From contig CAMDNJ010000003.1 in the NCBI GenBank assembly GCA_945902915.1, positions 1 through 53,470 on the forward strand: a DNA stretch of 53,470 nucleotides, given 5' to 3'. Numbering within the stretch: position 1 is the first letter of the stretch; each line of letters begins with the position of its first letter. The position numbers were made by a program, and so were the translations under genes. The notes beneath the pieces are model-generated. The model ran no database searches. It saw only the letters and a list, made by a program, of their open reading frames with translations, and had not been told where the DNA came from. Source of the DNA: Crenothrix polyspora (GTDB lineage Bacteria > Pseudomonadota > Gammaproteobacteria > Methylococcales > Methylomonadaceae). Positions 1 to 53,470 of this stretch are shown here, in pieces.

Positions 1-1309
<1,309 letters not shown>

Positions 1310-1313
<4 letters not shown>

Positions 1314-1921
1314 AGTGATTTATGTGTGCTGGGGAGTGTATTCAATGCCTGGTTAAAACAGGCAAAGCTTAGGCAGGCGGTATCTATAGCTATTGCTGCT
1401 AAGTCTGGCTGGTCTGAAAACGAGTTGAGATAGCTGATAAAGCTTTGCCAGTGAGTCGTGGTTTGTTCACCATAAGCGCTAAAAAAATCACTGCCAGTAC
1501 TGCGGGTATAGCCATAGGTGAGCTGTAAATGCTGCGCTATGAAATTTGCACCTAAGCTTGAGCCTTCTAAAACGTAGAGTAAGCCCAACAATGCGCCTAA
1601 GCTGTTTAGCTCAGGCAGCACGAGCTGACAACGTAAGGGCTCAGGTGTGATGTGCCAATATTTTAGGTCATTAAGCAACAGCGGGGTTTTGTAACGTGGC
1701 TGATAATCAAAGGCTATGGGCTGCAAGCTTAGGTAGGCTTTAATCGCCGCTTCTAACTGATGATACAAGGAGTAATAAATGCCTAATAGCTGTTGGTAAT
1801 CGGCTAAGGGCAGCTCTTTGCCTAATAAAGCCACCAATAAGGGCTGTTGATCAAGTTGCTTATGCAAAGGCGCTGTAGCCTCGCGTAAACGGTCGCGTAA
1901 TTCAATGCTTGGTGTGTTCAT
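1310..1921 (-). CDS. Biliverdin-producing heme oxygenase (BphO-like)
   Basis: LREATAPLHKQLD N-terminus, LLYVLEGSSLGA motif; stop codon overlaps the phytochrome ATG (ATGA). Confidence 0.88.
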
Positions 1922-2156
1922 AATTGCAAAATAGTCACAGGGCGCTTTAGGTTGAGTGTAGTAGTCTAGTAAAAAACGCTTTTACGCATTTCCAAGCACT
2001 GCTTAGTAGTTGGTGCTCAGCTTAAAATGCTAAGACATTGATACCATTATAAATGATAATGATTGTAAGTTGTTAGCCCATAGCCTATTTTTATTTAATA
2101 AACTCTAGTAATCTGTTAGTTGACGCGTTATTATTAGACCGCCTGCTGAGTTGACT

Positions 2157-2373
2157 AGGTATTGGCAGTGATAATACCTTAGTGACCTTATGGCTTGCAG
2201 GTATTGCGTATGCTAGTAAAGGTATTGGCACTGCTAGGCGAGGTTTTAGCTTATGGCCTAGAGGTATTGGCTTATACCTTGAAGGTATTTCATTACGGTC
2301 CGTAGGTATTATGTTAGCTAAGAAAGGTATTACAACGCCCAGTAGCGCTTATGGCACTGTCAAGCGAGGTATT
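2157..2373 (+). repeat. Phased heptamer array: AGGTATT on a 21-bp register (2157, 2199, 2220, 2241 [AGGTTTT], 2262, 2283, 2304, 2325, 2367), with inverted copies AATACCT at 2173 and 2404
   Basis: Direct coordinate counting; register positions 2178 and 2346 lack the motif. Confidence 0.93.
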
Positions 2374-2433
2374 GGCTATGCCAAGAGAGCTGCTGCGTTA
2401 GCCAATACCTCCAAACTGTCTGGGTTTTTGTAA
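2182..2433 (+). CDS. Possible small heptapeptide-repeat protein (consensus GIGLAKR); uncertain whether translated
   Basis: Track ORF with GTG start; 7-aa periodicity; no clear Shine-Dalgarno before GTG; in-frame TGA at 2152 limits upstream extension. Confidence 0.35.
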   Translation: MTLWLAGIAYASKGIGTARRGFSLWPRGIGLYLEGISLRSVGIMLAKKGITTPSSAYGTVKRGIGYAKRAAALANTSKLSGFL

Positions 2434-2522
2434 GTAGCAATCTGTATGTATTGCCATAGAGTTTCATTATTTGCACCTGAGTTTTTCTGATTTTAATTTT
2501 CTGTCTGTAGGAGTGTGTTTTT

Positions 2523-3218
2523 ATGTCTAATCAATCGTATTTTCCTGCCAGTGAAGCTGATAGAGTGCTCTGGTTTACCAATTTTATTGTCAAGTTGCCA
2601 ATACAAGGTCCTAATCTCGGACTTAGTGCCACGGAGATCAGTGATTCGGTTGCTGATAGTGTTTGTTACATCTGGATCGTTAAAGATTGGAACGGCGCTT
2701 TGCAGCAAAAAGCTCTGGAGGCCACCACTTATAAAAGTCTAATCGCTAATGGCACAGGCAGTGACATCGTGCCCTTGCCGGCTAATCTAGTTTTTGATCA
2801 AGCGCCACCTATGCGCATACCCGGGGTCTTGACGCGCATCTCAACGCTAGTGCAAAAGATTAAACTAAGCCCCAATTACACAGACTCTATAGGACAAGAT
2901 CTAGGGACTGTGGGAGTGCAGGTTAATACCGCCCATCTTGTGCCAGAATTTACTGTCAGTACGGAACGCGGCAGCGACGGCGAGCGTGTAAAATTGACTT
3001 TTACTAAGTACGGTCACGATGGTGTATCTATAGAGTGTCGCCGTAACGATGGTAGCTGGGAAATTATAGGCATCGCCATGCAAAAACCTTGGTATGACGA
3101 ACGGTCTTTGTTAGTTGCCAACAGCCCTGAAAGTCGTGAATATAGATTGCGTTGGTGGGATAGAGGTTCTGTTAATGGTGAATTAACCCCTGTGCAAAGA
3201 GTAACGGTTGGGGTGTAG
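2523..3218 (+). CDS. Conserved hypothetical protein, C-terminal beta-rich/FN3-like region
   Basis: Long ORF with a RBS-like 'taggag' upstream; FTVSTERGSDGERVKLTFTKYGHDGVSIECRRNDGSW...RLRWWDRGSVNGELTPVQRVTV looks like a Fn3-type fold. Confidence 0.8.
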   Translation: MSNQSYFPASEADRVLWFTNFIVKLPIQGPNLGLSATEISDSVADSVCYIWIVKDWNGALQQKALEATTYKSLIANGTGSDIVPLPANLVFDQAPPMRIPGVLTRISTLVQKIKLSPNYTDSIGQDLGTVGVQVNTAHLVPEFTVSTERGSDGERVKLTFTKYGHDGVSIECRRNDGSWEIIGIAMQKPWYDERSLLVANSPESREYRLRWWDRGSVNGELTPVQRVTVGV

Positions 3219-3228
3219 GCTATTGATT

Positions 3229-3283
3229 GGAGTGCAATAGCTTTAGCTATTGCATTTTAAAACAGCTAAAGCAGTTTTACTCC
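3229..3283. repeat. Dispersed double-hairpin repeat, B-type (GGAGTGCAA...TTTTACTCC)
   Basis: ggagtgcaatagctttagctattgcattttaaaacagctaaagcagttttactcc; matches the copies at 7942, 8108, 8275 and 8427. Confidence 0.9.
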
Positions 3284-3358
3284 AAGCTACGGCAGCCAAC
3301 ATTACCAAGGCACAGTGTTGGCTTAACGATAAAGCTGTTAGCCCAAGCTACGGCACTT

Positions 3359-3390
3359 GGAGTGCAATAGCTTTAGCTATTGCATTTTAA
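3359..3390. repeat. Half copy of the B-type repeat, identical to 3229-3260
   Basis: ggagtgcaatagctttagctattgcattttaa, abutting the DUF1244 stop codon. Confidence 0.9.
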
Positions 3391-3681
3391 TCACGAGGTT
3401 TTGTTATCAAATTGACTCAAGGCCTCGGGCGAGGCCTGTTTTTGATACTGATTTTTCCAGTCTTGATAGGGCATCCCATAGATATGTGCTCTGGCTTGCT
3501 CATAGTCCATAGGGACTGCCTGTTCAGTTGCAGCTGCCGCAAACCATTTGGCTAGGCAGTTACGGCAAAAGCCCGCTAGATTCATCAGGTCTATGTTTTG
3601 TACCTCAGGATGCTCTTGCAAATGCTTGATGAGCTGTCTAAAGGCGGCGGCTTCTATTTCGGTTTGTGTGCTGCTTGTCAT
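3391..3681 (-). CDS. DUF1244 family protein
   Basis: HPEVQNIDLMNLAGFCRNCLAKW...YGMPYQDWK is the family signature. Confidence 0.88.
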   Translation of the reverse strand: MTSSTQTEIEAAAFRQLIKHLQEHPEVQNIDLMNLAGFCRNCLAKWFAAAATEQAVPMDYEQARAHIYGMPYQDWKNQYQKQASPEALSQFDNKTS

Positions 3682-3875
3682 AGTATTGTCTTTAAAAATA
3701 AGTATTATTCTAACAGAAACCCCGTAGTAGGCATGTACATTGCTTATTAAAAAATCTACAATATAAATATATGGATCATTTTAGTCGCATAACGACTCAC
3801 TGATGACTTTATTAATCGCTAGTTAACACTAGTTGACAAATAAAACCTTACCTTAAAGCAAATCAACTTCAAACT

Positions 3876-4412
3876 ATGAAACAACTTTTAGAATTTATTC
3901 CTATCTTGCTCTTTTTTGCTGCCTATAAGCGTTATGATATTTATATTGCCACGGCGGTGGTTATAGTTGCGACGATTATTCAAGTGGCTATTGCTTGGTT
4001 TAAATACCGTAAAGTTGAAACCATGCAATGGATTACCTTGGGCTTAGTGATCGTGTTTGGCGGCGCCACCATTATCTTGCATGATGAGCAATATCTAAAA
4101 TGGAAGTTCTCTATTATAGAGTGGCTGTTTGGTCTGGCTTTTTTAAGTAGTCATTTTATAGGCAAAAAAACCTTTATAGAACGTATGATGTCTAGCAATT
4201 TAAGCTTGCCCGCTCATATTTGGCAGCGTTTAAACTTTAGCTGGGCAAGTTTCTTTATTAGCGTTGGTTTTATCAATGTCTATGTTATGTATAATTATAA
4301 TACCGATGATTGGGTGACCTTTAAAACCTTTATTGCACCGGCGTTGATGGTGGTGTTTATGGTGGTACAAATGTCATTGTTGTACAAATATATACCAGAC
4401 ACTAAGGAATAG
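3876..4412 (+). CDS. yciB: YciB/IspZ-type inner membrane septation protein
   Basis: [30 protein letters not shown] and [10 protein letters not shown]. Confidence 0.9.
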
Positions 4413-4414
4413 CT

Positions 4415-4714
4415 GTGTTATATGCCATTATAAGTACAGATGTCGCCGATAGTTTAGCTGCACGACTGACCGCAAGGCCAGATCACCTTAAACGCTTGCA
4501 AGAGTTACAAGAGCAAGGTCGTTTAGTGTTAGCGGGTCCACACCCTGCCATAGCAAGCGACGAGCCAGGTGCGGCTGGTTTTACTGGTAGCTTAGTGGTG
4601 GCAGAATTTGAAAGCTTAGAAACTGCACAACGTTGGGCTGATGCTGATCCTTATATCCATGCTGGTGTTTATGCTAGCGTTATTGTTAAACCCTTTAAAA
4701 AGGTATTTCCTTAA
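4415..4714 (+). CDS. YciI family protein
   Basis: GPHPAI...[41 protein letters not shown]. Confidence 0.88.
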
Positions 4715-4993
4715 ATGACAACCGAACAAATCAAACAGCTTTTAAATGAAGCTTTTAAACCTGAGTTATTAGAAATTTTAGATAATAGTGCTGCACACGC
4801 AGGTCATGAGGGTGCCAGAAGTGGTGGTGGCCATTATCACGTGACTATAGTTGCCGAGGCTTTTGAAGGTAAATCAATGATACAACGTCATCAATTGGTT
4901 TATGCCGTGTTAGGCGATTTAATGAAACAACAAATTCATGCCTTAGGCATTAATGCAATATCCCCCTCTGAAGAAACTACAGGAAATTTATAA
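4715..4993 (+). CDS. BolA family protein
   Basis: NSAAHAGHEGARSGGGHYHVTIVAEAFEGKSMIQRHQLVYAVLGDLM. Confidence 0.9.
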   Translation: MTTEQIKQLLNEAFKPELLEILDNSAAHAGHEGARSGGGHYHVTIVAEAFEGKSMIQRHQLVYAVLGDLMKQQIHALGINAISPSEETTGNL

Positions 4994-5989
4994 ATGAAAA
5001 GAAAAATTATCCCTCTACTGATTGCTAGCAGTGCTTTTATTGCTGGTTGTGATCAACTTCCTAACACGAATAGCGCCAGTTCTGAGCCTGTTGTTAATAA
5101 AGCCGATGCGGTTGCAGTGGTCAACGGTCACTATATTGCTAAAGCGACTTTAGAAAAACTTGAGAAAGAAATTGCAGAACGTAGTCATGGCCAAGTGTTT
5201 CCTAAAGAAAAGCTAATTGAAGAGCTGATCCAACGTGAGTTATTAGTTCAAGATGCTGAACAAAAGCATTTGGAAAATTCGCCTGACATTTTAGCTCAAC
5301 TCGATAGTGCTAAAAAAACCTTGTTAACGCAAGCTGACGTGCAAGACTTTATTAAAGCTAATCCTGTGACTGATGCAGAGCTTAAAGCCGAATATGACAG
5401 CAAAGTCGCCGGTGAAAATGGTATTGAATTTAAAGCCCGTCATATCTTAGTTAAAACAGAAGACGAAGCTAAGAAAATTATCGCTGAATTAGATAAGGGT
5501 GGCGATTTCGCTAAACTAGCTAATAAAAATTCTTTAGATGGTAAAGACAGTCAAAACGGTGGTGATTTAGGTTGGTTCTCAGCGGGCCAAATGGTTGCAC
5601 CTTTCTCAGAAGCGGTCGCCAAGCTTGAAAAATCTCAGTACACTAAAACACCGGTTAAGACTCAATTCGGCTACCATGTTATTTTAAGAGAAGATTCAAG
5701 AGCTCAAACGCCACCTCCGCTAGAGGCTGTTAAAGAACAGTTGACGCCTTATTTACAACGTAAAAAAGTGCAAGCGTTTGTTGAAAACTTACGTAAGCAA
5801 GCGAAAGTAGAAATATTAGTGCCGTTAACAGATGACCTTAAACCAGCTGCAGAACCTGTTGCTGAAAAACCGGTTGCTGAAGAAGTGGTCGTTGAAGAAG
5901 TTAAAGATAAAGACGGTAAAGTGGTTGCCGAACAAGTCGTTATTAAAGAAGAAGTCATAGAAGACAAAGCTGCTGAAGCTAAGAAATAA
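4994..5989 (+). CDS. PpiC-type peptidylprolyl isomerase, lipoprotein
   Basis: Lipobox FIAGC; parvulin core ARHILVKTEDEAK...GGDLGWFSAGQMVAPFSEAV...FGYHVI. Confidence 0.9.
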   Translation: MKRKIIPLLIASSAFIAGCDQLPNTNSASSEPVVNKADAVAVVNGHYIAKATLEKLEKEIAERSHGQVFPKEKLIEELIQRELLVQDAEQKHLENSPDILAQLDSAKKTLLTQADVQDFIKANPVTDAELKAEYDSKVAGENGIEFKARHILVKTEDEAKKIIAELDKGGDFAKLANKNSLDGKDSQNGGDLGWFSAGQMVAPFSEAVAKLEKSQYTKTPVKTQFGYHVILREDSRAQTPPPLEAVKEQLTPYLQRKKVQAFVENLRKQAKVEILVPLTDDLKPAAEPVAEKPVAEEVVVEEVKDKDGKVVAEQVVIKEEVIEDKAAEAKK

Positions 5990-6059
5990 CGCAGTAGCTT
6001 GGCTTAACGGCTTTATGGTTAAGCCAACTTAAGCCGTTGTAAGGTTGGGTTACAAAAAG

Positions 6060-6085
6060 AGGGCGGTTTAACCGCCCTTTTTTAT
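6060..6085. terminator. Rho-independent terminator shared by convergent ppiC-like and recJ genes
   Basis: gagggcggtttaaccgccctttttt hairpin with T tail. Confidence 0.8.
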
Positions 6086-7827
6086 GCCAGCTTTTCCAAA
6101 TACTGCAAAATAAACTGCACACTACGCTGACCTCTATACTCATTAATATCTAAGCTATAAGCCGCTTTAATTTGCCTAAGACCCAACCATTGTTCGGGTT
6201 GATCCATAAAAAAGGCGATGGCATCTATTAGTAAATCGCCCTCTGGTTTTCGTAGTACCAACTTAAGATGCCTTTGTCCGACTATCCGCGCTTGAATAAC
6301 ATCAAATAAACCGTCGAAAATGGGGCCCGGAAAGCTCTGTCCCCAGGTGCCTGCGTTCTGTAACAAATCAGCAAACTCGATCGTGATGTCTTGTTCGGAT
6401 AATTCGCCATCAGAGAGTATCTTTTGCTCTAAATCGACCTCCGCTAAGCGTTTACTGACCATGTCATCGAAGGCTAGGGCAAACACCGGGTAATCATGCA
6501 TGCTTATGCTCAAGCCTGCCGCCATGGCATGTCCACCAAACTTACTGAGTAGCTTGGGCTGTAAGGCTGAAATATCACTGAGCACATCACGTATATGCAC
6601 GCCTGGTATGGAGCGCGCAGAGCCTTTAATTAAGTCTTTTCCTGCGGGCGCAAAGGCAATGACCGGTCTATGCAAGCGATCTTTAATGCGTGAGGCTAAG
6701 ATGCCAATAACGCCCTGATGCCAAGAGTTATCATACAAGCACACACCCGAAAGTAAGTGCTGTTCATCTAGGGCTTTCATTTCGCCTAATAAAGACATCG
6801 CTTCATGCTTCATGACGCCTTCAACTTCTCTACGGTCGTTATTTAGCGCATCTAATTGCACGGCTATATCTTTGGCCAGCACGGGGTCGTCGGTCAATAA
6901 ACATTGTATGCCTAAAGACATGTCATCCATACGGCCTGCGGCATTAAGCCTAGGGGCTACAGCAAAGCCTAAATCGCTTGCAATCAGGCTTTGTGGATTT
7001 CTGCCCGATACTTCAATGAGTGCGGTAATGCCGGGGTGGCAACGTTCAGAACGTATGCGCAGTAAACCTTGATGCACTAAAATACGATTGATCTGATCTA
7101 AGGCCACTACATCGGCGACTGTGCCTAAGGCCACATAATCGAGTAATTGGCCTAAATTAGGCTCTTGAAGCTTATGATTGCTAAACCAATGCCTATCGCG
7201 TAAACGACTTCTTAAGGCCAGTAACACATAGAAAATAACGCCAACACCGGCTATGGCCCCACTAGGGAATCTATCCTCTGCTAAATTAGGATTAACAATC
7301 GCTTCAGCACTGGGTAGTTCAGCGCCCGGTAAATGATGGTCTGTAACTAAGACTTTAATACCCAAAGCTTGTGCGGCGGCTACGCCTTCAATACTAGAGA
7401 TGCCGTTATCGACGGTAATAATGACATCGGGTTGTTGAAGTTTTACCAGCTCAACAATTTCAGGCGTTAAGCCATAGCCGTATTCAAAGCGATTGGGCAC
7501 GACGAAGTTGACAGGCGCTGCGCCTAATAGCTCTAGGCCTTTGATAGCCACTGCACAACTGGTTGCCCCATCGGCATCAAAGTCGGCAACTATAGAGATG
7601 CGCTGTTGTTCTTGTATGGCGATGATTAAATGTTCGACCATGGCTTCCATGCCGGACAGCAGCCAAGGTGAGGGCAGTTTTGAAAGGTCTCTGTCTAGCT
7701 CAGCATCTGTAGTAATGCCTCTGGCTAAAAAGATGCGCTCTATGATGGGGTGTAAGCCCGTTAAACGGCTGGGGTTTTTCTCGATAACGCGCTTGACGAT
7801 GGTTTTTTTGATGCCTTGATAATACAT
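6082..7827 (-). CDS. recJ: Single-stranded-DNA-specific exonuclease RecJ
   Basis: DHH motif region VADFDADGATS...VTDHHLPG...NAAGRMDDM. Start moved to MYYQGIKK (ATG at 7827); the 47-aa track extension is translated repeat DNA. Confidence 0.92.
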   Translation of the reverse strand: MYYQGIKKTIVKRVIEKNPSRLTGLHPIIERIFLARGITTDAELDRDLSKLPSPWLLSGMEAMVEHLIIAIQEQQRISIVADFDADGATSCAVAIKGLELLGAAPVNFVVPNRFEYGYGLTPEIVELVKLQQPDVIITVDNGISSIEGVAAAQALGIKVLVTDHHLPGAELPSAEAIVNPNLAEDRFPSGAIAGVGVIFYVLLALRSRLRDRHWFSNHKLQEPNLGQLLDYVALGTVADVVALDQINRILVHQGLLRIRSERCHPGITALIEVSGRNPQSLIASDLGFAVAPRLNAAGRMDDMSLGIQCLLTDDPVLAKDIAVQLDALNNDRREVEGVMKHEAMSLLGEMKALDEQHLLSGVCLYDNSWHQGVIGILASRIKDRLHRPVIAFAPAGKDLIKGSARSIPGVHIRDVLSDISALQPKLLSKFGGHAMAAGLSISMHDYPVFALAFDDMVSKRLAEVDLEQKILSDGELSEQDITIEFADLLQNAGTWGQSFPGPIFDGLFDVIQARIVGQRHLKLVLRKPEGDLLIDAIAFFMDQPEQWLGLRQIKAAYSLDINEYRGQRSVQFILQYLEKLA

Positions 7828-7856
7828 GGTTTGTTCCGACGTGATAATCGATAGGG

Positions 7857-8481
7857 TATAGGATGTGCCGACGCTAGGAGGCGCATCATGGTATAACCGA
7901 TGCGCTTCACGTTGTTCAGCACATCCTATGTTACGGATACTGGAGTGCAACTGCTTTAGCTGTTGCACTATAAAACAGCTAAAGCTGTTTTACTCCTGCT
8001 GAACTGCTAAGACCCTAAAGTGTATAGGATGTGCCGACGCTAGGAGGCGCATCATGGTATAACCGATGCGCTTCACGTTGTTTAGCACATCCTATGTTAC
8101 GGATACTGGAGTGCAACAGTTTCAGCTGTTGCTATTAAAACAGCTAAAGCTGTTTTACTCCTGCTGAATTGTTAATACTCTAAAGTATATAGGATGTGCC
8201 GACGCTAGGAGGCGCATCATGGTATAAACGATGCGCTTCACGTTGTTCAGCACATCCTATAACTTCCGGATTCTGGAGTGCAACTGCTTTAGCTGTTGCA
8301 CTATAAAACAGCTGAAGCTGTTTTACTCCTGCTGAACTGCTAAGACCCTAAAGCGTATAGGATGTGCCGACGTTAGGAGGCGCATCATGGTATAAACGAT
8401 GCGCTACACGTTGTTTAGTACATCCTGGAGTGCAACTGCTTTAGCTGTTGCACTATAAAACAGCTAAAGCTGTTTTACTCC
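7857..8481. repeat. Four-copy tandem array of a composite A-B palindromic unit
   Basis: A units (ATAGGATGTGC...GCACATCCTAT) at about 7857-7929, 8023-8095, 8187-8260, 8356-8426; B units at 7942-7996, 8108-8161, 8275-8329, 8427-8481. Confidence 0.92.
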
Positions 8482-8496
8482 TATAGAGTTGGGAAT

Positions 8497-9429
8497 TTAA
8501 CCTTTGCCTCGGGTACGCGTTCTAGTCGGTGATTTATCTTTGCTTATTTCCAAGGTTTCAAAACGCTTTTCTATAAATTGTATGATTAAATCAGCGATAT
8601 CTTTTTCGCTAGCCGCTTCGATACCTTGTAAGCCGGGAGAGGAGTTGACTTCCATGATCATAGGGCCATGATTGGAGCGTAGCATGTCTACACCACAGAC
8701 ATTGAGTCCCATGATTTTAGCGGCACGCACTGCGGTGGAACGTTCTTCTGGGGTTAGGCGTATTAAAGAAGCCGAACCGCCTCGGTGCAAATTGGAACGA
8801 AATTCGCCTGGATTGGCTTGACGTTTCATAGAGGCCACGACTTTGTCGCCGATAACGAAGCAGCGTATATCACTGCCACCGGCTTCTTTAATAAATTCTT
8901 GTACCATGATGTTGGCGTTAAGACCCATAAAAGCTTGAATAACACTTTCAGCTGCATTATGGGTTTCTGCTAAGACCACGCCTATGCCTTGTGTACCTTC
9001 TAAAAGTTTAATGACCAACGGTGCACCACCGACTTGAGAAATTAAATCTTGTATGTCATCTGGGTTATTGGCAAAACCTGTTACAGGAAGGCCTATGCCT
9101 TTACGCGCCAATAGCTGCACAGAGCGTAATTTGTCACGAGAACGTGAAATGGCGACTGATTCATTCAGCGGAAATACGTTCATCATTTCAAACTGCCGCA
9201 GTACGGCGGTACCGTAAAAGGTCACTGAGGCGCCAATTCTGGGTATGACGGCATCGAATCCGGTTAAGGCTTCGCCACGATAATGTATAGATGGATTATG
9301 TGAGGTGATGTTCATATAACAACGCAACACGTCCAAGACCCGTACCTCATGTCCGCGCGCTTGGGCGGCTTCAACTAATCGAGCGGTTGAATACAGTTTG
9401 GCGTTACGGGATAAAATAGCAATTTTCAT
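8497..9429 (-). CDS. rimK: RimK-type ATP-grasp ligase (ribosomal protein S6 glutamate ligase)
   Basis: [22 protein letters not shown]...[12 protein letters not shown]...[26 protein letters not shown]. Confidence 0.92.
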
Positions 9430-9784
9430 AGATTCTCAAATCAATACTTAGGACAGGGCATATTTTGTCATGAAACCATGTAACTAGCATTACAAATACC
9501 TGTTGCCTGAAAAAAACCTAATTATTTGTCTGTTGGCTTTTAGTGTTTTAGCAGCTAATGCTAGTGAACTTGTTAGCTTAATTATTATATTTTGGCTCTA
9601 AGGTCTAGTTAATAAACGCTGATATTTTAAGTTAATATGGTGCCGCTGTAAAATTCAACTAGAAGCCTAAGAAATCTTATGATATTGTTGACTTAAATTT
9701 ATTGGCTATCTATTAATAACGACTAGTTGTTCCTGTATAATAAACTGACTAGTTGAGTGGCTCTAATCTTTCACTTATAACCTA

Positions 9785-11032
9785 ATGACCCTATTTTTAA
9801 TAACTTTCAGTGTCTGGCTGCTGATCTTATCTGTAGTTCTCGTGTGGAAGTACCCCTTATTTAAGAGGACTTGGCAGGAAGTTTATTTTGCCGATACCCC
9901 CGTGCTGATTGAAAGTGATGATTGGGGGCCGGGTGCTGCGCTACATGGCCAGCGACTGTCACAATTACTCAAATGTTTAGAAACTCATAAGGATGCAGTG
10001 AATCGAGCGGCCATATTAACAGCAGATATAGTTCTGAGTGTGCCGGATATTGACAAAATAATAGCTGATCCGGAAGGCCGTTATCATCGAAAACTACTCA
10101 ATGAGGCGTCTCCAGTTGTTTATCAAGCCATGTTGCTAGGTATTATAAAGGGTGTTTTAGTACCGCAGTTGCATGGCTTGGAACATTTAAATGGTCAGGC
10201 CTTTGCTAAGCTTTGTCAGCTTAAAGATAGTCGGATTGCCTGTGCTTTAGCTGATCCCCAGCACTGGGAATGGGAATCCTTAGCTTCACCTTTGCAAGGC
10301 CATTATGTAGACGGCAGTGTGCTACCTACAGAGGCACTAAATCAGGAGCAAGCTCAAACTATTATTGCTTTGGCAGTACAGCGCTTCACTGAATTATTTG
10401 GTTATCCTAGTGTTAGCACGGTAGCACCTTGTTATTTATGGAACAGCACTATTGAACAGTTGTGGCAAAAAAATGGTATTTCGGTAATTCAAACCGCAGG
10501 CTATCGTTGCGATGGCCGAGATAAGCAAGGCTCTTATCATCAAGATCTTAGTTTAATAAGAGCCGGTGATATAAGTGAGTCTGCTCAGCTTTATTTGGTT
10601 AGAAATGTGATGTATGAGCCTGTCGATGGTAATAATGATGCAATAACAGCCTATCAAGAAGCCATGTTAGCTTATGCGCAAGCCTTGCCTATTAGTATCT
10701 CTACGCATCGCTATAATTACACCCGAACCGAAGCAGAATTTGATAGCTCATTGCAGGGTTTAGATCAGTTACTGAGCAACATAAGTTCTAGTATTGCAAG
10801 GTTGCGCTATGTTGCCTCGCCTGAATTAGGCGAACAAATCGCCAAAGAGCATTCAGCTATAGAAAATCATTTTAATGGTGCTGACTATCTGCCACTGAAG
10901 CGGCTCTCTGGTCTTAATAAGCTTGCGCCTTTTTTATGGCGTTTATATTACCGGCATCCCAAGTTAAAGTTATTGGCTTATCTCAGTGGTTTGATAATGC
11001 CGGCGGGCTTGCTGTGTCGATATTTTAGATAG
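9785..11032 (+). CDS. Polysaccharide-deacetylase-like (NodB-fold) protein with N-terminal TM segment
   Basis: ESDDWG, QLHGLEH, APCYLWN and ISTHRYNYT are placed like NodB-fold motifs; genomic context is glycan biosynthesis. Confidence 0.55.
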   Translation: MTLFLITFSVWLLILSVVLVWKYPLFKRTWQEVYFADTPVLIESDDWGPGAALHGQRLSQLLKCLETHKDAVNRAAILTADIVLSVPDIDKIIADPEGRYHRKLLNEASPVVYQAMLLGIIKGVLVPQLHGLEHLNGQAFAKLCQLKDSRIACALADPQHWEWESLASPLQGHYVDGSVLPTEALNQEQAQTIIALAVQRFTELFGYPSVSTVAPCYLWNSTIEQLWQKNGISVIQTAGYRCDGRDKQGSYHQDLSLIRAGDISESAQLYLVRNVMYEPVDGNNDAITAYQEAMLAYAQALPISISTHRYNYTRTEAEFDSSLQGLDQLLSNISSSIARLRYVASPELGEQIAKEHSAIENHFNGADYLPLKRLSGLNKLAPFLWRLYYRHPKLKLLAYLSGLIMPAGLLCRYFR

Positions 11033-11047
11033 TTTGTAGGTTAAATA

Positions 11048-12001
11048 ATGAAGATTTCTGCGATTATTCCTGCTTATAACAGTGCTGCTTTTATTGCGCA
11101 GGCGATTACTAGCATACTAAAGCAGAGCTATCCGGTTTATGAAATTATAGTAGTGGATGATGGCTCTAGTGATGACACCTTAGCGGTAATTAAAAGCTTG
11201 TCCGGCAATATTCTTTACCATAAACAAGAAAACCTTGGCCCTGCTGCGGCTAGAAATCAAGGTATAAAGATGGCTAGTGGCCAGTGGATAGCCTTTTTAG
11301 ATGCCGACGATCAATGGACGCCCGATAAAATCAAAAAACAACTGACTATTTTGGCGCGTTATCCTGAACTGCAGTTGCTTGCCGGTGATATGGCTGAGAT
11401 TAATGAGGATAATACTTTGTTGACGCCTTCTGTACTGGCTAAACATCAGTTATTAGCAGGCTTCCTTAAAGATCAGGGACGCCCGATAACGAATGCACTG
11501 GCAAAATTGTTAGATAAGAATTTTATACCTACGGGCACAGTCTTAGTGCGTAAAGATACTTTATTGGCGGTGGGCATGTTTAATGAAACTATTCATTATG
11601 GCGAAGATTTGGAGTTATGGGCAAAAATAGCGGCTTATTATCCAATGACTTGTTTGCCGGAAATACTGATGTTGCGTCGACTTCATAGCCATAATGCCAC
11701 GAAAGCTTCGGCGTTGATGCTGACCGATAGTGTAAAGGTAATGCAAGCTCTACGGCAGTTTATTTCGGTGCCATTGCTACAACAAGGTTTAAAGCCAGAT
11801 AGATTAGTCGCCGACGCCTATACAGCGGTCGCCTATTGGCATTTCAATTTAAAAGACTACCAGCAGGCAAGGCAAGCTGCCGTTGCTAGTTTAGGTGAAA
11901 TGTTGACGACTCGTGCTTTAGTTTATGGCTTGGCATCTTGTTTGCCGGCTAGATGCATACGGGTATTAAAGCAGCTTAACAGCGCTGTCTTAGGCAGCTA
12001 G
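11048..12001 (+). CDS. Glycosyltransferase family 2
   Basis: SAIIPAYNSAAFIAQAITSILKQSYPVYEIIVVDDGSSDDT...FLDADDQW. Confidence 0.93.
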   Translation: MKISAIIPAYNSAAFIAQAITSILKQSYPVYEIIVVDDGSSDDTLAVIKSLSGNILYHKQENLGPAAARNQGIKMASGQWIAFLDADDQWTPDKIKKQLTILARYPELQLLAGDMAEINEDNTLLTPSVLAKHQLLAGFLKDQGRPITNALAKLLDKNFIPTGTVLVRKDTLLAVGMFNETIHYGEDLELWAKIAAYYPMTCLPEILMLRRLHSHNATKASALMLTDSVKVMQALRQFISVPLLQQGLKPDRLVADAYTAVAYWHFNLKDYQQARQAAVASLGEMLTTRALVYGLASCLPARCIRVLKQLNSAVLGS

Positions 12002-12004
12002 GCT

Positions 12005-13252
12005 ATGGTTTTTAAGGAGTGTGTCAGTGTGAAGACGGCTAAGATAAAAAATATACTTTATGTGGAAAATGGCATTGGTTATGGCGGCGCTATCATTTGT
12101 TTGCGGCATTTAGTTAGGCAGTTGGATAGGCAGCAATTTCAGCCTTTGCTGGTGACGGGGCGTAACGATTTGCCCTATCAAGATATTCCTGAGGATGCAT
12201 TATGGCAGCCTATTATTGATCGGCATATTGATGTGGTGGGCTTACGTAGACAATTAGCCGATAGTAAAGTCATCGGCTTAATTCCAGGTCTTGCGTGGCT
12301 GTTAAATCAAGTGTTGGCGCGTCTGGATGATGTGTTTAATTTTCTGCCTTTTTTTCTACAGTTGTTATGGACAGCGTGGCGATTCAAGGCCGATTTAATT
12401 CATGCTAATAATGAGCCGCTCTGCAATCGAGCGGCTTTATTGGTCGGTATGTTGTTGCACATTCCCATTGTTAGCCATGTTAGAGGTGAACAAAAGGGTT
12501 CAAGGATGATGGCTAACGCTTATCGCTGGCCTACGCATTTTATTTCTGTGTCTCAGTGGATTGCAAAAAGTATGCAAGAGCTATTAGATGTGCCTGCAAA
12601 CAAAATCAGTGTTATTTATGATGGTATTGCCTTGGAGCACTTAGACCTAGAGGCTGATGGCCATGAGTTTAGGCGGCGTTTTGCTATTCCTGACGATGCT
12701 TATGTGGTTGGTTTAGTGGGTTTGTTAATACCTTGGAAAGGTCAGGAGCTATTTTTGGATGCGGCTGTGCTGTTACGCGACAAGATTCCAAATTTGAAAA
12801 TGCTTATTGTAGGTGGAACACCCGATGAATGTGTGGCTTATGAAGCCTTGTTACGAAAGCGAGTTAGCCAATACCAGTTAGATGAACTGATAGGTTTTAC
12901 CGGTCATGTGACGGCGATGGCACAAGTGTATAACGGTTTGGATGTGGTGGTGTCAGCGTCTATTAGTCCTGAGCCTTTAGGTACCGTTGTTATCGAAGCC
13001 ATGGCGATGGCTAGACCGTTAATTGGCCCAGATCATGGTGGCGCTGCGGAAATGATCGAGCATCTTAAAACAGGCTTGTTGTTTAGGCCTAATGATGCAC
13101 AGGCTTTGGCGGGTGAGATTGAGCGTTTATATGATCATCCGCGACTTGGCTTACAGTTAGGGCATGATGCGCGTGTACATGCCTTAGAGACGTTTGCGAT
13201 TGCTCAGCATACTGAGCATGTACAAGCGCTATATCATCAACTATTGCACTAG
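12005..13252 (+). CDS. Glycosyltransferase family 4 (group 1)
   Basis: VGLLIPWKGQELFLDAA...VSASISPEPLGTVVIEAMAMARPLIGPDHGGAAEMI. Confidence 0.92.
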   Translation: MVFKECVSVKTAKIKNILYVENGIGYGGAIICLRHLVRQLDRQQFQPLLVTGRNDLPYQDIPEDALWQPIIDRHIDVVGLRRQLADSKVIGLIPGLAWLLNQVLARLDDVFNFLPFFLQLLWTAWRFKADLIHANNEPLCNRAALLVGMLLHIPIVSHVRGEQKGSRMMANAYRWPTHFISVSQWIAKSMQELLDVPANKISVIYDGIALEHLDLEADGHEFRRRFAIPDDAYVVGLVGLLIPWKGQELFLDAAVLLRDKIPNLKMLIVGGTPDECVAYEALLRKRVSQYQLDELIGFTGHVTAMAQVYNGLDVVVSASISPEPLGTVVIEAMAMARPLIGPDHGGAAEMIEHLKTGLLFRPNDAQALAGEIERLYDHPRLGLQLGHDARVHALETFAIAQHTEHVQALYHQLLH

Positions 13253-13267
13253 ATCATCGTAGCCATT

Positions 13268-14617
13268 ATGACGCCATTTTTATCACGACAACTTATTTAT
13301 CCATTACAAGAATCTTTGTTGAATAGGCCTACGTTTCCTTATTTGGAGAGTCTGGAAAAAACCCAATGGCTTTCTAGGTTTGAGCTTGAAGCCTTGCAAT
13401 TACAAAAGTTGCAAACCTTATTAAAGTCCGCCCAGCTCCATAGTCCATGGCATGCTGAACGCATTGCCAGTTCGGGTATGAATCTTGACGCACTAAGTTT
13501 TGAGGAATTAAGAAAACTACCGACTATGAATAAGGTTGATGCACAAAATAATGGTCAGGCCATGGCTTGGCATGAAGTGCCCGGTGGTTCTTTTAGCTAT
13601 ACCACCGGTGGTTCTAGTGGTGCACCGTTGATTTTTAGATATGGCAGGAATCGTCAAGCCTCTGATGCCGCAGGACGTATACGCGCTAGACGCTGGTGGC
13701 AGGTTAATGTCGGCGATAAGGAGGTTTATTTATGGGGAGCGCCTGTAGAGCTTAATAATACCGATAAAATTAAGACGTTACGAGATCGGCTCATTAATCA
13801 ACTGGTTTTAAATGCTTTTGCTATGTCGCCCACTACCATGGAGTCGTATTTGAAAATGATACAGCGCTTTAATCCTAGCTGTATTTACGGCTATGCCAGT
13901 AGCGTTGCCTTATTGGCTGAGTATGCTAAACGAAACCAGCGTAATCTACATTTGCCTGCACTGAAAGTCGTTTGTACCACGGGTGAGCCTTTATATCCCG
14001 AACAACGCCACTTAATCACGGAAGTTTTTAAGGTGCCCGTTGCCAATGAATATGGCAGTCGAGATATAGGTTTTACAGCCCATGAAAATAGTCATCAGCA
14101 AATGCTATTAATGAGCGAGAGTATTTTACTTGAGGTGTTGGATGACAGTGGTCAGCCAGTTAAGGCCGGAGAAATGGGCGAAGCGGTCATGACGGGTCTT
14201 TGTTCAGAAGCTCAATCCTTCATACGTTATCGCACGGGTGATATGGTTAGGTTAGCCGTAGATCTTGATAAAGAGGGTAGAGGTCTACATGTGATAGACG
14301 AGGTGCTTGGACGTGAAACCGATTTTTTAATACATCAAAATGGCTCGATTATTCATGCCTTGGCGGCTATTTATGTGTTGCGTGAAACGCCAGGCATAGA
14401 GCAGTTTAAGATTACGCAGCAGACGCTTTATGATTTTGAAATTTTAGTGGTTTGCAATGAACATTGGAAATCTGAGGGCTTAGAGATTATCGCTGATAAA
14501 TTCAAAGCTCGCTTTGGTAGTGCTTGTAACACCCATATACAGCTCGTTAAGGAAATTTTACCTGAAGCTTCAGGAAAAATGCGCCAAGTTGTTTCAAAGG
14601 TAGCTATACCTATTTAA
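13268..14617 (+). CDS. PaaK/CapK-like adenylate-forming protein of polysaccharide biosynthesis
   Basis: TTGGSSGAPLIFRYGR...CTTGEPLYPEQRHLI...NEYGSRDIGF...IRYRTGD. Confidence 0.87.
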   Translation: MTPFLSRQLIYPLQESLLNRPTFPYLESLEKTQWLSRFELEALQLQKLQTLLKSAQLHSPWHAERIASSGMNLDALSFEELRKLPTMNKVDAQNNGQAMAWHEVPGGSFSYTTGGSSGAPLIFRYGRNRQASDAAGRIRARRWWQVNVGDKEVYLWGAPVELNNTDKIKTLRDRLINQLVLNAFAMSPTTMESYLKMIQRFNPSCIYGYASSVALLAEYAKRNQRNLHLPALKVVCTTGEPLYPEQRHLITEVFKVPVANEYGSRDIGFTAHENSHQQMLLMSESILLEVLDDSGQPVKAGEMGEAVMTGLCSEAQSFIRYRTGDMVRLAVDLDKEGRGLHVIDEVLGRETDFLIHQNGSIIHALAAIYVLRETPGIEQFKITQQTLYDFEILVVCNEHWKSEGLEIIADKFKARFGSACNTHIQLVKEILPEASGKMRQVVSKVAIPI

Positions 14618-14647
14618 GGGGTTGGATAATTATGACGTGTTACTTGA

Positions 14648-14951
14648 CCATTCAGCGGTTTAAAAATCAAATAATGAGGTCGCTATCGCGACAATTTTTT
14701 GAATCGGGTATTCGCACCCGAAGGCGAGATACTTTCTTTTGCGCAGCCTTTAGAAAGTATCCAAAGAAAAGGCGGCTCGATTGCAGCTCGATCTGCGCTC
14801 CTCGGTTTTGTCGGGGGGAGGTGAGAGGGCGTCCTGCCCTCCTACCGACGCGCGGCATCCATGCCGCGCCCCTTCGGGCTAATCCCAACAAAACCTGCGG
14901 TGCTTGGCGCGGCAAACGAGAGCAAATCGACGTTACTGTGTAATGTCAGTT
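14648..14951 (+). repeat. ~300-bp multi-hairpin dispersed element, copy 1
   Basis: Closely similar to 42931-43231; contains GTCGC-TAT-GCGAC, CGGGT-ATTCGC-ACCCG, TACTTTCT...AGAAAGTA, AGGGCG-TCCT-GCCCT, GCGCGGCAT-CC-ATGCCGCGC. Confidence 0.9.
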
Positions 14952-16163
14952 ATCAACTTCTTATATGCAACTATTCTTATGTTATTAACCCGACTCATTA
15001 ATTTACCTTTACGTTATAAGTCTTGGCGACCTGCACATCTCGCATTGATAGTAGATGATGTAACTGGCCTGTCCAAACAACCCAAACTAGCTGATGAAGT
15101 GCATCTGCAATCCGTCATCGCATGGTTATGCCATGCCCAAGATCAGCGTATTGGCTATGCCGATGAAGGTGGGGTCTCTGCTGGCTGGAGTTTTGAAGAT
15201 GGTTGGCTACCTAGCTATCCTGAAACCAGCGGTTATATTATAGAAACCTTGTTGGCTGCTGCAAAAGTTTTAGCTGATCCAACATTAACCTTAAGAGCAG
15301 AGCGTATTGTTGATTGGGAGTTATCCATACAAAATGAGACGGGTTCATTTCCAGGTCATTTTGGTGAGGCGGGTAGTAAACCGGTTATTTTTAATACGGG
15401 TCAAATTATGCATGGAATGATTGCCGGCTATTTGGCGTTTGATCGTGATGAATGTCTTATAGCGGCAGTTAGGGCAGGACACTGGATGGTGTTGCAGCAA
15501 GATGACGATGGTTGCTGGCGACGTTCGGTACATAATGATACGCCTCATACTTATAATACGCGTTCAGCTTGGGCCTTGTTACGTACAGGTCTAATCGCTA
15601 ATGAAAAAAAGTTGGTGGAGGCTGCGATTAAAAATATCCATTGGGCTTTGACTCAACAGACGGCTTCAGGATGGTTTAAAACCAATGCTTTTACAGAAAA
15701 GGGTCTGCCCTTTACGCATAATATTGCTTATGCTATTCGTGGCATCTTAGAGAGTGGTTTATTGCTTGATAATGAAGAAATGATCAATGCGGCTATTAAA
15801 GCTGCAAACGCACAAGCAGCACAACAGCGGGCCGATGGTTGGTTAGCCGGTATTTATGCCGACAACTGGGAGCCAAAAACTCATTATTGCTGCCTGACAG
15901 GTTTGGCGCAAATGAGTATTATCTGGCAACGACTTATTCATACTCAAGGTATTGATGAATTTAAACTACCTGTTGCTCTTGGCCTTGATTATATAAAATC
16001 CAATCATCGTCTGAGCTCAAAAGCTGTGTATCAACGAGGCGCTATTGCGGGATCGGCGCCTATTTGGGGTCGGTATTCGATGTTTGAATACCCTAATTGG
16101 GCCGCGAAGTTCTTTGCAGATGCGTTAATGCTCAACATAGCTCACATTAATATTCCTGAATAA
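14943..16163 (+). CDS. Hypothetical alpha/alpha-toroid-like protein in polysaccharide cluster
   Basis: Repeated helical-hairpin pattern (GSFPGHFG..., NTRSAWALLRTG..., GWFKTNAF..., HNIAYAIRGILESG). Start placed at ATG 14943 (MSVINF); upstream part of the track ORF is repeat DNA. Confidence 0.65.
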   Translation: MSVINFLYATILMLLTRLINLPLRYKSWRPAHLALIVDDVTGLSKQPKLADEVHLQSVIAWLCHAQDQRIGYADEGGVSAGWSFEDGWLPSYPETSGYIIETLLAAAKVLADPTLTLRAERIVDWELSIQNETGSFPGHFGEAGSKPVIFNTGQIMHGMIAGYLAFDRDECLIAAVRAGHWMVLQQDDDGCWRRSVHNDTPHTYNTRSAWALLRTGLIANEKKLVEAAIKNIHWALTQQTASGWFKTNAFTEKGLPFTHNIAYAIRGILESGLLLDNEEMINAAIKAANAQAAQQRADGWLAGIYADNWEPKTHYCCLTGLAQMSIIWQRLIHTQGIDEFKLPVALGLDYIKSNHRLSSKAVYQRGAIAGSAPIWGRYSMFEYPNWAAKFFADALMLNIAHINIPE

Positions 16164-16178
16164 ACAAAAAACCTAAAT

Positions 16179-16988
16179 ATGCCACAACTTACAGTTATCA
16201 TTCTTTGCGGGCAAGCGCCTAGACATTTATATTTTGCAAATCAAGTCGCTAAAGCGTGTAAGCCCTTAGCTATTATTCAGGAAGGTGGTCATGACGACCC
16301 CTTTATGAAAATAATTAAGCTATTATTAAAGCCGAAAAGCTTATGGCGAAAAATTAACCGCTGGTTACGTGATCGTAAACGCTATTGGGGGAATAAAGAA
16401 GCTGAGTTCTTTTTTGCTAATGAAACACCGCAGTTAAGTCATCCAGAGCTTAGGGTAGAAGTTCCGCACATTAATCATTCTCAGGTTATTGAGCTGATAG
16501 ATCATTATCAACCTGATTTAATTGTGGTGTTTGGTACGTCTTTACTTAAAGGTGAGCTATTAGAAAAAGGTCGTTTAGGCATTATTAATTTACATGGCGG
16601 TTTGTCTCCTGAATATAGAGGCGCGGATTGTACCTTTTGGGCGCTTTATAATCAGGAGCCAGAAAAAGTGGGCTGCACCGTGCATTATATTAATGCCGGT
16701 ATTGATACAGGTAATATCATCGCGCATGTTTCACCTGAAATAAAAACCAATGATGATGAGCTAACCTTGTTTTGGCGTGCCGTGCGTAGCAGCACGCATC
16801 TTTATGCAGAGTTACTAAATAGGCTAGAGCAGGGCGAAGCTTTTGGGCAAAAACAAACGCATAAGGGTCGCTTGTATCAAGTTAAAGACCGTAGCTTAAA
16901 GCATGAAAAGGCTGTCGATACCTTATTGCAGTGCGGTTTATTGGCTAATCTCAATTTGGGTAAACGCGTAACATGGTTTAAGCTTTAG
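16179..16988 (+). CDS. Formyltransferase family protein (methionyl-tRNA formyltransferase-like fold)
   Basis: INLHGGLSPEYRGADCTFWALYNQEPEKVGCTVHYINAGIDTGNII. Confidence 0.85.
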   Translation: MPQLTVIILCGQAPRHLYFANQVAKACKPLAIIQEGGHDDPFMKIIKLLLKPKSLWRKINRWLRDRKRYWGNKEAEFFFANETPQLSHPELRVEVPHINHSQVIELIDHYQPDLIVVFGTSLLKGELLEKGRLGIINLHGGLSPEYRGADCTFWALYNQEPEKVGCTVHYINAGIDTGNIIAHVSPEIKTNDDELTLFWRAVRSSTHLYAELLNRLEQGEAFGQKQTHKGRLYQVKDRSLKHEKAVDTLLQCGLLANLNLGKRVTWFKL

Positions 16989-17027
16989 TCTTTGCTTAAC
17001 TATTGAAAGATAATTTTAGGATGATAC

Positions 17028-18875
17028 GTGCCTACCGAAAGCCGCGAACATATTTTTGATAGCGCAGCCTTTTTAAAAAACTTAACAACTCGTCCCGGTA
17101 TTTACACCCTATTTAATGTTCAGGGTGAGATTATTTATATCGGTAAGGCTAAGAATCTTAAAAATCGCGTTTCTAGCTATTTTAAAAAACAAACCGTATC
17201 AACTAAGCAGCAAGTGATGGTCACTAAAGTGGCGGCTATTGAAGTCACTGTGACTCACACTGAAGGCGAAGCGCTATTACTAGAGTGTCAGCAAATAAAG
17301 CGCCATAAGCCACGTTATAATATCTGTTTACGTGATGATCGTTCTTTTCCTTATGTCTATTTATCTAGCGAACAAGATTTTCCTCAAATCACCTTACATC
17401 GGGGTGCAAAAAACAAAAAGGGGCGCTATTTTGGTCCTTATCCCAGTACCGGAGCCGTCAAAGAAAGTCTAAAGCTATTGCAGCGGTTATTTCCTATTCG
17501 ACAATGCGACGATACGACTTATAGCAATAGAACTCGGCCTTGTTTGCAATACCAAATTGAACGTTGTAGTGGGCCTTGTGTAGGTCTTATTGATAAACAA
17601 CGTTATGCCCAAGATGTAGCAAGTACGATCATGTTTTTGGAAGGTAAGGGAAGTCTGCTGATTGATCAGTTAATCTGTAATATGGAGCAAGCTTCATTGA
17701 GGCTTGATTTTGAACAAGCCGCTATTTATCGAGATCAAATCGCTACTTTACGCGCAGTACTGCAAAAACATTTTGTGAGTGGTGAAAAGGGTGATGTCGA
17801 TATTATTGCCAGCGCTACTAAGGCCAATGTAGCTTGTGTACAAGTCTTTTTTATACGCAACGGACAGCATTTGGGTAATAAAGCGTATTTTCCAAAAATG
17901 ACCGATGCACATGATCCAGCTTCGGTGATCCAGGCATTTATTCCTCAATATTATCTGGATAAACCTGCGCCTTATGAGTTGATTGTTAGTCATGAATTAG
18001 AAGAATCGGCTTTATTATGCGAAGTATTAAGCGCAAAGATTCAGCATACGGTGATTATTTCTGCCAAGGTCAGAGGCGAGCGTTTAAAATGGCTGCAAAT
18101 GGCCATGACTAATGCTGAAAATTCATTGGCAGGTAAGCTTGCCGATAAGCAAGGTTTTTATGCAAAGTTTTTGAATTTGCAAGAAGAGCTGGCTTGTAAA
18201 GATTTGCCCATGCGATTGGAGTGTTTTGATATCAGCCATACTCAAGGTGCACAGACGGTTGCTTCCTGTGTGGTTTTCGACAGGGAAGGGCCCGTAAAAT
18301 CTGCTTATCGACGCTTTAATATTACCGGTATTACCGGCGGCGATGATTATGCCGCAATACATCAAGCCGTATATCGACGCTTTAAGCGTTTAAAGCAAGG
18401 TGAGCATCAGGCTCCAGACATACTTTTTATTGATGGTGGCAAAGGTCAGGTATCAGAAGCACAAAAGGCATTAGCAGAATTAGACATAAATAATGTTATG
18501 ATAGTCGGCGTTTCAAAGGGGCCTGATAGAAAGCCCGGTATGGAGAAGTTGATTCTGGTCGACCAAGAGCAACCGATCAACATAAATGCTGGGGCCAGTG
18601 GATTGTTGTTAATTCAACATATCCGTGATGAGGCGCATCGATTTGCAATTACAGGGCACCGTCAGCGTCGTGGCAAGGTAGCCAAGCAATCGGTCCTGGA
18701 AACGGTTTCAGGTTTAGGTGCAAAGAGGCGACAGCTTTTATTAAAACAGTTTGGGGGATTGCAAAGTATTTCATGCGCAGGCGTGGATGCACTTTGCAGT
18801 GTAGACGGCATTAGTCGACAGTTGGCACAACGAATTTACGAGCTATTTCATCATCAAGATGACGATTCAATTTAA
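17028..18875 (+). CDS. uvrC: Excinuclease ABC subunit C
   Basis: GIY-YIG domain RPGIYTLFNVQGEIIYIGKAKNLKNRVSSYF; UvrC homology domain FDISHTQGAQTVASCVVF. Confidence 0.96.
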   Translation: MPTESREHIFDSAAFLKNLTTRPGIYTLFNVQGEIIYIGKAKNLKNRVSSYFKKQTVSTKQQVMVTKVAAIEVTVTHTEGEALLLECQQIKRHKPRYNICLRDDRSFPYVYLSSEQDFPQITLHRGAKNKKGRYFGPYPSTGAVKESLKLLQRLFPIRQCDDTTYSNRTRPCLQYQIERCSGPCVGLIDKQRYAQDVASTIMFLEGKGSLLIDQLICNMEQASLRLDFEQAAIYRDQIATLRAVLQKHFVSGEKGDVDIIASATKANVACVQVFFIRNGQHLGNKAYFPKMTDAHDPASVIQAFIPQYYLDKPAPYELIVSHELEESALLCEVLSAKIQHTVIISAKVRGERLKWLQMAMTNAENSLAGKLADKQGFYAKFLNLQEELACKDLPMRLECFDISHTQGAQTVASCVVFDREGPVKSAYRRFNITGITGGDDYAAIHQAVYRRFKRLKQGEHQAPDILFIDGGKGQVSEAQKALAELDINNVMIVGVSKGPDRKPGMEKLILVDQEQPININAGASGLLLIQHIRDEAHRFAITGHRQRRGKVAKQSVLETVSGLGAKRRQLLLKQFGGLQSISCAGVDALCSVDGISRQLAQRIYELFHHQDDDSI

Positions 18876-19416
18876 TTTACCGACTAATCTTACCTTGCTA
18901 AGAATTGCATTAATTCCGCTCTTAGCAGTTGTGTTTTATTCGCCTTGGCAATACTCTAATTTAGTCTGCACACTGATTTTCTTGTTGGCTGGGTTTACAG
19001 ATTGGTTAGATGGCTATCTCGCCAGAAAAATGCAGTTAGAAACGCCATTTGGTGCGTTTTTAGATCCAGTTGCGGACAAACTCATGGTAACCATCGTCTT
19101 GGTTTTCATCGTTCAGCAGCAGGGCTCACCTTATTTAGCTATTCCAGCCGCTATTATTATCGGAAGAGAATTGACCATAGCATCACTTAGAGAATGGATG
19201 GCAGAAATTGGCCAGAGAACTAAAGTAAAAGTCTCTCAATTAGGCAAATGGAAAACATCTGCGCAAATGCTTGCCATTGGGTTTTTACTTTACCGTGAGG
19301 ATATATGGGGCGTGCCCATCAATATGATAGGTTATGGTTTGCTGTATATAGCTGCTGTATTAACTTTATGGTCAATGACTCATTATCTCAGAGCAGCTCT
19401 TACAGCTATGGATTGA
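18859..19416 (+). CDS. pgsA: CDP-diacylglycerol-glycerol-3-phosphate 3-phosphatidyltransferase
   Basis: DWLDGYLARKMQLETPFGAFLDPVADKLMV motif; overlaps uvrC. Confidence 0.95.
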   Translation: MTIQFNLPTNLTLLRIALIPLLAVVFYSPWQYSNLVCTLIFLLAGFTDWLDGYLARKMQLETPFGAFLDPVADKLMVTIVLVFIVQQQGSPYLAIPAAIIIGRELTIASLREWMAEIGQRTKVKVSQLGKWKTSAQMLAIGFLLYREDIWGVPINMIGYGLLYIAAVLTLWSMTHYLRAALTAMD

Positions 19417-19530
19417 AATATTGATATTGCAACTTCAAGTTTAATAGTCAATATTTATGGTTATTATTAAGTGCTTGATTTTTTTAACACCCAGATAAGC
19501 AGCAGATTGACCCGCTGCAATACATAAAAT

Positions 19531-20136
19531 ATGGATCAAGAAATAGAAATTTTTAATGTTACAAGCCAAACTACGACATCTAGTGAAATATTAATAGCGG
19601 CTCTTAAGCTGTTCGCACAAAAAGGTTATTTTAATACCTCGTTAACTGATATTGCCAAGACGGCCAATATTAAAAATACCAGTGAAATCTATCAGCACTT
19701 TACTAATAAACAGGTCATTGCAGCGCAATTATATGCGGATATATTCGACAATCTTAATGAATCCATTGATGAGATATGGCTAAAAAATGATAAGCCATCT
19801 GAGCAGTTACGCGGCACTGTTGATTTATTATTTAGATTAACTGAAGATGCTCCTGATGTAATGCGCTTTTTACTGAATATGAAGTTTAATGAATTTTTGC
19901 CAGAAGAAAAGCCGCTACAAGAAACAGCGTCATTTGCTAAAATTTATAAGATTATAGAGGCTGGCATTGCCTCTGGAGAAATAAGAAATATCGATCCTAT
20001 GCTCGGTTACATCTATTTCTTTGGAATAGTTAATGCAACCTTACAAGGAGTTTTAGCGGGTGTATTAGAAAAGAAAGCAGATACGTATCTAATACAAACT
20101 TGGCTTGCGGCATGGAATGGTATCGTAAAAAAATAA
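19531..20136 (+). CDS. TetR/AcrR family transcriptional regulator
   Basis: ILIAALKLFAQKGYFNTSLTDIAKTANIKNTSEIYQHFTNKQVIAAQLYAD HTH. Confidence 0.9.
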   Translation: MDQEIEIFNVTSQTTTSSEILIAALKLFAQKGYFNTSLTDIAKTANIKNTSEIYQHFTNKQVIAAQLYADIFDNLNESIDEIWLKNDKPSEQLRGTVDLLFRLTEDAPDVMRFLLNMKFNEFLPEEKPLQETASFAKIYKIIEAGIASGEIRNIDPMLGYIYFFGIVNATLQGVLAGVLEKKADTYLIQTWLAAWNGIVKK

Positions 20137-20240
20137 ACTAGCTTTAACACTAATAAATAACTTAGTAGCTTCAATTCTTAGATACAACTCATTGGTTTAT
20201 TTGCACCAATTCTATTAATTGCGTGCTGTATTTCCACTGA

Positions 20241-20280
20241 ATGTTTAAACAGCATAATTTGCATAATGCTGTTTAAACAT
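20241..20280. repeat. Perfect 15-bp inverted repeat with 10-nt spacer
   Basis: ATGTTTAAACAGCAT-aatttgcata-ATGCTGTTTAAACAT. Confidence 0.93.
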
Positions 20281-20681
20281 GGGCCTTTAAACTCGCTGCC
20301 CCTGATAATATTTTACGTATCAATAGCTCCAAAGCACCTACTAAACGAACTAAGAGGAAGCAAGACTTCAATTAAGTATAAGTTGCATAGTTTAGGTTGC
20401 TTGTTTTTATCGGAATACTTGGCTGCCTGAGTTATGAGTTTTTGTGTTATCTACTGAATACTTAGATTAACGCGTTTCAGATGTTACAATCTTAAAGCTT
20501 AAAAATAATACCTTACCGCACAATTACAATATAAGTTGAATTGAATGGTTACATTTTTCTTTGCATTTTATGGCACGAATTCCTTGGATTGCAAAAACTT
20601 GCACCCACAAACTCTGGGGTTATTGTCTTAATAACCTAAGTGTCAAAGGCCACCAATTCTTTATCTTTGCCCTTCTAAAAT

Positions 20682-21515
20682 ATGATTGAAAGTTATGATT
20701 TACACTGTCACTCAACTGCGTCAGATGGTGCGTTAACGCCAACAGAGGTGGTGCAACGTGCCGCAGATTTTGGTGTAACCGCACTTGCATTAACAGATCA
20801 CGATACTACTGCCGGTCTCTTTGAGGCTCAGCAGCAAGCCAGCTTAGTTGGTTTGCGCTTAATTCCAGGTATAGAGCTTTCAACTAATTGGCAAAACAAA
20901 TGTTTTCACATTGTGGGTCTGGGTATAGATCCACACTATGCGCCTTTGGCTAATGCCACGCAATTATTACAAAGCACACGCATAGAGCGTGCTGAAAAGA
21001 TCGCTTTCAAATTAGAACAAAAGCGCATACCTGGCGCCTTGCAGGCCGTTATGAAAGCTGCGGGGGATGGGATGATAACTCGTAGCCATTTTGCTGATTT
21101 TTTATTATCACAAAACCATGTCTCGACTCAGCAAGAAGCCTTTGATCGTTATTTAGGACAAGGCAAGTCGGCTTATGTATCGACTACATGGGCCGATTTA
21201 GAAGTTGCCATCAACTGGATAACTGAATCTGGCGGTGTGGCTGTTTTAGCGCATCCTATGCGCTATAAACTTACTGCTAATTGGATGAATCGCTTGTTAA
21301 CCACTTTCAAAGAAGCAGGTGGGCAAGGCTTAGAAGTTATTACCAGTCGAATGAACCCAGATGAATTAAGGCGAGTAACTGATTACGCCAAACGGTTTAA
21401 TTTGGCAGGTTCTGTAGGCTCTGATTTTCATAATCCCGAAAATCCTTGGGTTGAGTTAGGCCGATTACCGACTTTACCCAGTCATATCAAGCCAGTTTGG
21501 GAGTTGCTTAATTAA
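20682..21515 (+). CDS. PHP-domain phosphoesterase (TrpH/YciV/RNase AM-like)
   Basis: YDLHCHSTASDGALTPTEVVQRAADFGVTALALTDHDTTAG...VAVLAHPMRYK...GSDFHNP. Confidence 0.9.
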   Translation: MIESYDLHCHSTASDGALTPTEVVQRAADFGVTALALTDHDTTAGLFEAQQQASLVGLRLIPGIELSTNWQNKCFHIVGLGIDPHYAPLANATQLLQSTRIERAEKIAFKLEQKRIPGALQAVMKAAGDGMITRSHFADFLLSQNHVSTQQEAFDRYLGQGKSAYVSTTWADLEVAINWITESGGVAVLAHPMRYKLTANWMNRLLTTFKEAGGQGLEVITSRMNPDELRRVTDYAKRFNLAGSVGSDFHNPENPWVELGRLPTLPSHIKPVWELLN

Positions 21516-21600
21516 AGTGATCTCGATTGGCTTTATATTTATTACTATGTCGTATACAAAATTATGTGTCCAACCTAACTTATATTAAGGCGAATAACCT

Positions 21601-22098
21601 ATGAACACTGAAGCTAATTTACTTAATTCCTTAGAAGAGGCTCAAGGAAGAAATCCCCTCGAATTTCCATTTGGCTTTTATATTGAAGATGATCACAAAC
21701 AGAGCAATGGTGGTAGTTTCTTTTGGTACGAATCGAATATTGATCTACAGCATGCTATACGTAATGATTTGATTGATGCGTTAACTGATGGTCAGGCAAG
21801 TGATATCCTAGCCGTTAAAAATGAAATGACTGAGCTCTTTGAAAACAATGATGATTCAGAAGATTTGTTGAATCATTTGAATGTGATTTTAGCAGAGCTC
21901 GAATTACGTCTGCAATTTATGGGTAGTTTTGAAGAGCTTTGTAAAAGCAAAGATGAGTGGGCGAAGTATTTTAGAGAATCTTATCGTGAAGAGTGCTTGG
22001 ACAATATTGAAGATATTTCTAGTAAGGAACTACAAAGTTCAATCAAAAAAAGCGAGCAAGATGATTTTGCAGAATTTGTTGCTGAGTATTTGATTTAG
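21601..22098 (+). CDS. Hypothetical acidic protein
   Basis: Uninterrupted ORF with 'aggcg' upstream; no recognised family. Confidence 0.65.
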   Translation: MNTEANLLNSLEEAQGRNPLEFPFGFYIEDDHKQSNGGSFFWYESNIDLQHAIRNDLIDALTDGQASDILAVKNEMTELFENNDDSEDLLNHLNVILAELELRLQFMGSFEELCKSKDEWAKYFRESYREECLDNIEDISSKELQSSIKKSEQDDFAEFVAEYLI

Positions 22099-22122
22099 TC
22101 ACCTAAAAATACAGTTTAACTT

Positions 22123-22350
22123 TCAAGAGTCTTTATCAGTTTTCTCAAGCACTGTGTATTGCGCATCAATAAAGTCGTTATGCTTTCTACTTTTAGCAAG
22201 TTTAAAGCCGCGCCAAAATTTAAAGCCAATAATGGTAAGGGGGATTAATAATATGGTGAAGAATACTGAGAATACCAGTACGGCAATTACTGTAATAATC
22301 AATAAAATAGGGATGATAATAATTCTAGTTAGGTTAAATGAGGTGCGCAT
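22123..22350 (-). CDS. Small hypothetical membrane protein
   Basis: Hydrophobic IIIIPILLIITVIAVLVFSVFFTILLIPLTIIGF then charged tail. Confidence 0.5.
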   Translation of the reverse strand: MRTSFNLTRIIIIPILLIITVIAVLVFSVFFTILLIPLTIIGFKFWRGFKLAKSRKHNDFIDAQYTVLEKTDKDS

Positions 22351-22607
22351 GATGATAGGCTATTATTAAATCTAAAAACCATATGTTACGCCTGTTGCTT
22401 TGATAAAAAAATAAATGAATGTTTTTTCATAAAATTCAAAGCTGACTAATGTTTGCTATTATGGAATATATGGTAATAATTAAGTAACAATAAATATCTA
22501 TAGTGACAGACACTTGAAGCCTAATTTTAGCTGGTTCTTGGAAATTAAAGGCTAACAAGTCAATTCAATATATGCTTTTGTGTAATGTCATTAAGTAGGT
22601 GAATGCG

Positions 22608-22706
22608 ATGAGTGTTGCAGATACGGTTTTTCCTTGGATAGTGTTGGTTTTATTTATAGCTACGACTTTTATGGGTTATTCTTTTGGAAAGAAGCACAAA
22701 GATTAA
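22608..22706 (+). CDS. Possible 32-aa single-TM small protein
   Basis: MSVADTVFPWIVLVLFIATTFMGYSFGKKHKD*, preceded by 'taggtg'; below ORF-track length cut-off. Confidence 0.45.
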   Translation: MSVADTVFPWIVLVLFIATTFMGYSFGKKHKD

Positions 22707-22742
22707 ATGGAATAGTCGTTAATATAAAAAGGAATTTCTTAA

Positions 22743-22958
22743 TCAATGTTCGCGGCAATCTTTAACCAAAGCTTCATTGTTCGCATGAAGAAGAGTTGGC
22801 AACCACTGTGCTCTTTTAGCTTCACAGGCTTCAAGGCAAAACTTTTTCTTATTACCACTATGCTTGGTGTAATAGTCATCGCATGATTCAAGAATAGTTT
22901 TCTGAGTTACTGGGCTTGTGCTCGCTGATTGTTCAGCTATGGGGTTTTTATCAGGCAA
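22743..22958 (-). CDS. Small hypothetical Cys-containing protein
   Basis: ESCDDYYTKHSGNKKKFCLEACEAKRAQW...VKDC: four Cys, CX3C-like spacing. Confidence 0.45.
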   Translation of the reverse strand: MPDKNPIAEQSASTSPVTQKTILESCDDYYTKHSGNKKKFCLEACEAKRAQWLPTLLHANNEALVKDCREH

Positions 22959-23243
22959 ATAAATTCATCTATTCTAAAAGATAGCGAAATTATTAACAGC
23001 ATAATTGCTAACTGACAATTTATGCCTTAAATCACCCTGATAGCAATCTTGTGGCTTGAAGGGGGGGGCTCTGGATAAAAGGGCTGACTTTGCAGTGCCA
23101 GTGTGCAAAATATGTACACTAAAAGTATTAAAGAAGTTTTGACTACACGAAATTGAGTTGAATAAAGACTTATGATATTTGTTGCGATATTGAGCTATGC
23201 TTAATAATAAAAAATCGAATAATGACTTATCATATCAAATACA

Positions 23244-23330
23244 TGGTACCGAGAAGCCGACTCGAACGGCCACGAGCTTGCGCCCACTAGCACCTGAAGC
23301 TAGCGTGTCTACCAATTCCACCATCCCGGC
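23244..23330 (-). tRNA. tRNA-Leu (anticodon CAG)
   Basis: Reverse complement GCCGGGATGGTGGAATTGGTAGACACGCTAGCTTCAGGTGCTAGTGGGCGCAAGCTCGTGGCCGTTCGAGTCGGCTTCTCGGTACCA: long variable arm, GTTCGAGTC T-arm, encoded CCA. Confidence 0.95.
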
Positions 23331-23553
23331 AATGATGCTTTTAAAAGCGATGTGACCGGAGAATATACTTAGGGTATAATTTTTTGTCAATCAATTAAAC
23401 ATAAATGACAATTGAATTAACTGCTCAGATAAAAGTTTTTTCGAGTAATAATGCATAGATTGTTTATTTTCCGTTCTAATCCTTAAGTTAAGCATGTATC
23501 ATGTGCTAATTTTATTACTTAATTGTCTTATTCAACCTGTATCTATTAAATAA

Positions 23554-25812
23554 ATGTCATCGAAGTCTAATAAAGACGTTGATTTAAATTCAACACAAGA
23601 CCCATACGCACAGCGTGAAGCTGAAAAGTATGAAAACCCCATTCCTAGTCGTGAATTAATACTCCATCATCTGGAGCAGGCTGGAAAGCCTTTGTCGCGC
23701 GTAGAGTTTGCCAGTTTTTTCCAGCTTGAAGATGATGACAGCCTTGAGGCACTGCGTCGTCGCTTAAGAGCGATGGAACGCGATGGACAACTATTATTCA
23801 ACCGTGGACAGAGATATTGTCTGGTTAATAATAAAGATTTAATTGTCGGTCGAATTATCGGACACGCAGATGGTTTTGGTTTTGTCAGACCCGATGACGG
23901 TTCTGATGATTTGTATTTGTCGCCCCGTGAAATGAATCCCTTATTACATAATGATAGGGCGATGGTGCGTATTGCCGGGATCGATAAGAAAGGTCGCCGT
24001 GAAGGTGCCGTCGTTGAGATTTTAGAAAGAAATACCCATCAAATTGTTGGGCGTCTTTATAAAGAAGACGGCTTCACCTATGTTGTGCCTGACAATAAAA
24101 ATATCGCTCAAACACTGTTGGTTTTGAATGGTGAAGCGGGTGATGCAAAACAGGGGCAAATTGTTATTGCCGAAATTGTCGAACAACCCACTAAGTTACG
24201 TCAACCTATAGGTCGAGTTATTGAAGTGTTAGGGGATCATCTAGCCCCCGGCATGGAAATTGAAATGGCCATTCGTTCTTATGAATTACCTAATGTTTGG
24301 CCAGAAGAATTATTAGAGGCGATCAAATCATTAAGTGCTGAAGTGCCAGAGTCTGCAAAAGAAGGTCGTGTAGATATCCGTATGTTACCGTTGGTGACTA
24401 TCGATGGAGAAGATGCGCGTGATTTTGATGATGCCGTGTACTGTAAAAGAACCCCTAAGGGTTGGAAACTATTAGTAGCGATTGCTGATGTTTCACATTA
24501 TGTACAAGTTAATAGTGAATTAGATAAAGAAGCTAAAAATCGTAGTACTTCAGTTTACTTTCCAGAGCAAGTCATACCCATGTTGCCGGAAATATTATCG
24601 AATGGATTGTGCTCGCTTAATCCTCATGTCGATCGTTTATGTATGGTCTGTGAACTCATCATAGATGATGAAGGCAAGGTGGTTCGCTCTAAGTTTTATG
24701 ACGCTGTTATGTGCTCTCATGCACGCTTAACCTATACTGAAGTCGCACAGATGTTGGTTGATGGTGACGAGGCTTTAGCAGAAAAACATACGAAGTTAAT
24801 GCCACATTTACGTGAACTCTATAAGCTTTACAAAGCTATGAGACTTCAACGTGAACTTCGTGGCGCTATGGATTTTGACACCCAAGAAACTCGCATAGTC
24901 TTTGCAGAAGATCGTAAGATTGAGAAAATAATACCCGTAGTTCGTAACGATGCCCATAAGCTTATTGAAGAGTTTATGATTACTGCCAATAGTGCAGCAG
25001 CACGCTATTTGAATGCTAAGAAAATCCCCAAGTTATTACGCATTCATGAAGGGCCTAGTGCAGATAAGCTATTAAATCTAAAAACCTTTCTAGGTGAGTT
25101 AGGCTTAAAGTTTGGTGGCGGTGTTAATCCTACGCCATTAGATTATATGCACTTAGTCGATAGTGTTAAAGATCGCCCAGATGCGCATTTAATTCAGACG
25201 GTTTTGCTACGCTCTATGTCTCAAGCGGTCTATAGTCCAGACCTTAAAGGTCATTTCGGTTTGGCTTTAGATGCGTATGCGCATTTTACCTCACCGATAC
25301 GTCGCTATCCTGATCTATTGGTACATCGTGCTATCCGCCATTGTTTATTAGATAAAAAGATAGAGAACTTTGTCTACGGCGTGCCTGATATGATTTTACT
25401 AGGCGAACATTGTTCGGCTAATGAACGACGTGCTGATGATGCGACTCGTGATGTGACCAGCTGGCTAAAATGTGAATACATGATGGATAAGATCGGCGAA
25501 GAATTCCCCGGTATTATTTCCGCTGTCACCTCCTTTGGTTTTTTTGTCGAATTGGCTGATATTTATGTCGAAGGCTTAGTGCATATCAGTAATTTGGGTC
25601 AAGATTATTACCACTTTGATCCTACCAGCCATCAATTAAAAGGTGAGCGCAGCGGTACGAATTTCCGCTTGGGTGATGGTGTTAAGATTCGTGTTGTGCG
25701 TGTTGATTTAGATGAGAAAAAAATGGATTTTGAGCTCATTCAAAAGGGCGATGCTGCAACTAAAGAACTAGCCTCAGATAAGCCAAAAAAGCGACGCAGA
25801 AAGAAAAAGTAA
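23554..25812 (+). CDS. rnr: Ribonuclease R
   Basis: RNB domain TIDGEDARDFDDAVYC, S1 domain near C-terminus, basic KKRRRKKK tail. Confidence 0.96.
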   Translation: MSSKSNKDVDLNSTQDPYAQREAEKYENPIPSRELILHHLEQAGKPLSRVEFASFFQLEDDDSLEALRRRLRAMERDGQLLFNRGQRYCLVNNKDLIVGRIIGHADGFGFVRPDDGSDDLYLSPREMNPLLHNDRAMVRIAGIDKKGRREGAVVEILERNTHQIVGRLYKEDGFTYVVPDNKNIAQTLLVLNGEAGDAKQGQIVIAEIVEQPTKLRQPIGRVIEVLGDHLAPGMEIEMAIRSYELPNVWPEELLEAIKSLSAEVPESAKEGRVDIRMLPLVTIDGEDARDFDDAVYCKRTPKGWKLLVAIADVSHYVQVNSELDKEAKNRSTSVYFPEQVIPMLPEILSNGLCSLNPHVDRLCMVCELIIDDEGKVVRSKFYDAVMCSHARLTYTEVAQMLVDGDEALAEKHTKLMPHLRELYKLYKAMRLQRELRGAMDFDTQETRIVFAEDRKIEKIIPVVRNDAHKLIEEFMITANSAAARYLNAKKIPKLLRIHEGPSADKLLNLKTFLGELGLKFGGGVNPTPLDYMHLVDSVKDRPDAHLIQTVLLRSMSQAVYSPDLKGHFGLALDAYAHFTSPIRRYPDLLVHRAIRHCLLDKKIENFVYGVPDMILLGEHCSANERRADDATRDVTSWLKCEYMMDKIGEEFPGIISAVTSFGFFVELADIYVEGLVHISNLGQDYYHFDPTSHQLKGERSGTNFRLGDGVKIRVVRVDLDEKKMDFELIQKGDAATKELASDKPKKRRRKKK

Positions 25813-25886
25813 GAGCTTGTCAATTTAAGGTCGAACAATGCAGTCTCTTCCACGCTCTGGGTCATTGCTCACAGTTAGATAAAACA

Positions 25887-25920
25887 TGTAGGTCGGGTGC
25901 TAACGCTAACCCGACTTACA
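25887..25920. repeat. REP-like palindrome (GTAGGTCGGGTnnTAACGCTAACCCGAC)
   Basis: tgtaggtcgggtgctaacgctaacccgacttaca; related copies at 34485-34563. Confidence 0.8.
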
Positions 25921-25944
25921 AAAAACCTCCAAAATTCATAACAC

Positions 25945-26694
25945 ATGAAATCAAGCAAATTATTTGGTCTACATTCAGTACAAGCCGCACTCGATTATTC
26001 ACCTAAAAAGATTCATCAAGCTTGGGTTGACAGTGGACGCCAAGATAAGCGTCTATCTCAAGCAGTTGATGATTTATTAGCCTTAGGTATCGTTCCTGAA
26101 AAAGTCGATAGAAAACGACTCGATAAATTGGCGGATAATAATAATCATCAAGGCATTGTCATTGAAGTTGAAATGCCTGGCGAATTATCGGAAAGCGATT
26201 TAAAAACCGTAGTCGAAAACCTAACAGTGCCCGCCTTATTTTTAGTCTTGGATAATGTGCAAGATCCACATAATCTGGGTGCATGCCTTAGAACGGCTGA
26301 TGCGACAGGCGTACATGGCGTGATTGTTACCAAAGATAATGCCACTGGCATTACACCGACGGTCTGCAAAGTCGCTAGCGGCGCCGCAGAAACTGTTCCT
26401 GTTTATCAAGTGACCAATTTAGCGCGTACCTTGCGTTGGTTAAAAGGCGAGGGCTTATGGATCATAGGCGCAGCCGGCGATACATTACAAACACTACATA
26501 CAACTGACTTTACTGTGCCTATGGCCTTGGTAGTCGGTACTGAAGGCAAAGGTTTAAGACGTTTGACCAAAGAACAGTGCGATATATTGGTTGCGATACC
26601 TATGCTAGGCCAAGTTGAAAGCCTTAATTTGTCGGTTGCCACGGGTGTATTGCTTTATGAAGCCGTGCGCCAACGATATCCTGCAGCTAAGTAA
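25945..26694 (+). CDS. rlmB: 23S rRNA (guanosine-2'-O)-methyltransferase RlmB
   Basis: SpoU family: LDNVQDPHNLGACLRTADATGVHGVIV...GTEGKGLRRLTKEQCD...SLNLSVATGVLLYEA. Confidence 0.94.
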   Translation: MKSSKLFGLHSVQAALDYSPKKIHQAWVDSGRQDKRLSQAVDDLLALGIVPEKVDRKRLDKLADNNNHQGIVIEVEMPGELSESDLKTVVENLTVPALFLVLDNVQDPHNLGACLRTADATGVHGVIVTKDNATGITPTVCKVASGAAETVPVYQVTNLARTLRWLKGEGLWIIGAAGDTLQTLHTTDFTVPMALVVGTEGKGLRRLTKEQCDILVAIPMLGQVESLNLSVATGVLLYEAVRQRYPAAK

Positions 26695-27317
26695 TGCCAA
26701 ATAACTCAACATGTCGGTTACAAGGCCGAAACTTATGTTGTGTTCGTGATGATCGCGTCTTGTTTGAAGAACTGTGTTTCGAGTTGAGTTCAGGGCAAGT
26801 ATTATTGCTAGAAGGTGAGAACGGCAGCGGAAAAACCTCATTGTTGCGTATCTTATGCGGCTTTAGAGAGCCTGACGCGGGTCAAGTCTTATGGTGCGGC
26901 AACGCAATAAACGACAGTCTATATTACGAAGAAATGGCTTATGTCGGTCATTTAAATGGCGTTAAGAAAGAGTTGACGGCGCTAGAAAATTTGAAAGTAT
27001 CCTTAGCACTCGGTCAAGTTGGTAAATATTCTATAACACAGGCCTTAGCTAAGGTTCAGTTAGCAGACTTTGATGATGCGCTAGTTCAGACCTTATCTGC
27101 AGGTCAACAAAGACGCTTATCCTTAGCGCGCTTATTAATTACGCACAATAGCTTGTGGATACTCGACGAGCCTTTTACTTCTCTTGATATACAAGGCATT
27201 ACATTGATTGAAAGCTTGATGACTGAGCATTGTAATAAGGGCGGCATGGTTGTTTTAACATCGCACCATGATATCGCTTTGCCGAGTGTAGATGTGCAAC
27301 GCATGTTGTTATCTTAA
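26694..27317 (+). CDS. ccmA: Heme ABC exporter ATP-binding protein CcmA
   Basis: Walker A EGENGSGKTSLLRILCG; LSAGQQRRLSLARLL; followed by ccmB. Confidence 0.94.
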   Translation: MPNNSTCRLQGRNLCCVRDDRVLFEELCFELSSGQVLLLEGENGSGKTSLLRILCGFREPDAGQVLWCGNAINDSLYYEEMAYVGHLNGVKKELTALENLKVSLALGQVGKYSITQALAKVQLADFDDALVQTLSAGQQRRLSLARLLITHNSLWILDEPFTSLDIQGITLIESLMTEHCNKGGMVVLTSHHDIALPSVDVQRMLLS

Positions 27318-27991
27318 TGGCTTTGTTTTACGCATTTATAGCCATTATTAGGCGTGATTTATTGTTAGCCGTGCGTAGGCGCTCAGAAATCGCTAATCCC
27401 TTATTGTTTTTTATACTAGTCATCACGCTTTTTCCCTTAGGTATCGGCGCTCAACCACATTTATTACAAGCGATTGCCCCCGGTATAATTTGGGTATCGG
27501 CCTTGTTGGCTGCTATGTTGTCTTTGGATAGTCTATTTCGCTCAGATTTTGATGACGGCTCATTAGAGCAAATTTTATTAAGCCCATATCCTGCTTCTGT
27601 TTTAGTGTTAGCTAAAATTATTGCTCACTGGCTGGTCACTGGTTTACCGTTATTGATAGTCGCACCGCTACTTGCTGTTTTATTAGGCATGCCTACGCAA
27701 TCAATAGGCGTTTTGTTATTAACACTCTTATTAGGAACACCGGTATTAAGTTTAATCGGTGCCATAGGCGTGTCTTTAACAGTAGGACTGCGCCGAGGCG
27801 GTATGATCTTATCATTGTTAGTTTTACCATTGTATGTGCCCGTGCTTATTTTTGCGGGCAATGCCGTAGAAATGGCGGGCAGTGGCTTACCGGTTGATGC
27901 TCAGATTAATATCTTGATCTCAATTTTATGTTTGTCTGTAGTTTTGGCACCTTGGCCGACAGCGGCCGCATTAAAAATGAGTGTTAATTAA
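27317..27991 (+). CDS. ccmB: Heme exporter protein CcmB
   Basis: RRSEIANPLLFFILVITLFPLGIGAQPHLLQAIAPGIIWVSALLA. Confidence 0.95.
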   Translation: MALFYAFIAIIRRDLLLAVRRRSEIANPLLFFILVITLFPLGIGAQPHLLQAIAPGIIWVSALLAAMLSLDSLFRSDFDDGSLEQILLSPYPASVLVLAKIIAHWLVTGLPLLIVAPLLAVLLGMPTQSIGVLLLTLLLGTPVLSLIGAIGVSLTVGLRRGGMILSLLVLPLYVPVLIFAGNAVEMAGSGLPVDAQINILISILCLSVVLAPWPTAAALKMSVN

Positions 27992-28096
27992 TAATATCTC
28001 GTAAAATATCCATAGATTATGCACAGAGTCACACCTTGTCTAGCTCTATCGTGACACTGCTAAATGCAGCACTGAAACTTTAACTTAAATAGACCT

Positions 28097-28858
28097 ATGT
28101 TTTTAATTCCAAATGCTGTTGTAAGATTTTTTCATCGCATGGCTTCGCCACCTCATTTTTACGCGTTTACTGATAAAGTCATGCCCTGGCTCATTATTAT
28201 CTTCGTGTTGTTGACAGGATTCGGACTCTACGGAGGTTTATATTTAGCGCCTGCTGATTATCAACAAGGTGATAGTTATCGTATTATTTACATCCATGTG
28301 CCCAGTGCATGGATGTCCTTGTTTATTTATATGGTGATGGCAATTTCTGGCGCAATTGGTTTAGTTTGGCGTATTAAATTAGCCGAGATTGTTGCTATTA
28401 GTAGTGCGCCTATCGGTGCTAGCTTTACCTTCATTGCTTTATTTACCGGTTCATTATGGGGAAAACCCATGTGGGGAACTTGGTGGGTTTGGGATGCACG
28501 CTTAACCTCTGAATTGATTTTGTTGTTTTTGTATCTTGGGGTTATCGGTCTTTATGGCGCGATAGATGATAAACGCGTTGCTTCTAAAGCCGTGGCTATA
28601 TTGGCTTTGGTGGGGGTGGTTAATATCCCGATTATTCATTATTCCGTAGAATGGTGGAATACCTTACATCAAGGTCCTACTGTAACCAAAATAGATAAGC
28701 CGTCTATTCATGTCAGCATGTTGTTCCCTTTGTTATTAATGGCCTTATCCTTCAAGTTTTATTATTTGATCGCTTTGATACAAAGAATACGTATAGAATT
28801 ATTACAGCGTGAGCGTAATGCTCAATGGGTTAAAGCTAAAGTTTTGGAGTTACGTTGA
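28097..28858 (+). CDS. ccmC: Heme ABC transporter permease CcmC
   Basis: IIYIHVPSAWMSLFIY...WGKPMWGTWWVWDARLTSELILLFLYLG. Confidence 0.96.
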   Translation: MFLIPNAVVRFFHRMASPPHFYAFTDKVMPWLIIIFVLLTGFGLYGGLYLAPADYQQGDSYRIIYIHVPSAWMSLFIYMVMAISGAIGLVWRIKLAEIVAISSAPIGASFTFIALFTGSLWGKPMWGTWWVWDARLTSELILLFLYLGVIGLYGAIDDKRVASKAVAILALVGVVNIPIIHYSVEWWNTLHQGPTVTKIDKPSIHVSMLFPLLLMALSFKFYYLIALIQRIRIELLQRERNAQWVKAKVLELR

Positions 28859-29019
28859 TGAGTTTAGACCAATTTCTTTCCATGGGTGGCTATGGCTTTT
28901 ATGTTTGGACGTCTTATGGTGTTACTTTTTGTGTATTGCTAGCGAACATTATTATTCCAATAATGCAGCGTAAACAATTTTTTGTTAAAGCCTTAAAGAA
29001 GCAAAAAAACCCCCTATGA
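28858..29019 (+). CDS. ccmD: Heme exporter protein CcmD
   Basis: Read by hand: MSLDQFLSMGGYGFYVWTSYGVTFCVLLANIIIPIMQRKQFFVKALKKQKNPL*; MGGYGFYVW is typical; overlaps ccmC and ccmE. Too short for the track. Confidence 0.93.
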   Translation: MSLDQFLSMGGYGFYVWTSYGVTFCVLLANIIIPIMQRKQFFVKALKKQKNPL

Positions 29020-29459
29020 AACCAGCAAGAAAACAGCGTTTAATATTAATTGCTTTGATGGTAATCGGTGCGAGTATTGCCACTGCTTTCGCCTTAAAGT
29101 CCTTTAATGAAAATTTAATGTACTTTTTTTCTACAACCGATGTCGTAGAAGGTAAAGCTCCTAAATCTGCTTTATTTAGATTAGGTGGCATGGTCATTAA
29201 AGGCAGTGTTGAAAGGCCCGGTGATGGCATGATGGTGCGTTTTAAATTGACTGATTTCAGCAAAGAAGTAACCGTTGAATATACGGGAATCTTGCCGGAT
29301 TTATTTAGAGAAGGGCAGGGCATTGTTGCTCATGGCAAACTAAATGAGCAAGGTGTGTTCATTGCCGAGGAAGTGTTAGCTAAACATGATGAAAACTATA
29401 TGCCGCCAGAAGTTAAGGCAAGCTTAAAAAATCAAACTGAACCCGTTTTAGCCAAGTAA
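29016..29459 (+). CDS. ccmE: Cytochrome c maturation protein CcmE
   Basis: RLGGMVIKGSVERPGDGMMVRFKLTD...GILPDLFREGQGIVAHGKL...AEEVLAKHDENYMPPEV. Confidence 0.96.
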   Translation: MKPARKQRLILIALMVIGASIATAFALKSFNENLMYFFSTTDVVEGKAPKSALFRLGGMVIKGSVERPGDGMMVRFKLTDFSKEVTVEYTGILPDLFREGQGIVAHGKLNEQGVFIAEEVLAKHDENYMPPEVKASLKNQTEPVLAK

Positions 29460-30181
29460 TGAGTGTCATTTATAGAGGACGCTTAGAGCGATGGAAGGAA
29501 GATAAAGGTTTTGGTTTTATCCGGCCAGAACATAGTCAAGTCGATGTTTTCATTCATATCTCAGCACTCAGTAACAGCCCTCGTCGCCCAGTTGTTGGTG
29601 ATATGATTTATTATCAGCTACATGTGGCTGATGATGGAAAGATCAAAGCGGTTAAGGCTGAAATTGAAAACGTTGCCGGGGTAAAGCCACCAAAAACTTA
29701 TAATCACCCACAAAAAAGTAATCAAAATAGGCTGCTAGCTAAGTTGATTCCTCTTTTGCTTTTTGGTTGCTTTTTGTATGTTGCGATTGCTCAGTATCTC
29801 CCTAATCAATTGAATGATTCAACACAACAGGTTATAAGTAGCAGTAGTCATGATTTTATTTTGCAAGATGCATTTGAGCATCGGAAAAGTGATATTCAGG
29901 TTGAGGGCGAAGGTAAAATATCAAAGCTATTGCCGGATGATAGCGATGGAATCAGACATCAGAAAATGATTGTGGTATTAAATTCTGGGCAGAGTATCCT
30001 GCTTGCCCATAACATTGATCTTGCAGGAAAAATTAACTTTATCCGACTAGGTGACAGTATTGCTTTTAACGGCGAGTATGTATGGAGCGAAAAAGGTGGC
30101 TTAGTACACTGGACGCATCATGATCCTAAAGGTCATCATGTCGCCGGTTGGTTAAAATATAATGAGAGAATATATCAGTAA
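29459..30181 (+). CDS. Cold-shock-domain protein with central TM segment and DUF3465-like C-terminus
   Basis: N-term RGRLERWKEDKGFGFIRPEHSQVDVFIHISAL (CSD); LLAKLIPLLLFGCFLYVAIAQYL (TM); C-term LPDDSDGIRHQKMIVVLNSGQSILLAHNIDLA...GEYVWSEKGGLVHWTHHDPKGHHVAGWLKYNERIYQ (DUF3465-like). Start overlaps ccmE stop (TAATG). Confidence 0.82.
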   Translation: MSVIYRGRLERWKEDKGFGFIRPEHSQVDVFIHISALSNSPRRPVVGDMIYYQLHVADDGKIKAVKAEIENVAGVKPPKTYNHPQKSNQNRLLAKLIPLLLFGCFLYVAIAQYLPNQLNDSTQQVISSSSHDFILQDAFEHRKSDIQVEGEGKISKLLPDDSDGIRHQKMIVVLNSGQSILLAHNIDLAGKINFIRLGDSIAFNGEYVWSEKGGLVHWTHHDPKGHHVAGWLKYNERIYQ

Positions 30182-30278
30182 AACGGCATTAAACTGTGTC
30201 TTCTCATCATTAAGATATTAGCTTAGCAACTATTAATTGGTATTAAAGGGCAAAAAACTATCACATGAGTCAAATACA

Positions 30279-32216
30279 ATGATCCCAGAACTCGGACACT
30301 TTTCATTAATACTCGCCTTGTGCATGGCCTTAGTTTTAGGCACTTTGCCTATCATCGGTGCTTTTCGTAATCAATTAGGTTGGATTGCATTAGCCAGACC
30401 TGCGGCATTTGCACAATTGCTATTCATGGCTTTGGCCTATGGTTGTTTAACCTATAGCTGTTTGACGCATGATTTTTCTGTTAAATATATTGCGACTAAC
30501 TCTAATACTTCTTTGCCTACGCTGTATTTGATTTCCGGTGTATGGGGCGCACATGAAGGCTCGTTATTATTATGGGGCTTAGTGCTAACAATATGGACGG
30601 CGTTGGTCGCTCAGTTTAGCAAAAGCATTCCTGCTGCGACATTAGCGCGTGTCTTAGGGGTCATGGGGCTGGTTTCTATTGGTTTCATTTTATTTTTATT
30701 GTTTACCTCTAATCCCTTTGAACGTTTATTTCCTGCGCCCTTAGAAGGTCGAGACTTAAATCCTTTGCTACAAGATCCAGGGCTAGCTATCCATCCTCCT
30801 ATGCTCTACATGGGTTATGTGGGTTTTTCTGTGGCGTTTGCTTTTGCAATTGCTGCTTTATTAGAAGGTCGCTTGGATGCCGCATGGGCAAGATGGTCTA
30901 GGCCGTGGACTAGTATGGCATGGATGTTTTTAACCTGTGGTATTGCCTTGGGTAGCTGGTGGGCTTATTACGAATTAGGTTGGGGCGGCTGGTGGTTTTG
31001 GGATCCCGTAGAGAATGCTTCCTTCATGCCTTGGTTGGTTGGCACTGCACTGATTCATTCTTTGGCAGCAACGGAAAAGCGCGGCGTATTTAAAACGTGG
31101 ACGGTTTTGTTAGCGATTTTCGCCTTTTCCTTAAGCTTGCTTGGTACTTTTTTAGTACGTTCTGGGGTATTAACCTCAGTACATGCTTTTGCTAGTGATC
31201 CGGCTAGAGGTCTATTTATTTTAATCTTTCTGGCAGTAGTTGTCGGTGGCTCTTTATTACTCTATGCAGTCAGAGCCCCAGCCGTTAAAAGCAGTGCGAC
31301 TTTTGAAATGGTTTCTAGAGAATCGGCGATTTTACTGAACAATGTGTTACTAGTGGTGACTGCGGCCAGTATCTTACTCGGCACTTTATATCCTTTAGTG
31401 ATTGACGCACTAGGCTTAGGTAAGATTTCAGTTGGGCCTCCGTATTTTAATGCCGTGTTTATACCTTTAATGGCACCGCTTGCATTTGCTGTGGGCTTGG
31501 GCATGTTATTACGTTGGAAAAAAGATTCCATCGGCGAATTAGCACTCCGTGTACGTTGGATTATTGCTGCTTGTGTAGCTAGTGGTTTATTACTGCCCTT
31601 ACTTCTGCCTTTTTATTCATGGGCAGCGGCCTTAGGTTTGACTTTAGCTTTGTGGACGACCACTATTACCGCCTTATCTTTTATTGATCGCTTAGGCACT
31701 CAAGGTTTTACTTGGCAGCGCTTGCAAACCATACCCGCAGGATTTTATGGTATGACTATCGCGCATTTAGGCATTGCCGTATTTGTCACCGGCATTACCT
31801 TAACCAGTGTTTATAGTGTAGAAAAAGATGTGCGTATGGAGCCGAATGACAGCTTAGATATGTCAGGTTATATTTTTGAATTTCATGGTGTTAAACAAAC
31901 TCAAGGTCCTAACTATGTGGCTGAACAAGCTTTTGTGACGGTCAGCCATAATGGTGAGCAGGTAGCTAAACTAGAACCGCAAAAACGCATATATCAAGTG
32001 CAAAAAATGCCCATGACTGAAGCGGCGATAGATGCAGGTTTGTTTAGGGATTTATTCGTCGCAATCGGAGATCCTTTAGGTAATCAAGGTGCGTGGAGTT
32101 TAAGGATTTACTATAAATCTTTTATCCGTTGGATATGGATGGGTGCCTTATTCATGGCTGTGGGTGGTTTGTGCGCAGCTTGTGATCGTCGCTATAGAAT
32201 TGCGAAAACCGTTTAA
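30279..32216 (+). CDS. ccmF: Cytochrome c maturation protein CcmF
   Basis: GVWGAHEGSLLLWGL, WWAYYELGWGGWWFWDPVENASFMPWL; start placed at MIPELGHFSL rather than track start 30237. Confidence 0.95.
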   Translation: MIPELGHFSLILALCMALVLGTLPIIGAFRNQLGWIALARPAAFAQLLFMALAYGCLTYSCLTHDFSVKYIATNSNTSLPTLYLISGVWGAHEGSLLLWGLVLTIWTALVAQFSKSIPAATLARVLGVMGLVSIGFILFLLFTSNPFERLFPAPLEGRDLNPLLQDPGLAIHPPMLYMGYVGFSVAFAFAIAALLEGRLDAAWARWSRPWTSMAWMFLTCGIALGSWWAYYELGWGGWWFWDPVENASFMPWLVGTALIHSLAATEKRGVFKTWTVLLAIFAFSLSLLGTFLVRSGVLTSVHAFASDPARGLFILIFLAVVVGGSLLLYAVRAPAVKSSATFEMVSRESAILLNNVLLVVTAASILLGTLYPLVIDALGLGKISVGPPYFNAVFIPLMAPLAFAVGLGMLLRWKKDSIGELALRVRWIIAACVASGLLLPLLLPFYSWAAALGLTLALWTTTITALSFIDRLGTQGFTWQRLQTIPAGFYGMTIAHLGIAVFVTGITLTSVYSVEKDVRMEPNDSLDMSGYIFEFHGVKQTQGPNYVAEQAFVTVSHNGEQVAKLEPQKRIYQVQKMPMTEAAIDAGLFRDLFVAIGDPLGNQGAWSLRIYYKSFIRWIWMGALFMAVGGLCAACDRRYRIAKTV

Positions 32217-32253
32217 TGCCGTATATTCTATTGAGCCATAAGACACCAACATC

Positions 32254-32784
32254 ATGCTTAAATACATAATCCCCTTACTCTTATTTATAATCTTGGCGGT
32301 GTTTCTGGGCTTAGGCTTAAAGCTTAATCCCAACGATATTCCGTCGCCGTTTATTAATAAACCCGCACCGGAATTTTCTGCACCTAAGCTTAATGCGCCA
32401 GAACAGACATTAACGCATGCTGATTTAAAAGGTCAGGTTTGGCTGTTTAATGTCTGGGCATCGTGGTGCGTGTCTTGCCGTGCCGAGCATCCCATATTAA
32501 ATCAGTTTGCTAAGCAATACGCAGTGGTTATTATTGGCTTGAATTATAAAGACGAACCAGAAGATGCCAAAACTTGGCTGAAAACCTTGGGCAATCCCTA
32601 TAACGTCAGCATTATGGATACCGATGGTCGTATAGGAATCGATTACGGCGTTTATGGTGTACCTGAAACTTTTGTCATCGATAAAAAAGGCCTGATTCGT
32701 TATAAACATACGGGGCCTGTTTCCGCAGATGATGTGCAAAAAATCTTCCTTCCTTTGATTGCCAAGCTAGAAGCCGAGTCTTAA
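32254..32784 (+). CDS. ccmG: Thiol:disulfide interchange protein CcmG/DsbE
   Basis: NVWASWCVSCRAEHP; YGVYGVPETFVIDKKGLIRYKHTGP. Confidence 0.95.
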   Translation: MLKYIIPLLLFIILAVFLGLGLKLNPNDIPSPFINKPAPEFSAPKLNAPEQTLTHADLKGQVWLFNVWASWCVSCRAEHPILNQFAKQYAVVIIGLNYKDEPEDAKTWLKTLGNPYNVSIMDTDGRIGIDYGVYGVPETFVIDKKGLIRYKHTGPVSADDVQKIFLPLIAKLEAES

Positions 32785-33254
32785 TGAAGCCTTTATTGTT
32801 ACTATTTTTGTTGATGACCTCTATCAACAGCCATGCGGTTGATTCGCGTCAATTGTCTGATCCTAAACAGCAAGAAAGTTATGAAACCTTGACTAAGGAA
32901 TTGCGCTGCTTAGTTTGTCAAAATCAAACCATCGCCGACTCTAATGCTGAACTGGCAGGCGATTTGCGGCGGCAAGTCTATGAAATGTTGCAACAAGGTA
33001 AGTCTGAGCAAGAAATTATCCGTTTTATGACTGATCGATACGGTGATTTTGTCTTATACAAGCCGCCCTTTGCGGGAAAAACCAGCCTATTGTGGATAGC
33101 GCCAGTGCTATTTCTATTAATGGGTTTAATGACGATCTTTTTCGTTATTCGACGTAAAAGGGCAACAGCACAGGTGCAAGTGGATGCCTTGGAAACCGAT
33201 ATAGAAAAGCAGAAAAAAATTCGCAGTTTATTAGAAAAAGGTGAGCTCTCTTGA
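32784..33254 (+). CDS. ccmH: Cytochrome c maturation protein CcmH
   Basis: LRCLVCQNQTIADSNAELAGDLRRQV...FMTDRYGDFVLYKPPF. Confidence 0.95.
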   Translation: MKPLLLLFLLMTSINSHAVDSRQLSDPKQQESYETLTKELRCLVCQNQTIADSNAELAGDLRRQVYEMLQQGKSEQEIIRFMTDRYGDFVLYKPPFAGKTSLLWIAPVLFLLMGLMTIFFVIRRKRATAQVQVDALETDIEKQKKIRSLLEKGELS

Positions 33255-34477
33255 ATAGTGTATTTTTGCTGTTAGTCGTTGTACTGATAGCTATTGCGTT
33301 TGTGTTTATCCTGCCGCCTTTATGGCGTAAACAGTCAGACCTAAGCGTTGATCTCGATCAGCGCAACGTGCAAATTGCTCAGCAAAGACTGGCCGAACTT
33401 AAAGGTAACTTGCGCTCAGGCGGGATTAGTCAGGCGCAATATGATGAACAGTTAGCAGATCTTGAGCAAGCATTAAGTGATGATTTAGATATTCAATCTA
33501 AGGTAAACTCAGTATCTACACAAAGCCGTTGGATGATCTATGTGCTTGTTATCGCATTGCCTTTACTAGCGGGACCATTGTATTGGTCGCTGGGTAATTA
33601 TCAAGCCGTCAGTCATAGTGCTGAAATGGCGATTGATACCGATGCCATTAAGTTAGCTGAAATTAATAAAATGGTGAATGGTTTAGCTGAAAAGTTAAAA
33701 AATAAACCAGATGATGCCCAAGGTTGGTTAATGTTAGGCCGTTCCTATGATGTTATGGAGCAACATGCTCAAGCACTAGATGCCTTTGCTCATGCCTATC
33801 AATTACTCGGTGATCAACCCGAAATATTGCTGCTTTATGCAGATGCCCTGGGTTATGTTAATGATAGAAACCTCACAGGTAAACCTTCAGAACTGATTTT
33901 TAAAGCCCTGGCTTTAGAACCGGATAATATGAAAGCCTTATGGTTAGGTGGCATGGCTAAAGCCCAACAAGGCGATGCGGCCATGGCAATCAAATTATGG
34001 AAAAAACTAGAAGGCCTTTTGCCACCGAACTCTGAATATCAGCAAGAAATACAAGGCTTGCTAGCTAAATTAGCAAGTGAAGTCCCAGATGCAGCTCAGC
34101 AAGAAGCCGAACCTGTCGCCGTTGTTTCTAGCGCGGCAATCACTGTGCAAGTCAGTTTAGCGCCAGAATTGATAAAATCTGCGGCTGCTACGGATACGGT
34201 TTTTGTTTATGCCCAAGCCTTGTCAGGCCCTAAAATGCCCTTAGCTATCGTTCGTAAACAAGTGTCTGATCTGCCCATAACGGTCAGCTTGAATGATACG
34301 ATGGCGATGATGCCGACTATGAAATTATCAAACTTTAGCGAAGTTAAACTGTTAGCTCGAGTTTCTAAGTCTGGCAATGCCATGTCACAAGCGGGTGATT
34401 TGATAGGCGCGATCAATCAAGTGTTGTTAACCGATAAAAACACTCAGCATATTATTATTAACGACTTAGTTAAATGA
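33251..34477 (+). CDS. ccmI: c-type cytochrome biogenesis protein CcmI (TPR)
   Basis: LLAGPLYWSLGNYQA...LKNKPDDAQGWLMLGRSYDVMEQHAQALDAFAHA. Confidence 0.92.
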   Translation: MNSVFLLLVVVLIAIAFVFILPPLWRKQSDLSVDLDQRNVQIAQQRLAELKGNLRSGGISQAQYDEQLADLEQALSDDLDIQSKVNSVSTQSRWMIYVLVIALPLLAGPLYWSLGNYQAVSHSAEMAIDTDAIKLAEINKMVNGLAEKLKNKPDDAQGWLMLGRSYDVMEQHAQALDAFAHAYQLLGDQPEILLLYADALGYVNDRNLTGKPSELIFKALALEPDNMKALWLGGMAKAQQGDAAMAIKLWKKLEGLLPPNSEYQQEIQGLLAKLASEVPDAAQQEAEPVAVVSSAAITVQVSLAPELIKSAAATDTVFVYAQALSGPKMPLAIVRKQVSDLPITVSLNDTMAMMPTMKLSNFSEVKLLARVSKSGNAMSQAGDLIGAINQVLLTDKNTQHIIINDLVK

Positions 34478-34484
34478 GTAACAA

Positions 34485-34563
34485 TGTCGGGTTACGCTGT
34501 CGCTAACCCGACCTACAGCCAAACTTACGTAGGTCGGGTTAGGCGCTAGCCGTAACCCGACAC
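34485..34563. repeat. Inverted pair of REP-like GTAGGTCGGGTTA palindromes
   Basis: gtcgggttacgctgtcgctaacccgacctac...gtaggtcgggttaggcgctagccgtaacccgac. Confidence 0.85.
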
Positions 34564-34584
34564 CTTACGACAAAGGTGATTTAA

Positions 34585-34791
34585 ATGAATGAAGATAGAA
34601 TCATAGAGCTGGAAATAAAAACCGCTTATCAGGAAGATTTATTGCAGACCTTAAATACCATCGTAGGCCAGCAACAGCAACAAATTGATCGCTTGGCAGC
34701 GACCTGTAGCTTACTCAATGATCGTATTAAGAGTTTATCTACAGAAGGTAGTAGTGGCGAAAGCGTAGATGAAACCCCACCGCATTATTAA
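34585..34791 (+). CDS. slyX: SlyX family protein
   Basis: ELEIKTAYQEDLLQTLNTIVGQQQQQIDRL...; ends DETPPHY. Confidence 0.9.
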   Translation: MNEDRIIELEIKTAYQEDLLQTLNTIVGQQQQQIDRLAATCSLLNDRIKSLSTEGSSGESVDETPPHY

Positions 34792-34819
34792 TTAACACCC
34801 TTTACCAAGAGCTTTAAAA

Positions 34820-35908
34820 ATGACATTCCTTATTCAAGATTATGCCTTACTCGATGACGAAGAATGCGATGCCCGCATTATTGCCGCCAAAGCCAAGCTG
34901 GGTAGTCGCTGTGTGGTGCTAGGACACCATTATCAACGCGATGAAGTGTTTAAACATGCCGATTTTTCCGGTGATTCCTTAAAGTTATCTAGGGACGCGG
35001 CACAATCTGATGCCGAATACATCGTGTTTTGTGGCGTGCATTTTATGGCTGAAGTCGCTGACATCTTGTCACGCCCAGAACAAATAGCGATCTTGCCAGA
35101 TTTAGCGGCCGGTTGTTCAATGGCTGATATGGCCAATTTGCTCAAAGTGAGAAAGTGTTGGCAAGAATTGGCGCAAGTGATTGATGTAGATAACGAAGTT
35201 ACCCCGGTCACTTACATTAATTCTGCCGCAGATTTAAAAGCCTTTTGCGGCGAGCATGACGGTATCGTTTGCACCTCATCGAATGCTCAGAAAATACTGG
35301 AGTGGAGTTTTGCTAAACGTGAAAAAGTGCTGTTTTTCCCCGATCAACATTTAGGGCGTAATACCGGTTATCGTATGGGTATTCCGCTAGAAGACATGGT
35401 AACCTGGGATTTTAATAAACCCATGGGCGGCCTAACCCAAGAGCAAATACGCAAGGCCAAAATCATACTTTGGAATGGTTATTGTTCAGTGCATCAAGTG
35501 TTTAAGCCCGAACAAATCGATAACTTCTTAGAGCGTTTCCCAGAAACTAAAGTCATTTCACACCCAGAAGCTTGCTTTGAAGTCTGTGAAAAAGCCGATT
35601 ATGTAGGCTCTACCGAATACATATTAACCACGGTACGGGCAGCTACAGCTAATACTCGTTGGTTGGTTGCCACAGAATTGAATCTAGTTAATCGCTTGCA
35701 TGAAGAATGTAAAGCAGAAGGCAAAAATGTCCACTTTATGTCGCCGACGCTATGCATGTGTTCAACTATGTTTAGAACCGATCCACAGCATTTAGCCTGG
35801 GTACTAGAAAATCTTGCCGCAGGCCATGTGATTAACCAGATTTCTGTGCCAAAAGCAGAAGCGCTATTGGCTAAAAAGGCGCTGGATAACATGCTGTCTA
35901 TTAACTAA
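34820..35908 (+). CDS. nadA: Quinolinate synthase
   Basis: VLGHHYQRDEVFKHADFSGDSLKLSR; FCGVHFMAEVADIL; HPEACFEVCEKADYVGST; MCSTMFRTDPQ. Confidence 0.97.
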   Translation: MTFLIQDYALLDDEECDARIIAAKAKLGSRCVVLGHHYQRDEVFKHADFSGDSLKLSRDAAQSDAEYIVFCGVHFMAEVADILSRPEQIAILPDLAAGCSMADMANLLKVRKCWQELAQVIDVDNEVTPVTYINSAADLKAFCGEHDGIVCTSSNAQKILEWSFAKREKVLFFPDQHLGRNTGYRMGIPLEDMVTWDFNKPMGGLTQEQIRKAKIILWNGYCSVHQVFKPEQIDNFLERFPETKVISHPEACFEVCEKADYVGSTEYILTTVRAATANTRWLVATELNLVNRLHEECKAEGKNVHFMSPTLCMCSTMFRTDPQHLAWVLENLAAGHVINQISVPKAEALLAKKALDNMLSIN

Positions 35909-35928
35909 GCAGATAGGACGGACTCATC

Positions 35929-36090
35929 ATGAATCATTATGAACAAAGTAAAAAAGCCAGACGTGTGGCCTCGGTGGTTTATCTAGTAGTCTTGGCTGTA
36001 ATACTAGTTGGCACTTACATATCGCAACAAAACAAAGCCGCAGCAAAAGCTGAGGTCAGTGTTCAGCCTGTTACGGCCAATAGTATATAA
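35929..36090 (+). CDS. Small single-TM hypothetical protein (53 aa)
   Basis: MNHYEQSKKARRVASVVYLVVLAVILVGTYISQQNKAAAKAEVSVQPVTANSI*, preceded by 'aggacgg'. Confidence 0.6.
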   Translation: MNHYEQSKKARRVASVVYLVVLAVILVGTYISQQNKAAAKAEVSVQPVTANSI

Positions 36091-36190
36091 AAGAGTAGTG
36101 TGTAGGGTGGGCAACGCTCACTGCCCACCGCTCAATCGGGAAATGGTTGGCAAACGATAAAGCTGTTTGCATACCCTAAATTACTAGCTT

Positions 36191-36271
36191 GTAGCCTCGA
36201 TGTAGCAAGGCGGAATCGAGGTTTTACAGCACTCCGATTTCCTCGATTCCACTGCGTTTCATCGAGGCTAC
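36191..36271. repeat. Palindromic REP-like element with GTAGCCTCGAT...ATCGAGGCTAC ends
   Basis: gtagcctcgatgtagcaaggcggaatcgagg...cctcgattccactgcgtttcatcgaggctac. Confidence 0.88.
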
Positions 36272-36340
36272 TTGCTGTATTTTTTGGCTATGATAATCGG
36301 CAGGCGGCATGATTACTAGAATTGCACTTCAGCGTTAAAT

Positions 36341-36634
<294 letters not shown>

Positions 36635-36693
36635 CTATCTGGGTGTCTGTTTTTATTAGACCACTACACTTTTTAATGGGTAAAGAAAAACGA

Positions 36694-36963
36694 TTATGCA
36701 GCGCGAGGCAAAGGTAACTGAAATCGCCCAGCGACTATGCCATTGACCGTTAAATCTTCATCCAATTCATCCCATCTTAGCGCATAGCCACCGACTTCAA
36801 TTTGTACGTCTTTGAGTTTCTCATCAGTTGCTTGACTTAACAAAATAAATCGATCAGCAGGGAAGCCAAAAATTCTACCGTCAGTAAGTTCAATGTAAAT
36901 GACCCTTTTTTCTGCCCATGCTTTAATAGCAACAGATTCTGAATTATAAATTGTGGTATTCAT
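36694..36963 (-). CDS. DUF2442 domain protein
   Basis: KRVIYIELTDGRIFGFPADRFILLSQATDEKLKDVQIEVGGYALRWDELDEDLTVNGIV; start reset to MNTTIYN. Confidence 0.85.
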   Translation of the reverse strand: MNTTIYNSESVAIKAWAEKRVIYIELTDGRIFGFPADRFILLSQATDEKLKDVQIEVGGYALRWDELDEDLTVNGIVAGRFQLPLPRAA

Positions 36964-37180
36964 TATAATTATCCAAAAGTAGTTTCTTGTTTTCAAATAC
37001 ATGCCGGTCTATCTCACGCAAGTCATGAGGAGAAATCCCTCGATTACTTGCTAAAAGAACCGGCTCTAACCAAAATTTACATTCCCCATCGGCACAGCGC
37101 ACATGTATATGCGCGGGCTCATTACCTTCATTGGAATAAAAGTGGAAACGAAAACATCCGATTCTTAAAATGGTTGGCAT
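36944..37180 (-). CDS. DUF4160 domain protein
   Basis: MPTILRIGCFRFHFYSNEGNEPAHIHVRCADGECKFWLEPV; overlaps DUF2442 start. Confidence 0.87.
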   Translation of the reverse strand: MPTILRIGCFRFHFYSNEGNEPAHIHVRCADGECKFWLEPVLLASNRGISPHDLREIDRHVFENKKLLLDNYNEYHNL

Positions 37181-37307
37181 AGCATAGTTAGTAAATTAAA
37201 TAACTGGAAAAAGTATATCGTATATGAATATAAGCTGTCTTTCATTAAAAATGCAAACTTTCTAAATTGTGTAATCGGTTTACGCTATAGCTACCTACCA
37301 TCAACCC

Positions 37308-38228
37308 TCAATTAGATCCCAATACCTTTTGTTTACGTGCTAATTTCTTAGCGGCTTTTTGTTCACGAATAATGCCGACTTCTATCAGTTCTTCTTCCAT
37401 CATTGGTGGGGTTTCAAGGCTGAGTCTACAGATCATGCCTGCACGTAATTCGGTTAAAAATATTTTAGAGACTCTGTCCATATCTATGCGGTTACCTGAG
37501 CGTAAACAACCTCGACTACGCCCTATGGCTTCTAACAATTGATGCTCTGTTTCTGGCAATTGCTTTAACTCATAACGTGTTTTAACGGCTTCAGGATAAT
37601 GCGTTAACAGGTATTCAGCGGCAAAATAAGCAATATGGTCATGACTTATGGCGGTATCTTTAATAGCGCCGGTGGTTGCTAATCTAAAGCCACTGTTTTT
37701 ATTTTCCACATTCGGCCATAACAGTCCCGGTGTATCGACTAAAATAATGCCGTTGCCAATATCGATGCGTTGCTGCATTTTGGTGATAGCCGGTTCATTA
37801 CCGGTTTTAGCAATCATTCTGCCAGCTAAGATATTAATCAGCGTAGATTTGCCTACATTGGGTATACCCATTATTAAGGTATGTATGGGTTTATCACCTG
37901 AGCCCTTGTTAGGTACCATTTTGTGACATAAGTCTGTCAGTTGGCGAATCTTGTCAGGCTGGTCTACAGTAACCGCTATGGTTTTTACGTTTTGTTCTTG
38001 TTCTAAATATGATTGCCATAGGTCGGTAATGATGGGGTCAGCAAGATCGCTTTTACTGAGTACTTTGATACAAGGTTTGTTGCCACGTATCTGGCTAAGC
38101 ATGGGGTTTTGACTGCTAAAGGGGATGCGTGCATCGATCACTTCAATCATCAAATCAACTTGATGTAAGGTTTCTTTGATTTCTTTGCTGGCCTTGTGCA
38201 TGTGACCGGGGTACCACTGAATAAGCAT
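37308..38228 (-). CDS. Circularly permuted ribosome biogenesis GTPase, YlqF/RbgA type
   Basis: MLIQWYPGHMHKASKEIKETLHQVDLMIEVIDARIPFSSQNP; GIPNVGKSTLINIL. Confidence 0.93.
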   Translation of the reverse strand: MLIQWYPGHMHKASKEIKETLHQVDLMIEVIDARIPFSSQNPMLSQIRGNKPCIKVLSKSDLADPIITDLWQSYLEQEQNVKTIAVTVDQPDKIRQLTDLCHKMVPNKGSGDKPIHTLIMGIPNVGKSTLINILAGRMIAKTGNEPAITKMQQRIDIGNGIILVDTPGLLWPNVENKNSGFRLATTGAIKDTAISHDHIAYFAAEYLLTHYPEAVKTRYELKQLPETEHQLLEAIGRSRGCLRSGNRIDMDRVSKIFLTELRAGMICRLSLETPPMMEEELIEVGIIREQKAAKKLARKQKVLGSN

Positions 38229-38414
38229 AATATTTTATATAGAATAAGAGAACATGGATTTTGGTGCGTAAAACATAGCTTACACACCGAATAAAACTAT
38301 TAGCTGACACAATACCAGATTACAGCTTTTAAAAGTAGGCGTCAGAATGTTAAATGTAAATTCATTGCTAAGCTATAAACTGAATTAGCAATGAATTAAG
38401 GGCAGGAGTACAGA

Positions 38415-39494
38415 TTATTCAGCTCTAGCTTCGGTATTAAGCCATAACAAAAACAGCTCATAACCCAGTGCTAAAATGACAGCACCTATGAACAGACCAA
38501 TTACGCCGTAACTTAGTAGTCCACCAATGGCACCCATAAAAATAATAGCCATAGGGGTTTTTACACCACGGCTTAATAGGATAGGTTTGAGTATATGATC
38601 TATTAAGGCAAGGAAGACATAGAAGACTAATAGCGCCACAGCGGTAGTGGTTTGAGCCGTATAAAATAGATAAATAATAATAGGCACGATGATAGGTGCA
38701 ACACCGATCTGAGCAATAGCTAAAATGAGACACAGCAACGCCCAAAGACCTGCTAAAGGAACGCCAGCCAACATAAAAGCCAGCCCCGCTAAGATACTTT
38801 GAAGGAAGGCTACGCCTAAAATGCCGTTTGCAACACTACGCACGGTATTTTCTAAAAGATCAGCAAACTCGCCGCCTTTTTCATGAGTTAATCTATGAGT
38901 AATGGCCCGTAATGCTCGATTACTGCCTTCTGAATTAGCTAACAAGAAACCAGCGATAATAATGGCAATGACAAAATGTAAAATAGCCATGCTTGCGCTA
39001 GTCGCAGCTGATAATAACCAACTGCCTATGATTTTCAGTGTGGGTGTGAGTTCTTGTAAAGCACTGGTAAAGTTCTCTGAAGCCAGTAACCAGAATTTGG
39101 TTAGAGGTTCGCCGATCAGGATGACTTTATTTAGATTTTCAGGAGGCTTGGGGATTGATAATGAGCCGTCTTTGATTTTCTCTGCCAGCATTTTTAAGCC
39201 TTCAATTAAGGTCTCTGTGAGTAGAGCAGAGGGTGCAATTAATATAATCAGGAAGGTCAGCGTAAACAAGAAGGCCGTAAGTTTGTTGCGTTCACCTAAT
39301 GCAATTTTGAGTCGCAGATACAAGGGGTACGCTGCAACAGCGATAATAGCCCCCCAAATTATAGTACTGATAAATGGCTCTACAATCTTGAAACACCAAA
39401 TGGAAATGATGAGTAATAAGCCAATACGAATGGTCGCTTCTAATGATCTATTAAGAAAAACGCTATCGTTGCTTGCAGAGCTAGAAATTTTCAT
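38415..39494 (-). CDS. AI-2E family transporter (UPF0118)
   Basis: Multi-TM; IWGAIIAVAAYPLYLRL and FIGAVILALGYELFLLWL. Confidence 0.88.
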   Translation of the reverse strand: MKISSSASNDSVFLNRSLEATIRIGLLLIISIWCFKIVEPFISTIIWGAIIAVAAYPLYLRLKIALGERNKLTAFLFTLTFLIILIAPSALLTETLIEGLKMLAEKIKDGSLSIPKPPENLNKVILIGEPLTKFWLLASENFTSALQELTPTLKIIGSWLLSAATSASMAILHFVIAIIIAGFLLANSEGSNRALRAITHRLTHEKGGEFADLLENTVRSVANGILGVAFLQSILAGLAFMLAGVPLAGLWALLCLILAIAQIGVAPIIVPIIIYLFYTAQTTTAVALLVFYVFLALIDHILKPILLSRGVKTPMAIIFMGAIGGLLSYGVIGLFIGAVILALGYELFLLWLNTEARAE

Positions 39495-39642
39495 AGTAGA
39501 TTTCTTATAAATGAATTTTAATGTGAGTCAGTATAGCGCACAAAAGCTGAGTTACTATGTGCTATCCAAATCGTGTGCTGAGTCTTAATAGTTATACGAT
39601 ATCCCTTATTTAGATATATAGCCGATTATAAATAATAAAGTA

Positions 39643-40020
39643 ATGTCAAAATCAAAGAAAAAAGAAATTAATTGGCTGCCTGACGTTGAAATCCATGATT
39701 ACCCAGCCGCAGTATCTTATTTAAGTATCATTTATAATCCTGACAAAGTCGATCAACTTGTCATCGCTCTTAAAGCCTCTGCCATTGTGCAATTTAAAGC
39801 CAAGGATATTTTTCGTGCTTCAAAGTTATCGTTATTAGGCGTGAGTAATTCTCATGTACAGAAAGATACTAAAAAGATTAAAAAAAACATGGCGTTGTCA
39901 CCTTTATTACTAGTGAGAGATGAACTTAATGGACTGGTGATTATTGCAGATGGTTATCATCGTTTATGTGCCATCTATAGGTTTGATGAAGATGCCATGA
40001 TTTTTTGCAAAATTGTTTAG
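39643..40020 (+). CDS. ParB-N/sulfiredoxin-like small protein
   Basis: VQFKAKDIFRASKLSLLG...LSPLLLVRDELNGLVIIADGYHRLCAIYRFDEDAMIFCKIV. Confidence 0.65.
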   Translation: MSKSKKKEINWLPDVEIHDYPAAVSYLSIIYNPDKVDQLVIALKASAIVQFKAKDIFRASKLSLLGVSNSHVQKDTKKIKKNMALSPLLLVRDELNGLVIIADGYHRLCAIYRFDEDAMIFCKIV

Positions 40021-40046
40021 ATTGAGGCTAATACGATAAGCTTAGC

Positions 40047-40688
40047 TTATGCTATACCTGCCAGCATAGGAAACAGGACTGACAAGCCATTAGCAATAAA
40101 TTCTACAGCAATTGCGGCGAGTAGTAAGCCCATCACTCTAGTCACCACATTAATGCCGGTCTGGCCCATGAAGCCGGCAATTTTTGGAGCAACCAGCAAA
40201 GCTACCCATACAATGAATGAGACTGAAAAAATCACAGCGCTCATTAATAAAAAATGCTGCCAAGTATGTCCCATGTGACCATAAACAATGGTGGTACTAA
40301 TGGCGCCTGGGCCACTTAATAATGGAATAGCTAATGGCACTACGGCAACTGATTCTTTTTCAGAAGATTCTGCCTGTTCCTCCGGTGTATGTCTAGCTCT
40401 GTCAGGGGTAGCATGTAACATTCTCAGCCCCATTAACAATATCAGTATGCCACCTGCCACACGAAATGCTGGAAGACCAATGTTAAAAAAATTCAAGATG
40501 GGTTCACCAGCAAGCAATGAAATCTGCAGCACCATGAACACAGCGCAGGCACAAACTAGTGCAGTACGTTTTTTGTCTGTACGTGATCGTGCAGCCGTTA
40601 ACGCCATAAAAGTCGGTATAGCGCCAATGGGATTAACGACAGACATTAGTCCCGCTGATAATTGTATATATTCGTTCCAATTGGACAT
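40047..40688 (-). CDS. MarC family integral membrane protein
   Basis: LMSVVNPIGAIPTFMALT; VVPLAIPLLSGPGAISTTIVY. Confidence 0.92.
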   Translation of the reverse strand: MSNWNEYIQLSAGLMSVVNPIGAIPTFMALTAARSRTDKKRTALVCACAVFMVLQISLLAGEPILNFFNIGLPAFRVAGGILILLMGLRMLHATPDRARHTPEEQAESSEKESVAVVPLAIPLLSGPGAISTTIVYGHMGHTWQHFLLMSAVIFSVSFIVWVALLVAPKIAGFMGQTGINVVTRVMGLLLAAIAVEFIANGLSVLFPMLAGIA

Positions 40689-40893
40689 GAGTAAAATGTT
40701 CAGGTGATTAAGATTTGAGCTTTAGAAGATTAGCCAGAGTGCGACAAGAGGGCTGATATTCAGCAGTATGATGCCGACTTTGTAGACGGCCATGCCCGCA
40801 TAATGAAGTGTATGAAAGGTTTCATTCGAAAAATGAAACCATCGTTTATGTAGGCGATACTATAAAGTAAAAAGGTTTTGATGGTATCGGGAT

Positions 40894-41778
40894 TCATAAA
40901 TGCATGAGTTTGGTAATTGAATCGGATGAAATGAAGGGGTTAGCCCCTTCATGACTAGCAACTATTGCAGCTAAGGCACAAGCAAAATCTAGGGCTTTTT
41001 GTGGCTGCTCATTGACTAATAATTGACTCAATAATCCAGCAAGAAAAGAGTCGCCGGCACCAACCGTATCGGCAACATTAACTTTATAACCACTATTAAA
41101 ATAAAGTTGCTCATTGTAATACAAAACCGCCCCAAGCCTGCCTTTTGTAACACAAATGCTTTTTGCATCAATTTGCCCAGCAATGAAAAGGATGTTTTCT
41201 TCCAACGATTGAAAAGGGGAGTTTAAATAGCCGCTAATTTCATACAATTCATCATCGTTAAACTTAATAAAGTCAGATTGTTGCATTAGATTGATAAGCA
41301 ATGCTTGGCTATAAAAAGGTGCGCGCAGATTAACATCAAAGATTTTATAGGATGCTTTTTTAAGCAGTTCTTGCAAGCTGTTATAAGACCGTTCATCCCT
41401 ACAAGCCAAACTTCCAAACACTAAGGCATCGGAATTTTTTAGCGCGTTTATTGCTGTAGTAGTAGCTTTTATGTCATCCCAAGCGACTGGGTAATTGATG
41501 GTATAAGAAGCCGAGCCTTGTTCATCTAATTGGACTAAAACTTCTCCTGTAGTCAAGATGTCATCTATTTGAATAGTATCTGTGGAAACATGATTGGCTT
41601 GAATAAAGCTTAATAATTCATTTCCTAAAGCATCATTGCCAATTTTACTAATTATTTGTGCATTAATCCCTAATGAAGCTAATCTCAACGCCACGTTTAA
41701 AGGCGCACCCCCTATTTTTTTGTAAGAGGGAAAAATGTCAAACAACACTTCTCCAAAACATATTACCGTTTTTTTCAT
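40894..41778 (-). CDS. PfkB-family carbohydrate kinase (fructokinase-like)
   Basis: CFGEVLFDIFP...GGAPLNVALRLASLG...VADTVGAGDSFLAGLL; start reset to MKKTVICFGE. Confidence 0.9.
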   Translation of the reverse strand: MKKTVICFGEVLFDIFPSYKKIGGAPLNVALRLASLGINAQIISKIGNDALGNELLSFIQANHVSTDTIQIDDILTTGEVLVQLDEQGSASYTINYPVAWDDIKATTTAINALKNSDALVFGSLACRDERSYNSLQELLKKASYKIFDVNLRAPFYSQALLINLMQQSDFIKFNDDELYEISGYLNSPFQSLEENILFIAGQIDAKSICVTKGRLGAVLYYNEQLYFNSGYKVNVADTVGAGDSFLAGLLSQLLVNEQPQKALDFACALAAIVASHEGANPFISSDSITKLMHL

Positions 41779-41880
41779 AATCACAGTTTTTGAACGATTT
41801 ATCAAAAGTTCTTGGCGTTATTGAAAGTGATTCGCTAATCGCTAAAACCTACGATTAGATGGCTGGTTTTATTTAGAACC

Positions 41881-42168
41881 TTACTCCTTAGTTTCTGAGA
41901 TCAAAGGCTTAGCAACTATACCCAGCATTTTTTGTAGATAATCAGGGTTTTGTGTGGCGGGTTGAGATACGCCTATTTTAACTTCTGTCCAATCCACCAT
42001 CTCTGCTGAACCCCAAGATAATAAGTAAGCCACAGCAAAAATTAGAGTGCCGCGTGCCATGCCCTTAGCCAAGCCTTTGCCTTCAAGGTAAATACGGAGA
42101 TACTTGGCTACAAGGATAAAGACTAACGTGGATATAATCAGGTTCCATAGGGAAGGTAGTACGAACAT
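41881..42168 (-). CDS. Hypothetical membrane protein
   Basis: Two hydrophobic segments; clean ORF. Confidence 0.6.
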   Translation of the reverse strand: MFVLPSLWNLIISTLVFILVAKYLRIYLEGKGLAKGMARGTLIFAVAYLLSWGSAEMVDWTEVKIGVSQPATQNPDYLQKMLGIVAKPLISETKE

Positions 42169-42354
42169 TAGGGCTGTTTCTCTTAGGTTGGAATATTAGT
42201 TTTCAAGTGCACGATAAGGACAAAAAGTATTTTAAAAAATTTTTTTGAGCAGGATAAAATCTAGCCCTTTAGTCTCATAAACTCTCTAAGTCGATTACCG
42301 CCACTTTAAAGTCATTAGTACTAGAATACTAGAAACAAGTTATACCCGTTAGTT

Positions 42355-42891
42355 TTAATGTGCTTGATGCGGTACTTTACGTAATTTGCTTAGGTCATAG
42401 CCAAGATTAGCGACTTTTTTTGTTAGTTCCTGATATTGGCTATCATTAATTATTGGTGTTCGTGCCATTATCCAAACATAGTCTCGGGCATTTCTTGCAA
42501 TAATAGTGTTGTTATAATCCTGGTCAAGATGGGCAATGATATATTCAGATTTAAACGGCCAAAGAAATTGCATGCCCCAGACTGAGTTGCCGGTGTTTTC
42601 AACGACAAAACCACGGGGGTTGTAACGCTTTTCAGGGCCATCGAAGCTACCTTTGCGGAAAACAAACGTTGTATTAATACTACCATCTTTTTCGAGCTGG
42701 TAAGATTCAATAGCATTGTAGGCCTCTGTTTCAATGACTGTTGGTATACAAGCAATCACATACCAGTCGCCCATGAATTGATTCAAATTAACAGACGATA
42801 CTGGTTTGATAGGTGGCAAGTTATGGCTAGTGCAAGCACTGATTAGCGTGGTCAATAGTCCAGCTAATATACTGATTTTTTTATTGTTCAT
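42355..42891 (-). CDS. Lipocalin family lipoprotein (Blc-like)
   Basis: Signal with ISAC lipobox; VNLNQFMGDWYVIACIPT; RDYVWIMARTP; GYDLSKLRKVPH. Confidence 0.92.
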   Translation of the reverse strand: MNNKKISILAGLLTTLISACTSHNLPPIKPVSSVNLNQFMGDWYVIACIPTVIETEAYNAIESYQLEKDGSINTTFVFRKGSFDGPEKRYNPRGFVVENTGNSVWGMQFLWPFKSEYIIAHLDQDYNNTIIARNARDYVWIMARTPIINDSQYQELTKKVANLGYDLSKLRKVPHQAH

Positions 42892-42930
42892 TTTTAGTCT
42901 CCAGATTAATTACTAACTAATGGTACGTAG

Positions 42931-43231
42931 CCATTCAGCGTTAAAAAACAAATAATGAGGTCGCTATCGCGACGATTTGTTAATCGGGTATTCGCACCCG
43001 AAGGCGAGATACTTTCTTTTGCGCAGCCTTTAGAAAGTATCCAAAGAAAAGGCGGCTCGATTGGAGCACAACCTGCGCTCCTCGGTTTTGTCGGGGGGAG
43101 GTGAGAGGGCGTCCTGCCCTCCTAAAGACGCGCGGCATCAATGCCGCGCCCCTACGGGCTAATCCCAACAAAACCTGCGGTGCTCGGCGCGGCAAACGAG
43201 AGTAAAACGATGTTACTGCGTAATGTTAGTC
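42931..43231 (+). repeat. ~300-bp multi-hairpin dispersed element, copy 2
   Basis: Closely similar to 14648-14951 across its length, same orientation. Confidence 0.9.
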
Positions 43232-43279
43232 ACTAAAACAAGTTAAACAGAATTTTGATTTAAACTTCTTAAACATTAT

Positions 43280-44302
43280 TCAGCTAGTCTTTATAAAAAG
43301 ATAATGAGCTACCTGCCATTCATTACCTTCGTTATAACCAAACAACTCTGCACAGGACATAAAAAAGATACGCCAGCGTTGCTGCCAAATAGCGGCTTGT
43401 TTGTTACCATAGGTCGTTTTGAATACCGCGCGAATTTCCTTACGATGTTGATCCATATTATTTAACCAAGCTTCAGCCGTTTTTTGATAATGACTACCGC
43501 ATAAGTCCCATTGATATTGTAGCTGTAAATCTTTTTGAAAATGCAGCAAGGTATCTCGTGCAGGCATAAGTCCACCGGTAAAAAAATAGCGCCCCATCCA
43601 GTTATCATCACCTTCGGTTTCAAAGGGATAAGCCAAGTTATGATGACAAAAAATGTGCACAAATAGCTTGCCGTCAAGATTTAGCCAACTTGAAATTTTA
43701 CTTAACAGGCTGTCATAATTACGCATGTGTTCGAACATTTCTACAGAGACTATGCGATCAAAGTGTTTGTCCAAAGTGAGTTGATTAACATCACAGGTAA
43801 TCACTTCGATATTTCCAAAGCCGCGTTGCTTTGCCTGTAGTTGAATATATTCACGTTGGCTATTGGAATTGGACACGGCGGTAATGTGGCTAGTTGGAAA
43901 ATGCTCAGCCATCCATAACGTTAAAGAGCCCCAACCGCAACCTAGTTCGAGTATCTGTTGTCCATCAAGCAATTCAGCGCGTTCAGCTGTAAGAGCTAAC
44001 ATCCGAGCTTCTGCTTGATCAATGTTTTCGGTTTGCGCATCCCAGTAACATGAGGAGTATTTAAGGTGTTTGCCCAAGGCATATTTATAAAATGCTGCAG
44101 GGACTTCGTAATGCTGAACATTAGCGGCAACGGTTTCAATGGCAATCGGGCTTTGGCGAAGGTTTTCCAGCAACAGTTCATAACGTTGTTCTTTGCCATG
44201 ACTAGACTCATCCTGCAAACGTTGTTTTAACAGTTTCCTGATACCGAAGCGTATCAAACTATCAGGTAATAAATTATGTTCTGCAAGAGTAATAGACTTC
44301 AT
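43280..44302 (-). CDS. SAM-dependent methyltransferase, CFA-synthase type
   Basis: LELGCGWGSLTLWMAEHFPTSHITAVSNSNSQREYI; IVSVEMFEHMRNYDSLL; FVHIFCHHNLAYPFE. Start reset to MKSITLAEHNLL. Confidence 0.88.
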   Translation of the reverse strand: MKSITLAEHNLLPDSLIRFGIRKLLKQRLQDESSHGKEQRYELLLENLRQSPIAIETVAANVQHYEVPAAFYKYALGKHLKYSSCYWDAQTENIDQAEARMLALTAERAELLDGQQILELGCGWGSLTLWMAEHFPTSHITAVSNSNSQREYIQLQAKQRGFGNIEVITCDVNQLTLDKHFDRIVSVEMFEHMRNYDSLLSKISSWLNLDGKLFVHIFCHHNLAYPFETEGDDNWMGRYFFTGGLMPARDTLLHFQKDLQLQYQWDLCGSHYQKTAEAWLNNMDQHRKEIRAVFKTTYGNKQAAIWQQRWRIFFMSCAELFGYNEGNEWQVAHYLFIKTS

Positions 44303-44426
44303 GATGGATCTCTTATTTGATTTGTATTTATAATAACTACGGATGAAGACGATTTGTAAAATCTTAACAAATTTCCGCCTAGCTATGGCTATAGTGGGGT
44401 GTTGGGTTATGTTGAGGTTCACCCAC

Positions 44427-45194
44427 TCATGGCTTAGGCCACCATGGGAAAAATATACTGGTGGACTTCTGGTATAAACGGTAATCCTCACCCCGATTGT
44501 GTAAGGCCTGTTGTTCAGTAAATGGAATGCCGGTAAACCAGTATAAAAAACAAAACATCACTACAGGTGCGAGCCATAACCAGTATTGGTATGCTCCGCC
44601 CCAGCCCATGAGTGGATAAGCAAACCAATGCAGCCACTCGAAAAAATAATTAGGATGTCTAGAATAACGCCACCAGCCATTACGGCAGCTTAAGCCTTTA
44701 TTATCTGGATTGTTTCTAAACTCAGCTAATTGTTGATCTGCCTTGGTTTCACCGTAAAGTGCCAAGGCCGAAAGTAGCAAGGCTGCTATTACAAAATAGG
44801 CCTCTGGCTTTGTATTTTGAGCAACTGCCCAGAAGGGTAATGACAAGATCCAGATAAATCCGGCCTGTACTAGAAAAAACAACAAAAATCCCAGCTGGGC
44901 TCTGTCTTTCATAGCTTTACGCATGGCGTTATAGCGCCCATCTTCGGTTTCTTTGAAGACTCGCCGCTGTAAATAATGACCCAAACGCAAAAACCAGCTA
45001 AAGGTCAATAGGCCCAAACTCAACTTTAAAAACAAAGGTGCTGTGCCGGTAAAAGCATACCAAGGCCCTGCTAACATCATGCCGTATGCCCAGATGACAT
45101 CAACAATTCCAGCGTTGGCATGTCGTTTTTGCCAATACCAAGCCAGTAACATGGCGAAGACACTAAAAGCCGCAATGACTATTAAGCTATACAT
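44427..45194 (-). CDS. DUF1295 (steroid 5-alpha-reductase-like) membrane protein
   Basis: NAGIVDVIWAYGM; LSCRNGWWRYSRHPNYFFEWLHWFAYPL; GIPFTEQQALHNRGEDYRLYQKSTSIFFPW. Confidence 0.9.
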   Translation of the reverse strand: MYSLIVIAAFSVFAMLLAWYWQKRHANAGIVDVIWAYGMMLAGPWYAFTGTAPLFLKLSLGLLTFSWFLRLGHYLQRRVFKETEDGRYNAMRKAMKDRAQLGFLLFFLVQAGFIWILSLPFWAVAQNTKPEAYFVIAALLLSALALYGETKADQQLAEFRNNPDNKGLSCRNGWWRYSRHPNYFFEWLHWFAYPLMGWGGAYQYWLWLAPVVMFCFLYWFTGIPFTEQQALHNRGEDYRLYQKSTSIFFPWWPKP

Positions 45195-45729
45195 GGACTT
45201 TCTTCTCTTTTTTAAGATGTTTTAAATGCTTCGCTAACCACAGCAATAAGGGCAGGGCGATTGCCCAGCTTAAGCTCAAAGCTATAAATAAGCCCTCTGC
45301 TTCGCTAGCAATAGTCACGGCTCCCAAACGTGCTGCCGCCAGATACGATAAGGGACTAAAAACGGCGCCTAACATTGCTGCAAGCATAAGTCGCGATTGC
45401 AGCCAGGCTAAGGAATGATTGATTGTTAAGGCTAGACCTACCCATAAAATTAGTATCCATAATGGTGCAAGCTCAGATAAAGCCCACGCCCCTGTATACT
45501 GAAGCCAGCCTAGCTTTATCCAAGTCGTGTCAAGTATGAGTCCCAATAATACAGCGACTAGCATTAGCTGGAAGTCACCATAAACACGGCTAGCAGGCCG
45601 AAACTCCCAACATACAAAGCACATCAACACTAGTAGAGCTAACCAAAGCTGTCCCTGTGGGGCGCCAATAATAGCGCCAAACCATAAGACCTGCATCCAG
45701 AGCATATTGAACAAGTTATTACGATTCAT
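45187..45729 (-). CDS. DUF2878 family membrane protein
   Basis: LWFGAIIGAPQGQLWLALLVL...LILDTTWIKLGWLQY; position between CFA and DUF1295 genes; start reset to MNRNNLFN. Confidence 0.8.
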   Translation of the reverse strand: MNRNNLFNMLWMQVLWFGAIIGAPQGQLWLALLVLMCFVCWEFRPASRVYGDFQLMLVAVLLGLILDTTWIKLGWLQYTGAWALSELAPLWILILWVGLALTINHSLAWLQSRLMLAAMLGAVFSPLSYLAAARLGAVTIASEAEGLFIALSLSWAIALPLLLWLAKHLKHLKKEKKVHV

Positions 45730-46981
45730 AAATGGGTAACCACTGTTGACGACGATTGCTGGGTTTGGCCAGTAACAATTGCACATTGGAGATCGATTTT
45801 TCCTTAAAGCCGCCTTCGCAATAACATAAATAAAACTCCCACATGCGGATGAACTCTTCGTTGTAACCCTGCGCTCGGACTTGTTCTAACGCCGCCATAA
45901 AACGTTTGCGCCAATGGTTTAAGGTCAGGGCATAGCTTTCGCCTTGATCCTCAAGATTAATTAGCCGCAAATCAGTGCTACGTGTAGCGCTAGCAATAAT
46001 TACACTTACGCAGGGAATAAAACTACCTGGAAAAATATAGCGTTTGATAAAATCAACATTATGTAAAGCTTGCTGATAATATCGGTCTTCTATAGTGATC
46101 GCCTGAATCAGGGCCAAACCATTAGGTTTTAACAATGCCGCACATTGTTTTAAATAAGTATCTAAATAATGATGCCCCACAGCTTCAATCATTTCAATTG
46201 AAACCAGTTTGTCATAACGGCCTTGTAAATCACGGTAATCCTCCATTAACACTGTTACTAGTTCCGAGACGCCCGCATCGGCAACTCGTTGTTGGGCGGC
46301 CTGATATTGTTCTTTTGAAATAGTTGTCGTGGTAATGCGACAGCCATAGTTTTTAGCGGCATATATGGCAAAACCACCCCAGCCTGTGCCGATTTCTAGG
46401 ATATGATCTTCAGGCTGTAAATCTAACTTTTTACAAATACGCTCAAGTTTAGCGGTCGAAGCCTGTTCCAGACTTTGATCAGCTTGGTAAAAAGTGGCTG
46501 AGGAATACATGCCATGTTGATCCAGAAATAGGGCAAATAAATCATTACCCAGATCATAATGTGCAGCGATATTTTTTTTGCTACCTTGTTGAGAATTGCG
46601 ATTAGTCCTGTGCCATAGTTTGAGTAACTGATTAGCCAATGTTGCTAGGCCACCTTCCATACTGTCGAGCAAATCACGATTGCGCACGAGTATCTGAATC
46701 ACACTACACAAGTCATCTGCCTGCCAAGCTTGATCCATATAGGACTCCGCTGCACCAATGGATCCAACCAGAGCGATTTGACGATAGAAGCTCATATCCA
46801 GCACATCGATTTTGGCACTCAGGCCATCAGTGCCCTCAGAACCAAGCTCATATTCGCCCAAGGCATCGGAAATAGTTAAGACCGCATTTTCAAGATGGGC
46901 AAGCTTATCTAGAAAACCTTTGCGCAACAGCAGATCAATTCGTGTCGGGTTTTTATTTAAAGAGGCAACGACTGCATTCAT
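45719..46981 (-). CDS. Cyclopropane-fatty-acyl-phospholipid synthase family methyltransferase
   Basis: NIAAHYDLGNDLFALFLDQHGMYSSATF; LEIGTGWGGFAIYAA; VSIEMIEAVGHHYLDTYLKQCAALLKPNGLALIQAI; FPGSFIPC. Confidence 0.95.
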   Translation of the reverse strand: MNAVVASLNKNPTRIDLLLRKGFLDKLAHLENAVLTISDALGEYELGSEGTDGLSAKIDVLDMSFYRQIALVGSIGAAESYMDQAWQADDLCSVIQILVRNRDLLDSMEGGLATLANQLLKLWHRTNRNSQQGSKKNIAAHYDLGNDLFALFLDQHGMYSSATFYQADQSLEQASTAKLERICKKLDLQPEDHILEIGTGWGGFAIYAAKNYGCRITTTTISKEQYQAAQQRVADAGVSELVTVLMEDYRDLQGRYDKLVSIEMIEAVGHHYLDTYLKQCAALLKPNGLALIQAITIEDRYYQQALHNVDFIKRYIFPGSFIPCVSVIIASATRSTDLRLINLEDQGESYALTLNHWRKRFMAALEQVRAQGYNEEFIRMWEFYLCYCEGGFKEKSISNVQLLLAKPSNRRQQWLPIYES

Positions 46982-46997
46982 AAAGCTCTCCAGTATT

Positions 46998-47765
46998 TTA
47001 TTCGGGTTGTTTGTCAGGGTGACCGTAGAAGGGCATGCCTTTCAGCCACAAACGTAAAGCCTGCCAATAAATTGAAATGAGCACTGATAGCGTCATAAAA
47101 GGATAACGCAAGGGCACAGTGCGCATAACGGAACGACTTAAATCCTGTGCTTTAAGCTGCAAGGTGGCATCAAAACAGTTTTCATGATCCTGTTGTATGG
47201 TCATGTGAATGGTGAGGTTATCGTCATGGAAACTGAACTGCCAGTGGTAATGTTGCTGCATTGGCATAAAGGGAGACACATGAAAGGCTTTGTCGAATTC
47301 AAATGTCCATTTATCTTTTTGTACAGGACTTTGCTCTGTGTCTAGTACATAGCAGTAGCGTTCATTCCATGGTGTGTTATTAATGTCCGCAAATATGTAA
47401 CGAGGCGTATCTGATCCATCGGGATAACAGAAATAAAAACTAACTGGATTAAAACAAAAACCCAGAAAGCGCAAATGGCTTAATAGACAAATCCGACCCT
47501 TAAAGCTAGCTCCGGTATGCTCCTTAATAAGCTGACTCACCGTGTCTGATAAATCTTGACCAGCATCGCCCAAATAATCGCTGCGATAAAAGCTGACTAG
47601 GTTAAAACGGTTCAAAGACCAGTAGGGGCTTATCGCCATTACTTCAGCTAGTTCGGCTAGGTCAATCCAACTCATAAAGAGGGGATACTGGAAGCTATGT
47701 TTTTTGGGTAAATAACGACGATGACGTATCCAGCCTTGGAATAAACGACTATTTAAGGCAGTCAT
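46998..47765 (-). CDS. DUF1365 domain protein
   Basis: RHRRYLPKKHSFQYPLFMSWIDL; HLRFLGFCFNPVSFYFCY; KAFHVSPFMPMQQHYHW. Confidence 0.92.
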   Translation of the reverse strand: MTALNSRLFQGWIRHRRYLPKKHSFQYPLFMSWIDLAELAEVMAISPYWSLNRFNLVSFYRSDYLGDAGQDLSDTVSQLIKEHTGASFKGRICLLSHLRFLGFCFNPVSFYFCYPDGSDTPRYIFADINNTPWNERYCYVLDTEQSPVQKDKWTFEFDKAFHVSPFMPMQQHYHWQFSFHDDNLTIHMTIQQDHENCFDATLQLKAQDLSRSVMRTVPLRYPFMTLSVLISIYWQALRLWLKGMPFYGHPDKQPE

Positions 47766-49003
47766 GTTCTATCGCTCAACAACTTAACGACTTCTTGGGC
47801 ACTTTTAGCGCCGTCTTCATGAAAACCCCAACCCCAATAGGCACCGGTATACCAAGTATTATTGACGCCATTGATTTCATCACGACGTTTTTGCGCGGCC
47901 AGACTAGCGGGCGTGTAAAGCGGATGATGATAGTGTCTTTGCTGCAATATCTTGGTTGGGTCAATTCGATCCGTGCAATTTAACGTGACGAGTAAAGGTT
48001 CTGGTGCATTCAACTTTTGCAGCATATTCATATAATAAGTGACGGTGCAGCGAGCTTGTGTATCACTTAATTTTAGCGCATTCCAACTTGCCCAAGCTTT
48101 AGGGTGCTTAGGCATTAAGCTGGCATCCGTATGTAGAACCACATCGTTTTCTTGAAAGGTCATAGCACCTAAAATTTCAGTTTCCTGAGCGCTTGCATCC
48201 TGCAATAAACGTAGGGCTTGATCACTATGGCAGGCCATAATCAGATGCTCATAGTGCTCTTCACCCTGATGGGTCTTTACCGTTACCCCTGTTTTATCTC
48301 GGCTGATCGCCAGCACGGGACAATCGAGGCGCAATTCGCCCTTAAAATCTCGCTTGAATGCTTCAATATAAGTGGAAGAACCACCGCAAACGGTACGCCA
48401 CTCTGGTCTGTTGTCGGTTTTTAACATCTGGTGATTGGCCATAAATGCGACAAAATAGCGGGCCGGAAAATCTTTTAGCACTTGCGGAGGCCCCGACCAT
48501 AGAGCGCTAGCCATCGGCAGGATATGATCATCGATAAAGGTTTGACTATAATGTTGTTGCTGTAAATAGTCACCTAGTGTCAAAACATCATCGTTGCTCT
48601 CTAAAAGCGCAGGCGCTTCACGGTAAAAGCGCAAAATATCTTTGACCATGCGATAAAAGCGCGGCCGGAATATATTTCGGCGTTGGCAGAATAGTTTATC
48701 CAAGGTGGTGGCATTGTATTCAAGTCCAGATATAGCATCGGCGACACTAAACGTCATCTCGGAAGCTTGCGAGGCCACCTTCAAATCACTGAGAAACTGG
48801 CAGAAATACTGATAATTATGTTCGTTGAAAACAATAAAGCCAGTATCAACCGCATAAACTTGGTTACCCAGAACAATGTTATGGGTATCGGTATGACCGC
48901 CTAGAATACTGTTCGCCTCATACACCGTAATCTGATGATGTTTACTCAAATAATGCGCAGCATAAAGCCCAGAAATACCGCTACCGACTATCGCTATGTT
49001 CAT
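47762..49003 (-). CDS. FAD-dependent oxidoreductase (amine oxidase-like)
   Basis: MNIAIVGSGISGLYAAHYLSKHHQITVYEANSILGGHTDTH; TYYMNMLQKL; YTGAYWGWGFHEDGAKSA. Confidence 0.93.
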   Translation of the reverse strand: MNIAIVGSGISGLYAAHYLSKHHQITVYEANSILGGHTDTHNIVLGNQVYAVDTGFIVFNEHNYQYFCQFLSDLKVASQASEMTFSVADAISGLEYNATTLDKLFCQRRNIFRPRFYRMVKDILRFYREAPALLESNDDVLTLGDYLQQQHYSQTFIDDHILPMASALWSGPPQVLKDFPARYFVAFMANHQMLKTDNRPEWRTVCGGSSTYIEAFKRDFKGELRLDCPVLAISRDKTGVTVKTHQGEEHYEHLIMACHSDQALRLLQDASAQETEILGAMTFQENDVVLHTDASLMPKHPKAWASWNALKLSDTQARCTVTYYMNMLQKLNAPEPLLVTLNCTDRIDPTKILQQRHYHHPLYTPASLAAQKRRDEINGVNNTWYTGAYWGWGFHEDGAKSAQEVVKLLSDRT

Positions 49004-49941
49004 GGTTGCGCTGCCTTTTGGATAAGATTTGAGTACAAGCGATTAGCTGGAACCGTTTTTAAATCCCAGATGATGCCAAATACAGACATTAGGCGAAGCA
49101 AATAGTAGCTTATATCGATTTCCCACCAAAAAAATCCTTGACGAGCAGAATTTGGATAATGATGATGATTATTATGCCAACCTTCCCCCAGTGTAAGCAG
49201 AGCGATAAACCAGTTATTGCGACTATCATCCCCTGTCTCATAACGTTGCTTACCAAACACATGGGACAGCGAATTAACAAACAGTGTGCAATGTATCAAA
49301 GCGATAGATGACACAAAGTAACCCCATATCAACATTTGCGAGCCATTGGTATGCAATTCTGGATAGGCCTGTTCTAGATACTGACCTAAGAACAGCAGCA
49401 AAAAAGCATAAATAATCGGCACAAGACTATCAAAACGATCTAGCAAGACTAATTCAGGGAATTTCATCAGATCTCGCACACAATGTTCTTGGGTAGTAAA
49501 ATTTTTAAGGCATAAAAACCAGCCCATATGACTCCATAAAAAACCATGCCTAGGACTATGAATATCTTTATCTTTGTCGGAATAAATATGATGTCGGCGA
49601 TGGTGAGACGCCCACCAGATAGGTCCACGCTGAGTTGCTGTTGCACCTAGTACCCCGAATAGGAACTGGGCTAAACGGCTAGTTTTAAAGGCCTTGTGAG
49701 AAAAATAGCGATGATAAAAAGCAGTGATGGCAAACATGCGCAGTAAATACGAAGCCAAGGCCACCCATAAGGCGATAGGACTCCAGCCTACTACAAACAC
49801 CAGCAAGCAGACTAAATGCATAAGGATAAAAGGAATAACCCGCATCCAATCGATAACTTCACCCGCATTATCGGTTACTTTTACATTGTTGTTATCAAAC
49901 CAAGCAAGTACTTTAGTAAACACGTTTTGCCAAGACATCAA
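49000..49941 (-). CDS. Acyl-CoA/acyl-lipid fatty acid desaturase
   Basis: His boxes HRYFSH, HRRHH, HNNHH. Confidence 0.95.
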   Translation of the reverse strand: MMSWQNVFTKVLAWFDNNNVKVTDNAGEVIDWMRVIPFILMHLVCLLVFVVGWSPIALWVALASYLLRMFAITAFYHRYFSHKAFKTSRLAQFLFGVLGATATQRGPIWWASHHRRHHIYSDKDKDIHSPRHGFLWSHMGWFLCLKNFTTQEHCVRDLMKFPELVLLDRFDSLVPIIYAFLLLFLGQYLEQAYPELHTNGSQMLIWGYFVSSIALIHCTLFVNSLSHVFGKQRYETGDDSRNNWFIALLTLGEGWHNNHHHYPNSARQGFFWWEIDISYYLLRLMSVFGIIWDLKTVPANRLYSNLIQKAAQP

Positions 49942-50438
49942 CTACTCCGACCTTATTAATGTTAAGAAATATTGATGAAACCCAATTTTTGGCTCTGAAT
50001 TGTTACTTTCATTTCATTAACCTAGCAAAGACGACCTGTCTTTAATTTCATTTAAATTAAAACTATCAATGTCGGTGTTGAAACGAAAATTTATAAGAAC
50101 TCAACACTGTAAAGTCTTTGCCCGATATCGTTTAACAAAAAGGATTGAGCACAGTTTAAAAGCTCATTTTCTTTAGGTAAGGCTTAAAAACTACATATTT
50201 TTAACTTAACATAAGGTAAGAAGCTGTCAATACCGAGCTCCAGATATTTTTTGATTTATTTTATAGTGTAGTGAAATCTCTTTTAGGACGAAATATGCAT
50301 TGTTATATCAGCAGTCGTGGATAATGAATTAATTGAAAACATACTTAGATTACTAGCACGCCAAGCTTTTATCCCATTTGACAATCAGTTTAATTCAGAT
50401 ACTTTGTTTGAATAACAATAATACAATGGAGTTTTAAA

Positions 50439-50831
50439 ATGACACGAAATAATGGTTTGGTCATACTTATTTTAATGCTGGTCGCTACTCATGCAGAGGC
50501 TTACGGTGGGGGTGATAACAGCCGGAGTGGTAGTGTAAATACCTGTACTAAACCCCGATTTACTGATTTTCTTCCAGAAGATAAAACTGAGGTTCAGCCA
50601 GGTTCCAGTTTCTCTTTTAGAGCTTCTGGAAATACCCATCCAGAAACCATTAAAGTCACTGTTAAAGGAGTACCGGCTACTATTGAAGTTGGATCAAAAA
50701 TTACCGGCTCCAGTGTGTCTGTCCATGGAACGCTACCAGCTGAATTAAAAGGCACTTATGCAAAAATTGTTATTGAGGCTCAAAGTAATTGTAAAGGATC
50801 AGGTGGTTGGTTAGTAAAAATAACAGACTAA
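50439..50831 (+). CDS. Hypothetical secreted protein
   Basis: Signal peptide LVILILMLVATHAEAYGG; Ig-like beta-rich remainder; 'ggag' RBS upstream. Confidence 0.7.
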   Translation: MTRNNGLVILILMLVATHAEAYGGGDNSRSGSVNTCTKPRFTDFLPEDKTEVQPGSSFSFRASGNTHPETIKVTVKGVPATIEVGSKITGSSVSVHGTLPAELKGTYAKIVIEAQSNCKGSGGWLVKITD

Positions 50832-50884
50832 TTTATTAAATTCTTCCTTTAGAGCCTATTGATTTAATGGCTACCAACTTAAAG

Positions 50885-51047
50885 CGGGACAGTTTCAGCG
50901 CAGACGAAAGGCTCAGGGCGAAAGACTAAGACTAGGAGGCTAGCAACTTAAGGCGTGACAGGTACTAGGCTTAATCCTTCGTCCTTCGTCTGCGTTTAGG
51001 AGAACCCTGTCTAAAAGTGAATGATTAAGCAAGTGTCCCGTCTTAAA
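50885..51047. repeat. Long imperfect inverted repeat flanked by CGGGACA/TGTCCCG
   Basis: cgggacagtttcagcgcagacgaaagg...ccttcgtctgcgtttaggagaaccctgtc...tgtcccg. Confidence 0.75.
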
Positions 51048-51060
51048 TTTGGTAGACGAT

Positions 51061-51957
51061 TTAACTAAAAGTCAGCTTGAACTTTTGTAATTTATTATCG
51101 ATGCCCATGAAAAAGTTATTTGATAGTAATGCGGGATACAATGAAAGCATAATCAGCGGAAACCAGCGTAAATGCATAGTTAGTAATAAACCTAAATGAA
51201 ATAATATGCCTATTATAAGGCTCAATCTGCGTGTATAGAGGTTGAGCAGTAATAATGGAAACACTAACTCCCAGTCTCTAATAAACCAAGCAAGTCCAGC
51301 TAATACTGCCTTAATTAATGGATAATCAATAAGTAACCAACCATTCCATCGTGAATATTCTGGATTAATTAAAATATATTGAATAACAGTGCCATCTTCC
51401 CAGGCTTCATTATGAAATTTAACCCAGCCCGATATAAAATAAATTAAGGCAATTTGAAATTGTATTAAACGTAATGGCCATACCTTAACGTGTTGTGGTT
51501 TTTTTTGTAAATAGGCATCAACCGACCAGCAGTTTGCGCAAGGTGATAGCAGTAAATAAAAACACATCATCTTAAGTATCGCATCATCCCCATCCATAAA
51601 TAATGGGTTTCGATTCCACAAAGACACCCATATTAGCCAAGATATAAAAGTAGCACAACGACTCTGCCACCCTAACATCATAAGAAAGGAGGCTAATATT
51701 CCTAAGCTAACAAGGGTATAAGCTAATATAGATGGATTACAATTGACATGGATAAAAAATATCGACCAACTGCCCCCATTTTGACCAGCGATTTGTTGAA
51801 TATCTCCTAACCATCCTAAACGACTAAACTGGCTTTCTACATAAGGTAAAAGTTCTAAGAAATAAAGGCAGGATAAGCCACCGAATAAAATCCTTAAGGC
51901 CGCAAATTGTCTGGCGTCAATTAACTTAAACCAAAAATTGTTCCAGTAAAACTGCAT
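51061..51957 (-). CDS. HTTM-domain (vitamin K-dependent carboxylase-like) membrane protein
   Basis: FAALRILFGGLSCLYFLELLPY...SLWNRNPLFMDGDDAILKMMCFYLLLSPCANCWSVD...IYFISGWVKFHNEAWEDGTVIQYIL. Confidence 0.88.
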   Translation of the reverse strand: MQFYWNNFWFKLIDARQFAALRILFGGLSCLYFLELLPYVESQFSRLGWLGDIQQIAGQNGGSWSIFFIHVNCNPSILAYTLVSLGILASFLMMLGWQSRCATFISWLIWVSLWNRNPLFMDGDDAILKMMCFYLLLSPCANCWSVDAYLQKKPQHVKVWPLRLIQFQIALIYFISGWVKFHNEAWEDGTVIQYILINPEYSRWNGWLLIDYPLIKAVLAGLAWFIRDWELVFPLLLLNLYTRRLSLIIGILFHLGLLLTMHLRWFPLIMLSLYPALLSNNFFMGIDNKLQKFKLTFS

Positions 51958-52559
51958 TAATGATACTCCCCAAGTATTTTATCTATACGGTAACCTGATT
52001 TAGGTAAATCTTTAAGGTCAGGATAAAGTTCAAATTGATGAGCTAGTAATAAGACTGAAACATTATAAGTAAAGTCGTGAGCTTGATGAGCTTGGTAATA
52101 ATGCGTAAAAGCCTTTAATAATTGGGGATTGTTTAAATTGATCAATGTTTCTGTTAAGCGATAGTAACGACTGCTATGACTAAAAAGGGCAAAAGTCTCA
52201 AAGTTATTCTTTAAGTTGCTAAATAAAATAGGCCCTTTACAGCTTATTTCGCCAGACTTATTGTCTGTGGCTATACTAGTACAAACCGATAAGTATTGAT
52301 GAAAGTTTGGATTTTTTGACGCAAAAAAGTCCCAGTATTGTTGGGAGCCGGTTGCATCAATGTAATGGTTTAATAGCTTTGTTGACCAACTGTTTTTAGC
52401 AAAACTAAGCCAATTTAAAAACCTAGCTTCACCAGTCGATTGATTAATATCTTCAGAAATTATAGCTTCAAAACTCTGAGGCAAAGTCCACCATAAAATA
52501 GCTGTCATGTGTAACAGGCAAAGAATAGGAATAACTATTTTTTTTATAGTGACTAGCAT
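51957..52559 (-). CDS. Hypothetical membrane-anchored protein paired with HTTM gene
   Basis: N-term MLVTIKKIVIPILCLLHMTAILWW; ends at the first base of the HTTM gene; start reset to ATG 52559. Confidence 0.75.
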   Translation of the reverse strand: MLVTIKKIVIPILCLLHMTAILWWTLPQSFEAIISEDINQSTGEARFLNWLSFAKNSWSTKLLNHYIDATGSQQYWDFFASKNPNFHQYLSVCTSIATDNKSGEISCKGPILFSNLKNNFETFALFSHSSRYYRLTETLINLNNPQLLKAFTHYYQAHQAHDFTYNVSVLLLAHQFELYPDLKDLPKSGYRIDKILGEYH

Positions 52560-52680
52560 TATCGTAGATTCAGTTGTTTTCTGCCTTTCGCTCAACTAGG
52601 GCAAGTTGCTTTTATGGGAAATCCTTGTATAACTTCATTACCCTAGTGTATGGGCATAAAGTTTTATAGGATATTGTGAC

Positions 52681-52845
52681 ATGAAAATATTAACGACCTT
52701 AGGTGTTTTAATTACGTTCTTTTTTTTGATGTTATTTAACTGTAGGCGCGGCTGTTCACCGGCAGAGATATCGGTCATTTTGTTTCCCATCATATTGATT
52801 ATAGGTTTTATTTGGTACCGATTATCTGCCAAAAAATCTGATTAA
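52681..52845 (+). CDS. Possible 54-aa small membrane protein
   Basis: MKILTTLGVLITFFFLMLFNCRRGCSPAEISVILFPIILIIGFIWYRLSAKKSD*, directly upstream of the GNAT gene. Confidence 0.5.
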   Translation: MKILTTLGVLITFFFLMLFNCRRGCSPAEISVILFPIILIIGFIWYRLSAKKSD

Positions 52846-52847
52846 CT

Positions 52848-53429
52848 ATGGCTGATTTTTTTGAGGTTCAAGTCATAACACTCGCTGATTTAAAGGCAGA
52901 TCAACGCGGGCTTATGATCTTTGAACTAGCAGAGTTGATTTGCGACGTATTCAGTGAACCGCCTTGGAACGAGCGTTTTTCAGCAACAAGAATTATGTTT
53001 GGGCTAGGCGTTGAAATGATGAGAAAAAATGCCATGCTGGTTATTGCAAAGCATAAGCAAGAAGGTCATGTTATCGCTTATATGCTGGGTCAGGAACTGG
53101 TTTTAGAATCTGATGATCCTCGCGATCAAAGTTTTTTAAATATTTCCGGTGGCCACGAATTGGATATTCTGGCTAATAATCAGCAGCGAACCTTTTATGT
53201 GAGTGCTTTGGGGGTTAAAGCAACATATCGTAGGCTGGGGGTAGCAGAACAGCTGTCTGCGACATTGCTTTCGGAGTTACGAAGGCAAAGGTTTGATTAT
53301 CGACTGGGGCGAACAGACCTGCAAGCCCATGGTATGCGCAAGCTTTATAGTAAACAAGGCTTTAAAGAACTGCCTGTTTATGATCTTAAATACCCAGAGC
53401 GCAGTTATTGGTTGTTGTCGTTAAATTAA
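52848..53429 (+). CDS. GNAT family N-acetyltransferase
   Basis: YVSALGVKATYRRLGVAEQLSATLLSELRRQRFDYRLGRTDLQAHGMRKLYSKQGFKEL. Confidence 0.85.
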   Translation: MADFFEVQVITLADLKADQRGLMIFELAELICDVFSEPPWNERFSATRIMFGLGVEMMRKNAMLVIAKHKQEGHVIAYMLGQELVLESDDPRDQSFLNISGGHELDILANNQQRTFYVSALGVKATYRRLGVAEQLSATLLSELRRQRFDYRLGRTDLQAHGMRKLYSKQGFKELPVYDLKYPERSYWLLSLN

Positions 53430-53470
53430 CGCAGTAACTAATATTTAACGATTTAAGCCCCATCGACTAT

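Follow-up and report, generated by a model that had tools for sequence, protein, structure and literature searches.

The 21-bp phased tandem array near the left end of the 53,470-nucleotide stretch of Crenothrix polyspora DNA analyzed here (the window, contig 3 of G000, a 209-contig draft genome of 2.7 Mb) belongs with the multi-copy gene family whose member lies downstream of it, a link that a preliminary description of the sequence missed. Arrays of this kind are non-coding, linked to gene families, constrained in their period, variable in copy number by whole units, and enriched in dyad symmetry.

The array and its neighborhood

The features of the locus are collected in Table 1. The heptamer positions and the 21-bp register given in the preliminary description were all correct, with AGGTATT starting at 2157, 2199, 2220, 2262, 2283, 2304, 2325 and 2367, AGGTTTT at 2241, and inverted AATACCT copies at 2173 and 2404. 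The phasing exceeds chance, since 4 phased AGGTATT pairs were observed against 0 expected and none of 100 dinucleotide shuffles gave any phased pair. The array holds 10 of the 22 AGGTATT copies in the window when both strands are counted, and 9.1 +/- 3.0 copies would be expected in the window as a whole. Over the 800 bp upstream of the 2523-3218 gene, the best of 67 compared lags was 21 (match 0.56). The divergence among the units is too great for TRF, which did not detect the array. Within the genome, phased AGGTATT pairs are confined to this one place, an Rfam search matched no model up to E = 1, and no terminator was found between array and gene in the window. Array borders, here and below, are approximate.

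Table 1. Features of the array locus, in window coordinates
Feature	Position	Strand	Remarks
Phytochrome-like ORF	3-1313	-	
Heme oxygenase	1310-1921	-	
21-bp phased tandem array	2157-2410	+	12 units, core AGGTATT in 9 (one of them AGGTTTT); loose consensus AGGTATTGGCTTATGCCAAGNG; non-coding
First unit as inverted pair AGGTATT...AATACCT	2157-2179	+	Perfect hairpin in the orthologue of G041 (AGGTATTGGCAGTGCCAATACCT)
Open frame, 83 aa	2182-2433	+	Gene status unsupported: stops in orthologues, 3 synonymous versus 16 replacement changes, no Pfam match
Terminal hairpin or dyad, last unit	2366-2411	+	Perfect 13-bp inverted repeat, arms 2366-2378 and 2399-2411
AGGAG, likely ribosome-binding site of the 2523-3218 gene	2509-2513	+	From sequence; kept in G041 and in one G046 copy
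Multi-copy-family gene, 231 aa	2523-3218	+	N-terminal helices and C-terminal fibronectin-III-like sandwich

An orthologous array stands in the same place, beside a heme oxygenase, in genome G041, and two further copies were found in G046. Comparison of G000 with G041 bears on the spacers, which had been said to vary strongly: they are more variable than the motif, with changes in 12 of 126 spacer columns and 0 of 63 motif columns (p = 0.009), but they are not random, and the 14-bp spacers share the loose consensus GGCTTATGCCAAGNG. One of the two G046 copies has exactly one 21-bp unit more than the other, and in G046 the terminal dyad is altered on both sides (AGGTATGGGC/GCCCATACCT).

The codon pattern reported for the 2182-2433 frame, with its third-base A and its GGT and ATT codons, holds as described, and the view that selection acts on nucleotides and not on a peptide is supported by the stops in orthologues, the contrast between motif and spacers, the lack of codon periodicity, and periods that are not multiples of three. 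The other reading offered at the time, that the array codes for a GIGLAKR heptapeptide-repeat protein, has in its favor one frame open over 83 codons in its own genome, and we give it almost no credence: that frame, neither conserved nor under purifying selection, contains two in-frame TAG codons in G041 and stops in both G046 copies, and shows 3 synonymous against 16 replacement codon changes between G000 and G041 (11, 7 and 5 changes at codon positions 1, 2 and 3); between-unit variation has no codon periodicity across 41 arrays (Fisher p = 0.96), and a peptide would not suit the 40-, 41-, 22- and 44-bp periods of other arrays.

The downstream gene, in contrast to this frame, carries 54 of its 80 differences between G000 and G041 at third codon positions (13/13/54), indicating purifying selection. 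The AlphaFold model of its 231-aa product, with the helices and the fibronectin-III-like (FN3-like) sandwich, has a pLDDT of 84, and its Foldseek matches are mostly FN3 domains. Searches of Pfam, NCBIfam, PHROG and PADLOC matched no family, and the family was absent from the phage, plasmid and viral records searched for the proteins. Heme oxygenase was rejected as the partner of the array: its synteny is kept in G041 only, and where it is absent the array still adjoins the 231-aa gene. The heme oxygenase and phytochrome-like ORFs had been called a divergent pair, which is inexact, as both lie on the minus strand.

Several other repeats and motifs were observed around the locus. Between heme oxygenase and array, at about 2045-2070, AAATGATAATGATTGTAAG resembles a Fur box and is likely heme oxygenase's own. 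In G041, several copies of one REP-like palindromic element (GTCATACCGGCCGGGAAGCCGGTATCCAGTGCC), absent from the window, occupy the same interval (L008, ~880-1310). At the contig end, window positions 1-121 contain twenty copies of TCAGGC, which read as (Glu-Pro)n at the C terminus of the phytochrome-like ORF; the break in the contig falls within these copies. At 7856-8482 a 165-bp intergenic unit with hairpins (GGAGTGCAACTGCTTTAGCTGTTGCACT) is repeated four times in tandem, and related palindromes also occur at ~3227-3260 and 3357-3390. In the second array and gene copy of G046 (C104; L010, 1440-2370), the gene is shortened to 181 aa and the array persists.

Arrays upstream of helical-FN3 genes

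The 231-aa family has 11 matches in the genome of the window, up to 18 in other members of the genus, and few outside it. A second family, of 204 aa, reaches 25 copies per genome, and its AlphaFold model (pLDDT 88) also has the layout of helices plus FN3; we refer to members of both as helical-FN3 genes. The best upstream period was exactly 21, 42 or 63 in 33 of 45 genes of the 231-aa family within the genus (p = 1e-35) and in 17 of 24 genes of the 204-aa family (p = 6e-21), compared with 8 of 515 other genes. These counts require a match of at least 0.46 and exclude loci that were ascertained through their arrays, and the control genes are ORFs of at least 150 codons from the same genomes. 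Of 49 non-redundant upstream regions of the 231-aa family, 40 had 21, 42 or 63 as the highest-scoring of 67 lags. Most arrays of the 204-aa family have a 42-bp superperiod made of two unit types, with two members at 40 bp and two at 41 bp. Downstream of the genes of both families, no comparable arrays were found.

An unbiased 450-kb sample of the genome of the window placed 2 of 2 21-bp arrays and 2 of 4 42-bp arrays upstream of family genes. Repeats of other lengths are frequent in other parts of these Crenothrix genomes. Assembly error is an unlikely source of the arrays, since they are also present in G018, which is a single contig; the remaining genomes are drafts or MAGs. According to the preliminary description, its reading depended on further phased arrays in this genome or its relatives; these exist. 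A role of AGGTATT as a general recognition motif is not supported, the heptamer being specific to the locus described here and to close homologues of it.

Crenothrix arrays without a helical-FN3 gene also occur. AGGTATT arrays lie 3' of an apparent purM without such a gene in L158 (7200-7581, G015) and L159 (10509-10847, G023), and G041 has an array related to these on contig C337. Two 21-bp arrays of G050 (L011, 1172-1751; L031, 1250-1775) flip orientation midway, from AATACCTTT... to AAAGGTATT..., and no helical-FN3 gene was found in their fetched flanks. A search for the phased heptamer across species gave 118 matches, mostly plain (AGGTATT)n or near-perfect 21-bp minisatellites unrelated to the present arrays; the two-unit pattern matches in G020, G002 and G016 resemble ordinary coding genes, and a match on contig C103 of G042 is a coding repeat.

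Outside the genus, a Nitrosomonadales MAG carries a 231-type gene with a 42/21-bp array (L154), possibly through a binning error. A search with profile A4 recovered relatives in Bacteroidota MAG G457 (Umea1_bin-1585) and Verrucomicrobiaceae MAG G458; the Bacteroidota and Verrucomicrobiota MAGs had been reached via an AGGTATT array and are hence a non-random choice, and the gene loci were found by protein. Seven of the fetched Bacteroidota loci, two of them found via protein P0003, have upstream 21/42-bp arrays (match 0.81-0.98), both G458 genes have 22/44-bp arrays, and upstream of a relative in another family of the same order there is a 22-bp array that is weak. Comparing profiles of the 204-aa and Bacteroidota proteins with the small alignment A2 gave no match. 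The subfamilies are alike in predicted architecture, with homology between them unproven.

In G457 the arrays extend well past these genes. Among 78 repeats in 316 kb, 71 have lags of 20-22 or multiples, and locus-specific 21/42-bp arrays occupy many intergenic regions (L346-L365), or about 5% of the sampled sequence, so a helical-FN3 gene is not needed everywhere. In G458, 285 kb yielded only four such arrays, of which one adjoins a helical-FN3 gene. The Phycisphaeraceae MAG G459 (66% GC) has thirteen repeats in 397 kb whose lags are 20-22 bp or multiples of these (L386-L405).

What the arrays keep and how they may act

The unit sequences of paralogue arrays are unrelated to one another, as in GCAAGCTTACCCACTGTTTTG, GAGTGTTCATCAGTCATTGCC and ATCGTAGACCTATGAATTTTA. 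What stays constant is the unit length, 20-22 bp with 21 the commonest value, and two units are often joined into a period of 40-44 bp. Dyad symmetry is enriched as well, with a mean z of 2.2 over 64 arrays and z > 2 in 48% of them; about half of the arrays have no strong dyad. Over the same 64 arrays, dyad pairing climbs at distances of at least 5, leaving an unpaired center of about 4-5 bases. Mismatches at paired positions were G:T in 366 cases and A:C in 317 (408 and 380 expected) without strand bias, and neither strand folds better overall as RNA. The dyads may represent either pairs of half-sites in DNA or short hairpins, and we favor DNA over one transcribed RNA strand because G:T and A:C mismatches are about equal and no strand folds better.

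The explanation we prefer, at a likelihood a little short of even, is that the arrays are a class of protein-binding DNA in which unit length is kept and sequence is locus-specific. In Crenothrix they precede helical-FN3 genes by a few hundred base pairs, and they would act as DNA. One protein dimer would cover each unit of 20-22 bp, or about two turns of the helix, and dimers on successive units would assemble along the array and control or mark the neighboring gene. As a guess, each array could be bound by the protein of its own paralogue, in which case the locus-specific sequences would be accounted for. The cooperative protein-binding array proposed earlier thus survives as the best guess, stripped of AGGTATT as its general motif. 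Several observations weigh against protein binding: a fold search with the 231-aa protein returned FN3 domains only and no DNA-binding fold, no common binder is evident because units are unrelated between paralogues, a 22-bp unit drifts relative to 10.5 bp per turn, about half of the arrays lack a strong dyad, and arrays without a helical-FN3 gene occur in Crenothrix and across G457. A broader version, which we regard as possible but somewhat doubtful, would make the arrays one kind of DNA element shared across phyla and recognizable by its unit length and not its sequence. A dedicated machinery would produce and maintain it, and in Crenothrix, Bacteroidota and Verrucomicrobiota each array would have a helical-FN3 protein as its cognate partner.

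The arrays could instead have no function of their own and record a local process that duplicates resident intergenic DNA about 21 bp at a time, for instance slippage, or the action of a nuclease or polymerase with a ruler of two helical turns. They would then arise where selection is weak, and their enrichment at helical-FN3 genes would reflect shared history only. We judge this unlikely and still a serious rival because of G457, where repeats reach about 22 per 100 kb without orientation bias (3.3 per 100 kb in the Phycisphaeraceae MAG). Units that are locus-specific and not copies of one dispersed element, and the gain or loss of whole units, also fit a mutational origin. It accounts poorly, however, for the extreme enrichment upstream of two Crenothrix families and its absence downstream, for a motif more conserved than its spacers, and for the other repeat lengths that abound elsewhere in the same Crenothrix genomes.

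Weaker than a mutational origin, and in our view improbable, is an RNA resembling a type III antitoxin, in which transcribed 21- or 42-nt repeats restrain the downstream protein in a pair-specific way. The order of parts is the same, tandem non-coding repeats followed by a gene of ~200-230 aa, and repeats also differ in sequence between loci in ToxIN, CptIN and TenpIN (PMC4627078). Single arrays fold strongly (L162, z = -6.9; L233, z = -6.7), and one orthologue group (L288, L289, L315) favors G:T pairs, so that the structured leader suggested earlier is possible for some arrays. Against an RNA of this kind, there is no strand asymmetry overall, terminators between array and gene (10 of 60) occur at the rate of genomic tiles and the reverse strand, no known toxin family was matched in Pfam, NCBIfam or PADLOC and no relation to ToxN, CptN or TenpN was found, Rfam gave no match, and gene-less arrays are common in G457. 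Intrinsically curved DNA, in which repeats in helical phase bend and the bend acts on a promoter, would suit a 21-bp period of two turns with free sequence, and is very unlikely given that predicted curvature (a wedge model with assumed parameters) is 0.862 in arrays versus 0.882 in genomic tiles (p = 0.38) and does not depart from column-permuted arrays (z = -0.03).

Comparison with known repeat systems

Regulatory and mobile repeats are normally recognized by sequence, whereas here sequence is free and spacing alone is kept, in arrays that in more than one phylum accompany two large protein families without a name. No array class defined solely by its unit length was found in the open-access literature searched, which suggests that this one has not been described before. 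If the arrays bind protein, they would constitute a DNA-marking or regulatory system invisible to sequence-similarity searches; if they arise by mutation, they would reveal a tandem-duplication process with a two-turn ruler.

Type III toxin-antitoxin loci are similar in having non-coding tandem repeats, different at each locus, directly upstream of a gene of ~200 aa. They differ from the present arrays, which show no terminator enrichment, no toxin homology, a protein predicted as helices plus an FN3 sandwich, a unit length fixed at 20-22 or 40-44, and copies without a gene. Iterons and operator arrays consist of direct repeats, ~17-22 bp long, to which Rep or partition proteins bind, and are matched here by in-phase direct repeats near two helical turns, a short conserved core at the locus in the window, and dyad symmetry in many arrays. 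The present arrays, however, are chromosomal, number dozens per genome, have units specific to each locus, and lie near no replication gene, and plasmid and phage collections gave no match to their protein family; with neither replicon nor shared motif, the earlier suggestion of a simple iteron site is not supported.

REP and BIME elements are likewise intergenic, in short arrays with sometimes two alternating unit types; their units are partly palindromic, which may hold for some of the present arrays (dyad z > 2 in 48% of 64). REPs have one genome-wide sequence, whereas every locus here has its own, and REP/BIME dispersal was rejected on the locus-specific units and on the single place at which phased AGGTATT pairs occur in the genome. 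Heptanucleotide repeats (AGGTATT)n share the heptamer and dominate a genus-blind pattern search; their period is 7, whereas the present array has a best lag of 21 and spacers that differ.

In Mycoplasma, GAA repeats upstream of the members of the vlhA multigene family control phase variation. The present arrays are comparable in that they precede most members of a large paralogous family and vary in copy number, but their unit is 21 bp long and differs from one member to the next.
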